Shown: positions 1-64,000 of the stretch, one piece after another
Numbering within the stretch: position 1 is the stretch's first letter
Layout of the letters: the number at the start of each line of letters is the position of its first letter
Assembly (NCBI GenBank): GCA_001447805.1
Contig: CP013099.1
Span: 372,001 to 436,000 of the forward strand
Source: Candidatus Tenderia electrophaga
GTDB taxonomy: Bacteria; Pseudomonadota; Gammaproteobacteria; Tenderiales; Tenderiaceae
Length of the DNA stretch: 64,000 nucleotides
Reading direction: 5' to 3'
Notes under the pieces: model-generated
The model's database searches: none
Seen by the model: only the letters and a program-made list of their open reading frames with translations
What the model was told of the DNA's origin: nothing
Translations under genes and position numbers: made by a program

Positions 1-522
1 CTGGATTACTTCAGCGGCTGGCACGAGGTGATTGTCTATCCAGATGCCTTCGTCGCGCGTCACGAGCATCATGACGAGGCCGGTGTGGTACATGAGCTGG
101 AACGTGAGTTGGAAGGCGAATCCTGGCAGCAGGGGCCGGTGATCCTGGCCTGGGCGGATGCCCGCCCCGGCGTCCGGCCATACGGTCACGGTTCCAACGT
201 CATCCTGCATGAATTCGCCCATAAACTGGACATGCTCAACGGCGCGGCCAACGGCATGCCGCCCTTGCATGCACAGATGTCGCGCAGTGACTGGACCGAT
301 GCTTTGTCACAGGCATATGCGCATCTCTGTGCGCAATTGAATGCGGGCGGGCAGGTGGCCATCGACCCCTATGCCGGCGAAGATCCGGCCGAGTTTTTTG
401 CCGTCATGAGCGAGACCTTTTTTGAACTGCCCCAGGTCTTGTTTGAGAGCTATCCCGAGGTGTACCGACAATTCGGGCTGTTTTATCGACAGGATCCGCT
501 GCGGCGGCTATTGAACCTATAA
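1..522 (+). CDS. mtfA: MtfA-family zinc metallopeptidase (3' part)
   Basis: The reading frame is open from base 1 (Leu-Asp-Tyr-Phe-Ser-Gly-Trp-His), so the N-terminus lies outside the window and 173 codons remain. The visible part holds the HEFAH zinc-binding helix (HExxH) followed by KLD, and further on a Glu-rich segment (EFFAVMSETFFE) where the family places its third metal ligand. MtfA peptidases are cytosolic aminopeptidase-like enzymes; in E. coli MtfA titrates the repressor Mlc and so affects the glucose PTS. Whether that applies here is unknown, since no PTS gene is seen. The gene converges on zapE and the two stops overlap by 6 bases. Family call is firm; function in this organism is inference. 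Confidence 0.9.
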   Translation: MDYFSGWHEVIVYPDAFVARHEHHDEAGVVHELERELEGESWQQGPVILAWADARPGVRPYGHGSNVILHEFAHKLDMLNGAANGMPPLHAQMSRSDWTDALSQAYAHLCAQLNAGGQVAIDPYAGEDPAEFFAVMSETFFELPQVLFESYPEVYRQFGLFYRQDPLRRLLNL

Positions 523-1602
523 ACGATGCGCCTTGTTGAGATATTGCTCGCTGGCCATTTCCTGCAGGCGGCTGGCGGTGCGTTGAAAGGCGAAGCCGTG
601 GCGTCGGCCGCTGTAGATGTCTGCGGGCTTGACTGCGGCGCTGATGATGGTCTTGACGCTGTGGTCGTAAAGGGCGTCAATGAGATGAATAAAACGTTGC
701 GCGGCGTCGTCCTTGGCCTCGCTCAGTTGCGGCACGTCGCTGATGATGACGGCGTGATACGCGCGCGCGATCTCCAAATAATCGACCGATGAACGCGGTG
801 TTTCGCACAGGGCGGCGAACTCGAACCAGGCCACGTCGTCGCTGACGGCAACGGTGTTGATTTCGCGTTGATTGATATTCAGTTTGGCCGCCATGGTGAT
901 GGTGTGGGGGGCGAGGGATTGGAATTGCTGTTGCAGCAGTTGGGTCACATCTTTGCCCGTGTTGATATGAAAGGTGCCGGTGCGTTCCAGTAATTCGCTG
1001 CGGTAATCCAAGTCGCCGTCCAGATGCAGCTCATCCGTGTAGTGTTTGATCAGTTCGATGGCGGGCAGGAAGCGTTCGCGTTGCAGGCCGTTTTTGTAGA
1101 GTTGGTCGGCCGGGACGTTGGACGTGGTGACCAGGGTGACATTGTTTTGGAACAGCGCCTTTAAGAATCCAGCCAGCAGCATGGCGTCGCCGATATCGTT
1201 GACGTGAAACTCATCCAGGCACAGCAAGCGGATGTTGGCGGCCAGCCGTTCGGCGATGACCTGCAACGGGTCGGGCGTCCTGGGCAGAGTCTTGAGTTCG
1301 GCGTGAATGCCCTGCATAAAGCGATGAAAATGGACGCGCTGTTTTTCGGTGAAGGGCACGGCCTCGTAGAAATGATCCATGAGATGCGTCTTGCCACGTC
1401 CCACGCCGCCCCAGATGTAGAGGCCGTGTACAGGTGCCGGGCTGCGCTTTAAGAGCCGGTCGATCAGGCCGGCCCGGGGCGGTTCCGTCACCAGGGCCTG
1501 ATACAATTGTTGCAGCCGTGCGATAACCTTGCGCTGGGCCGGGTCAGCCCTAAAGCCGGGTTTTTCGAATTCAACTGGATTGTCAATTGCGGTCGCAGGC
1601 AT
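517..1602 (-). CDS. zapE: Cell division ATPase ZapE (AFG1-like)
   Basis: 361 residues, the usual length for ZapE. The N-terminal third carries the P-loop GGVGRGKT followed by HLMDHF, and the Walker B/sensor segment LCLDEFHVND lies near the middle, both typical of the AFG1/LACE1 AAA+ family. In E. coli ZapE associates with the Z-ring late in constriction under stress and destabilises FtsZ polymers. The ATG at 1602 is preferred over the TTG one codon upstream. It stands alone in its direction; the sqr gene behind it has its own terminator. Together with zapA and the ZapB-like gene further along, the window holds three Z-ring-associated genes, though they are not linked in one operon. Confidence 0.93.
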   Translation of the reverse strand: MPATAIDNPVEFEKPGFRADPAQRKVIARLQQLYQALVTEPPRAGLIDRLLKRSPAPVHGLYIWGGVGRGKTHLMDHFYEAVPFTEKQRVHFHRFMQGIHAELKTLPRTPDPLQVIAERLAANIRLLCLDEFHVNDIGDAMLLAGFLKALFQNNVTLVTTSNVPADQLYKNGLQRERFLPAIELIKHYTDELHLDGDLDYRSELLERTGTFHINTGKDVTQLLQQQFQSLAPHTITMAAKLNINQREINTVAVSDDVAWFEFAALCETPRSSVDYLEIARAYHAVIISDVPQLSEAKDDAAQRFIHLIDALYDHSVKTIISAAVKPADIYSGRRHGFAFQRTASRLQEMASEQYLNKAHRL

Positions 1603-1694
1603 CAATGCGGCGTGACGAGTTTATTTTTATAGTTATCGGCGCGGTCCATCAAAATATAATGCCTGATCCGGGCGGCGGACGGCTACGGCGCCAC

Positions 1695-1728
1695 GGAAAA
1701 GACGGCACCCCGATGTGTCGGGGAGCCG
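1695..1728 (-). terminator. Rho-independent terminator of sqr
   Basis: On the minus strand, just past the sqr stop, an 11-base stem with one mismatch (arms 1703-1713 and 1718-1728, 4-base loop) is followed by TCTTTT. It fits the 3' end of the sqr transcript and separates it from zapE. Confidence 0.7.
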
Positions 1729-1745
1729 CGCGTGGATGTCGCCAA

Positions 1746-3041
<1,296 letters not shown>

Positions 3042-3105
3042 CTACACCCTTGGCGACCAAAACCCGTTTGTTGTTATGCGGGGGCTTGTTCGGCTGTAGA
3101 GCATC

Positions 3106-3186
3106 TTATGCTTTTAACCACAGGGCATTGATGATGGCGACGGCGACCGTCAGGCCGCGTCCCGGTATCCGGTTGAAATACCACAT
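3106..3186 (-). CDS. CydX/CbdX-like small membrane protein (possibly degenerate)
   Basis: 26 codons from the second of two nearby ATGs. The peptide begins MWYF, has a hydrophobic core LTVAVAIINALWL and ends KA, the exact layout of CydX-family subunits of cytochrome bd oxidases (MWYFxWILG...xINAxW). The start has a strong RBS (GGGAGGGAG, about 7 bases away). Against a fully working copy, the usual WILG is RIPG here, with an Arg at 6, a Pro at 8 and another Arg at 10, and the usual acidic end is Lys-Ala. No cydA or cydB is in the window. It is either a diverged orphan subunit or the remnant of a lost cyd operon; its position directly before sqr may put both in one transcript. Too short for ordinary gene finders. 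Confidence 0.6.
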   Translation of the reverse strand: MWYFNRIPGRGLTVAVAIINALWLKA

Positions 3187-3401
3187 ACATCTCCCTCCCC
3201 ACTCACTTAAGGTTTAGTACATTGAGCGGCATTTGCCAGCCGCAGTCGTGCCGCCCGCTTTGCCCCGCAAGCGATACGCGTTTTTTGTAGATTTGTTTGC
3301 CGCCATAACGCAGGCCCATCTCTTGATTATCATCAGCCACGATCTTGAGGCTCTACACTACGCTGTTCTCGGTCGCCGGTCTGTTTTTTGCGCCATGGAC
3401 A

Positions 3402-3995
3402 TCACATGCGCTCGAAGCGGTACTTAATGCTGACTGCACCGCGCAGATCGCCCTGCCGGTAACCGGTGGCGGCATCGAAGGGGTACTGCTGTTTCAGGAT
3501 GGCGTGTACCGGCGCCGGAATCTGCCCTACCGGGCCGTGGCAGGTGAGGCAGCGCGCTTGTGTGCCGATCGCCTTCATGAAGCGAAAATAGCGACCGTTC
3601 GGCTCCGCCACGATCTCGGCGTGGCTCATTTCCTTAAACGACTCCCCGGCGGCGGCGCGCGCCTGAAACTGGGTCAACACCTGTTGTTCCCAGGCGTCGG
3701 GCATGCCCAACATGGGGTTGCGCACACGGGTGCCGACACGGGTTATGCGCCAGCCGTTTTGGCGTGACAGCTCGCCGGCGATGCTGGGCGCCACTGCGCT
3801 GCAGACCTTGATGGCCGCCACCGGCCCCTCTTGTTTCATGGTCTGTTGCAGGGTGCGGCCCAGGGTCTGCATGAAGGTTTGGGCGATGTGTGCCGCCTGC
3901 TCTGTTGGCTGCGCCGGTTCCGCCGCGCCGGCTGCGGCGCCGGCCAGTAGTGCGATCGCAGCAGCGCTGCGGATAGAGTGTTGTTTAGTTATCAC
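3402..3995 (-). CDS. Periplasmic c-type haem protein, DUF3365 family
   Basis: 197 residues with a Sec signal peptide (hydrophobic AAAIALLAGAAAG, cleavage near residue 25). The DUF3365 fold is shown by the conserved AIKVCSAVAPSIA segment (C65) and a single haem c motif CLTCH at 149-153. Family members (Tll0287-like) are PAS-like haem proteins thought to sense redox state or ligands; no function is proven for most. The start is GTG with GGAGG only three bases ahead. A textbook sigma-54 promoter lies 118 bases upstream, and the divergent neighbour is a sigma-54 activator, so the activator very probably controls this gene. Its placement behind sqr and the CydX-like gene suggests a role in respiratory or sulfur redox balance (inference). 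Confidence 0.85.
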   Translation of the reverse strand: MITKQHSIRSAAAIALLAGAAAGAAEPAQPTEQAAHIAQTFMQTLGRTLQQTMKQEGPVAAIKVCSAVAPSIAGELSRQNGWRITRVGTRVRNPMLGMPDAWEQQVLTQFQARAAAGESFKEMSHAEIVAEPNGRYFRFMKAIGTQARCLTCHGPVGQIPAPVHAILKQQYPFDAATGYRQGDLRGAVSIKYRFERM

Positions 3996-4112
3996 CTGCC
4001 TCCGACAAATACTATAGATACGGGATGGGCCGGTGACGGCGGTTGAGACTTGATAATGAGGGATAAACCGTCGCCGACCGGCCCCGCAACCTCCTGTTGC
4101 ATCCCTTGCTAT

Positions 4113-4129
4113 CGCAATCTTGGTGCCAG
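4113..4129 (-). promoter_or_regulatory. Sigma-54 (-24/-12) promoter for the DUF3365 gene
   Basis: On the minus strand the sequence reads CTGGCAC, five bases, TTGCG: TGGCAC (4128-4123) and TTGC (4117-4114) match the RpoN consensus at every conserved base with correct spacing. Transcription would start near 4102 and run into the DUF3365 gene. An enhancer-dependent activator is encoded divergently. Confidence 0.85.
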
Positions 4130-4246
4130 GTTTGGCATCGGCGCCGTACGCGCCGGGCGCGGGGTTTAACGTATTGTTTTAATCGGGAATTGTGGCGGGC
4201 AGGCAAACGGCGCAGTGGGCTGCCAAGGCGGCGAGGGAATGAAAAA

Positions 4247-4262
4247 GGCACAATTGTGTGCC
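4247..4262. promoter_or_regulatory. Candidate upstream activator site (CACAATTGTG palindrome)
   Basis: A perfect 10-base palindrome (4249-4258) inside GGCA...TGCC lies about 120 bases upstream of the -24/-12 promoter, a normal distance for enhancer-binding proteins. The half-site AATTGTG recurs at 4188-4194. It is also just ahead of a TTGACA (4267-4272) and could allow autoregulation of the activator gene. Binding is inference. Confidence 0.4.
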
Positions 4263-4314
4263 ATATTTGACATACATTTGATAAGACGCATGCCATTAAT
4301 GGCGGGCTCAAACC

Positions 4315-5631
4315 ATGAACGACGCGCATCAACAACTCCCGGATATCGCCACCCTGCTGAACGGTTTTCAAGATCCCGCCGTGGTCATCGGCGCCGATTA
4401 CCGCATCCTGGCGGCTAACCAGGCCTATCGTGACAAACACGGCGCCATCGGCGGCCCGGGGCGCCGCCACTGCTACGAGGTCTCGCACCGTTTTTCGCGC
4501 CCTTGCGACGAGGCGGGCGAGACCTGCCCGCTGCGCAACAGTCAAGCCTCCGGTCAGCCGCAACGGGTGCTGCATCTGCACTACACCGCCCGCGGCGAGG
4601 AGCACGTGGATGTGCAGACCCTGCCCTTGCGCGATGAGTCGGGTGAGCTGCGCTGGTTTCTGGAAATCATGCGAGCAAGCGAGGTGGCCGGTAACGGCCG
4701 CGACGGCGCCGGACTGGTGGGCCGCTCAGCGGCCTTCACCCGCATGCTGGCGCTGGTGGAGCGGGTCGCCTCCAGCGAGGCGGCGGTGCTGCTGCAGGGT
4801 GAATCGGGCAGCGGCAAGGAGCTGGTGGCCAAGGCCATCCACGCCGCCAGCGCGCACGCCGCCGGGCCGTTCGTGCCGGTGGAGTGTTCCGGGTTGACCG
4901 AGTCGCTGTTCGAGAGCGAGCTGTTCGGCCACGAGAAGGGTGCCTTTACCGGCGCCCAGCAGCGCAAGATCGGTCTGGTGGAGGCGGCCGCCGGCGGCAC
5001 CCTGTTCCTCGACGAGGTGGGCGACATTCCCTTGCCGTTGCAGGTCAAGCTGCTGCGCCTGCTGGAGACCGCCAGCTACCGCCGCGTCGGCAGCGTCGAG
5101 CCACGCCAGGCGCAGTTTCGTCTGGTCTGCGCCACCCATCGCGACCTGAAACGGATGGTGGCAGCGGGCGCCTTTCGTCAGGATCTTTACTACCGCATCA
5201 ACACCTTTCCCATCCCGCTGCCGCCGCTGCGCGAGCGCGGCGAGGATGTGGCGCTGTTGGCCGACATGTTGTTGCAGCGCAGCGGCGCTCAGACAGCCAA
5301 GCGGCTTCATGCCGATACCCTGGCCTGCCTGCGGCGTTATGATTTCCCCGGCAATGTGCGCGAACTGCGCAACATCCTGGAGCGCGCCACTCTGTTGGCC
5401 GATGGTGACATGATCCTGCCCGAGCACCTGCCACCGGAGTGTGTCACCGAGCCGTCGTCAGTGCCGCCGGGGTTTGCCGGTGAAGTCCAAGCGCTGGCCG
5501 AGGTGGAGCGGCGTTATTTGCAATGGGCAGTGGCCCGGCATCGTGGCGACAAGCGCAGCTTGGCGCGCCAACTCGGCCTGAGTGAGCGCACCTTTTACCG
5601 CAAGCTGAAACAGGTGCAGAATGGAGACTGA
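4315..5631 (+). CDS. Sigma-54-dependent activator with Cys-rich PAS domain, Fis-type HTH
   Basis: 438 residues. An N-terminal PAS domain (about 10-120) carries a cysteine/histidine set C53-Y-x3-H58, P-C64 and C71-P, which could bind a metal, Fe-S centre or act as thiol sensor. The AAA+ domain follows with Walker A GESGSGKE (162-169), the sigma-54 contact loop GAFTGA (209-214) and Walker B FLDEV (231-235). The Fis-type helix-turn-helix is at about 393-433 (SLARQLGLSERTFYRKL). There is no receiver domain, so the PAS is the likely input. The gene is divergent from the DUF3365 haem protein, whose promoter is of the sigma-54 type. I infer that it reads redox or sulfur state and switches on that gene; the ligand is unknown. 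Confidence 0.92.
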   Translation: MNDAHQQLPDIATLLNGFQDPAVVIGADYRILAANQAYRDKHGAIGGPGRRHCYEVSHRFSRPCDEAGETCPLRNSQASGQPQRVLHLHYTARGEEHVDVQTLPLRDESGELRWFLEIMRASEVAGNGRDGAGLVGRSAAFTRMLALVERVASSEAAVLLQGESGSGKELVAKAIHAASAHAAGPFVPVECSGLTESLFESELFGHEKGAFTGAQQRKIGLVEAAAGGTLFLDEVGDIPLPLQVKLLRLLETASYRRVGSVEPRQAQFRLVCATHRDLKRMVAAGAFRQDLYYRINTFPIPLPPLRERGEDVALLADMLLQRSGAQTAKRLHADTLACLRRYDFPGNVRELRNILERATLLADGDMILPEHLPPECVTEPSSVPPGFAGEVQALAEVERRYLQWAVARHRGDKRSLARQLGLSERTFYRKLKQVQNGD

Positions 5632-5660
5632 GGTTTATTAATGAACCAAAGGAAGAAAAA

Positions 5661-5900
5661 ATGCCCATCGAAAAACATGACCTGATCCATGAACTGCCTG
5701 AATATCGCGACCGCATCCATGAACTGAAGGTGAGCAACGAGCGCTTCGCCCAGCTGTTCGACGAGTACCACGAGGTGGATCACGAGATTCATCGTATCGA
5801 GGAAAACATCGAAACCACGTCCGACGACTACCTGGAGGCGCGCAAAAAAGTACGCCTGGCACTCAAAGACGAGTTATTGGCGATGTTGAAAGGTGCGTAG
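5661..5900 (+). CDS. YdcH family protein (DUF465)
   Basis: 79 residues, mostly one amphipathic helical hairpin, with the DUF465/YdcH pattern: a HELPEYRDRIHELK start, then FAQLFDEYHEVDHEIHRIE and a charged second helix ending LKDELLAML. Members are small cytosolic coiled-coil proteins of unknown function widespread in proteobacteria. RBS AAGGAAGAAAA precedes the ATG; the gene follows the activator by 29 bases and may be read through from it. Confidence 0.85.
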   Translation: MPIEKHDLIHELPEYRDRIHELKVSNERFAQLFDEYHEVDHEIHRIEENIETTSDDYLEARKKVRLALKDELLAMLKGA

Positions 5901-5906
5901 GGCGCG

Positions 5907-6110
5907 TTATTTGCGCATGAAAAACCACAGGATCAGACTCAGCACGATGCTGACGATGATCGAGGTGGTGATGGGAAAGTAAAATTTGAAGTTTTCCTTC
6001 TCCACGGCGATATCGCCGGGCAGGCGGCCGAGGCCGGATTTCTGCAACAGCGGCCAGAGCACGCCGAGCACGATGAGCACAACACCGATGGTGATGAGAA
6101 GTTTCTGCAT
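5907..6110 (-). CDS. DUF2905 family small membrane protein
   Basis: 67 residues from the ATG (MQKLLITIG). Two membrane helices, about 3-22 and 44-64, flank a loop containing the family signature GRLPGDI and then FKFYFPITTS. DUF2905 proteins are small inner-membrane proteins without known role. An in-frame TTG five codons upstream exists, but nothing supports it. Convergent with the YdcH gene, six bases apart. Confidence 0.85.
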   Translation of the reverse strand: MQKLLITIGVVLIVLGVLWPLLQKSGLGRLPGDIAVEKENFKFYFPITTSIIVSIVLSLILWFFMRK

Positions 6111-6163
6111 ATTCACAATCGACAAAGCGGGAGCGGAAGGGTTCCGCCCCGCATGGCCCGACT

Positions 6164-6826
6164 TCAGGTGATGGTCTTCACGCCGTCGGCGGTGCCCAGC
6201 AGCAGCACATCGGCGGGACGTTTGGCGAACAGGCCGTTGGTGACCACGCCGACGATGTTGTTAAGGGTCTGCTCCATCTCTACCGGGTTCATGATCTTAA
6301 GGTGATGCACGTCGAGGATGATGTTGCCGTTGTCGGTGACGAAGCCGTCGCGGTAGACCGGCTCACCGCCCAGCTTGACCAGCTGGCGCGCCACATAGCT
6401 GCGCGCCATGGGGATCACCTCGATGGGCAGTGGGAACTTGCCCAGCACATCCACCCGCTTGGATTCGTCGGCGATGCAGACGAACTTCTCCGCCGCCGCG
6501 GCGACGATCTTCTCGCGCGTCAGGGCGCCGCCGCCGCCCTTGATCAGGTGCAGGAACTTGGTCGATTCGTCGGCGCCGTCCACGTAGAGCGGGATATTGC
6601 CGGCGCTGTTGAGGTCGATCACCTCGATGCCGTGGCCGCGCAGGCGTTCGGCGCTGGCCTCGGAGCTGGCGACGGTGGCGTCGATCTTGCCCTTCATTTT
6701 GGCCAGGCCGTCGATAAAATAATTGGCCGTCGAGCCGGTGCCGATACCGACGACCATGCCGGGCTCCACATATTCCAGCGCCGCCGCGGCGACCTGTCGC
6801 TTCATTTCGTCTTGTGATAAGGCCAT
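6164..6826 (-). CDS. rpiA: Ribose-5-phosphate isomerase A
   Basis: 220 residues, full length. Motifs of RpiA are all present: GIGTGSTA (27-34), DGADE (83-87) and [11 protein letters not shown] (96-106), which hold the phosphate-binding loop and catalytic acid/base residues. It interconverts ribose-5-phosphate and ribulose-5-phosphate in the pentose phosphate pathway and, in an autotroph, in the Calvin cycle. The intergenic space to ilvA, transcribed divergently, is about 100 bases and must hold both promoters. Confidence 0.96.
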
Positions 6827-6927
6827 GACTTACCCCCGTCTGTGTAGAAAAAGTTGATTCATGATACCGGCACTCCTGACATAAGTCACCGCTATGAAGT
6901 TACCTAAGAAGCTGCTAATTTAGCGCC

Positions 6928-8439
6928 ATGCCACAGAAATATATCGAAAAAATCCTCCGGGCCCGGGTCTACGACGTGGCTCAGGAGACGCCGCTCGACC
7001 TGATGCCGCGGCTGTCGGCGCGTTTCGACAACCACATCCTGCTCAAGCGCGAAGACCTGCAACCGGTGTTTTCCTTCAAACTGCGCGGCGCCTATAACAA
7101 GATAGTGAATCTGCCGGACTCTGCACGTGCCCAGGGTGTGATCGCCGCGTCGGCCGGCAACCACGCCCAGGGCGTGGCGCTGGCGGCGCAGCGGCTCGGC
7201 ATCAAGGCGGTGATCGTCATGCCCAAGACCACCCCCGCCATCAAGGTGGCGGCGGTGCGCGCCTTCGGCGCCCGCACGGTGCTGCACGGCGACGCCTATG
7301 ACGATGCCTATCATCACGCCGTGGCACTGGCCGAGCAAGAAGGCATGAGCTTTGTTCATCCCTATGACGATCCCGATGTGATCGCCGGCCAGGGCACAGT
7401 CGGCATGGAAATCCTGCGTCAGCACCCCGGCGCGTTGGATGCGGTGTTCGTACCCGTGGGTGGCGGTGGGCTGATCGCCGGGGTGGCGGCCTTTATCAAA
7501 TACGTCTATCCGCAGGTGAAAATAATCGGCGTGGAGCCGGAGGATGCCCCCTCCATGCACCAGGCATTAAAGCATCATCGCCGCGTCATCCTGGATCAGG
7601 TGGGCATCTTCGCCGACGGCGTAGCGGTGCGCCAGGCCGGCAAGGAGCCCTACCGCATCGCGCGCAAGTGCGTCGATGAGGTAATCCTGGTCAGTTCCGA
7701 CGAGATCTGCGCCGCCATCAAGGATATCTTCGACGATACGCGCTCCATCGCCGAACCGGCGGGGGCGTTGGCGGTGGCCGGGGTCAAGAAGTACATTGAG
7801 CGAGAGGGCGCCACCGGCCAGACCCTGGTGGCCATCGACAGCGGCGCCAATATGAATTTCGACCGTCTGCGCCACGTCTCCGAGCGCGCTGAACTGGGCG
7901 AGCGTAACGAGGCCGTATTGGCGGTGACCATTCCGGAAAAGCCCGGCAGCTTCCGTCGTTTCTGCAACACCATCGGCAAGCGTGGCGTGACCGAATTCAA
8001 TTACCGCTACGCCGATGACAGGGACGCCCATGTCTTCGTCGGCGTGCAGTTGGGCGGCAGCGAGGATGCCCGGGAAGAGCTCATCAAGCGTCTCACCGAC
8101 AAGGGCTACCCCGTCATCGACATGAGCGATAACGAGATGGCCAAGCTGCACATCCGCCACATGGTCGGCGGGCGCGCCGAGGTCGGCAACGAGCTGCTGT
8201 ACCGCTTCGAATTCCCGGAGCGCCCCGGCGCCCTGCTGGAGTTTCTCACCCAAATGGGTCAGGGTTGGAACATCAGCTTGTTTCACTACCGCAATCACGG
8301 CGCCGCCTATGGCCGGGTATTGGTGGGCATGCAGGTGCCCGACGGGGGTAAAAACCCGCTGCAGGCCTTTCTCGACGAGCTGGGCTATACCTATGTGGAA
8401 GAGACCGACAACCCGGCCTATAAACTCTTTCTGCGCTGA
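6928..8439 (+). CDS. ilvA: Threonine ammonia-lyase, biosynthetic
   Basis: 503 residues, the length of the long, isoleucine-regulated form. The PLP lysine is K51 in SFKLRGAYNK, and the phosphate-binding glycine loop VGGGGLIAG lies near residue 178. The C-terminal third (about 330-503) holds two ACT-like repeats, each with the PGS/PGA turn (EKPGSFRRF and ERPGALLEF), which bind isoleucine and valine. It deaminates threonine to 2-oxobutanoate, the first step of isoleucine synthesis. Other ilv genes are not nearby. The 3' end probably overlaps the next small gene. Confidence 0.96.
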   Translation: MPQKYIEKILRARVYDVAQETPLDLMPRLSARFDNHILLKREDLQPVFSFKLRGAYNKIVNLPDSARAQGVIAASAGNHAQGVALAAQRLGIKAVIVMPKTTPAIKVAAVRAFGARTVLHGDAYDDAYHHAVALAEQEGMSFVHPYDDPDVIAGQGTVGMEILRQHPGALDAVFVPVGGGGLIAGVAAFIKYVYPQVKIIGVEPEDAPSMHQALKHHRRVILDQVGIFADGVAVRQAGKEPYRIARKCVDEVILVSSDEICAAIKDIFDDTRSIAEPAGALAVAGVKKYIEREGATGQTLVAIDSGANMNFDRLRHVSERAELGERNEAVLAVTIPEKPGSFRRFCNTIGKRGVTEFNYRYADDRDAHVFVGVQLGGSEDAREELIKRLTDKGYPVIDMSDNEMAKLHIRHMVGGRAEVGNELLYRFEFPERPGALLEFLTQMGQGWNISLFHYRNHGAAYGRVLVGMQVPDGGKNPLQAFLDELGYTYVEETDNPAYKLFLR

Positions 8440-8755
8440 TCGTACAAGTCGGGTTCTGGCAGCGGTGGTGTTGCTGCAGGCCGCGACGGCACACGCGGAT
8501 AGCATGCGCTGCGGCAACCTGCTGGTGCTCAGTGGTGATCGTCAGGCGCGCGTGCTGGAGCGTTGCGGCGACCCCGACACCATCGAGAGCTCACAGCGTT
8601 TTCTCCGGCGCGATAGCCCGTTCAGCAAAGACAAGGTGATCCACGAGGTCAACACCGAGCGCTGGTATTACGATTTCGGCGGTGGCTCGCTGCCCAAGGT
8701 GCTGACCTTCGAAAACGGCATTTTGACCCGTATCGACATTGCCGCCGGACACTGA
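8393..8755 (+). CDS. DUF2845 secreted protein
   Basis: The mature part shows the DUF2845 pattern: DSMRCGNLLVLSGD, a LERCGDPD turn and ERWYYDFGGG then LTFENGILTRI. Two cysteines (in RCG and RCG) could form a disulfide. The N-terminus is hydrophobic (VLAAVVLLQAATAHA, cleavage before Asp), so the product is exported. The start is uncertain: an ATG at 8393 overlaps ilvA by 47 bases and gives an unusually long charged leader; GTG 8465 or 8468 would give a very short signal. Function is unknown. Probably translated from the ilvA message. Confidence 0.75.
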   Translation: MWKRPTTRPINSFCADRTSRVLAAVVLLQAATAHADSMRCGNLLVLSGDRQARVLERCGDPDTIESSQRFLRRDSPFSKDKVIHEVNTERWYYDFGGGSLPKVLTFENGILTRIDIAAGH

Positions 8756-8848
8756 CGCCGGGATCGTGTGCCGCTGAATTCGCTACAGTTGCGGCGGCCA
8801 TGTGCCGATCATGTGCGTATCGGTGGGCGCACGAGCAGGCGAACCAGT

Positions 8849-9754
8849 ATGTTGGATTTTTTCAAAAACAAAGACCGCGGAGGCGGCAAGGGTGACGATC
8901 GGGTGTTGGACGGTCGTATTGTTTGTCGGTTAATGCGCCATTTCCCCGTGGGCGCCAAAGTCAGCTATTACCCCGAGTATCGCCAAGAGCTGCTGCTCGA
9001 TACCGTCATCATCGCCTATGCCATTAATGACGAGATTGTGTATTCCAGCAGTGATTTGAATTGCGATGATACCAGTGGCACGTTGACGTTCAGCGATCAG
9101 GGTAAGGCCCATAGCTTCAGGAAAATCACTGCCTTCAGGATCATCGTGCCGGTATTCAATCAGAGCGAGGTCAAGCTTGACTACGCCCGGCGCGAGGCCT
9201 TGCTCAAGACCGGCGGTCTGGTCAAGGGCAATACCATTACCCTGATGGGCGAGCATAAAGGCGGCCAGGTGCCGGTATTGGATACCGGGGTGATTAAACG
9301 CAGCATACTGAAAGAGGGCGTTTACGCCGGCCAGACGGTCGCCTTTCTCGAGGTGGACACCGACTCGCTGATGCTGTCCGATCAACGTGCCCACCTGCGG
9401 CTGCAGACCCATCTTCCCGCCACCATCCAAATCAGTCGCCGCGGCGAGACCGCCCTGATCAACGGCGTGATGGCCGATTTCTCCGATCGCTCCCTGCGTC
9501 TGATCGTAGATGCTGAATTCAGCGACGAGGTCCTGCCCAAAGAAAAAGACCGCGTGGTGGTGTCATTCAACATGCCGGGAAAATCTGAGCACGTCTCCTT
9601 GGTGGGTGATGTATTTCGCGTTGCAGAGCGTGCCCTGGTGGTAATGCTGACCGGCTGTGTGGAAAAAGGCCGGATCGTCGCCCTGGGCCAGATCGAGATA
9701 CTCAAGATCAAGGCGAATCTACTGCAGCACAGCGGCACCAGCCTGTTCAGATAA
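8849..9754 (+). CDS. PilZ-domain protein (YcgR-like, c-di-GMP effector)
   Basis: 301 residues from the ATG giving MLDFFKNKD; an in-frame start further upstream adds a basic tail not typical of the family. The first 110 residues resemble an unnamed N-terminal beta domain. A second half holds the PilZ c-di-GMP signature RAHLR (R180 and R184 of RxxxR) and then D210-F-S212 with Ser at the usual Gly of the DxSxxG motif. YcgR-like proteins act on flagellar or pilus motors or on exopolysaccharide when c-di-GMP is bound. It stands alone. The Ser for Gly change could weaken binding; target is unknown. Confidence 0.75.
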   Translation: MLDFFKNKDRGGGKGDDRVLDGRIVCRLMRHFPVGAKVSYYPEYRQELLLDTVIIAYAINDEIVYSSSDLNCDDTSGTLTFSDQGKAHSFRKITAFRIIVPVFNQSEVKLDYARREALLKTGGLVKGNTITLMGEHKGGQVPVLDTGVIKRSILKEGVYAGQTVAFLEVDTDSLMLSDQRAHLRLQTHLPATIQISRRGETALINGVMADFSDRSLRLIVDAEFSDEVLPKEKDRVVVSFNMPGKSEHVSLVGDVFRVAERALVVMLTGCVEKGRIVALGQIEILKIKANLLQHSGTSLFR

Positions 9755-9757
9755 AGG

Positions 9758-10216
9758 CTATTCCAGCCCGAGAATCAACGTCCACTCCTGTTTGCGCACG
9801 GGCATGATGGAGAGACGGTTGCCGCGCCGTACCAGCGCCATCTCCTCCAGCCCGGGTTGGTGCTTGAGTTCGGTCAAGGTGATGGTGCGCTTGAGCTTAC
9901 GCTTGAACTTGATGTCAACCATGAACCAGCGAGGCGTTTCTTCGGTGCTCTTGGGGTCGTAGTATTTCGATTCCGGATTCCAGGCGGTGAAATCCGGATA
10001 GCCTTCCTTGACCACCTCGGCAATGCCGACGATGCCCGGTTCCTTGCAGTTGGAGTGATAGAAGAATACCTGGTCACCCTTTTTCATTTCGTCGCGCATC
10101 ATGTTGCGCGCCTGATAATTGCGCACACCGTCCCAGTGTTCGGTTTTTTTGGGCATCGCCTTAAGATGATCGATGCCGAAGACGTCGGGCTCGGATTTCA
10201 TCAGCCAGTAATTCAT
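9758..10216 (-). CDS. EVE domain protein
   Basis: 152 residues, one complete EVE domain (PUA/YTH fold). Typical points are the MNYWLMKSEPDVF start, HWDGVRNYQARNMMRDEMKKGD and VFFYHSN, then WFMVDIKF. EVE domains bind modified bases in nucleic acids; the free-standing bacterial version is common beside 5-formyltetrahydrofolate cyclo-ligase and zapA in gammaproteobacteria, as seen here. Role in the cell is not established. Confidence 0.93.
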   Translation of the reverse strand: MNYWLMKSEPDVFGIDHLKAMPKKTEHWDGVRNYQARNMMRDEMKKGDQVFFYHSNCKEPGIVGIAEVVKEGYPDFTAWNPESKYYDPKSTEETPRWFMVDIKFKRKLKRTITLTELKHQPGLEEMALVRRGNRLSIMPVRKQEWTLILGLE

Positions 10217-10236
10217 GTACAGCTCCGCATTTGTTT

Positions 10237-10839
10237 TTAGAGATTGAGCCGGCGCACATTGTAGACCGATTGCTCGGTGACGATGGCGTCCAGGGGGACA
10301 TCCCAGGGTTGTTGTGGCAGTCGCTCGACTTTCTGAAATTCAAAGGCCACCCCCACCAGGCGCGGTTTGCGCCAATGACGGCGTCGATGCAGGAACTCCA
10401 GCGTACGATCATAATAGCCCTTGCCCATGCCCAGGCGATTGCCGTGACTGTCGAAGGCCACCAAGGGCATCAATACCAGATCGAGGCCATAGCTGCGCGT
10501 GGTCTCGTGCAGGGGGGTGACCGGCTCGCCGATGCCGAAGCGATTCGTCACCAATTCGTCCGCTGCGGCATAGGGCGCGAACCAGAGCTGGTTGATGTTG
10601 GGCCTGCCGATGACGGGTAGGTGCCAGCGTTTCTTGCGGCGCCAGGCCAGTTGCATCAGCGGCGTCAAATCCGGTTCGCCGTCATTGCTCAAAAAGCCGG
10701 CAATACGTAGGCTGTAGCAAAACAGATGGGTGTGGGCGACATTGGCGGCGATAGAGCGGCTGGCATCTTGCCGCTCCGCTTCGCTTAACTGCTGACGCCG
10801 AAGGCGAATCTGTTTGCGGATGGTGGCGCGCGAGCTCAC
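10237..10839 (-). CDS. 5-formyltetrahydrofolate cyclo-ligase
   Basis: 200 residues. The family motif MPLVAFDSHGNRLGMGKGYYDRTLE (about 137-161; key GMGKGYYD) and basic N-terminus RKQIRLRRQQL are present. The enzyme makes 5,10-methenyl-THF from 5-formyl-THF with ATP, recycling a folate form that inhibits serine hydroxymethyltransferase and glycine cleavage. The start is GTG. As in E. coli (ygfA), it follows the 6S RNA gene on the same strand, so both may come from one primary transcript. Confidence 0.93.
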   Translation of the reverse strand: MSSRATIRKQIRLRRQQLSEAERQDASRSIAANVAHTHLFCYSLRIAGFLSNDGEPDLTPLMQLAWRRKKRWHLPVIGRPNINQLWFAPYAAADELVTNRFGIGEPVTPLHETTRSYGLDLVLMPLVAFDSHGNRLGMGKGYYDRTLEFLHRRRHWRKPRLVGVAFEFQKVERLPQQPWDVPLDAIVTEQSVYNVRRLNL

Positions 10840-10880
10840 GGTCGGTGGCGATGGCTTAGTCTGCTGCAGGAAAAATAAAT

Positions 10881-11065
10881 GACATCCTCCGCCTGTGCCG
10901 TTGGGGCATTAGACCTTGAACCAAAGGTTCAAGTGGGAACTTGCGCGGATCATTAGGCTTTCCGTCGTGCGGACATGCACACAAATCCAACAGCCCCGTT
11001 CCCATGGGTTTGCATTAAGGCTCAAAGGTTACTTAGCCCGCTTACAAACACCGCAGAGGATGCCA
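10881..11065 (-). ncRNA. ssrS: 6S RNA
   Basis: About 185 bases on the minus strand, upstream of the 5-FCL gene. The ends form the long closing stem of 6S RNA (GGCATCCTCTGC near 11064 with GCGGAGGATGTC near 10881), flanking a large central bulge. The 3' half has the hairpin CTTGAACC-TTT-GGTTCAAG near 10915-10932, also found in E. coli 6S RNA, and GCCTTAATG / GAAAGCCTAATG segments. A -10 box TATAAT lies at 11077-11072, about 7 bases before the predicted 5' end. 6S RNA mimics an open promoter and sequesters sigma-70 RNA polymerase in stationary phase. Exact ends are approximate. Confidence 0.88.
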
Positions 11066-11071
11066 TCACCG

Positions 11072-11077
11072 ATTATA
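11072..11077 (-). promoter_or_regulatory. -10 box of 6S RNA promoter
   Basis: Perfect TATAAT on the minus strand, 7 or so bases before the 5' strand of the 6S closing stem. I see no good -35 hexamer at 16-18 bases. Confidence 0.6.
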
Positions 11078-11197
11078 GTAAAGCAAAACCGTTAGCAGCT
11101 CAAAGATTGTTCCGCCATGGAATAATTGAGGAAAACATCGACGCTGCCGGAATCTGGGATAAAATAACCCGTTTCGATCAAATGGAGTGAAGCGCCA

Positions 11198-11416
11198 GTG
11201 CGTAAATGGCCATCGCGCGGCAGGTTGTGGCTGGACGTTGTTATGGTATTGGCGCTGGTGGTACTGGCGGTGTTGCTGTACCGGCTGACACCGGCGCAGA
11301 CCCAGTTGGCGCCCATATTCGACGATTTGGAATTGCTCGCCGCCGCGCCGGCACCGGCGTTTTATCGTGATCTCGAGTTTTATCGATGGTTGGAGCGCCG
11401 CGATGCTCAGGATTAG
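11198..11416 (+). CDS. Small single-span membrane protein
   Basis: 72 residues, GTG start with GGAGTG ahead. One membrane helix (about 12-28, LDVVMVLALVVLAVLLY) follows a basic N-terminus, giving an N-in topology, and the tail ends DLEFYRWLERRD. In related genomes a short protein with an anchor and a DLEFYxWL ending precedes DUF3106 proteins, often behind an ECF sigma gene, so this may be an anti-sigma-like piece; here no sigma gene is present. It overlaps the DUF3106 gene by 14 bases. Function unknown. Confidence 0.6.
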   Translation: MRKWPSRGRLWLDVVMVLALVVLAVLLYRLTPAQTQLAPIFDDLELLAAAPAPAFYRDLEFYRWLERRDAQD

Positions 11417-11816
11417 TGCGCTGAGCGCGCTGTTGCTGGTCGCCATGAGCGTGGCGGCACAAGCGCCCTTACCCTGGGAACGACTGAGCCCGGCGCAGCG
11501 GCAATTGTTGCAGCCCCATGCCGAGCGCTGGTCGTCTCTGGCCCCGGCCCAGCAGCTGCGCTTGTCTCGGGGGGCGGCACAATGGCTGGCCTTGACCCCC
11601 GCACAGCGCCACCGCGCGCAACGCCGTTTTCACGATTGGCAGTCCTTGCCCGCCGAGCGCAAACACCTCATCCGCCGGCAGTTCGAACGCTTCCAGCAGC
11701 TCCCCACCCGGGAGCGGGCCCGGCTGCTGGAGCGCGCCGCGTGGTTTCAAGGTCTGTCTGAGGCGCGGCAAAAGGCGTTGCGCCGGCAATGGCGGCAGCG
11801 TGATGACGCACCGTAA
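11403..11816 (+). CDS. DUF3106 secreted protein
   Basis: 137 residues from the ATG that gives a signal peptide (LSALLLVAMSVAAQA). The mature protein is Arg/Gln-rich and built of repeats of the type W-x2-L-x3-Q-R-x2-L, with repeating LSPAQRQ, LAPAQQ, LTPAQR, LPAERK and LPTRER units, which is the DUF3106 pattern. Members are periplasmic proteins of unknown role. Translationally coupled to the small membrane protein upstream. Confidence 0.8.
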   Translation: MLRISALSALLLVAMSVAAQAPLPWERLSPAQRQLLQPHAERWSSLAPAQQLRLSRGAAQWLALTPAQRHRAQRRFHDWQSLPAERKHLIRRQFERFQQLPTRERARLLERAAWFQGLSEARQKALRRQWRQRDDAP

Positions 11817-12028
11817 TTTTCTAGCCCGGATTTTTCACCCTTGTTCGTAACGAGACGGTTCAAGGGTGCGGCATGGCGGATTTTATTCGACCGAGGCGCG
11901 CGCCGGGCATACTTGCCAGTCTGTCGAGCACGCCGACCGCGCAAAAGCCAGTCAGGAGGTGCCATTGAGCCGTGGCAGTAGAAGGGTGGTGGGAAGGAAA
12001 TCCGGCTGGCGAACTCGGGGGCGGTGAT

Positions 12029-12343
12029 TTAGATCTCGATCTGGCGCGCGCTGGAGAGCGCCGCCTCGATCTTGCTTTGTAGGTTCTTTACCCGGGCGCT
12101 GAGGGTGTTATCGATCTTGTCGCCCTGGCCCTGTTTCTGCATCAGTTCGTGGGTGATATTGAGGGCCGCCATGACGGCGATGTTGTCGCTGCCGGTGGTG
12201 CGGCCGCGGTCGCGGATCTCGCACATTTTCTCGTCCAGATAGGCAGCGCTTTGCAGCAGGGCCTCGCGTTCCTCCGGCGGGCAGGCGACGCGATATTCCT
12301 TGCCCAGGATAGTGAGCACCACCGGCTTGGGCTCATTGGCCAT
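12029..12343 (-). CDS. zapA: Cell division protein ZapA
   Basis: 104 residues. N-terminal PKPVVLTILGKEYRVACPPEE is the ZapA head, followed by the long helix (LQSAAYLDEKMCEIRDRG, then IAVMAALNITHELM) and a C-terminal coiled coil. ZapA tetramers crosslink FtsZ filaments in the Z-ring. The upstream ZapB-like gene overlaps it by 11 bases, so both are translated together. Downstream on the same strand are 6S RNA and 5-FCL, the arrangement known from E. coli, but two opposite-strand genes have come between. Confidence 0.93.
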   Translation of the reverse strand: MANEPKPVVLTILGKEYRVACPPEEREALLQSAAYLDEKMCEIRDRGRTTGSDNIAVMAALNITHELMQKQGQGDKIDNTLSARVKNLQSKIEAALSSARQIEI

Positions 12344-12569
12344 ATTCTTGTTCCATATTCTTCAAGCGCATGATCATGGACTCAACCCGGGAGCGCGCCG
12401 CCTCGTTCTTTTTCATCAGGCTGGCGCGTTCCGACATCAGACTGCCGTGCTGCTCGCGCAGGGCCTGATTCTCGCTTTTCAGTTGATGGCATAGCTGGAT
12501 CAGCTCATCGACCCGGAATTCGAGGGACTTGAGATCCTGCTCATGACTGCGTGATTGATCCTGACTCAT
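12333..12569 (-). CDS. ZapB-like coiled-coil protein (TIGR02449 type)
   Basis: 78 residues, almost entirely one coiled coil with heptads (LEFRVDELIQLCHQLKSEN, then a Gln-Ala-Leu-Arg-Glu segment). This is the TIGR02449 family that regularly precedes zapA in gammaproteobacteria and resembles ZapB. By place and shape it should act with ZapA at the Z-ring; direct proof for this family is not known to me. Confidence 0.85.
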   Translation of the reverse strand: MSQDQSRSHEQDLKSLEFRVDELIQLCHQLKSENQALREQHGSLMSERASLMKKNEAARSRVESMIMRLKNMEQEYGQ

Positions 12570-12659
12570 AGTCCGCCAATATAGTGGGGTGCGGCCTTAT
12601 GGTCAACGGCTGGGGAATGTTACTATTGCGACAATTTCCCGCGTAACGAGGACCCCGCC

Positions 12660-13277
12660 GTGACTGTTGTACCCCCCGCCTATGATGAAGTGGCCGCGTT
12701 GTTGTCGGCCTACGGCGATGCCTTCGGTGCCGCTGAATGTCACGGCATGCTCTGCGCCATGGCCAGTTGTCAGCCCGGGCTGGACGGTGACAGCTGGGCG
12801 CGGCGCATGTTGGGCGGCGAGGTGGAGGCCGTGCTTGAAGGTGAAATGTCCGGTGGCGCTGAAGTCGACAGCGCCGACCGGGAGGCGCTCAGCGCCTTGT
12901 ACGACGACACGGTCAGGCAACTGGCCGATCCCGAGCTCGGCTTTCAACTGTTGTTGCCGGATGACGAGGTCTCGCTGCAACAGCGCACCGCCGCCCTGGC
13001 CAGCTGGTGTCAGGGCTATTTGTACGGCCTGAGTTTAGGCGGCATCAAGGACTTCCAGGGTTTTTCCGAACCGGTACAGGAGTTCGCCCGAGACCTGGCC
13101 GAGATCGCCCGTCTCAGCCACGACGAAGAGGACGATGCCGCCGCCGGCGAGAGCGCCTTTCTCGAAGTTTCCGAATATGTGCGCATGGGCGTGCTGATGT
13201 TGCGTGACGAGTTGCTCAACGAAGGCGGCGAGGGCCCCGAATCCCCCGGCGCCCCCGAAGACGTGGTGTTGCATTGA
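12660..13277 (+). CDS. UPF0149 family protein (YgfB-like)
   Basis: 205 residues with a GTG start and AACGAGGA ahead. The UPF0149 motifs are AAECHGMLCAMA near residue 20 and WCQGYLYGLSLGG near 120, followed by an acidic stretch. The family lies next to pepP and the ubi genes in E. coli (ygfB-pepP-ubiH-ubiI), exactly as here. In Pseudomonas aeruginosa YgfB has been linked to control of the ampDh3 amidase and beta-lactam resistance. The stop overlaps the pepP start by one base (TGATG). Confidence 0.92.
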   Translation: MTVVPPAYDEVAALLSAYGDAFGAAECHGMLCAMASCQPGLDGDSWARRMLGGEVEAVLEGEMSGGAEVDSADREALSALYDDTVRQLADPELGFQLLLPDDEVSLQQRTAALASWCQGYLYGLSLGGIKDFQGFSEPVQEFARDLAEIARLSHDEEDDAAAGESAFLEVSEYVRMGVLMLRDELLNEGGEGPESPGAPEDVVLH

Positions 13278-14614
13278 TGCGCGCCGGTGAGTTCAGTAAA
13301 CGCCGCCAGCGCCTGCTGGCCATGCTCGACGCGGACAGCATCGCCATTCTGCCCGCCGCGCCGGCGCGCACCCGCAGTCGTGATGTGGAACACCCGTATC
13401 GTCCCGACAGCGACTTCTATTATCTCAGCGGTTTCCCCGAGCCCGAGGCGATTGCGGTGCTGGTGCCCGGCCGCCGCCAGGGTCAGTTCATTCTGTTCTG
13501 CCGTGAACGCGATCCCGAGATGGAGACCTGGAACGGCCGCCGCGCCGGGCTGGCCGGGGCGGTGGAGCGCTACGGTGCCGACGACGCCTTTCCCATTGCC
13601 GACGTGGACGACATCCTGCCGGGCTTGATGGAGAATAAAGAACGGGTCTATTACTCCATGGGCACGCACCCCGAGTTGGATCAACGCATGATTGAATGGC
13701 TCAACCGGGTGCGCCAGAAGGCCCGCGCCGGCATCCACGCGCCGGGCGAGTTCATCTCCCTGGATCACCTGCTGCACGAAATGCGCCTGATCAAGAGTGC
13801 GGCCGAGATCCAGGCCATGAAAAAGGCGGCCAAGGTCTCCGCCGCCGCCCACTGCCGCGCTATGCAGGCATGCAGGCCGGGCATGATGGAGTACCAGCTC
13901 GAGGCCGAGCTGTTGCATCACTTCATGGTCAACGGCTGTCGCCACCCCGCCTATCCCGCCATCGTCGGCGGCGGTGAGAACGGCTGCATCCTGCATTACA
14001 CCGAAAATGAATCCGAACTCAATGACGGTGACCTGCTGCTCATCGACGCCGGCGGCGAATACGACAACTACGCCGCCGACATCACCCGCACCTTCCCGGT
14101 CAACGGCACATTCACGGCGGCGCAAAAGGCCCTCTACGAAGTCGTGCTCAAGGCGCAATACGCCGCCATTGAACAAGTGCAACCGGGCAAGCACTGGAAC
14201 GCACCGCACCTGGCGGCGGTGAAGGCCCTGACCAAAGGGCTGATCAAGCTCGGCATCCTCAAGGGCACGCCGGCCAAGCTGGTCAAGGAAGAGGCCTACC
14301 GCCGCTTCTACATGCACCGCACCGGCCACTGGCTGGGTATGGATGTGCACGACGTGGGCGACTACAAGGTGGACGGCCAATGGCGCGAACTGGAGCCGGG
14401 CATGGTGCTGACCGTCGAACCCGGCCTGTATATTCCCGCCGGCAGCAAAGGGGTGGCGAAAAAATGGTGGGGCATGGGTATCCGCATCGAAGACGATGTG
14501 CGCGTGACCCGCACCGGCCATGAGGTGCTGAGCTCGGGCGTTCCGAAAGAGGTGGACGCGATCGAGGCGTTGATGGCCGGTGAAACGCAGCGCCGCAGGC
14601 GACCGGTTGCATGA
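13277..14614 (+). CDS. pepP: Xaa-Pro aminopeptidase
   Basis: 445 residues from the ATG overlapping the UPF0149 stop. The C-terminal pita-bread domain shows all metal ligands of M24 peptidases: two Asp in LIDAGGEYDNYAADITRTF, His in HRTGHWLGMDVHDVG, and Glu residues in TVEPGLY and GIRIEDDV. It removes N-terminal residues before proline and uses two manganese ions. The N-terminal creatinase-like domain begins RRQRLLAML. It sits in the conserved pepP-ubiH-ubiI run and overlaps ubiH (ATGA). Confidence 0.96.
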   Translation: MRAGEFSKRRQRLLAMLDADSIAILPAAPARTRSRDVEHPYRPDSDFYYLSGFPEPEAIAVLVPGRRQGQFILFCRERDPEMETWNGRRAGLAGAVERYGADDAFPIADVDDILPGLMENKERVYYSMGTHPELDQRMIEWLNRVRQKARAGIHAPGEFISLDHLLHEMRLIKSAAEIQAMKKAAKVSAAAHCRAMQACRPGMMEYQLEAELLHHFMVNGCRHPAYPAIVGGGENGCILHYTENESELNDGDLLLIDAGGEYDNYAADITRTFPVNGTFTAAQKALYEVVLKAQYAAIEQVQPGKHWNAPHLAAVKALTKGLIKLGILKGTPAKLVKEEAYRRFYMHRTGHWLGMDVHDVGDYKVDGQWRELEPGMVLTVEPGLYIPAGSKGVAKKWWGMGIRIEDDVRVTRTGHEVLSSGVPKEVDAIEALMAGETQRRRRPVA

Positions 14615-15867
14615 GCACGGATTACGACATCCTCGTCGTCGGCGGCGGCATGGTGGGTGCCACCATGGCCTATGCCCTGAGTCCCCTGCCGCTGCGCATC
14701 GGTGTCATCGAGGCGGTGCCGTTCAAATCGGACAGCCAGCCCAGTTACGACGACCGCGCCATCGCCCTGGCCTACGGCTCGGCCAAAATTATCGCGACCA
14801 TGGGGCTGTGGGACAGGCTCGCCGACAGGGTCAGCCCCATCAAACAGATTCACGTCTCCGACCGCGGCCACTTCGGCGTGACGCGCCTCGACAGCGCGGC
14901 GGAGAAGGTGGAGGCGCTGGGCTATGTGGTGGAGAACCGTGTCGTCGGCGCCGTGTTGGCGCAGGCGCTGCCCAAGCTCGAGAATGTCGAGCTGATCTGC
15001 CCGGCCACCGTGACCCATGTGGATCTCATGGCGGACGGCGCGCATGTGAGCATCCACGGCGAGGACGGCGCACGGCAACTCAGCGCCAGACTGGTGATCG
15101 CCGCCGACGGCGGCAATTCGGTGGTGCGACAATTATTGCAGATTCCAACCCGCAGCTGGGACTACGGCCAGACCGCCGTCATCGCCAACATCACCCCGGC
15201 GCGCCATCATCAGGGCGTGGCCTATGAACGCTTTACCGACAGCGGCCCGGTGGCCCTGTTGCCCAATGCCGGCGCCGACGATCCCAAGCGTTGCAGTCTG
15301 GTGTGGACCGTGCGCAGCGGCGACGCAGAGCGCCTTCTGAATCTAAGCGCCGCTGACTTTCTCGCCGAGCTGCAGCAGCGTTTCGGTTACCGCCTCGGTG
15401 AACTGGAAAAGCTCGGCCGGCGCCATGCCTACCCTCTCAAACTGCTGCGCGCCAAACAGCAGGTGCGGCCGCGCCTGGCCTTGATCGGCAATGCCGCCCA
15501 CACCCTGCACCCCATCGCCGGGCAGGGCTTCAATCTGGGACTGCGCGACGTTGCCGTGCTGGCCGACGTGCTGGCCGACGTGCTGGCTGAGGCCTGCGGC
15601 AAAGGCGAGGATGTGGGCGCGGCTGCCGTGATGCAGCGCTACGCCGACTGGCGCCGCTGGGATCATCGCAAGGTGATCGGCTTCACCGACACCCTGGCGC
15701 GCTTGTTCAGCAATCCCCTGGCGCCGGTGGCGCTGGCGCGCAACATCGGACTGTGCGCCGTGGATATCGTGCCGCCGCTGAAGCGCGCGCTGACGCGTCA
15801 GACCCTGGGGCTGGCGGGTAAGCTGCCACGCTTGGCGCTCGGTTTGCCGTTACAGAAAAACGAGTAA
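14611..15867 (+). CDS. ubiH: 2-octaprenyl-6-methoxyphenol hydroxylase UbiH
   Basis: 418-residue FAD-dependent monooxygenase of ubiquinone synthesis (C1 hydroxylation). The N-terminus has ILVVGGGMVGATMAYAL for FAD binding; the second FAD motif GNAAHTLHPIAGQGFNLGLRD is at about 293-313. The segment YDDRAIALAYGS early in the protein is typical of UbiH rather than UbiI. It overlaps pepP by four bases (ATGA), so is part of the same operon. Confidence 0.93.
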   Translation: MSTDYDILVVGGGMVGATMAYALSPLPLRIGVIEAVPFKSDSQPSYDDRAIALAYGSAKIIATMGLWDRLADRVSPIKQIHVSDRGHFGVTRLDSAAEKVEALGYVVENRVVGAVLAQALPKLENVELICPATVTHVDLMADGAHVSIHGEDGARQLSARLVIAADGGNSVVRQLLQIPTRSWDYGQTAVIANITPARHHQGVAYERFTDSGPVALLPNAGADDPKRCSLVWTVRSGDAERLLNLSAADFLAELQQRFGYRLGELEKLGRRHAYPLKLLRAKQQVRPRLALIGNAAHTLHPIAGQGFNLGLRDVAVLADVLADVLAEACGKGEDVGAAAVMQRYADWRRWDHRKVIGFTDTLARLFSNPLAPVALARNIGLCAVDIVPPLKRALTRQTLGLAGKLPRLALGLPLQKNE

Positions 15868-16308
15868 CGCAATGGGCGGGGTTGCCTACCGCCCATACCG
15901 CCTGTATTTCACCCATGGTGAATCGTCTTGTGGTTCAGTGTGATGCGGAGCATGAGCCGATAGTCTTCGCGCACCGGCGCTCAGCCAAACCGGACGCGTT
16001 GGCCTGGCCCCGTACCGACAACCAACGCGCGTGCCGGTGAGGCGAATTTAATCCTGGCCTCTCACTCTTGCAGACGGGCTGACGTCGGGGCGCCCATGCG
16101 GGCTATTTGATCCCCTCCCCAGTCTGACTCGGCCCCGTTTCGCGCCCAAATTTTTCGTCCTTAGATGATGCCGCAGGTGTTCGTCGTCGTCTTCTTCGCC
16201 TAGGATAATTGACGGGGCTGACAGCGGCCTTGGCGCACGGCTGCGCGCCCCGGTCCAGGGGTGCGGGCATGTTATGATTCCGCCCCCAATCGAGGAGGTC
16301 CTAGCGGT
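15868..16308. other. 441-base gap between ubiH and ubiI without a gene
   Basis: These two genes usually adjoin. No convincing coding region is seen on either strand. An 8-base hairpin (15874-15881 with 15891-15898) lies just after ubiH but has no T-run. A minus-strand stretch rich in acidic codons near 16170-16203 is open but has no start or RBS. It may be a decayed gene or a long spacer with the ubiI promoter. Confidence 0.5.
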
Positions 16309-17514
16309 ATGTCAGAGCAATATGATGTGGTCATCGTCGGCGGCGGCATGGTGGGCCTGACCCTGGCCTGCGCCCTGGGCGGGTCGGCGCTGCGGGTCGC
16401 CGTGGTGGAGGCCGGTCTGCCCGCGCGCGACTGGCCGGAACACAGCATCGGCCTGCGCGTCTCGGCCATCACCCATGCCACGCGCCGGGTGTTCGGCGCC
16501 GTCGGCGCCTGGGAGGCGATGGTCGAACGCCGCGTCACCGCCTACGGCGAGATGCATGTCTGGGACGCCAGCGGTGACGGCGCGATCCACTTCGATGCCG
16601 CCGATGCGGGACAAGCCTCGCTGGGCTACATCCTCGAAAACCGCGTCATCCAGGCCGCCCTGTGGGCGCGCGCCGAGCAGTTCGACAATGTCGATCTGCT
16701 GTGCCCGGTGCGTTGGCAGCAGTGGCAGGATGCCGGAGAGCGTCTCCACATCAGTCTGGAGGACGGGCGCGAACTGGGCACCCGCCTGCTGGTGGGGGCC
16801 GACGGCGCGCGCTCGGCGGTGCGTGAACGGGCCGGTATCGAGACCCAGGGCTGGGGCTATGATCAGCACGCCCTGATGGCCATCGTCAAAACCGAGAAGC
16901 CTCATCTGCACACCTGTTGGCAGCGCTTTCTGCCCAACGGTCCGCTGGCCTTCCTGCCGCTGCATGATCATTACAGTTGTGTGGTGTGGTCGACGACGCC
17001 GGCGCAGGCCGCGCAACTGCTGGCCTTGGAGAAACAGGATTTCGCCCGCGAATTGGCCCAGGCCTTCGAGCAACGTCTCGGCGCCGTCACCGAGGTGCGT
17101 GATCGCGGTAAGTTTCCACTGCACCTGCAGCATGCCGTCGACTACGTCAAACAGCGGATTGCTCTTGTGGGCGATGCCGCCCACACCATCCATCCGCTGG
17201 CCGGCCAGGGGGTGAATCTGGGCGTGCTCGATGCCGCGTCCCTGGCGGAGACCGTGCTCAGTACCCAGGCCACCCGTCGCGACATCGGCGCGCTGCATAA
17301 CCTGCGCGCCTACGAGCGCTGGCGCAAGGGGCAGAATGTCACCATGATGCTGTCCATGGACGCCTTCAAACGCCTCTTCGGCGCGCACATGGAGCCGGTC
17401 AAATGGGCGCGCAATATCGGCCTCAGTGCCACTCACAATCTGCCGCCGGTGAAGCGCTTTTTCATGGATTACGCCATGGGCAACCGGGGTGACCTGCCCA
17501 AGCTGGCGAGCTGA
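16309..17514 (+). CDS. ubiI: UbiH/UbiF-family FAD hydroxylase, UbiI-like
   Basis: 401 residues from the ATG with GAGGAGG ahead. It has DVVIVGGGMVGLTLACALGG at the N-terminus, the LRVSAITHATRRVF segment typical of UbiI/UbiF, and GDAAHTIHPLAGQGVNLGVLD near residue 285. By order (pepP-ubiH-ubiI) it should be the C5 hydroxylase of ubiquinone synthesis; UbiF or a broad-range UbiL/UbiM relative cannot be excluded from sequence alone. The C-terminal KRFFMDYAMG is usual. Confidence 0.85.
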   Translation: MSEQYDVVIVGGGMVGLTLACALGGSALRVAVVEAGLPARDWPEHSIGLRVSAITHATRRVFGAVGAWEAMVERRVTAYGEMHVWDASGDGAIHFDAADAGQASLGYILENRVIQAALWARAEQFDNVDLLCPVRWQQWQDAGERLHISLEDGRELGTRLLVGADGARSAVRERAGIETQGWGYDQHALMAIVKTEKPHLHTCWQRFLPNGPLAFLPLHDHYSCVVWSTTPAQAAQLLALEKQDFARELAQAFEQRLGAVTEVRDRGKFPLHLQHAVDYVKQRIALVGDAAHTIHPLAGQGVNLGVLDAASLAETVLSTQATRRDIGALHNLRAYERWRKGQNVTMMLSMDAFKRLFGAHMEPVKWARNIGLSATHNLPPVKRFFMDYAMGNRGDLPKLAS

Positions 17515-17540
17515 GCGCGGCACGCCGATTATCCTGCTCT

Positions 17541-17966
17541 ATGAGTTTCCCCCTGCCGCGACGGATGCTCGTGCTGATGCTGGCATTGGCCGCGGTCCCT
17601 GTCCTTGCCGACGGCGCCCGCAGTCCGGAGGCCTTGGCCATGGCCTTTGTCCAGGCATTTCGCGCCGGTGATATCGACGCCCTGATGAGCTTGCACTCCC
17701 ATGATGACGTTCACGACCTGCCGCGCGTGCGCGGCGCCTGGCGCAGCCTGCTGCGCGATTACCGGCTGGCCGGTTACCGTGTCGCCGATCTCAGCGGTGC
17801 CGAGCGGGCGCGTTTGGCCGAAGGTCAAAGAAATCCCACCCTATTGCCGATAAGGAAGTTGGTAGCACAACTGAACGCCGCGCACAGCGGTGAGCAGCGG
17901 GTGCTGGAACGCTATATCGGTGCCGAAAACGGCCGTTTTTATTTTGTCACACCTGATGCCCGGTGA
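17541..17966 (+). CDS. Secreted protein of unknown function
   Basis: 141 residues with a clear signal peptide (basic start, RMLVLMLALAAVPVLA, cleavage before Asp). The mature part begins SPEALAMAFVQAFRAGDIDALMSLH, a pattern seen in SnoaL/NTF2-like folds, and later has an Arg-rich helical stretch. I do not recognise a family. It follows ubiI by 26 bases and could be in the same transcript. Confidence 0.6.
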   Translation: MSFPLPRRMLVLMLALAAVPVLADGARSPEALAMAFVQAFRAGDIDALMSLHSHDDVHDLPRVRGAWRSLLRDYRLAGYRVADLSGAERARLAEGQRNPTLLPIRKLVAQLNAAHSGEQRVLERYIGAENGRFYFVTPDAR

Positions 17967-18040
17967 GATTCAGCCGCCGGTCTAGGCCTTGTCCAAGGCG
18001 GCATCGGGCGCGATGACCGCAACACTGGCAAGGGGACGGG

Positions 18041-19459
18041 ATGGACGCTTTTCTCTCGGGCAAAAAAATCAGCATCTTGGCGATGATGATGGTATGCGCA
18101 CTGGCGGCATGCTCAGGGGTGAATAAAGCGCCGCGCATGATGTCGGCGCAGGCGTATTACCAACAGGGACTGCAACAGCTGGCGCAGGTCGATACCGCCG
18201 CGGCCGCCCAGACCCTTGAGGAATTGAACATCAACTATCCCTTTCACGCCGAAACGGGCGAGTTGAATGTGCGCTTGATCAAGGGCTATTACGAGGCCGG
18301 TCAGGCCGATGCGGCGATCGAGCAGGCCGACCGTTTTATCGCCATGTACCCCACACATAAAGACATTGCCTACGTCCACTATCTGGCCGGCATGGCGAAC
18401 TACGCGCGCGGCCGGCGCGACATCTCTATGGATGTGACCACCAGTGACCCCGGCTATGCCAAGGCTGCTCTGGCGCGGTTTCGTACCCTGGTGGAATGCT
18501 GCGACAACACCGAGCACGCCTTCAATGCCAAACAGTACATCTATCACCTGGAGAGCATGATCTCCCTGTACGAACTGCGCTACATGGAGTGGGATTACGA
18601 TGCTGGTCGAATCGATGCCGCCGCCCAGCGCGGTATCAGTCTGCTGGTCAGTTATCCCAATAGCATCGCTGCCAAGCGCGCCCGCATGATGCTGGAAAGC
18701 GACAACTTTCGCGCCTACCGTGCCGGGATCAACCAGGCCATTCGCGAGGCCCATCCCGTCGTGCCGGTGGCGGAAATGGCCCCCGTCGAAGCACCTGCGC
18801 CGCGCTTCACCATCCATGTCGCCAGCGACAACAGGCTTGCCGACCTGGAGCACAGGGTGACGAAGATGGGACTGGCGGGTGAGGTTGACTATTACCGTCA
18901 TGAAGAAGGCAGCGAGGTCTATTACATTGCCGGCTTCGGCACATATGCCGCGCGCGAGGAGGCGAAGGCGGATCGCTTGCGCGTGCGGGTGCGCACCGAG
19001 GTGCCCGACATGTGGGTGCGCAGTCTGGATAACAGCCGGCTGGTGGAAGACGTGGCTGCGGTAAAACAAGCCGAGACACGCGCGCGCGCCAATCGGCCAA
19101 GCCCGAGCTTCACCCCGGTCGCCCTGAGCTCGGTGGCGAAAACGCAAACGCCGGCGCCCAAGCGCCAGGACAAAGCGGAGCCCAAACCAGTCGTGGCAGA
19201 GAGTTTTTATGCCGTCCAAATGATGAGCTACAGCGCGGCGGAGCCTCTGAAAAAGGCCGTTCAGTCGCTGGAGCTGGATGACGATGTAGGCTTGTATAGT
19301 CACGTCGTGAAGGGCGAGACCTACTTCATCGCCCTGTACGGCCATTACCCCGACTGGTCGGCCGGAAAGGAAGGCCTGGCGGACCTGGAGCGGCGTACCG
19401 GTAAATCAGGTTATTGGCTGCGCAAGATCGACGGCAGCAAGGTGCGGCCGGTCGAATAG
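18041..19459 (+). CDS. BamD-like lipoprotein fused to two SPOR domains
   Basis: 472 residues. The lipobox LAAC (21-24) makes C24 the lipidated residue, with Ser next, which favours the outer membrane. Residues about 33-235 look like the TPR repeats of BamD (YYQQGLQQL, NYPFHAETGELNVRLIKGYYEAG, QADRFIAMYPTHKDIAYVHYLAGMANYARGRRD). Two SPOR-like modules follow: about 255-335 (FTIHVASDN...VYYIAGFGTY) and about 395-470 (FYAVQMMSY...TYFIALYGHY), with a Pro/Lys-rich linker. SPOR domains bind denuded glycan at the septum; BamD drives outer-membrane protein assembly. The fusion would place a BamD-type scaffold at the division site. Whether it replaces or supplements a standard BamD is unknown. Confidence 0.75.
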   Translation: MDAFLSGKKISILAMMMVCALAACSGVNKAPRMMSAQAYYQQGLQQLAQVDTAAAAQTLEELNINYPFHAETGELNVRLIKGYYEAGQADAAIEQADRFIAMYPTHKDIAYVHYLAGMANYARGRRDISMDVTTSDPGYAKAALARFRTLVECCDNTEHAFNAKQYIYHLESMISLYELRYMEWDYDAGRIDAAAQRGISLLVSYPNSIAAKRARMMLESDNFRAYRAGINQAIREAHPVVPVAEMAPVEAPAPRFTIHVASDNRLADLEHRVTKMGLAGEVDYYRHEEGSEVYYIAGFGTYAAREEAKADRLRVRVRTEVPDMWVRSLDNSRLVEDVAAVKQAETRARANRPSPSFTPVALSSVAKTQTPAPKRQDKAEPKPVVAESFYAVQMMSYSAAEPLKKAVQSLELDDDVGLYSHVVKGETYFIALYGHYPDWSAGKEGLADLERRTGKSGYWLRKIDGSKVRPVE

Positions 19460-19530
19460 TCGCGCCGTTGCGCCCTGACGCCGCCATGTTGGCCTATGCT
19501 AGATAGGTGATGGCGTAGTTGAGGTGCGGC

Positions 19531-19962
19531 ATGGCGGAGAACCCGACTCTATTCGCGGCCCTGGGCGGCTTGCCGACCCTGCAGCGGGTGCATAAGACCT
19601 TCTACGACAAGGTCTATGCACACCCCTGGCTGGGTCGGTTTTTTGAGGGCCATAATCAAGCCTCGATCGAGGCGCGTCAGACCCAGTTCATGGCTGAAAA
19701 GATGGGCGGCGACACACCCTATTCCGGCAAGGACATGCGCATGGCCCACCGCCAGATGTATATCACCCCGGAACTATTCGAGCTGCGCCACCAGCTGTTG
19801 CGCCAAGCGATCCAAGAGGCAGGCGTGCCGCATGACCTGGCGCGGCGCTGGCTTAAGATCGATGCCGCCTTTTATCGCCACATCGTCAAGGGCTCCATCG
19901 AATCCTTCTACGCCTATACCTGGACGTATGAAACGCGGCTGATCGTGCCCAAGCCGCGTTAG
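19531..19962 (+). CDS. Truncated haemoglobin, group I-like
   Basis: 143 residues from the ATG with GAGGTG ahead. It has LFAALGG at the start, the FYDKVYAHPWLGRFF segment, and SGKDMRMAHRQMYI, whose His is the probable proximal haem ligand. The two-over-two globin fold binds O2 or NO; roles include NO detoxification and redox. Convergent with the 2OG oxygenase gene, overlapping it by four bases. Confidence 0.88.
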   Translation: MAENPTLFAALGGLPTLQRVHKTFYDKVYAHPWLGRFFEGHNQASIEARQTQFMAEKMGGDTPYSGKDMRMAHRQMYITPELFELRHQLLRQAIQEAGVPHDLARRWLKIDAAFYRHIVKGSIESFYAYTWTYETRLIVPKPR

Positions 19963-20606
19963 ATGGCGGGCAATGCATGCGGGTCTCTCACCCGAAACCA
20001 GCCGGCGATGCTGTAGCGATCGCGTTGGGTGATGGCGACCTGGTGGGGAATGGCCTCGCTGGTAAAGCACACCAGAGTGCCGCCCAGCGGCGCCACCGCG
20101 GCGATGACCTTGTCCTGAGCGAAAATCTGCAGCTCGCCGCCGTCCTGTTCACGCCAATCAGGATTGAGATAGGCGACGAGGCTGATGCGCCGCAGGTTAT
20201 TGTTCTGGAAACTGTCGAGGTGTTTCTGGTAACCGGTGCCGGGCGGGTAATGGGCGAAGTGGGCCTCCAGCTCGGTGAGGCCGAGAAACAACTGCCGGTT
20301 GATGTCGTGCTGCAGTTGCGCCATTTGGTCAAGAAAGTCGTGCTCAGCGGCGCTGGCGCCGCTGAGCCAGTGAATGGCATCGCCGCGAATGCTGCGCCGC
20401 CGGGTGCGTTGGGCATCCTTGCCGATATGGGCGGCGCGCAATCGATCCTGCTCTGCCAACGCCAGCAACGCCTGCTGCAGGGACGTGACCAGTTGAATAT
20501 CCAGATAGTGAGGATTGACGCTGTAGCCCTGTTGCACCAGGTCCTCAATGATTTTCTGGCGCTTTAATTGAGCTGAGAGCTCGTCGGGGAGCTGAAGGTT
20601 TTCCAT
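19959..20606 (-). CDS. 2-oxoglutarate/Fe(II) oxygenase family protein
   Basis: 215 residues. The iron ligands are visible as H-x-D in YQKHLDSF and a distal His in AIPHQVAIT, with an Arg in DRYSIAGWFR for 2-oxoglutarate; GGELQIF precedes the second ligand, as in prolyl-4-hydroxylase-like oxygenases. Substrate unknown; bacterial relatives hydroxylate ribosomal or translation proteins in some cases. Ends against the globin gene. Confidence 0.85.
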   Translation of the reverse strand: MENLQLPDELSAQLKRQKIIEDLVQQGYSVNPHYLDIQLVTSLQQALLALAEQDRLRAAHIGKDAQRTRRRSIRGDAIHWLSGASAAEHDFLDQMAQLQHDINRQLFLGLTELEAHFAHYPPGTGYQKHLDSFQNNNLRRISLVAYLNPDWREQDGGELQIFAQDKVIAAVAPLGGTLVCFTSEAIPHQVAITQRDRYSIAGWFRVRDPHALPAI

Positions 20607-20745
20607 TTAGGCGGTGCCGGCACAGCCGCGGGCTGCGGTGCCGAAATTATCCTCGAAAATGGAAACCTGTCCAGCGTTTTTGGCGGCACTGCCCGGACGC
20701 GCGCGAAGACAGGCCTGCTGCCGCGATCCCGATGGGATATGCGGG

Positions 20746-21243
20746 CTAGGCCTGATCCGGGATGAATTTCAGCGCCAGGCCGTTGTTGCAATAACGCTTG
20801 CCGGTAGGCTCGGGGCCGTCATTGAATACATGGCCCTGGTGACCGCCGCAACGGGCGCAGTGGTATTCGGTGCGCGGCAGAAACAGGCCGAAATCCAGTT
20901 TGGTCCCCACGGCATTGGGCAAGGTCTTGAAAAAGCTGGGCCAGCCGGTGCCGCTGTCGTATTTCATCGCGGCGGTGAACAGGGGGAGTTCGCAGCCGGC
21001 GCAGACATAAGTGCCCTCGCGTTTTTCATTGTTGAGCGGACTGCTGTAGGCGGGCTCGGTGCCTTCCTCACGCAGGATACGGAATTGCGCCGGGGTCAGA
21101 CGTTGGCGCCACTGCGCGTCCGAGAGCTCCAGTTTTTCGATGCGGTGGTTCTGCATCGACATCGCGTCGTCCCGGGCGCGTACCGTTAACACGGGGCTTG
21201 CGGCCAGCGCCACGGTAGCCAGAAGGAATTTGCGTCGGTTCAT
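20746..21243 (-). CDS. msrB: Exported peptide-methionine (R)-S-oxide reductase
   Basis: 165 residues. The N-terminus MNRRKFLLATVALAAS is a Tat-like or Sec signal (RRKFL), so this MsrB works outside the cytoplasm. Zinc is held by C81-x2-C84 and C129-x2-C132, and the catalytic cysteine is C152 in RYCNNGLALKF. It repairs methionine-R-sulfoxide in envelope proteins; the reductant is not evident here. It stands between the oxygenase and a two-component system on the same strand but is not obviously in either operon. Confidence 0.93.
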   Translation of the reverse strand: MNRRKFLLATVALAASPVLTVRARDDAMSMQNHRIEKLELSDAQWRQRLTPAQFRILREEGTEPAYSSPLNNEKREGTYVCAGCELPLFTAAMKYDSGTGWPSFFKTLPNAVGTKLDFGLFLPRTEYHCARCGGHQGHVFNDGPEPTGKRYCNNGLALKFIPDQA

Positions 21244-21325
21244 GTCTCTGTCCTGTGGGAAAGGTTCATGGAGCTATTATGCTATTCATTTGGACCAAAA
21301 TCCTCACCAAAAGGTCACGGCTTCA

Positions 21326-22789
21326 TCAAGCTTTTTGCGGCAGTGAGAATGTTAAGCAGGTGCCGCGACCGGGTTCGCTTTCGGCCCGGATGTGGCCGCC
21401 ATGCAGTTCGATGATACGTTTGACGATGGCCAGGCCGAGGCCGCCGGGGGCGCGCTTGCCGGTGTCACGGCCCTGGAAAAAACGATCGAAGACCCTGGCC
21501 AGTTCGGCGGCGGCGATGCCCGGGCCGCTGTCCTGAATCCGGACCTCACAGTTATTATCGACACGGCGCAAAGTGACTGTAATTCGGCCGCCGTGGGGAG
21601 TGAACTTAAGGGCGTTGCCGAGCAGGTTCTCAAACACCCGCGCGATAAGACCGATGTCACCCCAGGCGATCAGGTTTTCGGAGACGACGTCCAGGCGTAT
21701 GGTGGTCCTGTTTGCCGCGGCCGGCAGCTGGAATTTCTGCAGCACCGCATCGTGGGCCAGTTCGGCCAAATTAAACGGCTCCCGTTGCGGCACGCTTTCT
21801 TGGGCCTCGAGCCGGGCCAGCTCGAACAGCTCGGCGATCAATTGATTGAGACGGACGCTGCTTTGTAGCGCCTGCTTGAGATAATGATCGCGCGCCTGTT
21901 GGTCCAGTTGCTCACCCTTCAATTCCAGCGTTTCCAGATAACCGTGCAGGATGGCGACCGGGGTACGCAGGTCGTGGGAGACGTTGGCCACCAGTTCGCG
22001 GCGCAGGCTGTCCTGCTGTTTCAGTTCATCCAGTTGGGTGACGATGCGCCGGGCCATCTGGTGAAAGGTGCGGCCGAGGCGGTCAATTTCGTCACGGTTT
22101 TTGGTGGCCGGGGTGAGGGCGTTAAAGCGGCTGAAATCACTTTGGCGAAACGCATCCATCTCCGTGCTCAGGCGGTCGAGGCGTTGCGTCAGGCGCCGGA
22201 ATAGCCACAGGCCGGTAATCATGCCTGCCACCAGGCTGCCGCTTAGGGCCCAGCCGGTCTGCTTCCAGATGATGCTCTCCTTGATGAATTGTTCGGCATT
22301 GTCGTATTGCTCGCCCAGCAACACGACGTAGAGATAGCCCGCCGGGTTTTGCGCGCTGGGCACCGGTGTCACAGAAAAGATTTTTTGCCGGTCATGACTG
22401 CGCGGGTCGTCACCCAGCAAGGGCAATTCCTCGCCGCGCAGAAAGGCCTGAATCGGTGTGAGTGAGACCGAGCGACGCTTCACCCTGCCCGGATCGGCGG
22501 AGTAAGAGAGGATGTTGCCGTTGAGATCGAGCAGGTAGATCTCGATGCTGGGATTGATGACCATGTACTCCATGAAGGTCGCCTGTAGCGCCGTCTCGTT
22601 GATGCGTCCCGATTCCACCAGGTTGCGGTCGGCCACCAGATTTTTGGCGAGATCGAGATGGAGCGTCTGGTCGGTCTCTTGCAGATAGTATCGGGCCGCC
22701 GACAGGCTGAGCAGGGTGTAGAGCACGCCGACGCTGAGCAGCAGTGCCACCAAGGCTAAGGAGAGGCGGGCGTAAAGGGTAGGCAGCAT
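21326..22789 (-). CDS. Sensor histidine kinase (BaeS-like)
   Basis: 487 residues. Membrane helices at about 9-30 and 179-198 enclose a periplasmic sensor region of 150 residues; a HAMP segment follows. The H-box is NVSHDLRTP with H272, and the ATPase domain carries the N, G1 and G2 boxes (ENLLGNALKFTPHGG, DSGPGI, GGLGLAIVKRI). It overlaps the response regulator gene by one base and is its cognate partner. The signal is unknown; no obvious target is adjacent, although the ferric-iron operon begins just behind on the opposite strand. Confidence 0.93.
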   Translation of the reverse strand: MLPTLYARLSLALVALLLSVGVLYTLLSLSAARYYLQETDQTLHLDLAKNLVADRNLVESGRINETALQATFMEYMVINPSIEIYLLDLNGNILSYSADPGRVKRRSVSLTPIQAFLRGEELPLLGDDPRSHDRQKIFSVTPVPSAQNPAGYLYVVLLGEQYDNAEQFIKESIIWKQTGWALSGSLVAGMITGLWLFRRLTQRLDRLSTEMDAFRQSDFSRFNALTPATKNRDEIDRLGRTFHQMARRIVTQLDELKQQDSLRRELVANVSHDLRTPVAILHGYLETLELKGEQLDQQARDHYLKQALQSSVRLNQLIAELFELARLEAQESVPQREPFNLAELAHDAVLQKFQLPAAANRTTIRLDVVSENLIAWGDIGLIARVFENLLGNALKFTPHGGRITVTLRRVDNNCEVRIQDSGPGIAAAELARVFDRFFQGRDTGKRAPGGLGLAIVKRIIELHGGHIRAESEPGRGTCLTFSLPQKA

Positions 22790-23487
22790 CAGGCCTGGTG
22801 CTCATTGAATTTATAGCCTACGCCCCACACCGTCATGATGTAGCGCGGCTTGGCCGGATCGGCCTCGATCTTGCCTCGCAGGCGGTTGATGTGGGAGTTG
22901 ACCGTGTGTTCATAGCCCGCGTAACTATAGCCCCAGACCTGGTCCAGCAGTTCGGCACGGTTGTAGACGCGGCCGGGACGCGCGGCAAAGTGCAGCAGCA
23001 GATCAAATTCCTTGGCGGTTAGCTCGATGGTCTTGCCCGCCAGGGTGACGCGATGCTTGTCGGGCTCGATCACCAGCTCGCCGCACTGTAACCGGCCCTG
23101 CGGCGCGACGCTGTGGAAGGCGTCCAGGCGGCGCAGTTGGGCCTTTACCCGCGCCAGCAGTTCCGGGAGGCTGAACGGTTTGGTGAGGTAGTCGTCGGCG
23201 CCGATCTCCAGCCCCAGTACCCGGTCCAGTTCCGATGATTTGGACGTGAGCATGATGATCGGCACCCGCGGGTCGTCCAGGCGCAGCTGTTTGCATACCG
23301 CCAGGCCATCCATTACCGGCAGCATGAGATCGAGGATGACCAGGTCGTAGTCTTTGTCGCGAAAGCGTTGCAGGCCGCTGCCGCCGTCAGTGGCGATGTC
23401 GGCCTGACAGTGAATGTCCTTCAGGTGCAGCCGCACCAGATCGGCGATTTCCGGATTGTCTTCGATGATCAGGATGTTGTGTTGCAT
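22789..23487 (-). CDS. OmpR/PhoB-type response regulator
   Basis: 232 residues from the ATG giving MQHNILIIED with GAGAG ahead; an upstream in-frame start adds 13 atypical residues. Receiver domain with D53 as phosphorylation site and TKPF lysine near residue 102; C-terminal winged helix (LTAKEFDLLLHFAARPGRVYNRAELLDQVWG, then HTVNSHINRLRGKIE). First gene of the two-component operon. Targets cannot be seen. Confidence 0.94.
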   Translation of the reverse strand: MQHNILIIEDNPEIADLVRLHLKDIHCQADIATDGGSGLQRFRDKDYDLVILDLMLPVMDGLAVCKQLRLDDPRVPIIMLTSKSSELDRVLGLEIGADDYLTKPFSLPELLARVKAQLRRLDAFHSVAPQGRLQCGELVIEPDKHRVTLAGKTIELTAKEFDLLLHFAARPGRVYNRAELLDQVWGYSYAGYEHTVNSHINRLRGKIEADPAKPRYIMTVWGVGYKFNEHQA

Positions 23488-23697
23488 GACGGCTCTCTCA
23501 TTCGGTGTGTTGCGGGACGCGCTCAAACTTAGTCGGGTGCCGGGCTAAAACCTTGCGTATGTGTGGTTTCAGCGCGTCCCTGCGGCTGGGCGCACGTGGG
23601 CGCACTATAGACGCCGGGTGTTCACAGCCGGGTGGCGCAATTGTCACAAATCCTTCACAGCCGAAAAAAAAGTCGCAGGGGCATTGCAAGCCAGAAT

Positions 23698-23716
23698 GAG
23701 AATAATTATCATTATT
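23698..23716 (+). promoter_or_regulatory. Fur box
   Basis: GAGAATAATTATCATTATT agrees with the 19-base Fur consensus GATAATGATAATCATTATC at 15 positions. It lies about 34 bases ahead of the ferric-iron binding protein gene, so that gene is very likely repressed by Fur with iron. Confidence 0.85.
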
Positions 23717-23749
23717 CAAAATTCTGACACTCAATTAAGGGGTATACAC

Positions 23750-24754
23750 ATGCTGAAGACACGAGTTTTGGCCCTGCTTGCCGGTCTGGCCACGGCATCG
23801 GTTTCCGGCTTCAGTTGGGCCGCCGAGGAGCTGGTGGTGTATTCGGGGCGCAAGGATAAATTCGTTGAGCCGGTGGTGGAAAGATTCACCCAGCAGACCG
23901 GCATCAAGGTGCTGCTGCACTCGGGTGAATCCACCGCGTTGCTGAACAAGATGCACATCGAAGGGGCGCGCACCCAGGCCGATCTCTACCTCAGCAACGA
24001 CGCCGGTAACTTGCAAAAGGGCAGCGAGCTGGGTCTGTTTCAGGCCCTGCCGGGATCGTTGGTGGATGCGGTGCCGGCCAATCTGCGCGCTGCCGACAAC
24101 AGCTGGGTCGGCCTGTCGGCCCGCGCCCGGGTATTGGTGGTGAATGAGGATGCCAAAGGGCTGGATTGGGTGACGTCGGTGTTCGATCTGGCCGATCCGC
24201 GCCTGCAAGGGCGCCTGGCCATCACTACCAGCGCCAATGAAAGTTATATCGCTGGGGCGACGGTCTACATGGTCGAGGCGGGCGCGGACAAGGTGCGCGA
24301 CTGGCTCGAGGGTATGAAGGCCAATGTCGACGGCCAGGTCTTCAATAAGCACAGCAAGATCGTCAGCGCCGTGGCCAACGGCCAGAAAGACATCGGTCTG
24401 GTGAATCACTATTACATCTACCGCCACCTGGCCCAACAGCCGGGTGCCCCGATTCAGGTCCGCCTGCCCGACCAGGACGGCATGGGCGTGGCCTGGAACG
24501 TGGCCGGCGTGGCGGTGAGCAAACACAGCGATCAACAGGCGTCGGCGCAGAAGTTCGTCGAGTTCGTGGTCTCGCCCGAGGGGCAGAAGATCTTCGCCGA
24601 GGTGAATCGCGAATACCCCACCGTGCCGGGCGTCGCGGCGGCGCCCGAAGTGCCGGATGCCGGTAGCTACAAGGTCGCCGATGTGCCGATGACAAAGTTG
24701 GGCGAACTGCGTGACGCGACCATAGATCTGATCGAGTCGGTAGGCATGCCTTAG
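23750..24754 (+). CDS. Ferric-iron ABC transporter, periplasmic binding protein (FbpA/FutA-like)
   Basis: 334 residues from the ATG at 23750, with AAGGGG ahead. A signal peptide ends near residue 25 (SGFSWA). The start of the mature protein, ELVVYSGRKDKFVEPVVERF, and the later NHYYIYR with tyrosines fit iron-binding proteins of the FbpA/FutA class, which grip Fe(III) through tyrosines. The Fur box upstream agrees with an iron role. The permease follows 52 bases on; no ATPase subunit gene is present. Confidence 0.92.
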   Translation: MLKTRVLALLAGLATASVSGFSWAAEELVVYSGRKDKFVEPVVERFTQQTGIKVLLHSGESTALLNKMHIEGARTQADLYLSNDAGNLQKGSELGLFQALPGSLVDAVPANLRAADNSWVGLSARARVLVVNEDAKGLDWVTSVFDLADPRLQGRLAITTSANESYIAGATVYMVEAGADKVRDWLEGMKANVDGQVFNKHSKIVSAVANGQKDIGLVNHYYIYRHLAQQPGAPIQVRLPDQDGMGVAWNVAGVAVSKHSDQQASAQKFVEFVVSPEGQKIFAEVNREYPTVPGVAAAPEVPDAGSYKVADVPMTKLGELRDATIDLIESVGMP

Positions 24755-24806
24755 TCCGGCCGCTGCGCTTTTCTCCGCGTGTCGCGAAGGGATAAGCTGG
24801 TGAGAA

Positions 24807-26378
24807 ATGCGGGCTAGAATCAGAATCGGGTCGCTTAGCTCCATGGCCGGGATCGTCGTGTTGACCGCGACGGTCCCGCTGTTGTTTGTGATCTACAGCA
24901 GTCTGCAGCTGTCCGCCGCGGCCTGGGCCGGTCTGTGGAGCAGCCGCCTGCCCGGATTGATGGGCAACACCCTATCGCTGGCCCTGGCGGTAGTCGTGCT
25001 GTGTTTGCTGCTGGCGGTGCCCAGCGCTTGGCTGACGGCAAGGCGCGAGTTTGTCGGGCGCACGCTGGCGATCTGGCTGCTGGTGCTGCCCCTGACCATT
25101 CCCACCTATGTCTTCGCCCATATCTACACCGTATTGCTGGAGCCCGATGGCTGGCTCGGGCGGGTCTGGCAGGCCGTGGCCGGCGAGGCGGCGGTGATCG
25201 ACATCTACGGCCTGGGCGGCGCCGCCGTGATGCTGGCGCTGGCGACCTTTTCTTATGTGTTTTTGCTGGGCTACACCAGTCTGGTGGATGCGCGCCAGAG
25301 CCTGGAGGATGCGGCGCGCATCCACGGCGCCTCGCGTTGGCAGGTGTTTGCGCGCGTCACCCTGCCGCTGATGCGCCCCGCCCTGGCGGCGGGGCTGGTG
25401 GTGGTGGTATTACACACCCTGTCGGACTTCGGCGCCGTCAGCATGCTGCGCTACCAGACCTTCACCCTCAGTATCTACCTGCAGATGAGCGGCCGTTTCG
25501 ACTACCACGCCGCCGCTGGATTGAGCCTGATCCTGGTCAGCATGAGCCTGGCCTTTCTGGTGTTGGAGCGCTTTTTCCGCCGCCAGCAGCGCTACTACGC
25601 CGGCGCCCAGAGCCGCTTCGTGCACCGCAAACCCGCCAGCCGCGGCGAGACCCTGCTGATCTGGGTGTGGCTGGGATTGGTTTCCCTGTTCGCCTTCATT
25701 ATCCCGTTGTGTTGGATGCTGGTGTGGAGCTATGACGCCCTGCTGCGCGACATGATCGATACCCGATTTTGGGGCTATGCCTTCAACACCGGAATAGTAT
25801 CGTTCACGGCGGCGACGGTGGCGGTGTTTCTGGCCCTGCCCATCGGGCTCTACCATACCCGCGCGCGCACTTGGCTGAGCAATATTTACGTGCAACTGTC
25901 CAGCATTGGTTTCGTGTTGCCGGGGCCGGTGGTGGCGCTGGGCGTGATCTCCTTCGTCATCGCCGTAATGCCGAATTTTTACGGTGGCTTTGCCGCCCTG
26001 ATCATGGCCCTGGTGGTGCGCTTCCTGCCGCTCGCCATTCAGTCCCAGGAGGCGGCGCTGCAACAGCTGACGCCCAGCATCGAGCAGGCCGGCCGCATCC
26101 ACGGCGCCGGTCCCTTGGAGAATCTGTGGCGCGTCATCCTGCCCATGATCCGCAACGGCATGGTCACGGCCTGGGTGTTGGTGTTTATCGACGTGCTCAA
26201 AGAGTTGCCGGCGACCCTGATGCTGCGCCCGGTGGGCTTCGATACCTTGCCGATCCGTATCTGGATCGAGGCCAGCGAAGAAATGCTGGAACTGGCCGCT
26301 CCCGCCGCCCTGGTGTTGGTCGTGGGCACCTTGCCGGCCCTGTGGATCATGATGCGCAGCCATGCCGTTAGGCATTAA
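24807..26378 (+). CDS. Ferric-iron ABC transporter permease (FbpB-like)
   Basis: 523 residues with about 12 membrane helices in two homologous halves, each with the EAA-type cytoplasmic loop (LEDAARIHGASRWQVFARVTLPLMRPAL near residue 170 and IEQAGRIHGAGPLENLWRVILPMI near 430). This is the fused two-domain permease that pairs with FbpA. It is the last gene of the Fur-controlled pair; the ATP-binding protein must come from elsewhere. Confidence 0.93.
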   Translation: MRARIRIGSLSSMAGIVVLTATVPLLFVIYSSLQLSAAAWAGLWSSRLPGLMGNTLSLALAVVVLCLLLAVPSAWLTARREFVGRTLAIWLLVLPLTIPTYVFAHIYTVLLEPDGWLGRVWQAVAGEAAVIDIYGLGGAAVMLALATFSYVFLLGYTSLVDARQSLEDAARIHGASRWQVFARVTLPLMRPALAAGLVVVVLHTLSDFGAVSMLRYQTFTLSIYLQMSGRFDYHAAAGLSLILVSMSLAFLVLERFFRRQQRYYAGAQSRFVHRKPASRGETLLIWVWLGLVSLFAFIIPLCWMLVWSYDALLRDMIDTRFWGYAFNTGIVSFTAATVAVFLALPIGLYHTRARTWLSNIYVQLSSIGFVLPGPVVALGVISFVIAVMPNFYGGFAALIMALVVRFLPLAIQSQEAALQQLTPSIEQAGRIHGAGPLENLWRVILPMIRNGMVTAWVLVFIDVLKELPATLMLRPVGFDTLPIRIWIEASEEMLELAAPAALVLVVGTLPALWIMMRSHAVRH

Positions 26379-26553
26379 CACGCTGATCTGATTGATGATT
26401 GTCAATGCCTCTGCGGCCGTGGTCGGTATCATGAGTATAATCGCTCGCCAAGCTGGCACAGCGCTTGTTTTTGCTAGTCGGCGGGCGTATGTTTTTCCAA
26501 GAAGGTCTGAAGGAATGACCCGACAGACACCGTAGACACAAGGAGAGAACGAA

Positions 26554-26883
26554 ATGAATACCAAGATTACGCGTGCTGCGATGGTTTCAGCGGTAGTGAT
26601 GGGGATGGCCGGTTGCGCCAACATCAGCAACGAAGAGCTCGAACAGTTACGCGGCGATGTCAATGCTGCCGCCAGCAATGCGGAAGAGGCCAAACAGATG
26701 GCGGCCGATGCCAATGGCACGGCGCGTGACGCCAAACGCACCGCCGACCAGGCGCTGCAGACCGCGAATGAGGCCAAGCGCATGGCCAGTGACGCTCAGC
26801 AACAGGCCTCCGAGGCCCAGACTACGGCCGATGACACGGCCGAAAAGACCGAGCGCATGTTCAAGAAGAGCATGAGTAAATAG
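26554..26883 (+). CDS. Alanine-zipper lipoprotein (Lpp/OprI-like)
   Basis: 109 residues. Lipobox MAGC gives a lipid-modified Cys at 21. The rest is one long alanine-zipper coiled coil with heptads of Ala (ASNAEEAKQMAADANGTARD and so on), ending KKSMSK, where a Lys could crosslink to peptidoglycan as in Lpp. Abundant outer-membrane lipoproteins of this kind tether or space the cell wall. RBS AAGGAGAG. The next two genes are L,D-transpeptidases, the enzyme class that in E. coli links Lpp to peptidoglycan, so a functional link is plausible. Confidence 0.85.
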   Translation: MNTKITRAAMVSAVVMGMAGCANISNEELEQLRGDVNAAASNAEEAKQMAADANGTARDAKRTADQALQTANEAKRMASDAQQQASEAQTTADDTAEKTERMFKKSMSK

Positions 26884-26910
26884 CGCGACGAGATGTTCGC
26901 GGTTGACGCC

Positions 26911-26936
26911 GGGCCGGCATGGGGACATGTCGGCCC
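26911..26936 (+). terminator. Hairpin terminator after the Lpp-like gene
   Basis: Arms of 11 bases (GGGCCGGCATG with CATGTCGGCCC, one G-U pair) and a 4-base loop, followed by GTATTTATG. It is a strong hairpin with a weak T-tract. Confidence 0.6.
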
Positions 26937-26951
26937 GTATTTATGTCCGCT

Positions 26952-28250
26952 TTATATTCGAGGATTGCAGTAGCGATAACCGTTGAGTGTGGTGCCAGGC
27001 AACGGAAAACCGGAAACGTCGGTATGACTGCGGATGGTCTCACCCGTGGCGAGAGCGGCATCGCGTGCTGCGAACGGTCCGATAAGCAAGTGGCAGAGGC
27101 GGCCGTTAGTGACCAGGCTGGTTGAGATATCGTCCGGCAGGCGGCCGATGCGCTGAGCGATCATGTTGGCGTTGCCGACCTTGCTGAAGGCGCCAAGTTG
27201 CAGCCACCAGGTTTCGCCCGGGGCCAGGGCGGGAAAGCGCGCCGCCACCGTGCGCAGCAGCGACTCTTCGGCGCGCGTCGCCAGGATCTTGGTCGGAATG
27301 CCCTGCTGCTGTTCGGCCGCCAGGCCGGCCATGGCCCAACTCATTTCATCAAGGATGATATTGCTGGTATTGATCACGGCCGCCACCATGGTGGTGGTAT
27401 GGCCGGAGTCTGGCGCCAGGTGTTGCTCCTGCAAGGGTTTGTGGGCTTCCACATACAGTTCGTCGGCGCGCCAACCGGCCTTAAACGGCTGGTTAATGAT
27501 GCGCACCGGCGTTCCCTTGGGGACGCGCGCAAACAGCGTCTCGATATCGCCGGGATACATGCGGATGCAGCCATGGCTGACGCGCATGCCGATGCTGAAC
27601 GGACGATTGGTACCGTGGATCAGATAGGACGAGGTGCCCAAACGCATGGCGTATTCCCCCAGCGGATTGTCGGGCCCGGGGGGCACGATCGCCGGCAGCG
27701 GGTCGCCGTCGCGGGCATGTTCCTCGCGAATTGACCGGGGCACCACCCAGCTGGGTTGAGTCCTTTTCTCGCCGATGCGGGTCAGGCCCATGGGCAGGTT
27801 GCGTCCTTCACTGCCGATGCTGATGGGGTGGGTGATCACCCGCGCTTGTTCCCCGGCCTGTGGTTCGGGGTAGTAGTACAGGCGCATCTCGGGCAGATTG
27901 ATGACGATGCCCTGGCGTGGGGCGTCAGGGAGGATGAACTGGGTCGGCAGGGTGATCCAGGCGCCCTCCTGGGGCAGCCAGGGGTCGATGTCCGGATTGG
28001 CGGCGATGATGGCATTGTGGCCCACGTCGTGGCGCAGCGCCACATCGAGCAAGGTCTCGTCGCGAGAGGCACGCACCGCTGTCAGCTCGCCGATAAGGTG
28101 CTCGCCGGCGGACGGCATGGGATAGGTGCCCGCCGGGGCGGCTGTTGCCAAGCACAGCAGGAAAATACCCAGATAGACCGCAAGCGCTATGCTGGGATGG
28201 CGGTCGGGGTTGTTCAATTCTTTACTATTCAATGGATTAGTGTGGCGCAT
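26952..28250 (-). CDS. L,D-transpeptidase with C-terminal SPOR domain
   Basis: 432 residues from the ATG; a TTG lies one codon upstream. After a membrane/signal segment (about 19-40) come a LysM-like piece (50-105), then the YkuD catalytic domain with HGTNRPFSIGMRVSHGCIR, catalytic C228 and H212. A SPOR-like module occupies about 348-415 (WWLQLGAFSKVGNANMIAQR...LLIGPF). L,D-transpeptidases form 3-3 crosslinks or attach Lpp to peptidoglycan. The SPOR domain would guide it to the septum. It is divergent from a second, short L,D-transpeptidase. Confidence 0.9.
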   Translation of the reverse strand: MRHTNPLNSKELNNPDRHPSIALAVYLGIFLLCLATAAPAGTYPMPSAGEHLIGELTAVRASRDETLLDVALRHDVGHNAIIAANPDIDPWLPQEGAWITLPTQFILPDAPRQGIVINLPEMRLYYYPEPQAGEQARVITHPISIGSEGRNLPMGLTRIGEKRTQPSWVVPRSIREEHARDGDPLPAIVPPGPDNPLGEYAMRLGTSSYLIHGTNRPFSIGMRVSHGCIRMYPGDIETLFARVPKGTPVRIINQPFKAGWRADELYVEAHKPLQEQHLAPDSGHTTTMVAAVINTSNIILDEMSWAMAGLAAEQQQGIPTKILATRAEESLLRTVAARFPALAPGETWWLQLGAFSKVGNANMIAQRIGRLPDDISTSLVTNGRLCHLLIGPFAARDAALATGETIRSHTDVSGFPLPGTTLNGYRYCNPRI

Positions 28251-28368
28251 CAAAAACCGAGTGTATACGGGGTAAATGTGGGCCCCGTTGCTGACGATAA
28301 TCTATAGTAGGCGAGAGGTGATTCAAACACTGCCTCACGGCCTGGAATTATCGAGGTTGAAGACATCC

Positions 28369-28923
28369 ATGATACACCGTGTGACCCTGCTGCTGATGCT
28401 TTGTTCGTTGCTGCCGCTGCAAGCGCCGGCGCAAGACGAGGTCGAGCCTTGGGTCGTGATCGATACCCGGCAGCAGGCCCTGAAGGTGATGGTGGGCGAT
28501 CATATCGAGCAGATCTTCGCCGGCATCTCGGTGGGCCGCGGCGGGACCGCAAAGCAGCGTTTCCAGGGCGACGGTCGTACCCCGAAGGGGGTATTTCGTA
28601 TCGGCTGGATCAATCCGCGCAGTAAATATCACCTGTTTTTCGGTCTCGACTACCCCAATCTGGATCACGCCGAACGTGCCTTTGCCAGCGCCCAGATCGA
28701 TTTCGACACCTATTACCAGATCAGCTCGGCGGTCCTGCACGGCCAGACCCCGCCCCAGAATACGCCCTTGGGGGGCTATATCGGTATTCACGGGCTGGGT
28801 TCAAATGATCCCCGTATCCACAAAACCCTCAATTGGACCCAGGGCTGTATTGCGCTCACCAATGAGCAGATCGAGCAGCTGGCGCGTTGGGTGAACGTGG
28901 GTACTCGCGTGGTGATTCTCTAA
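28369..28923 (+). CDS. Short L,D-transpeptidase (YkuD)
   Basis: 184 residues with a signal peptide (LLLMLCSLLPLQAPAQ). The YkuD motif is HGLGSNDPRIHKTLNWTQGCIAL with H141 and C160. It lacks LysM or SPOR modules. Start ATG with GAGG ahead. The divergent neighbour is a larger L,D-transpeptidase; the two share a 118-base upstream region. Confidence 0.9.
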   Translation: MIHRVTLLLMLCSLLPLQAPAQDEVEPWVVIDTRQQALKVMVGDHIEQIFAGISVGRGGTAKQRFQGDGRTPKGVFRIGWINPRSKYHLFFGLDYPNLDHAERAFASAQIDFDTYYQISSAVLHGQTPPQNTPLGGYIGIHGLGSNDPRIHKTLNWTQGCIALTNEQIEQLARWVNVGTRVVIL

Positions 28924-28963
28924 TCGCGCGCCGCTTCCCGGTCCACCCTTTTCGCTTTCAGAC

Positions 28964-28992
28964 TTGGATTTACCCGCCCGAATCGGTATAGT
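28964..28992 (+). promoter_or_regulatory. Sigma-70 promoter of the glycine riboswitch / gcv operon
   Basis: -35 TTGGAT (28964-28969), 17-base spacer, -10 TATAGT (28987-28992). Transcription should start near 28999, just ahead of the first aptamer. Confidence 0.75.
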
Positions 28993-29007
28993 TAGCCGTT
29001 CAACCCG

Positions 29008-29192
29008 CACCGTCTGGGGGAGAGAGTTCTCTCAATCGAGGACCGCCGAAGGCGCAACCCGCCCGGAATCGCTCAGGCTTCAGGACCGCAGACGGTGGTT
29101 GACTCTGGAGAGCGGTCCCGCATTGACAGCGGGGTCCACCGAAGGGGTTAGTTCCGTCAGCGGAGCTTAAACTCTCAGGTTACCGGACAGAG
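29008..29192 (+). promoter_or_regulatory. Tandem glycine riboswitch
   Basis: Two aptamers in a row. Aptamer 1 (about 29008-29096) has GGGGGAGAGAGTTCTCTC, then CCGCCGAAGGCGC and CGCTCAGGCTTCAGGACCGCAGAC. Aptamer 2 (about 29104-29192) has CTGGAGAGCGG, CACCGAAGGGG and AAACTCTCAGGTTACCGGACAGAG, the classic glycine-riboswitch core elements. It leads into a terminator before lipA, so glycine should raise read-through into lipA-gcvTH-gcvPA-tpx-gcvPB. Confidence 0.95.
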
Positions 29193-29237
29193 GGGCGACA
29201 GATAAATTCTGAATTTATCTGTCGCCCTTTTTGTTTT
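29193..29237 (+). terminator. Riboswitch expression platform (intrinsic terminator)
   Basis: Perfect 16-base stem (29193-29208 with 29212-29227) with a 3-base loop and the T-rich tail TTTTTGTTTTT (29227-29237). It starts right at the last bases of aptamer 2, so ligand binding can compete with it. It ends 21 bases before the lipA start. Confidence 0.92.
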
Positions 29238-29258
29238 TCAACAGGTAGCGATTCCGAG

Positions 29259-30192
<934 letters not shown>

Positions 30193-30203
<11 letters not shown>

Positions 30204-31287
30204 TACCCCGCTCTACGATCAGCATGTCGCCTGCGGCGGCAAGATGGTGGATTTCGCCGGTTGGAACATGCCGCTCAACTACGGCTCCCAGCTCGAAGAA
30301 CATCACGCCGTGCGCAACGACGCCGGCATGTTCGATGTCTCCCACATGACTGTGGTCGATCTCAAGGGGGCGGGTGTCAAAGCCTTCCTGCGCCGGCTGC
30401 TGGCCAACGACGTGGACAAGCTCAAGCTTAGCGGCAAAGCGCTCTACAGCTGCATGTTGAAAGAAGACGGCGGGGTCATTGATGATCTGATCGTCTACTA
30501 TCTCGATGATCAAAACTTCCGCATGGTGGTCAACGCCGCCACGCATGACAAGGATCTGGCCTGGATCGAACAGCAGGCGGACGGTTTCGACATGGACATC
30601 ACCGAGCGCACCGACCTGGCCATGATCGCCGTGCAGGGCCCCAGCGGCCGCGCCAAGGCTCAGGCGGTGATGACGCCGGCGCAGGCCGAGGCCGCCGCTG
30701 AGCTGAAACCCTTCGTCGCGGCGGACGTGGAAGGTCTGTTCATCGCCCGCACCGGCTACACCGGCGAAGACGGGTATGAGATTATGGTGCCGGCCGGGCA
30801 GGCCGCCGAGTTTTGGCAAAAACTGCTGGCGCAGGGCGTGCGCCCCTGTGGCCTGGGCGCGCGTGACAGCCTGCGCCTGGAGGCGGGCATGAACCTCTAC
30901 GGCACCGACATGGACGAAGGCATCAGTCCGCTGGAAGCGGGCCTGAACTGGACCATCGCCTGGGAACCGGCCGAGCGCGACTTTATCGGGCGCCGGGCCT
31001 TGGAGGAACAGCGTGGCAAGAACGGTCTGGCGAAATTCGTCGGCCTGGTGCTGACGGACAAAGGCGTGCTGCGCGGCCATCAGACAGTGCTGTGGAACGG
31101 CGACCCGGCGGGCGAGACCACCAGCGGCGGCTTTTCGCCCACGCTGGGCACCTCCATCGCGCTGGCGCGGGTGGCCGCCGAGGTGGGCGACACGTGCCAA
31201 GTGGAAGTGCGTGGCCGGCAGCTGGCCTGCAAGGTGGTCAAGCCGCCCTTCGTGCGCCACGGCAAGGCCTGTGTCGAGATCGATTAA
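30193..31287 (+). CDS. gcvT: Glycine cleavage system T protein
   Basis: 364 residues, aminomethyltransferase. Motifs include the [17 protein letters not shown] start (24 onward of the fold), [19 protein letters not shown]-like [13 protein letters not shown] and [15 protein letters not shown]. It transfers the aminomethyl carbon from GcvH to tetrahydrofolate and releases ammonia. The start lies inside lipA ([11 protein letters not shown]), with AAGAAGGG ahead. Confidence 0.96.
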
Positions 31288-31350
31288 ATAATCAAGCCGC
31301 AGCGTGCTGCGAACACATAACCCGGAACAGACAAAAAGAGGATCGGAACA

Positions 31351-31746
31351 ATGAGCGATATCCCCGCAAATCTGAAATACACCCGCAGCCATGAATGGGT
31401 CGAGGTGTTGAGCGACGGCACGGCCAAGGTCGGCATTACCGATCATGCCCAGGAGTTGCTCGGCGACATGGTCTTCGTCGAAGTGCCCGAGGTGGGTGCG
31501 GCGGTGGCGGTGGGCGAGGAGTGCGCCGTGGTCGAGTCGGTCAAGGCCGCCTCCGACGTTTACAGCCCGCTTACCGGCGAGGTGGTGGCGGTCAACGAAG
31601 AGCTGGCCGACAGTCCCGACCTGGTGAATCATCATCCCTACGGTGACGGCTGGCTGATGCAGATCAAGCTCAGCGAAGAGGGCGAGCTGGACGAGTTGCT
31701 GGATGCCGAGGCCTACGGCGAAGTGGTCGCCGAAGATGAGCACTAA
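31351..31746 (+). CDS. gcvH: Glycine cleavage system H protein
   Basis: 131 residues, the lipoyl carrier. Lipoylated lysine is K65 in [19 protein letters not shown] start and [11 protein letters not shown] end are typical. It shuttles the aminomethyl arm between P, T and L proteins. RBS AAAGAGG. It is downstream of lipA, which makes its cofactor. Confidence 0.97.
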
Positions 31747-31838
31747 ATAGACCGAAGGGGAGAATATGACCCCCTTTGGCGATTCCGCCAATCAATACCA
31801 CGACACCCGTTGATTAATATTTAAAGCTGGATTAAGCG

Positions 31839-33203
31839 ATGCCATTCATTCCCCATACGGAACACGATGTAAACGAGATGCTCGACGCCATCGGCGTCGC
31901 CAGCATCGAAGACCTATTCGATGAAATCCCCGCCGAGCTGCGCATTGGCGGGCTGAGCGACGCCATCCCCGCCGGTCTCAACGAGATGGACGTGGCGCGG
32001 CTGATGCGCCAGCGTGCCGCCGGCGACGCCCAGGGCCTGAGCTTTATCGGTGCCGGTGCCTATGAGCACCACATCCCCCAGGCGGTGTGGGATATCGCCA
32101 CTCGCGGCGAGTTCTACAGCGCCTATACTCCCTACCAGGCCGAGGCCAGCCAAGGCACCTTGCAGGTGCTGTACGAGTATCAGACCATGATGGCCAGCCT
32201 CAACGGTCTGGATGTCTCCAACGCCTCGCTCTATGACGGCGCCTCGGCGCTGGCCGAGGCCGTGTTGATGGCGGTGCGGGCGCATCGCAAATCCAAAGCC
32301 AAACGCATCCTCATGCCGAGCACGGTGCATCCCGCCTATCGCGCGGTAGTGAAGACCATCGTCAAGAATCAGGGCATCACCATCGAAGAGCTGCCCTATT
32401 GCAGCGCGGCCGGCAAGACCCTGGTGGAGGCGTTGAAAACATTCGAGGGCGACGACATCACCGCCCTGGTCATCCCCCAGCCCAACTTCTTCGGTGTGTT
32501 GGAAGACGTGGACGCGCTGGCCGGCTGGGCGGCCGACAACAACAGTCTGGCCATCGGTGTGGTCAATCCCACCGCGCTGGCCCTGCTCAAGCCGCCCGGC
32601 GAGTGGGGTGAAAAGGGCGTGGACATCGCCTGCGGCGAAGGTCAGCCCCTGGGGATCCCGCTGTCCAGCGGCGGACCCTATTACGGCTTCATGTGCTGTA
32701 AGCAGGCCCATGCCCGTCAGCTGCCGGGGCGCATTATCGGCCGCACGGTGGACCTCGACGGCAAGCCCGGCTTCGCCCTCACCTTGCAGGCGCGCGAACA
32801 GCATATTCGTCGTTCCAAGGCCACGTCCAACATCTGCACCAATCAGGGCCTGATGGTGACCGCCTCGACCATTTATATGGCGCTGATGGGGGCCGAAGGT
32901 CTGGAGCGGGTGGCGGCGCAGAGCATGGCCAACAGCCGGGCATTGGCCGATAAGCTGTGCGCCCTCAACGGCGTCGAGCGCGTCTTTAGCGGCACGGCCT
33001 TCCACGATGTGGTGCTGCGTTTGCCCCAACCGGTGGACCAGGTGCTGGCGGCCTTGGCCGACAAAGGCATATTCGGCGGTTATCCCATGGGCCGCTGTTA
33101 TGCCGAATTGAATGACTGCATCAGTGTCAGTGCCACCGAAACCAAGACAGACGCCGACTTGGACGCCTACGCTCAGGCCCTGACCGACGTGTTAGGGGCG
33201 TAG
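31839..33203 (+). CDS. gcvPA: Glycine dehydrogenase (decarboxylating) subunit 1
   Basis: 454 residues, the N-terminal half of P protein, in its two-gene form. Starts [18 protein letters not shown], and contains [16 protein letters not shown] and [20 protein letters not shown]. It works with GcvPB as an alpha2beta2 PLP enzyme. Two bases separate it from tpx. Confidence 0.96.
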
Positions 33204-33205
33204 CC

Positions 33206-33703
33206 ATGGCCACAGTCGCTTTGCAAGGCCAAACGGTGCACACCATCGGCGAGCTGCCCGAAGTGGGCAGTGCGGCGCCGGACTTCAAGCTGGTCAACAG
33301 CAAATTGCAGGACAAGACCCTGGCGGACTACGCCGGCAAGAAGGTCTTGCTGAATATCGTACCCAGCCTGGATACCCCCGTCTGCGCCCTGTCGACCAAA
33401 AGGTTCAACCAATTGGCTGAAGGGCGGGGGGATGCGGTGATGCTGATGATCTCCTCCGATCTGCCCTTCGCCCAGAGCCGTTTCTGCGGCGTGGAAAAAC
33501 TCAAAAATGTGCAGCCGCTGTCGCTGATGCGTTCGCGCAAATTCGCCAAGGACTACGGTGTGTTGTTGATCGACGGGCCGCTGGCCGGCATCACCGCCCG
33601 TGCCGTGGTGGTGATTGATGCGCAGGGTAAGGTGGTGCATGCCGAGCTGGTGGATGATATCGCTAACGAGCCGGATTACGATGCGGCGATGAAGTGTTTG
33701 TAA
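33206..33703 (+). CDS. tpx: Thiol peroxidase (Tpx-type peroxiredoxin)
   Basis: 165 residues. Peroxidatic cysteine C60 (SLDTPVCALST) and resolving C94 (SRFCGVEKL) are spaced as in E. coli Tpx. It reduces alkyl hydroperoxides using thioredoxin. It lies between gcvPA and gcvPB, two bases after gcvPA, so it must be co-transcribed and should respond to glycine as well. Reason for this placement is unknown. Confidence 0.95.
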   Translation: MATVALQGQTVHTIGELPEVGSAAPDFKLVNSKLQDKTLADYAGKKVLLNIVPSLDTPVCALSTKRFNQLAEGRGDAVMLMISSDLPFAQSRFCGVEKLKNVQPLSLMRSRKFAKDYGVLLIDGPLAGITARAVVVIDAQGKVVHAELVDDIANEPDYDAAMKCL

Positions 33704-33719
33704 GACTTAAATTGTATGT

Positions 33720-33842
33720 ACCGCAAAGGACGCGAAGGTACGCTAAGGTTATTTGCAGTGACTGCCTGTACTCTGCCGGAGTGGCAGAATTCACACCAAG
33801 CAGCAAGTGTTTAGCTTTGCGCGCCTGTGCCTCCTTCGCGGT
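33720..33842. repeat. Imperfect inverted repeat pair (MITE-like) between tpx and gcvPB
   Basis: Arm 33720-33751 (begins ACCGCAAAGGACGCGAAGG) and arm 33811-33842 are inverted imperfect copies, sharing ACCGC(A/G)AAGGA at the outer ends, around a 59-base centre. The CGCAAAGG-type repeat is of a kind often seen between genes in proteobacteria. No coding region inside. Confidence 0.55.
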
Positions 33843-33881
33843 AAATATTTCTAACACCCGAAATTAAACAGAGAGCTGTAT

Positions 33882-35336
33882 ATGCTGATTTTCGAACAAT
33901 CCCGCAGTGGCCGCGTCGCGGCCGGACAGGTACCCGCCAAGGTGGAGGTGTCGGGCATTCCCGAGAACTTGCGCCGTACATCGCGCCCGACCCTGCCCGA
34001 GGTTTCGGAGATGCAGGTGGTACGTCACTACACCCGGCTGTCGCAGCAGAACTTCTCGATCGACACCCAGTTCTATCCACTGGGTTCGTGCACTATGAAA
34101 TACAACCCGCGCATCTGCAACGCCATGGCGCTGCTGCCGGGCTTTGCCGGGCGCCATCCCGAGGCGCCGGATGCCTGCGGCCAGGGCGTGATGGCCTGTC
34201 TCTACGATCTGCAGGAGATGCTGAAAGAGATCACCGGCATGAAGGCCGTGTCCTTGATCCCGGCGGCCGGGGCCCAGGGCGAGTTCGCCGGCGTGGCCAT
34301 GATCCGCGCCTACCACGATGCCCGCGGTGACTCGGCGCGCAGCGAGATCATCGTCCCCGACGCCGCCCACGGCACCAACCCGGCCACGGCGGTGATGTGC
34401 GGCTACAAGGTGAAGGAGATCCCCACCAAAGACGACGGCGATATCGACATCGAGGCCCTGAAGATGGCCGTCGGTCCCCAGACCGCCGGCATCATGCTCA
34501 CCAATCCCTCCACCGTCGGGGTGTTCGAGCGCAAGATCAAAGAGATCGCCCAGATCGTCCACGACGCCGGCGGCCTGCTGTACTACGACGGCGCCAATCT
34601 CAATGCCATCCTGGGCAAGGTGCGCCCCGGCACCATGGGCTTTGACGTCATCCACATGAATCTACATAAGACCTTTTCCACGCCGCACGGCGGCGGCGGT
34701 CCCGGTGCCGGGCCGGTGGGCGTCAGTGAGCGTTTGATTCCCTTCCTGCCCATCCCCATGGTGGCCAAGCAGGGCGACGAGTTTCGCTGGCTGACGGAGC
34801 GGGATTGCCCGCAAAGCATCGGCCGCCTGTCCGCCTTTAACGGCAACATCGGCGTTCTCCTGCGTGCCTATGTCTATGCGCGTCTGCTGGGTCGCGAAGG
34901 TATGCATCGGGTGGCCGAATACGCCACCCTCAACGCCAATTACATGATGGCGCAGCTGAAAAAGGCCGGCTTCGACATGGCCTATCCCGAGCGCCGTGCC
35001 ACGCACGAATTTATTTTGACGTTGAGGAAACAGGCCAAGCAGCACAACGCCACGGCCATGGATTTTGCCAAGCGCTTGCTGGACTACGGCTTCCATGCGC
35101 CCACCACCTACTTCCCCCTGTTGGTGCCGGAGTGTTTTTTGATCGAGCCCACCGAGACCGAGGCCAAGGACGTACTGGATGGCTTCGTTGCGGCCATGGC
35201 CAAGATCAAGGCCGAGGCCGAGCAGGACGTGGATCAACTCAAGGGCGCGCCTTACACCTTGCCTTCCCGTCGACTGGACGATGTGCGTGCCGCGCGCGAG
35301 CTCGATTTGACTTGGAAGGAAGAGGTGAGTGGCTAA
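33882..35336 (+). CDS. gcvPB: Glycine dehydrogenase (decarboxylating) subunit 2
   Basis: 484 residues, the PLP-binding half of P protein. The PLP lysine is K263 in [19 protein letters not shown], and SCTMKYNPR is typical. It decarboxylates glycine with GcvPA. It overlaps dgkA by eight bases. Confidence 0.96.
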
Positions 35337-35691
35337 ACCCGGGAAGACCGGAATCGCCCGTATCATCGCGGCGACCGGTTATTCCTGGAACGGACTGCGT
35401 GCCGCCCTCAAATACGAGGCGGCCTTTCGTCAGGAATTGCTGCTGCTGGTGATTCTCGTGCCGGCGGCCCTATGGTTGGGCGATAACGGCATTGAACGTG
35501 CCTTGCTGATCGGCAGTTTGTTGTTGGTGCTGATGGTCGAGCTGTTAAACTCGGCGGTCGAAGCGGTGGTGGATCGCATCGGTCATGAGCATCACATGCT
35601 GGCCGGGCGCGCCAAGGACATCGGTTCCGCGGCAGTGTTCGTGGCCTTGGTCAACAGCGCCGTTATCTGGTTATTAATTTTATTTGAGTAA
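35329..35691 (+). CDS. dgkA: Diacylglycerol kinase
   Basis: 120 residues, GTG start inside gcvPB. Three membrane helices and the family motif [13 protein letters not shown] with the catalytic Glu; [12 protein letters not shown] in the N-terminal amphipathic part. It phosphorylates diacylglycerol released by membrane-derived-oligosaccharide or LPS modification. Its place at the end of the gcv operon is likely coincidental. Confidence 0.95.
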
Positions 35692-35705
35692 TAAAGGAAA
35701 GAGAT

Positions 35706-36638
35706 ATGTCTGCACTGATTTGTGGTTCCTACGCCTTCGATAACATCATGGTTTTTCACGATCGATTCAAGAACCATATCCTGCCCGACAAGGTGCACAT
35801 GCTGAATGTCTCCTTTCTGGTGCCCGATATGCGGCGCGAATTCGGCGGTTGCGCCGGCAACATCGCCTATAATCTGAAATTGTTGGGCGGCGAGCCCCTG
35901 CCCATGGCCACGGTCGGTAACGATTTCGAGCCCTACGCCCAATGGCTGGAAAAATGCGGTATCGCCTCTGACCACGTCAAGGTCATCCCGGACGCCTTCA
36001 CCGGTCAGGCCTTTATTACCACCGATCTGGACGATAACCAAATCACCGCCTTTCATCCGGGCGCCATGGGGTTTTCCCACGAAAACAAGGTGGGCGATGC
36101 CGAGGGCGTCAAGCTCGGTATCGTCTCGCCCGACGGCCGCGACGGCATGATCGAACATGCGCGCCAATTCGCCGAGCTGGACATCCCGTTTATTTTCGAT
36201 CCCGGTCAGGGTATGCCCATGTTCGATGGCAACGATCTGATGCGTTTTGTCGAGCAAGCCACCTGGGTCACCGTCAACGATTACGAAATGCAACTGCTGC
36301 AGGATCGTACTGGTAAGTCGCCCCATGAATTGGCCGAGCACGTCGAGGCGTTGATCGTCACCATGGGCGCCAAGGGCTCGCATGTCTATACCAAGCAACA
36401 TCGCCTCGAGATTCCGGCGGCCAAGACCGAACAGCTGGCCGACCCCACCGGTTGCGGTGATGCCTATCGCGCCGGGCTGCTGTACGGCTTAATGCATGAT
36501 ATGGATTGGGAAACGACCGGACGCATCGCATCCTTGATGGGCGCCATCAAGATCCAGCATCACGGCACCCAGAATCACAGCTTTGACCGGCAGGCTTTCG
36601 ACGATCGTTTTAACGAGGCCTTTGGGTATTACCTCTGA
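35706..36638 (+). CDS. PfkB-family sugar/nucleoside kinase (adenosine kinase-like)
   Basis: 310 residues. The N-terminal GG motif region is REFGGCAGNIAYNLKLLGGEPLPMATVGNDF, and the ATP/anion-hole motif is DPTGCGDAYRAGLLYGL near residue 247, with the catalytic Asp in GCGD. The pattern and length fit bacterial adenosine kinase-like members, but substrate cannot be fixed by sight. RBS AAAGGAAAGAG. Convergent with the PAS kinase, overlapping by ten bases. Confidence 0.88.
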   Translation: MSALICGSYAFDNIMVFHDRFKNHILPDKVHMLNVSFLVPDMRREFGGCAGNIAYNLKLLGGEPLPMATVGNDFEPYAQWLEKCGIASDHVKVIPDAFTGQAFITTDLDDNQITAFHPGAMGFSHENKVGDAEGVKLGIVSPDGRDGMIEHARQFAELDIPFIFDPGQGMPMFDGNDLMRFVEQATWVTVNDYEMQLLQDRTGKSPHELAEHVEALIVTMGAKGSHVYTKQHRLEIPAAKTEQLADPTGCGDAYRAGLLYGLMHDMDWETTGRIASLMGAIKIQHHGTQNHSFDRQAFDDRFNEAFGYYL

Positions 36639-38587
36639 GGCGGGGCGACGCTGTTTATTTTCAGCAGTCTGAAGATCAGATCGAGCAACTGTTCCGACGA
36701 AAAGGGCTTGTGTAACCGGCCCTGAATACCTGAATGGACGAGGCCGGCCGCTGCGCCGGCCTTCTCATTTGTGGTGCAGAGAATGATGGGTAACTCGGGG
36801 CGCAGCGCCAGCAGCTGGCTGGAAAATTCCAAACCCGACAGCGACGGCATGGCCTGGTCGACCACCACGCAGTCGCATCGCTCCGGCGCTGTTTTGAAGC
36901 GCGCCAGCGCCTGGTAGGCGTCGGAATAGACTTCGGTTCTAAATCCGCGTGACTGCAACACTTCGCTCTGCAGTCCGGCGATGGATTCATCATCCTCCAC
37001 GATTAAGATACACGCGCCATGGCCAAGCCGACTTTCCTGCAGCGGTTGGCGCGCATCCGCACGCGCGCCCGGCTGGGTGGGCGCAATGGGCAATAACAGG
37101 CGCACTGTGGTGCCATAGCCGACTATGGCGTCGACCAGGATATGGCCTTTGTGCTCGTGCACCATGCCGTGCACGGTCGCCAGTCCCATGCCGTTGTCTT
37201 CGCGCTTGCTGAAAACGGGGTCAACGATCTGGTCGAGTAGATAAGGCTCGATACTTTCTCCGTCGACGGCGACCGAGATCTCCACATGGTCGCCGTCGAA
37301 TATTTCGCGGCAGGCGCTGCACTTGGTCTGGTAGCAGCTGACTCGGTTGACGCCGATGGTGATAGTGCCGCGCCTCTGGTCCAAGGCGTTACTGGCATTG
37401 AGGCAGACATTGAGCAAGGCATGATGTAATTGGGTCGGGTCGATTTCGACTTTGGGGATATCGGCTTCGATAGCGACGTTGAGTTCAATGGTCTGGGGTA
37501 AAGACGATCGCATCACCTTGGCGAGTTCCTTCACCAGCGGCGCCGGGTTTAGGGCGATGTCTTCGCTGGCTTGGCCACGGGAAAAGGCCAGCATTTGCGT
37601 AATTAGATCGCGCGCCTTTTCGCCTTCCATGACGACTTCGTTGAGATAACGGGCAATCTCCTCTTCGCCCATTTGGGTGACTGCATCCAGGGCCAGGTCG
37701 GCATATCCCAGGATGCTGGCCAGAATATTGTTGAAATCATGGGCGATACCGCTGGTGAGTCGTCCCAGCGCTTCGATCTTTTGGGCCTTGCGGATTTCCT
37801 CGTAGAGGCGCGCCTTTTCCTTCTTGGCGCGCGCCTTTTGCGTAATGTCCTCGCCCGAGCTGAAGACGCCGCATATCTGGTGGTTGGTGTCGTAGTGCAG
37901 GACATTGTGCCAGGCGATTAGATGTTGTTCACCGTCGGCACCGATGACTGCACTCTCATAGTATTCGATTGGCTCGCCGTCGCCCTTCATTAACTGACGG
38001 AAGACGGCCAATGCCTCAGCCCGATGCGTTTCGGGAACGCATGTTTCAAACCAGTTGCGTCCCAGCAATTGTCGTCTGTCATAACCGATGACTTTACAGG
38101 CCTGACAGCTAATCACGGAAATATTGCCCTCGGTGTCCAGCCCCACCATCATGAAGCGAGTCACATCAAGATAACGGCGTGCCAGATCGCGCTCTTCGCA
38201 CGAGCCTTTTTCCAAGCCCGCCTGCTTGCTGATATCCGTGACAACCGACATCAGGCCGGTGAGTTCGCCGTTGTCATTGCGCAGATAAGCCCAATCGAGC
38301 CGAACAGGCAGTGGGCTGCCGTCCTTACGCCGGCCGGTAATGTAATAAGGCGTGGGCTTGGGCCGCCGGGCGATGATATCGGCCAGCTTAATACGTGCGT
38401 GCTCGCGCTCTTGCGGGTGGTACATCAAGTCGAAAGCGTTCATGCCGGTGAGTTCGCCGGTTTCATAGCCAAACATCTTTTGATTATTGGGGCTGCTGTA
38501 GGTGATGACCCCGTTGAGGTCGATTTCCGCTACACCGCCGCTGATGGCCGAGAGCAGTGAGTCGAGGCGTTGCTCGCTGGTTGTCAT
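36629..38587 (-). CDS. Hybrid PAS histidine kinase with receiver
   Basis: 652 residues, no membrane segment. PAS 1 about 8-122, PAS 2 about 137-252, H-box SGIAHDFNNILASILGYADLAL with H283, ATPase region 340-500, receiver 525-645 with D577 and K627. The ATPase region is odd: a Cys cluster C418-x4-C423-x2-C426 lies within it, and the G1 box reads VDGESIEP where DxGxGI is expected, while the G2 box MGLATVHGMV is intact. The cysteines also occur in relatives and may bind zinc. The output partner is not seen. Confidence 0.88.
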   Translation of the reverse strand: MTTSEQRLDSLLSAISGGVAEIDLNGVITYSSPNNQKMFGYETGELTGMNAFDLMYHPQEREHARIKLADIIARRPKPTPYYITGRRKDGSPLPVRLDWAYLRNDNGELTGLMSVVTDISKQAGLEKGSCEERDLARRYLDVTRFMMVGLDTEGNISVISCQACKVIGYDRRQLLGRNWFETCVPETHRAEALAVFRQLMKGDGEPIEYYESAVIGADGEQHLIAWHNVLHYDTNHQICGVFSSGEDITQKARAKKEKARLYEEIRKAQKIEALGRLTSGIAHDFNNILASILGYADLALDAVTQMGEEEIARYLNEVVMEGEKARDLITQMLAFSRGQASEDIALNPAPLVKELAKVMRSSLPQTIELNVAIEADIPKVEIDPTQLHHALLNVCLNASNALDQRRGTITIGVNRVSCYQTKCSACREIFDGDHVEISVAVDGESIEPYLLDQIVDPVFSKREDNGMGLATVHGMVHEHKGHILVDAIVGYGTTVRLLLPIAPTQPGARADARQPLQESRLGHGACILIVEDDESIAGLQSEVLQSRGFRTEVYSDAYQALARFKTAPERCDCVVVDQAMPSLSGLEFSSQLLALRPELPIILCTTNEKAGAAAGLVHSGIQGRLHKPFSSEQLLDLIFRLLKINSVAPPQR

Positions 38588-38835
38588 TGTAGAAACCTGA
38601 ACTGTCTAGAGGGGGCTCTCTAAAAATCCGCTGAAGCCGCGCGTGCGGCGTTGCAAATGGACTCAAAATGCTCGTTTACTGTCGCTAGACTCTGCTTTTG
38701 CGCCCATGTGCGCCTTGCCATCATCGGCTTGATCGAATTTTTTATAGATGCCCTAAAATCACCTGATGACAACGATATCACGGCGCGGGGGGATGCGTGC
38801 AATCAGACCGCGGTGGCGCAGATTCGGGGCGTTGT
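38588..38835. repeat. Intergenic element, possibly a dispersed repeat
   Basis: No gene is supported. A 60-codon reading frame on the minus strand (38620-38802) is hydrophilic, lacks an RBS and looks like the translations of a repeat that I recall from intergenic regions of other proteobacteria (AQKQSLATVNEHFES). The paired ends AGAGAGCCCCCTCT (near 38610) form a small hairpin. Whether it is repeated in this genome needs the whole sequence. Confidence 0.35.
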
Positions 38836-39462
38836 TCAGCCTGTTTGAAACAAGCGGGCGGGTTCGATAAAGATGCCGGAGGCGACTCGATTGCGGCGTT
38901 GCTCCAACAGTTCAACATACAGCCCCTGCCGCTCTGTGGGGGTGACGCGCAGACGCAGACTGTCGATGCCGGGCTGCTCAACGGCCCGTTCCGGGCGGAA
39001 CAGCAGGCCACAACTGTTGCCCGCCAGGGCCGCGCCGCGCAAGTCCTGCATGGCATGACGGTCGGCGTGATTGACCCAGCTGAGGACCGTGGCGCAGGTG
39101 CCGGCACGTAAGGCATGTTCCACGGCCCACAGACCGTTGCTGGTGGCATGGGGGTGAATCATCAGCACCTGGCCAAGGTCGATGCCCTCGGTTTGAAGTT
39201 CGGTCCTGGTGGGGGCGTTGGGCGGCGCAATCATGGCGAGCCAGCGCTTGGCCTGGCTCAGACGCGCCAGCGCCGGCCAAACCAGCGCCAGCGCCGGACG
39301 GCTGTCGTGGCTGCAGAAGATTTCAGTAATTCCACCCACCGGCCAGCCGCCCTGGGGCAGCATCACGTCTAACGCGGGATAACCGCTGCTGATGGCCGCG
39401 GACATGGGGCGGGCAAGGCCGCCGGGCTGGGAAAAGTCCAGACTGAGATTGACCGGGGGCAT
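38836..39462 (-). CDS. SulA/ImuA-family SOS protein
   Basis: 208 residues. Contains LPQGGWPVGGITEI, where RecA-like proteins have their P-loop, then RWLAMIAPPNAPTRTELQTEGIDLGQVLMIHP and ATVLSWVNHADRHAMQDLRGAAL, shared by ImuA and the Pseudomonas-type SulA. In Pseudomonas sulA follows lexA; ImuA would stand with imuB and dnaE2, which are absent here, so a SulA-type inhibitor of division is favoured. Start overlaps the lexA stop by one base, so it is under the same SOS boxes. Confidence 0.75.
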   Translation of the reverse strand: MPPVNLSLDFSQPGGLARPMSAAISSGYPALDVMLPQGGWPVGGITEIFCSHDSRPALALVWPALARLSQAKRWLAMIAPPNAPTRTELQTEGIDLGQVLMIHPHATSNGLWAVEHALRAGTCATVLSWVNHADRHAMQDLRGAALAGNSCGLLFRPERAVEQPGIDSLRLRVTPTERQGLYVELLEQRRNRVASGIFIEPARLFQTG

Positions 39463-40061
39463 TATTCGGCCCCCTGGCGAATTACGCCGACGGCGATACC
39501 TTCGATAGCCAGCGACTGCTTGCGCAGATCGACACGAATCGGCTCGAAATCGGGATTTTCGGCCACCAGGGTGACGATGTTGCCGCGCTGTTTGAAGCGC
39601 TTGACGGTAACGTCGTCATCAAGCCTGGCGACAACGATCTGGCCGTTATGCGCTGTGGGGTTCTGGTGCACGGCCAGCAGGTCGCCGTCGCGGATGCCCA
39701 CATCGCGCATGCTCATGCCGTGGACGCGCAGCAGGTAGTCGGCTTGCGGATGAAACATCTGCGGATCGATCTTGAGATGGTCTTCTATATGTTCCTGTGC
39801 CAGCAGGGGTTCACCGGCCGCCACCCGGCCGACCAGCGGCAGGCCGTTATCGGCCAGCAGGCGGATGCCGCGCGATGCGCCGGACATGAGCTCGATCACG
39901 CCCTTGCGCGCCAAGGCCTTGAGGTGGTCTTCGGCGGCATTGGCGGAACGAAACCCCAGCGCCTCGGCAATTTCGGCGCGCGTCGGCGGCATGCCGGTTT
40001 CGGCAATGAAGTCGCGAATCAGGTCGAGGATTTGCTGTTGTCTGGCGGTGAGCTTTTCCAT
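39462..40061 (-). CDS. lexA: SOS repressor LexA
   Basis: 199 residues from [10 protein letters not shown]; an upstream ATG (40085) is rejected because it would put an SOS box inside the gene. N-terminal winged helix with [24 protein letters not shown]-type motif ([11 protein letters not shown]), autocleavage site Ala-Gly in VAAGEPLLA, and catalytic Ser in HGMSMRD with Lys in [15 protein letters not shown]. It represses DNA damage genes until RecA filaments trigger cleavage. Confidence 0.95.
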
Positions 40062-40073
40062 CTTGGCGCATTC

Positions 40074-40109
40074 CTGAGTATCCATACAGTGTGCTGTAAG
40101 TATACACAG
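40074..40109 (-). promoter_or_regulatory. Two LexA (SOS) boxes before lexA
   Basis: On the minus strand CTGTGTATACTTACAG (40109-40094) and CTGTATGGATACTCAG (40089-40074), both CTG-N10-CAG. A pair of boxes gives tight autorepression, as for E. coli lexA. Confidence 0.88.
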
Positions 40110-40157
40110 TGATGCGCCGGGTGCAAGCCCCGTGTACCGGGATGTTGCCGCTGCGGG

Positions 40158-41996
40158 CTAGTTCAAAAAACCGCGGGTGGCGGGGTCGATAACCGCCTTT
40201 TTCGGGGCTGTGGGGGCGACGGGTGCTTCGACGTCGTGCGGCATAATGGTGGTGGGCTGCAACTGCAGAATCTCGCCGTCCATGGAAAGATAAATATCCG
40301 ATTCGATCAACATATCGCTTTCTGTAACCTCAGCGGAGGATCGTTGGGGCTCAGCGCCGCTGGTTGGCGTGTCGGCAATCATCGGGGCGGAGCGCGGGGT
40401 AGCGGCAGGCCGTGTGATTGGCGGCGTCACGCGGGTTTGCGGGGTGACGGCGGTTGGGTTTACGGGAGGCTGGGATGCTGCCAGCTGAGTCAGTTTATCC
40501 AGCGAAAAAGGGCTGCTCGCAAACAGCGCGCCCAAGCCGATGACGGTGGCGCCGATCAGGGTGTTGCGCAGCCCATGGCGTTGACGCGCGGGGGTGGCGC
40601 GCGCTGCATTGGTGTCCTGTTTGTGCGGCGCCGCGTTGCCGGGGGGCTTCGCCTTTATGGCGTGGGGCTTGGTTTCGGACACCACCGCCGGCTGGGCCAA
40701 GACCTGCGTCACCCGGGTTTTTTCCACCTGGTACACGGCGGCGCTGTCGGCAAAACTGTTATCCGATACTTCGTCCACCGTCGAACCCCAGTAGTCAGCC
40801 AGTGAGCAATACGTATTGCCCTGTTTGGTTTGGCTTACAGGCGCATCATCCGTTTCCTGGCTGGGCTCATTCGCCGGCGCACTGTCGGCCGTATCGCCTG
40901 TGGTCGCTTGCGCGGTTTCTTCCGCGGCAGGTGTGTTCATCTCGCGCAGTGCCAGATGCGGAATGGCACTGGCCAGGCCGCCGTCGAGTATAAAGGCGTC
41001 AAAGCCGTGCTGATTGAGTAGGAACGCCGCTACCGAACTGCGGCTGCCGTCATCGCAATAGACGATGTATTTGCGGTTGTGTTTCAGGCCTTTGAGCTTG
41101 AGGCGCAATACCGGCATGGGGATGTTGACGCTGCCAGGGATGCTCATGGCCTTGAACTCGTCCTGCAGGCGGATATCGATAAACAATCCGCCGGTGGCGG
41201 CCATGGCCTGGGCCTCATCCCAGTTGATGGCGCTGAGCAGGGGCTCGGCCAGCAGTTCGGCGAAGTCCTGTTTTGACAGGCGCATCAAGGTGCCGTCTTG
41301 CTGCATGGTGACGGTGGCGGCGCGTGCCGAGGTGGTGAGCAGGGATTCTTCGCCAAAGGCGTCGCCGGCACCCAGCTCGGCCAGTTTGATGGGACGTGCG
41401 CCGGCATCGGGCGTGCGCGACACGGTGGCGCGGCCTTCTTTGATGACGTAGTAAAAGTCGTCGTCAGCGTCCTGCGTTACGACGCGTTGGCCGGCGCGGA
41501 CGTGTACTTCGTTCATGCGCTCTAGCAGGGTGTTGATTTGGGATTCGGAAAAACGCAACAGGCCGCGCGATTGCAGCAGGCGGTTCATCCAGGCGTGATC
41601 CTGGCCGGTGTCCATTTCATTGACCACATAGGCGTTGGGGTTGGTCCAGTTGAGGAACAGGTCGAGCATGTCGGCATCAAAGCTGATCAATACCGATTCT
41701 TCCAGGGCCCGGGCGGATACCTGGCCGGGCAGATGGCGACCGATCGGCTGATAGGCCTCCTGGCTGCCGCCTTCGATAATGGTTTTGTGATTGGCGCCGC
41801 GCAGCTCAACCTTGCCTTTAAGCAGGTAAAAGACCTGCTTGTCCATGTCGTCCTGATTGAATACCGGGGTACCGGGGGAAAGTTGGATGCTGATCGACGT
41901 GCGCAGCAATTCCTGAGCGTCCGCATCGCTTAATTTGCCCAGCGGGGCAAATTTTCGCACCTCAGTGCTGCTGATCATTTGGGCGGCTTGCTTCAT
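40158..41996 (-). CDS. Double cNMP-binding / rhodanese / membrane-anchored protein
   Basis: 612 residues in a rare order. cNMP-binding fold 1 is at about 20-120 (degenerate phosphate cassette), fold 2 at about 145-250 with FGEESLL...RAATVTM (Glu and R225 as in nucleotide-binding cassettes), rhodanese domain at about 255-350 with C314 in YCDDGSRSSVA and D/E-rich surroundings, then a 120-residue disordered Ala/Pro/Thr linker, a single membrane helix at about 479-497, and a Pro/Thr-rich tail ending RGFLN, probably outside. A rhodanese carries sulfane sulfur as Cys persulfide. Two sensor folds in front suggest that cyclic nucleotide or redox controls sulfur transfer or a protein contact. No operon partner. 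I know of no characterised protein with this layout. Confidence 0.85.
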   Translation of the reverse strand: MKQAAQMISSTEVRKFAPLGKLSDADAQELLRTSISIQLSPGTPVFNQDDMDKQVFYLLKGKVELRGANHKTIIEGGSQEAYQPIGRHLPGQVSARALEESVLISFDADMLDLFLNWTNPNAYVVNEMDTGQDHAWMNRLLQSRGLLRFSESQINTLLERMNEVHVRAGQRVVTQDADDDFYYVIKEGRATVSRTPDAGARPIKLAELGAGDAFGEESLLTTSARAATVTMQQDGTLMRLSKQDFAELLAEPLLSAINWDEAQAMAATGGLFIDIRLQDEFKAMSIPGSVNIPMPVLRLKLKGLKHNRKYIVYCDDGSRSSVAAFLLNQHGFDAFILDGGLASAIPHLALREMNTPAAEETAQATTGDTADSAPANEPSQETDDAPVSQTKQGNTYCSLADYWGSTVDEVSDNSFADSAAVYQVEKTRVTQVLAQPAVVSETKPHAIKAKPPGNAAPHKQDTNAARATPARQRHGLRNTLIGATVIGLGALFASSPFSLDKLTQLAASQPPVNPTAVTPQTRVTPPITRPAATPRSAPMIADTPTSGAEPQRSSAEVTESDMLIESDIYLSMDGEILQLQPTTIMPHDVEAPVAPTAPKKAVIDPATRGFLN

Positions 41997-42304
41997 GCTG
42001 TTCTCCGTAACGTGGCCTGAGCGTCACTATTTAGATTATGGCTCGAGGCCGAAAAGTAGCTTTATTCGCTAATGTTTTCGGTATCTTATTTGGATTACTT
42101 AGCCCCGAGTGTGAGCCCTGTCCCAGTTCCTATGTGAAAGGGTTGGCGAAAACCGATTAAATACTCGCGCCGGCATGTTTAACGGTCGTTTCGGCGTGCT
42201 CTATACATTGCTGTGTGAATTTTCTAAGCTGGGTGATACGCATCCCGCGTGCAAGATAAGGCGTGTTCTTTGAACCTGCGCGACGCAGGTAGGGAGGAAA
42301 CATT
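41997..42304. other. 308-base divergent intergenic region
   Basis: Lies between the cNMP-rhodanese gene and the DUF6763 gene. It is AT-richer than its surroundings and must hold both promoters. A short GC hairpin (CCTGCGCGACGCAGG, 42275-42289) sits before the RBS GGGAGGAAAC. No gene or known regulatory motif is seen. Confidence 0.5.
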
Positions 42305-42610
42305 ATGTCGGAGCTTGCAGTTGTAATCGGTGGCTGGTATCAGGCGCCCGGCGGCCAGATTTTTGAAGTGGTGGCCCTGGACCCTGACGAGCAGAGCATC
42401 GACATCCAGTATTTCGACGGCGAGGTGGAAGAGCTGGATTTTGACACCTGGGAAGAGATGGTGTTGGAAGAGGCCCAGCCGCCCGAAGATTGGACCGGTG
42501 CCTTCGACGAAATCGAGCGTGACGACCTGGGGTACAGCGATACCGCCATGCGTCCGGAAAACTGGTCCGGCGCCCTGGGCGCCCTCGACGCCATGGAGTC
42601 CGAGGACTAA
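42305..42610 (+). CDS. Acidic DUF6763-type protein
   Basis: 101 residues, about one quarter Asp and Glu. The start IGGWYQAPGGQIFEVVALDPDEQSIDIQYFDGEVEELDFDTW matches a small family named DUF6763 as I recall it. No signal or membrane segment. Function unknown. Strong RBS (AGGGAGGAAAC). pcm follows after nine bases. Confidence 0.75.
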   Translation: MSELAVVIGGWYQAPGGQIFEVVALDPDEQSIDIQYFDGEVEELDFDTWEEMVLEEAQPPEDWTGAFDEIERDDLGYSDTAMRPENWSGALGALDAMESED

Positions 42611-42619
42611 GCCAAACCT

Positions 42620-43297
42620 ATGTCGACCCTGCAGGATTTGATTGCCGATATCAAGGCCGAGGCAAAGAGCGCGGCCTCATGGACCGGGGATACCGTCATC
42701 AGCGAACGGGTGTTGCGCGTGATGGCCGAGGTGCCGCGTGAAGAATTCGTCCCCCCCGAACTGCGGCACTCCGCCTTTGAAGACCATCCCCTGCCCATCG
42801 GTCATGGACAGACCATTTCCCAGCCCTATATCGTCGCCTTGATGACGGAGTTATTGCAGCTTACGGCCGATGATGTGGTACTCGATGTGGGCACCGGTTC
42901 AGGCTATCAGGCCGCGGTGTTGTCACGTCTGGCGAAACAGGTCTACGGCCTGGAGAATGTCGCGGCCTTGGCGCGGGAGGCCCGACAACGCCTGCGGCAC
43001 CTCGGTTACAACAATGTCGAGGTCGCCTGGGGCAATGCTTTCGCGGGCTTGCCGCAATACGCGCCCTTCGACGCCATCCTGGTGGCCGCCGCGCCCGAAC
43101 GGATTCCCGCGGCGCTGGTGGAACAACTGGCGCCGGGTGGCAGATTGGTCGTGCCGGTAGGCGCGCGTTACTACGGCCAGGATCTGAGGCTGGTGCGCAA
43201 GGACGCCGGGGGCGAGATCACGGTCAAAAGCATCTTGCCGGTCGCCTTTGTGCCCTTGATTGATCAGATCCTGAACGATGAGGCAATCTCGCCCTGA
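42620..43297 (+). CDS. pcm: Protein-L-isoaspartate O-methyltransferase
   Basis: 225 residues. The SAM-binding motif LDVGTGSGYQAAVLS (near 91-105) and the substrate loop HGQTISQPYIVALM are standard. It repairs isoaspartyl residues in ageing proteins. Typical gammaproteobacterial pcm lies near rpoS or surE, neither of which is here. Confidence 0.93.
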   Translation: MSTLQDLIADIKAEAKSAASWTGDTVISERVLRVMAEVPREEFVPPELRHSAFEDHPLPIGHGQTISQPYIVALMTELLQLTADDVVLDVGTGSGYQAAVLSRLAKQVYGLENVAALAREARQRLRHLGYNNVEVAWGNAFAGLPQYAPFDAILVAAAPERIPAALVEQLAPGGRLVVPVGARYYGQDLRLVRKDAGGEITVKSILPVAFVPLIDQILNDEAISP

Positions 43298-43396
43298 GCG
43301 CCGACCGCCGGCAATAGTGTTGATTAAATTAAAGTAATCCCCCACGCTGCAGGATAATAAAGGCATGACAGGGCAATCGGCGGCGTGAGACACGGA

Positions 43397-43915
43397 ATGG
43401 CAATCGAAAAAAACCCCTTTGATGGTCTGGAACTGCTGGGTTCCGGCACCACCTTCAGCGCAAAGATCGGCGATATGTTGGAACGGGCCGATATGTTCCG
43501 GGACATGACGCGCCAGGAGGTGGATATCTTCGCCGGGTATGTGCAGGCCTATAACGCCCCGGTGGGCGCCGAAGTCTTGCACGAAGGCATGCGCGAGAGT
43601 TACATGTTCATCGTCGCTCAGGGCCGGCTGGATATTTTGAAACAGACCGCCGATTACGGTGAAAGCAGGAAGATCGCCACTGTCAGGGCGGGCAAGACCA
43701 TCGGCGAAATGTCGCTGCTCGACGGTCTGCCCCATTCCGCCACCGCCCGGGTGGTGGAGCCCGCCGTGCTGCTGCTGCTGACCAAGAGCCGCTTCGAGCA
43801 GGTCGTCGCCGAACAGCCCGAAGTGGCCTTGAAGATGATCCGCAAAATGGCCACGCTGATGAGCCTACGTCTGCGCCAGACCAGCGGTGTGCTGATCGAT
43901 TACCTCAAGAGCTGA
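43397..43915 (+). CDS. Cyclic nucleotide-binding fold protein
   Basis: 172 residues from MAIEKNPF (a GTG four codons earlier is possible; neither has a clear RBS). The beta-barrel fold spans about 30-150, with the cassette IGEMSLLDGLPHSATARV; the Arg that holds the cyclic phosphate in Crp is replaced (HSAT), so it may bind another ligand or none. No helix-turn-helix follows, so it is not a Crp-type regulator. C-terminal helix ends YLKS. Role unknown. Confidence 0.8.
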   Translation: MAIEKNPFDGLELLGSGTTFSAKIGDMLERADMFRDMTRQEVDIFAGYVQAYNAPVGAEVLHEGMRESYMFIVAQGRLDILKQTADYGESRKIATVRAGKTIGEMSLLDGLPHSATARVVEPAVLLLLTKSRFEQVVAEQPEVALKMIRKMATLMSLRLRQTSGVLIDYLKS

Positions 43916-43933
43916 TTGTATTCATTTGCACGC

Positions 43934-44161
43934 GTGGCCAGTCGCAAACTACACGTCATTCTGCATATCTCCGCCGACGAGTATTTGAAATTCTACAGCG
44001 GGGCTGCAAGCACTGTCGTGGCCACGACGCGCAACGGCCTGAGCATCGAATTCCCCGCCCATATCCTACGCCCGTATGTACGCCACGATGGCATTCACGG
44101 CGAGTTCGTGATTGAATTCGATGACAACAATAAGTTCGTTGCCATCGATAAGCTTCAATAA
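43934..44161 (+). CDS. DUF2835 family protein
   Basis: About 75 residues from a GTG; a TTG at 43916 is an alternative. The DUF2835 pattern is clear: ISADEYLKFYSGAASTVVATTRNGLSIEFPAHILRPYV, then DGIHGEFVIEFDDNNKF. Small cytosolic proteins of gammaproteobacteria, function unknown. Precedes mazG. Confidence 0.8.
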   Translation: MASRKLHVILHISADEYLKFYSGAASTVVATTRNGLSIEFPAHILRPYVRHDGIHGEFVIEFDDNNKFVAIDKLQ

Positions 44162-44178
44162 TCCATCAAGGTGAATCA

Positions 44179-44991
44179 ATGAATCAGATGCAGCGCCTGC
44201 TTGAGGTGATGGCCGCCCTGCGTGATCCGCAGCGTGGCTGTCCGTGGGACCGGCAGCAGACCTATCGCACCATCCTGCCCTACACCCTGGAAGAGGTCTA
44301 CGAAGTGGCCGAGGCCATCGAACAGAACGACATGGCCGCCCTGCGCGAAGAGCTGGGTGATCTGCTGTTCCAGATCGTCTTCTACGCCCAGATGGCCAAA
44401 GAGGCGGGCGAGTTCGACTTTGCCGACGTCGCCCAAGAGATCGGCGACAAACTGGTGCAGCGTCACCCCCACGTCTTCGCCGATGCGGATATTGCCGACG
44501 CCGAGGCCCAAACCAGTGCATGGGAGCAACACAAAGCGCGCGAACGCCACGCCAAGGCCGCCGCTGAACAGCGTGACCCGAGTGTGCTGGACAACGTCCC
44601 GCAGGCCCTGCCGGGGCTAATGCGCGCCATGAAACTGCAGCGCCGCGCCGCCCGAGTCGGCTTCGACTGGCCCGATGTGGAGCCGGTGCTGGCCAAGATC
44701 GAAGAGGAGCTGGCCGAAGTGCGCGAGGTGATGGCCAACGGCGCCGATCCGGACAAACTGGCGCACGAGGTCGGCGACCTGATCTTCGCCTGTGTCAATC
44801 TCGGCCGCCATGCCGGCGTCGAGCCGGAAACGGCGGTGCGCGGCGTCAACCGCCGCTTCGAAAACCGCTTTCGCCGCGTTGAGCAACTGGCGCGGCAGCA
44901 GAACCAAACCCTGGCGCGGCTGTCTCTGGAAGAGATGGAAACATTGTGGGACCAGGCCAAAGCCGAGGAGGCGACAGCGCGTGAGAACTAA
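44179..44991 (+). CDS. mazG: Nucleoside triphosphate pyrophosphohydrolase MazG
   Basis: 270 residues with two tandem MazG folds. The first has CPWDRQQTYRTILPYTLEEVYEVAEAI and EELGDLLFQIVF; the second has EEELAEVREVM and HEVGDLIFACVNLGRH. Both keep the ExxE/ExxD magnesium residues. It hydrolyses NTPs and dNTPs to monophosphate, and in E. coli lowers (p)ppGpp. It overlaps the cytochrome gene by 11 bases. Confidence 0.95.
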   Translation: MNQMQRLLEVMAALRDPQRGCPWDRQQTYRTILPYTLEEVYEVAEAIEQNDMAALREELGDLLFQIVFYAQMAKEAGEFDFADVAQEIGDKLVQRHPHVFADADIADAEAQTSAWEQHKARERHAKAAAEQRDPSVLDNVPQALPGLMRAMKLQRRAARVGFDWPDVEPVLAKIEEELAEVREVMANGADPDKLAHEVGDLIFACVNLGRHAGVEPETAVRGVNRRFENRFRRVEQLARQQNQTLARLSLEEMETLWDQAKAEEATAREN

Positions 44992-46282
44992 GATATTGAA
45001 ACTGTTATGGCTGACGCTGCTGTTGCCCACGCTGGTTTGGGCCCAGGATGACACACTGCACATCGTCTACTCCGGCAATATCGACGGTGAACTGGAGCCC
45101 TGCGGCTGCAGCATCGAAGGCAATTCCGGCGGTATCCTGCGGCACTCCACGACCTTGAAAAAGCTGCGCGACGAACATCCGGGCCTGTTCGCCCTGTCCG
45201 GCGGCGGCATGGTGGTCAGCATGGTGCCGCAGGACAAGCTCACCGGCGAATACATCCTCAAGGGGTTTGCGACCTTGGACTACGATGCCGTCGCGCTGCA
45301 GTGGAACGATCTGGCCTACGGGGTGGAATTTGTGCGCGACCGCGGCCTGCCCTGGGTGGCCAGCAATTGGTCCGGCGACGCATTTGCCGACGCCAAACAG
45401 ATCAAGCGCGACGGACATACACTGTTCTTCTTCGCCTGGATGGATCCCGCCCAATCGCCCCAAGCCGCCATGCAGGGTGAACACAAACCGGTCAGTGATG
45501 ACTTGGACGGCCTCGCGGCCCGACTGCAACAGGCACAGCAGCGAGGCCTTACCGTGCTCTCCACCACGTTAACGATGGAGCAGGCCCGGGCCCTGCCGCT
45601 GCAATATGTCGATATCCTGCTAATCCGCGCCGCCTACGAAGAATTCGGCCAGCCGCACATGCGCGACGGTACGCTGGTGCTGCAGCCGGGCTCCCGCGGC
45701 ATGCGCCTGGGGCAGCTGACCCTCAGCCTGAACGAACAGGGACGCATCGCGGACTTCCAGCACCGGGTCATCTCCATGCCGCCGGCGGTGGCAGACGATC
45801 CGGCCTTGCTGGCCTGGTACGAGGAATACAATGCCACGGTCAAGGCGGCCTATCTCGAACGGGTCAAACTGCGCAAGGCCATGAGCTCGGGCGAAAGCCC
45901 CTTCGTTGGCGCAGAGCGCTGCCAAAACTGCCATCAGCAGACCCATGACATCTGGCGCGAGAGCCTGCACAGCGACGCCTTTTACAAGCTCGAACAGGTC
46001 AACAAGGCCTTCGATCCCGCCTGCATCAAATGCCATACCGTTGGCTTCGAACAGGCGGGCGGATTTATCGACACCGACGCCACGCCGCACCTGATGAATG
46101 TGCAGTGTGAGAATTGCCACGGCGCCGGGCGTGCCCATGCCGAGTCGGCGGGTGTCGAACCGTTGGCCAATCAAGATTGGCAACCCGAGCGCATGTGCGC
46201 CCAGTGCCATGTGCAAAAACACAGTCCGGCGTTTGATTTCGACAGCTATTGGCCGCGCATCAAGCACCCCGTCGTCAAATAG
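44981..46282 (+). CDS. Tetrahaem cytochrome c with nucleotidase-like N-domain
   Basis: 433 residues from a GTG with GAGGAGG ahead, overlapping mazG. Signal peptide ends at VWA (20-21). Residues 25-265 resemble the UshA-type metallophosphatase fold (HIVYSGNIDGELEPCGC at 27-43), but the catalytic NDxHG is changed to SGNIDG and a CGC motif takes its place, so hydrolysis is doubtful. The C-terminus has four haem c motifs: CQNCH 314-318, CIKCH 348-352, CENCH 376-380 and CAQCH 406-410, of the cytochrome c554 type. Electron-transfer role in the periplasm is likely; donor and acceptor are unknown, though sulfur or nitrogen compounds are candidates. Coupling to mazG is unexplained. Confidence 0.88.
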   Translation: MRTKILKLLWLTLLLPTLVWAQDDTLHIVYSGNIDGELEPCGCSIEGNSGGILRHSTTLKKLRDEHPGLFALSGGGMVVSMVPQDKLTGEYILKGFATLDYDAVALQWNDLAYGVEFVRDRGLPWVASNWSGDAFADAKQIKRDGHTLFFFAWMDPAQSPQAAMQGEHKPVSDDLDGLAARLQQAQQRGLTVLSTTLTMEQARALPLQYVDILLIRAAYEEFGQPHMRDGTLVLQPGSRGMRLGQLTLSLNEQGRIADFQHRVISMPPAVADDPALLAWYEEYNATVKAAYLERVKLRKAMSSGESPFVGAERCQNCHQQTHDIWRESLHSDAFYKLEQVNKAFDPACIKCHTVGFEQAGGFIDTDATPHLMNVQCENCHGAGRAHAESAGVEPLANQDWQPERMCAQCHVQKHSPAFDFDSYWPRIKHPVVK

Positions 46283-46285
46283 GGC

Positions 46286-46427
46286 TTGACAGTGCCCGCT
46301 GAATGAATGCAAATTAAAAACCATGATCGACTTCAAGGCAAAACAAAACGTGATGGCACGCGTATGTGTGTGGCTGCGACTGCACGCACCGGCGTCTGCG
46401 CGCTTTGGAGAGCTTGATTGGTGGTAA
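46286..46427 (+). promoter_or_regulatory. Leader region with a 34-codon ORF ending Trp-Trp
   Basis: A TTGACA (46286-46291) follows the cytochrome stop at once; the -10 is weak (AAATTA near 46311). An ORF at 46323-46427 encodes 34 residues, ends Leu-Asp-Trp-Trp-stop (TGG TGG at 46419-46424) and has one more Trp, without a clear RBS. It is followed by a terminator before the DMT transporter, the layout of an amino-acid attenuator. TCTGCG at 46395-46400 could pair with the terminator's left arm (CGCAGA). Confidence 0.4.
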
Positions 46428-46451
46428 CGTAATTTAATCAGCAGTTTTCTG

Positions 46452-46488
46452 AAAGGCCGCAGATTTGCAAAAAATCTGCGGCCTTTTT
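46452..46488 (+). terminator. Intrinsic terminator 34 bases before the DMT transporter
   Basis: Perfect stem AAAGGCCGCAGATTT (46452-46466) with 46472-46486, 5-base loop, and a T-run to 46488. Too close to the next ATG to leave room for a promoter, so transcription of that gene must pass it. Confidence 0.9.
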
Positions 46489-46522
46489 CGTTATGGGCAT
46501 GTGAAAATAAACAGGTGAAATC

Positions 46523-47410
46523 ATGTCGGTACCCGCCGCGTTTACGGGCATTATTCTGATTTGGGCCACCACGCCGCTGGCCATCAAGTGGAGCAGCGAA
46601 GAGGCCGGTTTTCTGTTCGGCCTGACCGCACGCATGGTGCTCGGCGCAGCGATCTGTGTCGCCCTCATCGCCCTGCTGCGCGTGCCGTTTCACTGGCACC
46701 GTGATGCGCGTCACACCTATCTCGCCTCCGGGCTGGGGCTGTACGGCGCCATGATGTGTGTCTATTGGGGTGCGCAATACATCAGCTCCGGGCTGGTATC
46801 GGTGGTGTACGGCCTGTTGCCCATGGTTACCTTCTTCGTCGCCGCCTTGGTGTTGGGCCACTCCCTGTGGCAGCCGGACAAACTGCTCGGTGCGCTGCTG
46901 GGGTTCGCCGGTTTACTGGTCATCTTTCAACCGCAGGACAGGGTCAGCGCCGCGGCTGCGTTGGGGATCGCTGCGGTGTTGGCATCGGCCACCATCCACG
47001 CCCTGAGCATGGTGCGCATCAAGCAGATCGGTGCCGATCTGCACGCCCTGTCGGTGACCGGCGGCGGACTCATGGTGGCGGTGCCGTTGTATGTGATCAC
47101 TTGGTTGCTGTTCGACGGCCATCTGCCCACCGCCGTATCGGAGAAGACCGTATCGGCGATTGTCTATCTGGGGGTGATGGGATCGGTGGTGGGGTTTGTT
47201 GCCTTTTATTATGCGCTCAAGCACGTCTCCGCCAACGCCATTGCCTTGTTGACGCTGATTACCCCGGTATTGGCCTTGAGCCTGGGGCACTGGCTCAACC
47301 ATGAGCCGCTGCAGCCCGAGGTGATCGCCGGGGCCGCCTGCATCCTGTTGGGCCTGGCGCTGCACAACTGGGGCGATAAATTTTTCGCTCGCAATGAAGA
47401 AGCCCCTTGA
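46523..47410 (+). CDS. DMT-family (EamA) transporter
   Basis: 295 residues with ten predicted membrane helices in two EamA repeats (ILIWATTPLAIKW start; ITPVLALSLGHWLNHEPL in the second repeat). The family exports or imports amino acids and other metabolites; YddG, an aromatic exporter, is a member. The attenuator-like leader with Trp codons raises a tryptophan link, as inference. RBS AGGTGAAA. Confidence 0.85.
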   Translation: MSVPAAFTGIILIWATTPLAIKWSSEEAGFLFGLTARMVLGAAICVALIALLRVPFHWHRDARHTYLASGLGLYGAMMCVYWGAQYISSGLVSVVYGLLPMVTFFVAALVLGHSLWQPDKLLGALLGFAGLLVIFQPQDRVSAAAALGIAAVLASATIHALSMVRIKQIGADLHALSVTGGGLMVAVPLYVITWLLFDGHLPTAVSEKTVSAIVYLGVMGSVVGFVAFYYALKHVSANAIALLTLITPVLALSLGHWLNHEPLQPEVIAGAACILLGLALHNWGDKFFARNEEAP

Positions 47411-47476
47411 ATTCGTGTGGCGATGTACCAAAGTTATTAACAAGGTGAATCGTCACAACACATTCAGGAGGTGACT

Positions 47477-47989
47477 ATGGCCAAAAGCGAAAAGAAAGAT
47501 GTGGCTAAATCAGGCGGTCAGGAATTGCAAAGCGGCGCCGGGCGCGGCCTGTCTCCGTTCGAGGATATGGAGCGCATGTTCGAGACCTTTTTCGGCCAAT
47601 CCTGGCCGCGTCGTTTTATGCGGCCCTTTGAGATGGATTGGGGCAACCTGCCCGCACCCTTCGAGGGACGTACCCCCAAGGTGGATGTCATCAACCGCGA
47701 TAAAGAGGTGGTCATCAAGGCCGAACTGCCGGGCGTGAAAAAAGAGGATCTGGACATCTCGGTCTCTGATGACAGCGTCACCATTCGCGCCAGCACCAAG
47801 CACGAGCGCAAGGAAGAGGAGGGCGAATACTACCGCCGTGAAACGAGCAGCGGTGAATTCGTTCGTACCCTCGCCCTACCGGCGGAGGTGGACGGCGCCA
47901 AGGCCAAGGCCGAGTTCAAGGACGGCGTGCTGGAGCTGACCGCGCCCAAGGTGGTGGCTTCCAAGCGCCATAAAGTCTCCGTTTCTTAA
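47477..47989 (+). CDS. Small heat-shock protein (Hsp20)
   Basis: 170 residues from the ATG with AGGAGGTGACT ahead. The alpha-crystallin domain covers about 65-165, with VVIKAELPGVKKEDLDISV and the FKDGVLELTAPK (GVLxLxxPK) motif; an N-terminal SPFEDMERMFETFF segment precedes it. It holds unfolding proteins for refolding. A strong terminator follows. Confidence 0.93.
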   Translation: MAKSEKKDVAKSGGQELQSGAGRGLSPFEDMERMFETFFGQSWPRRFMRPFEMDWGNLPAPFEGRTPKVDVINRDKEVVIKAELPGVKKEDLDISVSDDSVTIRASTKHERKEEEGEYYRRETSSGEFVRTLALPAEVDGAKAKAEFKDGVLELTAPKVVASKRHKVSVS

Positions 47990-48001
47990 AATGAAGAGGC
48001 G

Positions 48002-48922
48002 CTAAGACCCGACCGGGGTAACCCGGTCGGGATTTTTTGACCTCTGTTTTGCATACGCCTCCAGTGTTTCCGCCAGGCCGACGGTGACAAAGGTCAGGCA
48101 TTGGTAATCGATCTTTTCCGGCGTATCACGCGGCGAGTTATAAAACGGATAGCGGTAAAGCGAGGTGTCCGACACCATAAAAGCATGATAGCCGTTGAGC
48201 CAGAAAGGGCTGTTGTCGCTCCACTTGACCCAAGGCAAAAAGTTAGGTGCGATCATCGGCTCGCATAGCAGGCTGCAATGTTTCTTGAAGCACCGGGCAA
48301 AGCGGTGCATGGTGCGCATGGACGCCAGGTTCGAGGTCATGGCGACAAAGTTGGCCTGCTTGGGATAAAACGCGCCCATCAGTGCGGGATAGAGTTGGCT
48401 GCCAAGGGTGTTGTTATAATATCCCAGTGATTCAAGAATCACCGCGCTGCGAATGTTGTCACTCCGCTGGCGAGCCTGGTGGGCGTAGATCCAGCTGCCC
48501 GACTTTTCGGTGCCATGGAACGGTGGTTTCTCATTGGTCAGTGCCACAAAGCGCACGCTCCGGTCCGGATCGACGCGCGCAAAATAGCGCGATAACTCCA
48601 GCAGGGCGGCGATGCCGGAGGCGTTGTCGTTGGCGCCGGGACAGTCCTTGGCGCTGTCGTAGTGGGCGCACACCAAAATGATGTCATCGGGGGATTTGAC
48701 GCCGCGCCGCGTCACCTGAAGATTTTCAACATCCTTGCCCCGTGCCTTAAACGCCTGGCGCTCGACCTCGTAGCCCATGGCCAGCCATTGGCGGCTGATA
48801 TAATCGGCCGCCTGTTGTAAGGCGTGGTGCCTGCCGGTATGGCGCTCGCCGATCTCGCCGGCCAGGCTCTGCACGTGGTATTTGAGGATGTTGGTACAAT
48901 CCGTCTGGTTGATGGCTGACAT
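48002..48922 (-). CDS. M28-family zinc peptidase
   Basis: 306 residues. Zinc and catalytic residues are in CAHYDSAKDCPGANDNASG, TNEKPPF and SDTSLYRYPFYNSPRDT, as in M28 aminopeptidases. No signal peptide. Substrate unknown. RBS GGGAGGCGAC. The last codons (VTPVGS, stop) are also the stem of the Hsp20 terminator on the other strand. Confidence 0.88.
   Translation of the reverse strand: MSAINQTDCTNILKYHVQSLAGEIGERHTGRHHALQQAADYISRQWLAMGYEVERQAFKARGKDVENLQVTRRGVKSPDDIILVCAHYDSAKDCPGANDNASGIAALLELSRYFARVDPDRSVRFVALTNEKPPFHGTEKSGSWIYAHQARQRSDNIRSAVILESLGYYNNTLGSQLYPALMGAFYPKQANFVAMTSNLASMRTMHRFARCFKKHCSLLCEPMIAPNFLPWVKWSDNSPFWLNGYHAFMVSDTSLYRYPFYNSPRDTPEKIDYQCLTFVTVGLAETLEAYAKQRSKNPDRVTPVGS
48008..48038 (+). 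terminator. Terminator of the Hsp20 gene, overlapping M28 codons
   Basis: Perfect 10-base GC stem (48008-48017 with 48022-48031), loop GTAA, then ATTTTTT. On the other strand these bases code for the C-terminus of the M28 peptidase. Confidence 0.93.
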
Positions 48923-48976
48923 GTCGCCTCCCTGGCCGCGTCACCCGCACTATAGTAAGTTTTCCGAGACAGTATT

Positions 48977-51900
48977 GTGAAGTTCGACCCGAAAACCCTA
49001 TCCAAATCAATCGACGACTGCCTGTTGGTCGATCGCCGGCGGTTGCGGCGTCGGCTGCAACGCCTGCAGCGGGACGATCAGGCCGGGCTTACGCGCTTGG
49101 CGGCGGACATCGAGGCCTCGGTGCACAAACGGCAATGCCGCCGCGACAAGCTGCCTGTACCGACCTATCCGGACGCGCTGCCGGTCAGTCAGCGGCGTGA
49201 CGAGATCATCGCCGCGCTGCGCGACCATCAGGTGATTATCGTCGCCGGCGAAACCGGCTCGGGCAAGACCACCCAATTGCCCAAGATCTGCCTCGACGCC
49301 GGGCGCGGTATCGACGGCCTGATCGGCCACACCCAGCCGCGTCGCCTGGCCGCACGCAGCGTGGCGACACGCATCGCCACGGAATTGGAGAGCGAACTGG
49401 GCTACGCGGTGGGTTATAAAGTGCGTTTCTCCGACCGCACTCGCCCGGAGAGCTACATCAAACTCATGACCGACGGCATCCTGCTGGCCGAGAGTCAGGC
49501 CGACCGTTTTCTCAATCAATACGATACGCTCATCATCGACGAGGCGCACGAGCGCAGCCTCAACATCGACTTTCTGCTCGGTTATCTGAAACAGCTGCTG
49601 CCCAAGCGGCCGACGCTGAAAATCATCATCACCTCGGCCACCATCGATACCGAGCGCTTTGCCCAGCACTTTGACGATGCCCCCATCATCCAGGTCTCCG
49701 GCCGCACCTATCCGGTGGAGATGCGCTATCGCCCGCTGCAGGCCGAAGACGAAGATACACAGGATCGCGACCTGCAACAGGCCATTCGCGATGCGGTGGA
49801 TGAACTGGCCGCTGAAGGGCGGGACGATGTGCTGATCTTTCTGCCGGGCGAGCGCGAGATTCGCGAAACCGCCGAGAGCCTGCGCAAACATCATCCGCCC
49901 CATACTGAAATTTTGCCGCTTTATGCGCGCTTGTCCGCCGCCGAACAGAATCGCGTGTTTCAACCCCACAAAGGCAGACGCATTGTGCTCGCCACCAATG
50001 TGGCCGAAACCTCGCTCACCGTGCCCGGTATTCGTTATGTCATCGACCCGGGCCTGGTGCGTATCAGTCGTTACAGTCATCGCACCAAGGTGCAGCGCCT
50101 GCCTATTGAAAAGATCTCCCAGGCCTCGGCCAATCAGCGTGCCGGGCGTTGCGGCCGCGTCGGCCCCGGCATCTGCATCCGGCTCTATGCGGAAGATGAT
50201 TTCAACTTACGGCCTGAGTTTACTGAGCCGGAGATCAAACGCAGCAATCTGGCCGCCGTCATCCTGCAGATGAAAGCGCTCAAGCTGGGCGATATCGAAC
50301 AATTCCCCTTTGTCGAGGCGCCCGAGCAACGCATGATCGGCGACGGCTACAAACTTCTGGAAGAGCTCGGAGCATTAACCCGCAACAAACAGCTGACCCC
50401 AACCGGTCGCCATCTGGCCAAGCTGCCGGTGGATCCGCGCCTGGCGCGCATGGTGCTGGCGGGGCGGGATGAAAACTGCCTCAGTGAAGTGTTGGTCATC
50501 GCCAGCGCCTTGAGCGTGCAGGAGCCGCGCGAACGGCCCCACGAAAAACAACAGGCCGCCGACGAAAAACACGCCCAGTTCAAAGACAAGGACTCCGACT
50601 TCATCGCCTATCTCAATCTGTGGCGCGCCTATCACGAACAGGCGCACCACCTCAGCAATAACAAATTGCGCAAATGGTGCAAGGAAAATTACATCTCCTA
50701 CCTGCGCATGCGCGAATGGCATGACGTGTATGTCCAGCTGAAATGCCTGGCCACCGAACAGGGCGGCAAACTCAATCAACAGGCCGCCGATTACGCACAG
50801 ATCCATCGCGCCTTGCTGGCCGGATTATTGGGTAATATCGCCAACAAAAACGACAAACAGGAGTATGTGGGCGCGCGCGGCATCAAGCTCAATATCTTTC
50901 CCGGCTCGGCGCTGTTCAAGAAACAGCCCAAGTGGATCGTGGCGGCGGAGCTGGTGGAGACGACGCGCATGTACGCCCGCAGCGTGGCCAAGATCGAAGC
51001 CGAGTGGCTGGAACAGGTGGCCGGGGAGTTGTGCAAGCGCAGTTGGTTTGATCCCCACTGGGAAAAAAAGGCCGCGGCGGTGATGGCCTACGAACGGCTG
51101 ACGCTGTACGGCTTGATCGTTAACCCTAAACGCAAGGTTCACTACCATAAGATCAATCCGGCCGAGGCGCGCGAGTTGTTCATCCGCGGCGCGTTGGTGG
51201 AGGGTGACTTCAACACCTGCGCGCCGTTCTTTCAACACAACCGTGAATTGGTGGAAGAGGTCGAGGCGCTGGAGGCCAAGTCGCGCCGTCGCGATGTGTT
51301 GGTGGACGACCAGGCGCTGTTCGAGTTTTACGACAAACGCATTCCCGAAGATGTCTGCGACGGCCGCCGCTTTGAAAAGTGGCGCAAGCAGGCCGAGCGG
51401 AAAGAGCCGCAACGGCTGTTTCTGAATAAACAGGATTTGATGCTGCACGGCGCCGGTGATGTGACCGCGGCGCAATTTCCCGACACCCTGGAGGTGGCCG
51501 GCATGTCATTGCCATTGAGTTATCACTTCGAGCCCGGTCACGCACAAGACGGTGTCACCGTTAGCGTGCCGCTGCCGGCCTTGAATCTGTTAACACCGCA
51601 ACGCTTCGAGTGGCTGGTGCCCGGTCTGCTGCATGACAAGCTGTGTCAGTTAATCAAGTCTTTGCCCAAGTCCCTGCGGCGCAACTTCGTGCCGGTACCC
51701 AACTTTGCCGACGCCTGCCTGCATGTGTTGGCGCCGTCGGACGACGCTTTGCTGGAGGCGTTACAGCAACAGTTGTTCAAAATGACCGGCGTCAAAGTCA
51801 CCAGGGTCGATTGGGATCTGGACAAGTTGACCCCGCACATGCTGATGAACTTCAAGGTGGTGGACGATCAGGGTGAGGTGGTCGCCATGGGGCGCGATCT

Positions 51901-52834
51901 GGTGCAGCTGCAACAACAGCTCAAAGGCGAGGCGCAACAGAGTTTCGCCGCCGTGCCGGTGTGGGAGGGCGAGCGTGAAGGCATCACTACGTGGGGTTTC
52001 GGCGAGCTGCCGCAGCAGATCGAGTTCGAGCGTAACGGCGTGCAGCTGCGCGGTTATCCTGCACTTGTCGACAATAAGGAGAATGTCGCCATCAAGCTGC
52101 GCGACACCGAACAGCAGGCCGAACGCGAAACCGGTCAGGCGTTGCGCCGTCTGGTAATGTTCGCCTTGCCGGACAAGATCAAGTATCTGCGAAAGCACCT
52201 GCCCAATCTGAAGCAGATGTGTCTCTACTACGCGCCCACGGGCAAGTGTGAACAGCTGCAAAACGACCTGGTGGACGCCGTGATCGATCAGACCTTTTTT
52301 GGCGCGGATCTGCCCCGCGACGAACAGGCGTTTAAGCAAGCGCTGGAACACGGCCGGCAGGCGCTGATGAATGTCGCCAACGAGCTGTGTACCTTGGTGA
52401 ACGACATCCTGGCCGAACACCACCGCTTGAACAAAACCCTCAAGGGCAATCTGTCACCGGCCTGGCTGCACGCCGTGCCGGATATACAAGAGCAGCTGGC
52501 CCATCTTATCTATCCCCGCTTTATTCAACACACTCCGGCCGAATGGCTGCGTGAATACCCGCGCTATCTCAAGGCGGTCAATCTGCGCCTGGAGAAACTG
52601 GGCAGCGGCGCTGCGGCGCGCGACCGGGCCGCCACCCAGGAGCTGAAGCCGCTGTGGCAGGCCTATCTTGAACGGCGCGAAATCCATCGGCAGCAGGGTA
52701 TTGTCGATCCGACGTTGACGCAGTACCGCTGGATGATCGAAGAGCTGCGCGTCTCCCTGTTCGCCCAAACCCTGGGCACCAAAATGCCGGTGTCGGTGAA
52801 ACGCCTCAAGCAACAGTTCGCACAAGTTATTTAG
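48977..52834 (+). CDS. hrpA: ATP-dependent RNA helicase HrpA
   Basis: 1285 residues, full HrpA length, GTG start. DEAH-box motifs: Walker A AGETGSGKTTQLPK, DEAHERSLN, SATIDTERF, and QRAGRCGRVGPGICIRLY; then the winged-helix and ratchet domains and the long C-terminal HrpA-specific part (DUF3418) ending RLKQQFAQVI. In E. coli HrpA rescues stalled and collided ribosomes. Divergent from the M28 gene. Confidence 0.97.
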   Translation: MKFDPKTLSKSIDDCLLVDRRRLRRRLQRLQRDDQAGLTRLAADIEASVHKRQCRRDKLPVPTYPDALPVSQRRDEIIAALRDHQVIIVAGETGSGKTTQLPKICLDAGRGIDGLIGHTQPRRLAARSVATRIATELESELGYAVGYKVRFSDRTRPESYIKLMTDGILLAESQADRFLNQYDTLIIDEAHERSLNIDFLLGYLKQLLPKRPTLKIIITSATIDTERFAQHFDDAPIIQVSGRTYPVEMRYRPLQAEDEDTQDRDLQQAIRDAVDELAAEGRDDVLIFLPGEREIRETAESLRKHHPPHTEILPLYARLSAAEQNRVFQPHKGRRIVLATNVAETSLTVPGIRYVIDPGLVRISRYSHRTKVQRLPIEKISQASANQRAGRCGRVGPGICIRLYAEDDFNLRPEFTEPEIKRSNLAAVILQMKALKLGDIEQFPFVEAPEQRMIGDGYKLLEELGALTRNKQLTPTGRHLAKLPVDPRLARMVLAGRDENCLSEVLVIASALSVQEPRERPHEKQQAADEKHAQFKDKDSDFIAYLNLWRAYHEQAHHLSNNKLRKWCKENYISYLRMREWHDVYVQLKCLATEQGGKLNQQAADYAQIHRALLAGLLGNIANKNDKQEYVGARGIKLNIFPGSALFKKQPKWIVAAELVETTRMYARSVAKIEAEWLEQVAGELCKRSWFDPHWEKKAAAVMAYERLTLYGLIVNPKRKVHYHKINPAEARELFIRGALVEGDFNTCAPFFQHNRELVEEVEALEAKSRRRDVLVDDQALFEFYDKRIPEDVCDGRRFEKWRKQAERKEPQRLFLNKQDLMLHGAGDVTAAQFPDTLEVAGMSLPLSYHFEPGHAQDGVTVSVPLPALNLLTPQRFEWLVPGLLHDKLCQLIKSLPKSLRRNFVPVPNFADACLHVLAPSDDALLEALQQQLFKMTGVKVTRVDWDLDKLTPHMLMNFKVVDDQGEVVAMGRDLVQLQQQLKGEAQQSFAAVPVWEGEREGITTWGFGELPQQIEFERNGVQLRGYPALVDNKENVAIKLRDTEQQAERETGQALRRLVMFALPDKIKYLRKHLPNLKQMCLYYAPTGKCEQLQNDLVDAVIDQTFFGADLPRDEQAFKQALEHGRQALMNVANELCTLVNDILAEHHRLNKTLKGNLSPAWLHAVPDIQEQLAHLIYPRFIQHTPAEWLREYPRYLKAVNLRLEKLGSGAAARDRAATQELKPLWQAYLERREIHRQQGIVDPTLTQYRWMIEELRVSLFAQTLGTKMPVSVKRLKQQFAQVI

Positions 52835-53093
52835 TCATTCCATTGCGATATCGGGAAAACGCGCGGCGGCGTATACTCTCAGGTACGGGGGCTTGGGGTG
52901 TTTGCCGGTGCCCGGCGATGCATGTCGAGGCAGACCGTGCCGCCGCGCGTGTGGCTGCGCGTTGCTCGGTTTTAACACGAGTTCACAATGCCGTGATTGG
53001 CCGAGTGCAGGGGCGGTAGGTATACTTCGCCGTGGTAACGGACGCGGTCTCGCTGGACCTGTAAACCTTAAAAAACCAATAAAGGGTGATCAG

Positions 53094-53945
53094 ATGGACG
53101 AACTGGAAAACATGGAAAAGTATTACGATCAGGCCATCGAACTTGGCATGGTATACGGCCCGAAGCTGGTGCTGGCCATACTGACCCTGATTATCGGTCT
53201 GTTCGCAATCAAGATGTTCGTGAAGGGCTTCGACAAGGGCATGACGCGCGCCAAGGTCGAAGATACCTTGCGTCATTTTCTCGCCGGCTTGGTCGGTGTG
53301 TTGCTGAAGGTGCTGTTGGTGATCAGTGTGGCCTCCATGGTGGGGATCGCCACCACATCGTTTATCGCCGTGCTGGGCGCCGCCGGTCTGGCCATCGGCC
53401 TGGCGTTGCAAGGCAGTCTGGCCAACTTCGCCGGCGGGGTCATCATATTGCTGCTCAAGCCATTTAAAGTGGGCGACTGGATCGAGGCGCAGGGCTTTGT
53501 AGGGGGGGTGGCCGAAATCCAGATTTTCAATACCGTGCTCAAAACCGGTGACAACCAGCGCATCATTATCCCCAACGGCGCCTTGTCCAACGGTACGATC
53601 AAGAACATCACTGCTGAGCCCACCCGGCGGCTTGATTTGAAGTTTGGCATCGGCTATGACGACGATATACTCAAGGCCAAGGGTATGCTGCGCGATCTGC
53701 TTGAGGGCGACGAACGGGTGTTGAAGGAGGATAAGACGGTCGACATCTTTGTTGCCGAACAGGCGGATAGCGCCATTATTTTGTTGGCGCGCGCGTGGGT
53801 CAACGGGGGCGATTACTGGCCGCTGCATTTCGATATGCAGGAGAAGGTCAAGCTGGCCTTTGATCGCGAGGGTATTTCCATTCCCTATCCGCAACGCGAT
53901 GTACATCTCTACAACGCGTCCGCGGTCCAGGCGGTCGCCAAATAA
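53094..53945 (+). CDS. Small mechanosensitive channel (MscS-type)
   Basis: 283 residues from MDELENMEKYYDQ with AAGGGTG ahead. Three membrane helices: about 18-40, 58-80 and the pore helix (about 85-125) with AAGLAIGLALQGSLANFAGG; then the beta domain (FKVGDWIEAQGFVGGVAEIQIFNTVLKT, IIPNGALSNGTIKN). Opens under membrane tension to release solutes. The 259 bases ahead show no gene. Confidence 0.95.
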   Translation: MDELENMEKYYDQAIELGMVYGPKLVLAILTLIIGLFAIKMFVKGFDKGMTRAKVEDTLRHFLAGLVGVLLKVLLVISVASMVGIATTSFIAVLGAAGLAIGLALQGSLANFAGGVIILLLKPFKVGDWIEAQGFVGGVAEIQIFNTVLKTGDNQRIIIPNGALSNGTIKNITAEPTRRLDLKFGIGYDDDILKAKGMLRDLLEGDERVLKEDKTVDIFVAEQADSAIILLARAWVNGGDYWPLHFDMQEKVKLAFDREGISIPYPQRDVHLYNASAVQAVAK

Positions 53946-53951
53946 ACAGAC

Positions 53952-53979
53952 ATAGACCACGCCGCAGAGCGTGGTCTAT
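53952..53979. terminator. Hairpin between mscS and apaG
   Basis: Perfect 11-base stem ATAGACCACGC (53952-53962 with 53969-53979), 6-base loop, between convergent genes. No good T-run on either strand, so termination is uncertain. Confidence 0.5.
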
Positions 53980-54017
53980 TACTCTATAGGACTGATTAAA
54001 TTCTTTAGCGCTGCCCG

Positions 54018-54401
54018 TCAGTTCAAGCTGCCGGGCACCGACAGGGTGAAGGGTTCGACGGTGGCCTTGAAGTGGCTGCCGTCGTCGCAGGCCATGTCGT
54101 AATAGCCTTGCATGGCGCCGACGGGTGTTTTCAAAATAGTGCCACTGCTGTACTGAAAACTTTCGCCGGGTTTGAGATAGGGCTGTTTGCCGATCACCCC
54201 TTCGCCGTGAACCTCTTCGACCTTGCCGTTGGCATCGGTGATATGCCAGTGGCGATGAGTCAGCCGGGCCGGCGCCTTGCCGGTGTTGTTGATGGTAATG
54301 ATGTAGGCGAAGACAAAACGATCGGTTTCCGGTTCCGACTGTTCTTCGATGTAAAAGGCCTCGGCGGCAACTTCGATTTGATTGTGATATTTTTGGCTCA
54401 T
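54018..54401 (-). CDS. apaG: ApaG protein
   Basis: 127 residues, single ApaG (FnIII-like) domain: FVFAYIITINNTG, LTHRHWHITDANG, GVIGKQPYLKPGESFQYSSG and GAMQGYYDM. Linked to Co/Mg resistance and nucleoside polyphosphate metabolism in enterobacteria; biochemical role is unsettled. Here it is apart from rsmA/ksgA and apaH, its usual neighbours. Confidence 0.95.
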   Translation of the reverse strand: MSQKYHNQIEVAAEAFYIEEQSEPETDRFVFAYIITINNTGKAPARLTHRHWHITDANGKVEEVHGEGVIGKQPYLKPGESFQYSSGTILKTPVGAMQGYYDMACDDGSHFKATVEPFTLSVPGSLN

Positions 54402-54530
54402 GGGCGTTATTTTAGCGCAAATCCGGGCGGCCCGAATATCCCGTTGTTGCGCCAGGTTATTCCTTAAAAATATATGGGAATTGTGCCGCGCACGGCCGAG
54501 CCGAAAACCAGCTGGCTATGGAGACCTTGC

Positions 54531-54878
54531 ATGAGTGTTGTCATTTACCACCATCCACGCTGCAGCAAATCACGTCAGACCCTGCAGTTGTTGCAGGACC
54601 AAGGCATTGAGCTGGAGGTGATCGAGTATCTCAAGACGCCGCCCTCGAAGACCCGCCTGAAGCAAATCCTGACTATGCTCGATCTGACACCACGCCAGCT
54701 GATGCGGCGCAAAGAGCCGGAATATACGGCGCTGGGCCTCGATGACGAGTCCCTGAGCCGGGATCAGCTGATCGCCGCCATGGTCGAGACCCCCAAACTG
54801 ATTGAGCGCCCCATCGTCGTCAAGGGCGACAGGGCCGCCGTCGGTCGGCCGCCGGAGGCGGTACTGGCGATTCTGTAA
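54531..54878 (+). CDS. arsC: Arsenate reductase, glutaredoxin-type
   Basis: 115 residues. Catalytic Cys11 in YHHPRCSKSRQTL; later motifs KTPPSKTRLKQIL, MRRKEPEY and IERPIVVKGDRAAVGRPPE are those of ArsC/Spx-like reductases. It reduces arsenate using glutathione and glutaredoxin. No arsB or arsR beside it; many genomes keep such a lone copy, which may be YfgD-like. Two bases separate it from the cyclase. Confidence 0.9.
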   Translation: MSVVIYHHPRCSKSRQTLQLLQDQGIELEVIEYLKTPPSKTRLKQILTMLDLTPRQLMRRKEPEYTALGLDDESLSRDQLIAAMVETPKLIERPIVVKGDRAAVGRPPEAVLAIL

Positions 54879-54880
54879 CA

Positions 54881-55969
54881 ATGCAGGATGTGCTGACAAG
54901 CAAGCGCGTATTGCTGGTGGACGATATGTCCACCGTGCGTAAGTCCCTGCGCCGCATGTTGTCCGGTTTCGGCATGGAGGTGCTCGAGGCGACGGATGGC
55001 GAAGGTGCCTTGCTGCTGGTGGCCGATGAGCATGTGGACCTGTTTCTGCTCGATATCCACCTGGCCGGCATGGACGGTATGGAGCTGTGCCGCCGCCTGC
55101 GCCAGATGGAGCGCTTCGAGTACGCACCGGTGTTGTTCGTGACCTCGCTGCCCGAGGCGGAGATCGGCCGGCATGCCTTCGATGTGGGCGGCGATGATAT
55201 TATCGCCAAGCCGGTGTCGCCAGCGGTGCTGCAGGCGCGCCTGCGTACCCATCTACAGCGCCGTGAAGATGCACGCCAACTGCACTTGTTGCGCAACAAC
55301 CTGGATCGTTACGTGGATGCCCGCACCCGGCGCATGGCGGAGCAACAGGCGCGTAACGGTCAGGTGTTGAAACCGGAACGGCGCGAAGTTTGCGTGCTGT
55401 TCACCGACCTGCGCAGTTTTACTCAGCTGTCACAAGAGATGGAGCCGGAGAGCTTGTTCGCTATCCTGAGCGAGCATCTCAATGCCCAGGTGAAGTGTGT
55501 CTACCGCTGTGGCGGTTATATCGACAAGTTCAGCGGCGACGGCGTCATGGCCGTGTTCGACGGTCCCGGGATGGCACTCAACAGCTGTCTCTGCGCCCTC
55601 AAAATCATCGAGCAGGCCTGTCTCAAGGCCAGCGGCGACGCCGCCGCCCTGTACCAGGTTGGCATCGGTATCCATTGCGGCGAGGTCATGATCGGCAATA
55701 TAGGCATGGAAAAGCAGCTCGATTACACCGTTATCGGCCCCACGGTCAATCTGGCGGCGCGCCTGTGCGGCCATGCCCGCGCCCTGTCAGTGGTGGTTTC
55801 CGAGGCGCTGCGCCGGCAGGTGCAGGACGAGCCGCAGCTGCGCTTTTCCGAGCCGCTGGAATTGCAGATCAAAGGCGTCAAGGCGCCGGTGCTGGCTTAC
55901 CAGCTAACGGCGGGGGAGAAGCGCAGCAAGATCTGCCCGATCGACGCGCTTGATGCCCTGCGGCGCTGA
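54881..55969 (+). CDS. Receiver-controlled class III adenylate cyclase
   Basis: 362 residues. Receiver at 7-125 with D58 as phosphorylation site and K110; a linker helix; class III cyclase at about 165-350 with metal Asps D176 (FTDLRSF) and D220 (DKFSGDG), substrate Lys K216 and GPTVNLAARL for the ring. It makes cAMP (less likely cGMP) in response to a kinase. The kinase is not adjacent. With the cNMP-binding proteins at 40.2-42.0 and 43.4-43.9 kb it hints at a cyclic nucleotide circuit. Confidence 0.92.
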   Translation: MQDVLTSKRVLLVDDMSTVRKSLRRMLSGFGMEVLEATDGEGALLLVADEHVDLFLLDIHLAGMDGMELCRRLRQMERFEYAPVLFVTSLPEAEIGRHAFDVGGDDIIAKPVSPAVLQARLRTHLQRREDARQLHLLRNNLDRYVDARTRRMAEQQARNGQVLKPERREVCVLFTDLRSFTQLSQEMEPESLFAILSEHLNAQVKCVYRCGGYIDKFSGDGVMAVFDGPGMALNSCLCALKIIEQACLKASGDAAALYQVGIGIHCGEVMIGNIGMEKQLDYTVIGPTVNLAARLCGHARALSVVVSEALRRQVQDEPQLRFSEPLELQIKGVKAPVLAYQLTAGEKRSKICPIDALDALRR

Positions 55970-55987
55970 TTGGCATACAATCGCCGC

Positions 55988-56977
55988 ATGTCTGAATCCC
56001 TTCAACCTTATGCCGGGCTCGAGCCCGATGTGGTGCTCGACGCCGTGGAAAGCCAGGGCTGGCTCTGCAACGGGCGTTTGCTGGCCTTGAACAGCTACGA
56101 AAACCGCGTATATCAGATCGGCCTCGAAGATGCGCCGAACCTGGTGGTCAAGTTCTACCGCCCGCAGCGCTGGGATGACGCCGCCATCTTCGAAGAGCAC
56201 GCCTTCAGCCACGAGCTGGTGGACAACGAGGTGCCGGTGGCCGCGCCGTTGCGCAACGAGCACGGCGACACCCTGTTCCGCTATCAGGACTACCGTTTCG
56301 CCCTGTTCGAGAGTGTCGGCGGCCGCCATGCCGAACTGGATAACGACGACCACCTGCGTCGGCTGGGACGCTACCTGGCGCGTATCCACATGGTCGGCCG
56401 CGCCGCCCGCTTCCAGCATCGCCCGCGCATCGAGGTGGAGCGCATGGCGGTCAGCTCGTATCAATATGTGCTGGAACACGGCTTCGTGCCCGAGGCCCTG
56501 CAGGCCGCCTATCGCAGCGTCGCCGAAGATGTGGTCGTACGCCTGCGTTCGGTCTTCGAGTCCGCCTATGATCTGCGCTACCAGCGCCTGCACGGTGACT
56601 GCCACGTCGGCAACATCATGTGGACCGACAAGGGGCCGATCTTCGTCGATCTGGACGACTGCCTCAGTGGCCCGGTGATGCAGGACCTGTGGATGTTCCT
56701 GTGCGGCCACCACTCCGAGCAGCAGCGGCAGTTGAGTCTTTTGATGGAAGGGTATGAGCAGTTTGCCGAATTCGATCCATCTGAGTTAAGTCTGGTCGAA
56801 CCCTTGCGCGCCATGCGCATAATGCATTACTCCGCCTGGCTGGCGCGCCGTTGGCGCGATCCCGCTTTCCCGGCGGCCTTTCCCTGGTTTGAGCAGCCGC
56901 GTTACTGGGAAGAACAGATACTCTCCCTGCGTGAGCAATTGGCGGCATTTGATGAGCCTGGTTTGGCGCTGATGTAA
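55988..56977 (+). CDS. srkA: Stress response kinase A (YihE/RdoA)
   Basis: 329 residues. HGDCHVGNIMW and FVDLDD are the catalytic and metal loops of this aminoglycoside-phosphotransferase-like Ser/Thr kinase; ALNSYENRVYQIG is its N-terminal signature. It counters MazEF-type toxic stress in E. coli. ATG at 55988 chosen. The 279 bases after it hold no gene; a small hairpin GCCGTATGTCCTTACGGC at 56995-57012 lacks a T-run. Confidence 0.93.
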   Translation: MSESLQPYAGLEPDVVLDAVESQGWLCNGRLLALNSYENRVYQIGLEDAPNLVVKFYRPQRWDDAAIFEEHAFSHELVDNEVPVAAPLRNEHGDTLFRYQDYRFALFESVGGRHAELDNDDHLRRLGRYLARIHMVGRAARFQHRPRIEVERMAVSSYQYVLEHGFVPEALQAAYRSVAEDVVVRLRSVFESAYDLRYQRLHGDCHVGNIMWTDKGPIFVDLDDCLSGPVMQDLWMFLCGHHSEQQRQLSLLMEGYEQFAEFDPSELSLVEPLRAMRIMHYSAWLARRWRDPAFPAAFPWFEQPRYWEEQILSLREQLAAFDEPGLALM

Positions 56978-57256
56978 CGTCGCCTGGGGGCGATGCCGTA
57001 TGTCCTTACGGCAAGGCGCTGGGTGAAGTGGTGGTGCGAGCACGCGCCGTTTAATGGCGTAGGCTATGATATATGCGCCGGTCTGATTTTATCGTCGCTG
57101 TATCGATTGCTATCCTGGTTTTGCAGGCGTCGGGGCGATGGTAGGCCAGTCGTGGCCGCGTGCGTCTATGCTGCGGTTGGACAACGGGTGCTAACTGTGG
57201 TTGCCCATGCAGGTCTGATTGATTCGGGTGGCCGTCTTTGTTGGGGAGGATGAAAC

Positions 57257-57877
57257 ATGAAACGTTTGCGCAAAGGCGTGGTGCTGTTGTTATTGTCCAT
57301 GCTCTTATCCGGCAATGTCCTGGCGGCGACTACAGGGCTTGAGCAGCAGGCCGGCTTCACCAAGCTTCTCGAAGATTTTAGAGAGTATAAAGTCATCTAC
57401 GAGACGAGGTTGGGTCGAGGCGCCAATACTGCCGCCATGGGCCTCGATAATAAGGCCACTCCTGAACAGCTACAGCAGATGGAGGACGGGGCGATGGAGT
57501 TGGCGGCCAAGGGCAATTACAAGGCGGCCGGGGAGGTCCTGGTCAAGGCCAAGGAAATTATGATGACGGCCCTGGTCGGCATGCTTGAACAGCACGCCGC
57601 GCGACAGAGCGGCAGTTTCGCCACCGAGGCGGAGCAATACCAATATGAACTGGCGCGCTACCGCAACTTCGAGGAGTTGGTGCCCTTGGCCAAGGAGCGC
57701 ATGCGCCCCACCAAAGAGTCCGTGCAATTAGTCAATGGCTTGGTGGAAAAGGGAAAAAAATTCAGAATGGACGCCGACCAAGGGGCCGACCAGGGCGACT
57801 ATGCGAGGGCGGTGCTGGATATGCAGAGCGCCACCCGCCAGATTCGGCGCGCCTTGATTGTGTCCGGGATTCGCTAG
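57257..57877 (+). CDS. Secreted helical protein of unknown function
   Basis: 206 residues with a signal peptide (KGVVLLLLSMLLSGNVLA). The mature part is nearly all helical, charged, with TPR-like turns (MELAAKGNYKAAGEVLVKAKEI and DQGDYARAVLDMQSATRQIRRAL). I do not recognise a family. RBS GGGGAGGATG. Convergent with the double-receiver gene. Confidence 0.7.
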   Translation: MKRLRKGVVLLLLSMLLSGNVLAATTGLEQQAGFTKLLEDFREYKVIYETRLGRGANTAAMGLDNKATPEQLQQMEDGAMELAAKGNYKAAGEVLVKAKEIMMTALVGMLEQHAARQSGSFATEAEQYQYELARYRNFEELVPLAKERMRPTKESVQLVNGLVEKGKKFRMDADQGADQGDYARAVLDMQSATRQIRRALIVSGIR

Positions 57878-57939
57878 CCCGGCATTTTCACCACAAACGG
57901 TGGTAAAAACACGGCCCGGCGTCCTGCCGTTGGGGCGTT

Positions 57940-58752
57940 TCAGCTCAGCCGGCGTTGTTCGGCGCGCAGGCTGCGGATCATCTTCATGATCGTATCGGTA
58001 TCGAACGGCTTGTCGCAAATGCCGGAGACGCCGGCCTGCTGTACCGCCGCCAGGCGTCTGCCGTTTTCCTCACTGGTGACCATCAGGATGGGGATGCTGC
58101 GCTGCAGACTCTTCCCGCGGATATGGCGGGTCAGTTTCTCACCGTCCATCTCCGGCATGTTGTAATCCGTAAAGACCAGGTCGAAGAGGCTATGGTCCAG
58201 GATTTCCACCGCCTCCAAACCGTTCTCCGCCTCGGTGATCTGTTTGATGCCCAGGGCGCTCAGCACCCGGCGGATGTGTTTGCGCGCCAGGGGACTGTCG
58301 TCGACCACTAGTACTTTCAGCTCTTCCAATTCGTCTTTGCCGAGCGCGGGGCTGGGGCAGTCCATGAAACGGGTGGTGCCCACCAGCGCCTTGCGCAGAT
58401 CGGCGCTGGAAAAGGGCTTGGGCAGGATGGCGACAATGCCCGCCTGCCGGATTGGGTCAAGTTTGGCGAAGGCGGTCTCGGTGGACACCAGCATGAAGGA
58501 GATATCCTCGAGTGCGGCATCGCCACGCATGGTTTCAATTAAGCCCGTGGCGGTCATGTCCGGTAAATACATGGAGCTGGCCACCAGGTCGGGCGGCGAT
58601 TTGCGCATGCTGGCCAGGGCCTCGGCGCCGCTCTCGCAACAGTCGATATTGCGCACGTCGAGGCGTTTGAGCTGGTCCTCGATAAAGCGCGTGGATGTGA
58701 TCGACGGCTCGACAATCAGGATGGAAAGGTGTTTGATGGCGTCAGAATCCAT
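57940..58752 (-). CDS. Double-receiver response regulator, first receiver degenerate
   Basis: 270 residues. Receiver 1 (about 8-125) has lost its acceptor Asp (Ser60 in LVASSMYLPDM); receiver 2 (about 145-265) is complete with D196 (FTDYNMPEMDG) and K248. No output domain, like CheY. A near-perfect sigma-28 promoter lies ahead of it, so it should be made with flagellar and chemotaxis genes. Partner kinase not seen. Confidence 0.9.
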   Translation of the reverse strand: MDSDAIKHLSILIVEPSITSTRFIEDQLKRLDVRNIDCCESGAEALASMRKSPPDLVASSMYLPDMTATGLIETMRGDAALEDISFMLVSTETAFAKLDPIRQAGIVAILPKPFSSADLRKALVGTTRFMDCPSPALGKDELEELKVLVVDDSPLARKHIRRVLSALGIKQITEAENGLEAVEILDHSLFDLVFTDYNMPEMDGEKLTRHIRGKSLQRSIPILMVTSEENGRRLAAVQQAGVSGICDKPFDTDTIMKMIRSLRAEQRRLS

Positions 58753-58780
58753 GTGTCTTTCTTGTATTGGGACACGGATT

Positions 58781-58807
58781 TTATCGGCCGAAACAAATGC
58801 TTATTTA
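58781..58807 (-). promoter_or_regulatory. Sigma-28 (FliA) promoter for the double-receiver gene
   Basis: Minus strand: TAAATAAG, 11 bases, GCCGATAA. The -10 matches the FliA consensus at 8 of 8, the -35 starts TAAA. The start codon is 29 bases downstream. Confidence 0.85.
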
Positions 58808-58906
58808 GGGGAAATGCGCCGGTTTTTGTTGGTTTCGGCGGGTCTGTTGAAGCCCTTAGCGCAACCTGATAACGTGCAGGACCCCGTTCAATATTCAGGT
58901 GGATGT

Positions 58907-59206
58907 ATGCCCCCGACTGATCAAGCCGTCCAGTCCGGCACTGCCAAGGTGGAGATCTATACCCGGCGCTATTGCGGCTATTGCGTCCACGCCAAGCAGC
59001 TGCTCGAAGATAAGGGCGTCGACTATGTGGAATACGCGGTCGACGCTGCGCCGGAGCTGAGGCAGGAAATGATGCGGCGCGCCCCCGGGGCCTATACCGT
59101 GCCGCAGATCTTCATCGACGGCCAGGCCATCGGCGGCTGCAACGAGCTCTACGCCCTGGAGCGTGACGGCGAGCTGGATGAGCTGCTTGCCCAATCCCAA
59201 CACTGA
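58907..59206 (+). CDS. grxC: Glutaredoxin 3-like
   Basis: 99 residues. Active site C23-G-Y-C26 (CPYC is usual), cis-Pro in TVPQIFIDG and [19 protein letters not shown]. It reduces disulfides with glutathione; ArsC further up may be one client. The divergent gene behind it is the double receiver. Confidence 0.93.
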
Positions 59207-59228
59207 CAAACGACGCGAGGAAGCGGGC

Positions 59229-60428
59229 ATGAAAATCGGCACCCCTTTGTCACCCGGCGCGACGCGCGTCATGCTGCTGGGCTGCGGTGAGCTGGGCAAG
59301 GAGGTGATCATCGCCCTGCAGCGGCTGGGCGTGGAGGTGATCGGCGTCGATCGCTATGCCAACGCCCCCGGGCAGCAGGTGGCCCATCGCAGCCATGTGA
59401 TCGACATGACCGACGGCGCCGCCCTGCGTCGCCTGATCGAACAGGAGCGTCCCCACCTGGTGGTGCCGGAGATCGAGGCCATCGCCACCGCTACCCTGGC
59501 CGAGATGGAGGCTGAAGGTTTGGCCGAGGTGATCCCCACCGCCCGCGCCGCCCAGCTGACGATGAATCGCGAGGGCATTCGCCGCCTGGCGGCCGAGGAG
59601 CTGGAGCTGCCCACCTCCAAGTACGCCTTCGCCGCCAGTCTCAACCAGCTCAAAATGGCCGTCGACGGCGGCATCGGTTATCCCTGTTTGGTGAAGCCGG
59701 TGATGTCCTCTTCGGGCAAGGGGCAATCCTTGGTCGAGGGTCCGGAGGATGTGGCCGGGGCCTGGGATCGGGCCCTGTCCGCCGGACGCGTCCAGGGCGG
59801 TCGTGTGATTATTGAATCAGTCATCGATTTCGATTTTGAAATCACCCTGCTGACGGTGCGTGCGGTTAATGCCGACGGTGAAATCGAAACCTATTTCTGT
59901 GACCCCATCGGCCACGTACAAACCCAGGGCGACTATGTGGAAAGCTGGCAGCCGCAGCGCATGAGCCCGGCGGCCCTGGACCAGGCGCGCCGGATCGCGA
60001 CCGCAGTCACCGCCAATCTGGGCGGTCGCGGCATCTTCGGCGTGGAGCTGTTCATCAAGGGGGATCAGGTCTGGTTCAGTGAAGTCAGCCCGCGGCCCCA
60101 TGATACCGGCATGGTGACCATGGCCAGCCAGTATCAGAACGAGTTCGAACTGCATGCCCGCGCCATCCTCGGTCTGCCGGTGGACACCCGGCTGCGCAAT
60201 CCGGCTGCCAGCGCCGTGATCTACGGCGGCCTGGATCAGCCGGGCATCGCCTTCACAGGACTGGAGCAGGCGCTGCAAGTGCCGCACAGCGAGATCCGTC
60301 TGTTTGGCAAACCCGAGGCCTTTGTCAAACGGCGTATGGGCGTGGCCCTGGCCGCCGGCGAAGGCGTCGGCGAAGCGCTCAGCCGGGCCAAGCAGGCGGC
60401 CGCCTTGGTCAAACCGGTGGCGGGTTAA
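59229..60428 (+). CDS. purT: Formate-dependent GAR formyltransferase PurT
   Basis: 399 residues, ATP-grasp. [43 protein letters not shown] at the start and [21 protein letters not shown] and [13 protein letters not shown] further on. It makes formyl-GAR from formate and ATP, a folate-free alternative to PurN in purine synthesis. RBS GAGGAAG at 59216. Follows grxC. Confidence 0.96.
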
Positions 60429-60561
60429 CCCCGTTCGATGTCTTCCCCGTGCGACAGGAACGTCGATCGTCACTATGGTGCATCATGGATGCGCTGATCC
60501 CCGTGTCCTCTTGAGCGCGACCGGCGCGGCGAAGACGCCTTGAGTGTGTTTGCCGCCGGGC

Positions 60562-60588
60562 TAAAAAATACCGTTTTTCGGCCGATAT
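60562..60588 (+). promoter_or_regulatory. Sigma-28 (FliA) promoter for the HDOD gene
   Basis: TAAAAAAT (60562-60569), 11 bases, GCCGATAT (60581-60588); 7 of 8 in the -10. The gene starts 43 bases on. Confidence 0.8.
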
Positions 60589-60630
60589 TTTCCTAAGCAC
60601 GACAGCATTCGCTACAGGCCAGGAGCAGCT

Positions 60631-61491
60631 ATGAGCAAGCAAGCCAGTGATCTCGTCAAAGGTATCGCCAAACTCGCCTCACTCCCCGAAGTGTGTGTCC
60701 GGGTCAATGAGCTGGTGGACGATCCGCGCAGTTCGGCGGCCGACATCGGCCGGGTGATCAGTCGCGATACCGCCCTGACCGCCCAATTGCTGCGTATGGC
60801 CAACAGCGCTTTTTATAATTTTCCCTCCAAGGTCAACAGCATTTCCCGCGCCATCACCGTGGTGGGGGAGCGCGAGCTGCGCTATTTGGTGCTGGCCCTG
60901 TCGGCGGTGCGTACCTTCTCCCAGATTCCGGTGGAAATAATCAACATGGCCAGTTTCTGGCGCCACAGTGTGTATTGCGGCGTGCTGGCGCGGCTGGTGG
61001 CCTCGCACTGTCACGTGCTGCACGCCGAGCGCCTGTTCGTGGCCGGTTTGCTGCACGATGTCGGTATGTTGGTGATGATGAACCGGGCGCCGGAGCAGGC
61101 CAAGCAGGCCCTGAGCCGGTCCGAGCAAGAGGGGAGGGAGTTGCCGCAGGTGGAGCGTGAACTGTTCGGTTTCGATCACGCTGACGTCGGCCAGGCCTTA
61201 TTGCAGCAATGGAGTATTCCCGCCGCGCTGTGCGAGACGGTGGGTTGTCATCACGATGTCGGCAGAGCCGAAGAGGCGCGTCTGGATGCGGCCATTGTCC
61301 ACATCGCCAATGTCATGGCGAATCGCGCCGAATTGCCTGCCGACCACAGCGGCCCCGTGCCGCAAGTCGACGCGTTGGCCTGGCAGATTACCGGCTTGAA
61401 TGAAGAAAAGATTACCGCAATCGGCGACGAGGCGGGACCGCTGTTCGCCGAGTCTTGGTCCATGATCCAGCCGATCGTGCGCCACGCTTAA
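60631..61491 (+). CDS. HDOD domain protein
   Basis: 286 residues, mainly one HDOD domain (about 10-210): LASLPEVCVRVNELVDDPRSSAADIGRVISRD, LLRMANSAFYNF and FVAGLLHDVGMLVMM. HDOD proteins lack part of the HD metal site and act as signalling scaffolds, often in c-di-GMP or chemotaxis/pilus control. A sigma-28 promoter is just upstream. RBS AGGAG. A terminator follows. Confidence 0.92.
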   Translation: MSKQASDLVKGIAKLASLPEVCVRVNELVDDPRSSAADIGRVISRDTALTAQLLRMANSAFYNFPSKVNSISRAITVVGERELRYLVLALSAVRTFSQIPVEIINMASFWRHSVYCGVLARLVASHCHVLHAERLFVAGLLHDVGMLVMMNRAPEQAKQALSRSEQEGRELPQVERELFGFDHADVGQALLQQWSIPAALCETVGCHHDVGRAEEARLDAAIVHIANVMANRAELPADHSGPVPQVDALAWQITGLNEEKITAIGDEAGPLFAESWSMIQPIVRHA

Positions 61492-61523
61492 TCAAATATA
61501 GTTTCCGTTGTAGGCACAGAAGC

Positions 61524-61555
61524 GGGGATGGGTCCAATACCCATTCCCATTTTTT
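61524..61555 (+). terminator. Terminator of the HDOD gene
   Basis: 10-base stem (61524-61533 with 61539-61548, one G-U), 5-base loop, then ATTTTTT. It ends at the stop codon of convergent cysK. Confidence 0.85.
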
Positions 61556-62510
61556 ACGCCTCGATATCCTGGAACAAGATAGACGACAAATAGCGTTCTC
61601 CCGAATCGGGCAGGATGGTGACAATGGTCTTGCCGGCGAATTCGGGATCGAGCGCCAGGCGCCTGGCCACGGCCACCGCCGCACCGCAGGAGATGCCGGC
61701 CAAAATACCCTCTTCGGCGGCCAGGCGCCGGGCGTATTCGATGGCCTCCTCGTTGCTGACTGTTTCCACGCGATCGACCAAGTCCAGATCCAGATTGGCG
61801 GGCACGAAACCGGCGCCGATGCCCTGGATCTTGTGCGGCGCGGGTTTGACCTCCTTGCCGGCCAGAGTCTGGGAAATTACCGGGCTGGCCTCGGGCTCCA
61901 CCGCCACCGAAATGATCTGTTTGTTCTGGGTTTTCTTGAGATAGCGTGACACGCCGGTGATGGTGCCACCGGTGCCGACCCCGGCGACGATGACATCCAC
62001 CTTGCCGTCGGTGTCGCGCCAGATTTCCGGGCCGGTAGTCTTTTCATGGATCGAGGGATTGGACGGGTTGCTGAACTGCTGCGGCATGAAGTATTTATCC
62101 GGATCCTGGGCCACTAGTTCTTCGGCCCGGGCAATGGCGCCGGGCATGCCCTTGGCGCCTTCGGTCAGTACCAGTGTGGCGCCCAGGGCCTTCATCACCT
62201 TGCGCCGTTCCACGCTCATGGTTTCGGGCATGGTCAGGGTGACGGGATAGCCGCGCGCGGCGGCGACGAAGGCCAGGGCAATGCCGGTATTGCCGCTGGT
62301 GGGTTCGATGATCTCCATGCCCGGGCGCAATACGCCGCGCTCTTCGGCGTCCCAGATCATGGAGGCGCCGATACGACACTTGACCGAATAGGCCGGATTA
62401 CGGCCTTCGATCTTGCCCAGCACCGTGGCCTGGGTGTCGCCGATGATATTGTTGATTTGCACCAGCGGTGTGTTGCCGATGGACTGCGAATTGTCTTTGT
62501 AATAGCTCAT
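61554..62510 (-). CDS. cysK: Cysteine synthase A
   Basis: 318 residues. PLP lysine K44 in [11 protein letters not shown], substrate loop TSGNTG (71-76), and [15 protein letters not shown] for the phosphate. It joins O-acetylserine and sulfide to make cysteine. CysK rather than CysM by length and loop. In a sulfide oxidiser it competes with Sqr for sulfide. Divergent from the following outer-membrane type gene. Confidence 0.94.
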
Positions 62511-62615
62511 CCCGATCTATCTCCCAGTTGCTTAAATGTGGCATAGTGTGCCGAATTCTTGGGTGCAGACAGCTTAGCCCAGGGCGCGGGTCGTGGCTAG
62601 TCGGGGAGAATAATC

Positions 62616-63332
62616 ATGCAAAGATTGATGGCAGCAAGTGTATTGGCGCTGGCCGCAACGGCGGTGGCGGCGGATGACCTGGACAACATCGGCAATCTTA
62701 ACCAAAGCCAGTTCGACGGCCTGTCCCAGGACCTGGCCGCCGCCTTCAGCTATAAGGCGGGCGCCTCGGCGGAAGCCCTTGGGGTCATCGGTTTCGACGT
62801 GGGCGTGGCGGTCACCTCCACCGACCTGGAACACCCTGACGCTTGGACCGCGGCCATGAGTTCGGGCGACACCATCGATACCTTGATCATACCTAAGCTG
62901 TATGTGCAAAAAGGCCTGCCCTTTGACATCGACGTGGGCGGCTATTATTTCACCGTGCCCGATTCCAACATCGACGCCTGGGGCGCCGAGATCAAGTATT
63001 CCATCATCAGTGGCAATGTGGCTTTGCCGGCGGTGGCGCTGCGCGGCAGTTTCACCACCCTGGATGCCGATGATCAGCTGGAGCTGGACAGCCAAAGCGT
63101 CGATGTGAGTATTTCCAAGGGAATACTGATGCTGACGCCCTACGCCGGCATCGGCCGGGTGTGGGCTGAGAGCACGCCCAAAGCGGGGTCGGGCCTGCAG
63201 ACGGTGGACATTTCCGAGACCCGCACTTTCATCGGTGTGACCCTTCATCCGCCGTTGTTCAACCTGGCCTTGGAGCGCGACTCGGTGGGCGGGATCGTGT
63301 CTTACAACCTCAAATTTGGCTTGGCGTTTTAA
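62616..63332 (+). CDS. Outer-membrane beta-barrel-like protein
   Basis: 238 residues, signal peptide (MAASVLALAATAVA). The rest alternates hydrophobic and polar residues, typical of beta strands, and ends YNLKFGLAF, with the terminal Phe of barrels recognised by BamA. No family recognised. RBS GGGGAG. Confidence 0.7.
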   Translation: MQRLMAASVLALAATAVAADDLDNIGNLNQSQFDGLSQDLAAAFSYKAGASAEALGVIGFDVGVAVTSTDLEHPDAWTAAMSSGDTIDTLIIPKLYVQKGLPFDIDVGGYYFTVPDSNIDAWGAEIKYSIISGNVALPAVALRGSFTTLDADDQLELDSQSVDVSISKGILMLTPYAGIGRVWAESTPKAGSGLQTVDISETRTFIGVTLHPPLFNLALERDSVGGIVSYNLKFGLAF

Positions 63333-63345
63333 GGCCCGCCGGCGA

Positions 63346-64000
63346 CTAAAAATATTTTCCGAAATAGATGCGCCCGCCCTGGCGGGCACCGCCGCTGGCC
63401 TCGATGCCGACGACGCCGCGATCCGCCGTTTCCAGAATTAGACCGGCGCACTGGCCGCTGTCATCGCGGTTGTCCAAGTCTTGCTGTGAAGCCGCCGTAC
63501 CCTTTAATTCCTGCTCAGCCTCCACGCTCAGAGCGAATACACAGCCGTAGAATTTGAAGCCACCGCCCAGGCGCAAGCTGGCCCACAAGCGTGCTTCGCC
63601 CTGGGTCCAATCCAGTTCCAGGGTGTCGCCGCCCACTTCCTCGCGGCTGTCGTAGTAGTTGTATTCCAGATCGAGCCCGGCCTGCAGTCGGTTACGTTCT
63701 GCGGTGCGGCTATTGAACCCCAGGCCGGCGTAATAGCCGGAAGGGTCGAAATTTAACGCCGTGCTGTCGTATTCATGCTCCGCTCCGAGACGTCCCAAAC
63801 GCAGCGCCAGTCCAATCCATGGCGTAACGTGCTCGCGATAGCTGAAGCCGAAGCTGTTGGCTTCCAGGCGGGTGCCCCCTTCCAGCGGGATGCGCTGTTG
63901 TTCGAACTCCAGTTCAAAATAGAAAGGATACGCGCTGCTGGCTGTGACCGCCGTGGGTAGGATGCCGGCGGCGAGACCCAGGCATAAGGCGACGGTGGGT
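63346..64000 (-). CDS. Outer-membrane protein (5' end outside the window)
   Basis: The frame is open to the window end. The 217 visible codons begin with the tail of a signal peptide (LCLGLAAGILPTAVTASSA), followed by beta-strand-like segments (YPFYFELEFEQQRI) and end GGRIYFGKYF with terminal Phe. It looks like a medium-size barrel; two Cys pairs may form disulfides. Convergent with the barrel gene before it, 13 bases apart. Confidence 0.7.
   Translation of the reverse strand, partial: PTVALCLGLAAGILPTAVTASSAYPFYFELEFEQQRIPLEGGTRLEANSFGFSYREHVTPWIGLALRLGRLGAEHEYDSTALNFDPSGYYAGLGFNSRTAERNRLQAGLDLEYNYYDSREEVGGDTLELDWTQGEARLWASLRLGGGFKFYGCVFALSVEAEQELKGTAASQQDLDNRDDSGQCAGLILETADRGVVGIEASGGARQGGRIYFGKYF

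Follow-up and report, generated by a model that had tools for sequence, protein, structure and literature searches.

The minus strand of the window (the whole 64,000-nucleotide stretch of DNA analyzed here) contains at positions 40158–41996 an ORF of 612 aa, which starts with an ATG at 41996, immediately preceded on the 5' side by GGAG, and ends with a TAG at 40158. The sequence-only reading had assigned to its product two cNMP-binding domains (cNBD1 and cNBD2), a rhodanese domain with Cys314, a linker, a transmembrane helix and a tail, and this order was borne out by our Pfam searches, the alignment and the orthologues, the helix being probable. Pfam analysis detected the cNMP_binding family in two stretches (E-value 1.7e-23, best match at residues 164–250) and the Rhodanese family at residues 260–342 (E-value 5e-16; PF00581 score of 59.4 bits against a cut-off of 22.2, with a CxxxxR loop), so that the tandem cNBDs and the rhodanese are collinear across ~345 aa. 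Full-length orthologues with 45–68% identity are present in the genus and the family, which, together with the strong domain E-values, argues that the architecture is not a product of chance. A DNA-binding HTH domain was not matched by Pfam at E-values up to 1, and on this ground we rejected the identification as a transcription regulator of the CRP/FNR type. AlphaFold models of the full-length protein and of residues 1–353, built from two-sequence alignments only, have a mean pLDDT of 28.8 and 33.4, respectively, values too low for the models to be of use.

In a whole-genome search, in which the cNBDs were scored separately, cNBD1 (41661–41885, minus strand) obtained 27.9 bits, barely above the curated cut-off of 27.5, and cNBD2 (41247–41507, minus strand) 62.3 bits. 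cNBD1 appears degenerate: it lacks the Glu residue of the phosphate-binding cassette (PBC) and has Gly at position 91, a position occupied by Arg in 87 of 113 relatives. cNBD2 possesses a canonical PBC, FGEESLLTTSARAATV, with Glu216 (codon 41349–41351) and Arg225 (codon 41322–41324), and its sequence is PKA-like (R-A-A-T-V); thus, the claim that the second cNBD retains the Glu and Arg and the first does not proved correct. The rhodanese domain (40971–41219, minus strand) contains the predicted catalytic Cys314 (codon 41055–41057) at the start of a CDDGSR loop that ends with Arg319.

The C-terminal 267 residues are of low complexity. They include a short, conserved, cytoplasmic linker motif SLADYWG (40785–40805, minus strand), found in most orthologues in the alignment, and a probable single membrane helix (residues 479–497; 40506–40562, minus strand), assigned by hydropathy and alignment and preceded by basic residues, as for an N-in orientation. 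In the 612-aa protein by itself the helix is borderline (best 19-residue mean hydropathy of 1.57), and eight relatives have a stronger one at the matching position (1.65–2.54); we consider the protein very probably anchored in the membrane. The Pro-rich tail terminates in the conserved motif DPATRGF (40167–40187, minus strand), probably periplasmic, and seven of nine orthologues have DPATRG at their C-terminus. The mean identity of the nine orthologues to the window protein is 62–68% in the cNBD-cNBD-rhodanese module versus 18–24% in the linker, helix and tail, and it rises again to 46% at the extreme C-terminus. DPATRGF is encoded only once in the genome, which rules it out as a genome-wide tag.

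Genomic neighborhood

Downstream of the cNBD-rhodanese gene lie two conserved neighbors, identified by Pfam and synteny: lexA (39462–40085, minus strand) and a SulA/RecA-like gene of the sulA/imuA type (38836–39462, minus strand). In all seven other loci of the membrane-anchored (window-type) proteins with a sufficiently long contig, the gene is located directly upstream of lexA and the SulA/RecA-like gene on the same strand; this count leaves out one orthologue, whose contig stops short of the lexA position. A motif search revealed a perfect LexA box between the cNBD-rhodanese gene and lexA (40094–40109, plus strand), and CTGT-N8-ACAG is present at the equivalent place in 7/7 orthologous loci examined. 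Upstream of the cNBD-rhodanese gene we found no LexA box, either in the window or in the orthologous loci. As the sole box at this locus is the downstream one that precedes lexA, we rejected SOS control of the cNBD-rhodanese gene and regard the pairing with lexA as positional.

The opposite side of the window-type locus is also conserved and comprises a single-cNBD gene, DUF2835, mazG and a gene for a UshA-like/cytochrome c554 protein. The stand-alone single-cNBD protein (43385–43915, plus strand) has the PBC GEMSLLDGLPHSATA, with His replacing the usual Arg, and the UshA-like PCGC protein, which has a multihaem domain of the cytochrome c554 type, is encoded at 44867–46282 (plus strand). At the level of this locus, the neighbors of the gene for the 612-aa protein yield no enzyme or sulfur acceptor. 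Family-wide, the conserved neighbors are lexA, amtB/glnK-aroE, cyclases/HD-GYP, a pyruvate dehydrogenase cluster and a glutamate-dehydrogenase-like gene, and no sulfur-pathway genes were recognized in the conserved neighborhoods of module genes, and on this ground we rejected a sulfur-oxidation operon. About 15 members consisting of little more than the module are found in a conserved amtB/glnK - module - aroE - ksgA setting, with genes named by sequence (loci L047, L048, L158–L167, L170 and others), and this neighborhood provides a hint of a link to nitrogen status.

Spread and architectures of the family

The cNBD-cNBD-rhodanese module turned out to be widely found in a search of 37 relatives. 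Using a family profile (A1) built from 27 members, we detected it in 170 of 369 sampled genomes of Gammaproteobacteria (46%; 124 of 272 genera) and in 21 of 398 genomes of Pseudomonadota; it was absent from the plasmids searched. The search for taxonomic spread that the sequence-only reading had called for thus shows a common combination rather than a unique one. Bearers of the module as separate proteins include Pseudomonas, a genus that we assigned through the PrrF RNA (present in 59/59 genomes searched). The usual form is a stand-alone protein of ~350 aa, and we found no named Pfam or NCBIfam family that spans the combination of cNBD and rhodanese.

The fetched loci provided 113 full modules (112 once one duplicate locus was dropped), which we sorted into classes according to their length and the pattern at the C-terminus. 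In 65 of them the protein is minimal and consists of little besides the module, nine are of the window type, and 24 have long extensions, coiled-coil or other, some with a helix and some lacking one. Fourteen modules have a C-terminal pattern that, where scanned with Pfam, corresponds to a coiled coil and one helix followed by an FGE-sulfatase domain. This order matches that of the 612-aa protein: a sensor module, one helix and an extracytoplasmic domain, the FGE-sulfatase domain being apparently extracytoplasmic. The giant proteins L035:7951–12348, L199:7529–13174 and L203:6690–10658 comprise the module, a long coiled coil, one helix and a C-terminal FGE-sulfatase domain. Long coiled-coil members are often encoded by paired adjacent genes, as in four loci (L034:4995–7340 and 7408–9702; L211:7594–10140 and 10680–13376; L212:7261–9819 and 10246–12747; L217:4790–7198 and 7831–11667), which suggests that they form heteromers.

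The genome that encodes the 612-aa protein contains two paralogues, a minimal protein of 366 aa and a coiled-coil protein of 857 aa. The latter (L030:7661–10234, equivalent to C1:965660–968233) has Ser in place of the rhodanese Cys, followed by a coiled coil and a helix, and its gene directly follows a probable pyruvate dehydrogenase cluster (aceE-aceF-lpd, named by sequence). Phylogenetically, the window-type proteins are monophyletic (9/9 in one clade, support 1.0) and group with coiled-coil proteins including Cys-less members, with a support of 0.98 for the wider group.

Fusions of CNB domains to rhodaneses were listed in 2007 in one table row of the CNB survey by Kannan et al. (PMC2246266), whose "Other_bacterial" group resembles the 612-aa protein in combining a CNB domain and a rhodanese homology domain with a canonical PBC. 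The parts of that survey available to us describe neither a tandem arrangement nor a membrane branch, and give no spread, function or connection to cyclases. Apart from this table line, the literature with both CNB and rhodanese terms, in the excerpts retrieved, treats no such fusion, and we found no biochemistry of the family in the literature searched. The suggestion that the architecture had not been described therefore does not hold, given the 2007 listing, the occurrence in 46% of the sampled gammaproteobacterial genomes and the two paralogues in the same genome; what is new here is the membrane-anchored variant inside a very common, essentially unstudied family.

Predicted catalytic residues and candidate ligand

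The equivalent of Cys314 is kept in 103/113 modules, including 64/65 minimal and 9/9 window-type proteins, within a six-residue CxxxxR loop; in one window-type orthologue (L054) the Arg of this loop is missing. Losses of the Cys concern mostly coiled-coil members, in which the cNMP cassette is still kept, and in the sister coiled-coil group some relatives are Cys-less and have SDDN loops, which implies that the fold of the rhodanese can be retained in the absence of catalysis. Since Cys314 is nearly invariant among minimal and window-type proteins and is lost mostly in coiled-coil members, catalysis appears to matter in this branch and to be dispensable elsewhere, and from the conserved residues we think it rather likely that the rhodanese is catalytically active. 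The same pattern bears on a somewhat unlikely alternative, according to which the protein is a cAMP-responsive membrane scaffold, in which the rhodanese would be a protein-binding or structural element with incidental chemistry and the signal would be passed by conformational change or clustering. That the ligand cassette outlasts the Cys (the equivalents of Glu216 and Arg225 are each kept in 111/113 modules), that Cys-less members, the sister clade among them, are mostly coiled-coil proteins, and that coiled-coil and transmembrane extensions recur in the family would all agree with such a scaffold; the retention of Cys314 in all window-type and all but one of the minimal proteins, however, points to chemistry in this branch.

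A Thr residue after the PBC Arg is typical of PKG. The 612-aa protein has Ala at this position and most relatives have Asn, which leans toward cAMP as the ligand. Among the 369 gammaproteobacterial genomes, a class I or class III cyclase is encoded in 167 of the 170 with the module versus 87 of the 199 without it (odds ratio 72, Fisher test 7e-35, a figure inflated by the confounding effects of genome size and shared ancestry). Considered separately, class III cyclases (PF00211) are present in 154/170 versus 82/199 genomes, and class I adenylate cyclases (PF01295) in 98/170 versus 10/199. Class I cyclases are adenylate-specific. A survey of 1.55 Mb of sequence surrounding 108 loci placed five minimal modules less than 1 kb from a class III cyclase gene, three of them convergent with it within 60 bp, and showed just two additional cyclase genes elsewhere in the loci. 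One further minimal module has a class I adenylate cyclase gene at a distance of 102 bp. A CHASE2 protein (cyclase or kinase) is encoded nearby in ten loci and a GAF-HD-GYP protein in eleven, and one cyclase-adjacent module locus also contains a class II cAMP phosphodiesterase-like gene. These loci are partly related, so the independent events are fewer than the loci counted. The genome of the 612-aa protein has a single class I cyclase and four of class III; one of these four, fused to a response regulator, is encoded in the window (54881–55969, plus strand) and is a possible source of the ligand. On the basis of the residues and of the cyclase co-occurrence, we predict with good confidence that cAMP is the most likely ligand. 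It is improbable that, as in several CRP/FNR relatives, the pocket of cNBD2 is without a ligand or accommodates one that is not a cyclic nucleotide: CNB domains are known to bind varied ligands, as the available parts of the 2007 survey indicate (PMC2246266), but the canonical PBC, whose Glu and Arg are retained in nearly all modules, and the near-complete co-occurrence with cyclases argue against it.

Very improbable, despite the intact rhodanese loop, an SQR-like gene elsewhere in the window and one named relative from Chromatiaceae, is an inner-membrane persulfide carrier for sulfur oxidation or trafficking, the role suggested by the sequence-only reading, in which the cNBDs would have a secondary regulatory part, as the module is present in nearly half of the sampled class, Pseudomonas included, and its conserved neighbors include no recognized sulfur-pathway genes. 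Accordingly, of the initial proposal of a cyclic-nucleotide-responsive rhodanese in a sulfur oxidizer, the responsive and probably membrane-anchored rhodanese stands as a prediction from the conserved residues and the cyclase co-occurrence, and the special tie to sulfur oxidation is not supported.

Known systems and a proposed mechanism

CbpA from Pseudomonas aeruginosa reportedly consists of a degenerate N-terminal CNB domain followed by a functional cAMP-binding one (Endoh and Engel, 2009), an arrangement that recalls the degenerate first and canonical second domain of the 612-aa protein. Unlike the 612-aa protein, CbpA is a two-CNB protein of ~285 aa with no further enzyme domain. A probable CbpA orthologue beside the tandem prrF genes (L119:6511–7368, 285 aa) lacks a rhodanese, and its match to the family scores just 13 bits, so we excluded CbpA as a characterized member. 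In the mycobacterial acetyltransferase Pat, a cAMP-binding CNB domain controls an enzyme in the same chain. Pat (NF058543) is therefore the best working model for the 612-aa protein, which likewise joins CNB and enzyme in one chain, although Pat is a soluble acetyltransferase with a single CNB domain and only the CNB part matches NF058543. The regulatory domains of PKA and PKG also have tandem CNB domains, and in solved structures of apicomplexan PKG our family profile aligns collinearly over two tandem CNB domains, but the 612-aa protein lacks a kinase domain. Single-domain rhodaneses of the GlpE/PspE type share PF00581 and the six-residue CxxxxR loop; in the 612-aa protein, by contrast, the chain with the rhodanese also carries two CNB domains and a membrane helix. 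Two further identities were rejected. The PADLOC match to a Pycsar effector covers the cNBD only (residues 141–250), with no TIR domain; the nearest cyclase gene within the window is 12.9 kb away from the ORF. The match to Family 2B encapsulin is restricted to residues 130–251 and scores 36.8 bits, where the cut-off is 400, and an HK97-fold shell was not found.

The reading that we prefer, and to which we give about even chances, is that of a membrane-tethered, cAMP-binding rhodanese, in which the ligand on cNBD2 controls the adjacent rhodanese or a partner. cAMP would occupy cNBD2, and cNBD1, having lost its ligand cassette, could serve as a structural or dimerization partner. Because the rhodanese directly follows cNBD2, we propose that ligand binding may alter the exposure or activity of the persulfide-forming Cys314, which could in turn change the transfer of sulfur to, or the docking of, an inner-membrane partner. 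Allosteric coupling between cNBD2 and the rhodanese is, judged from the sequence, a balanced proposition. The likeliest sites for docking of a partner would be the SLADYWG linker motif and the periplasmic DPATRGF motif, a role that is speculative for both.

According to a recent review, the global action of cAMP is in most bacteria exerted through CRP only (PMC11139211). We tentatively raise the possibility, which we hold to be less probable than the mechanism outlined above, that the module proteins form a major class of cAMP effectors distinct from CRP in Gammaproteobacteria, acting as cAMP-gated sulfurtransferases whose membrane branches relay the signal. The branches represented by the 612-aa protein and by the FGE-sulfatase proteins would then carry a cytosolic cAMP signal to the membrane and the periplasm, by persulfide chemistry or by conformation. 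The presence of the module in ~46% of the sampled gammaproteobacterial genomes, nearly always together with a cyclase, makes these proteins testable candidates for cAMP effectors other than CRP, and the joining of a cAMP cassette to a rhodanese may connect cAMP directly with persulfide chemistry.
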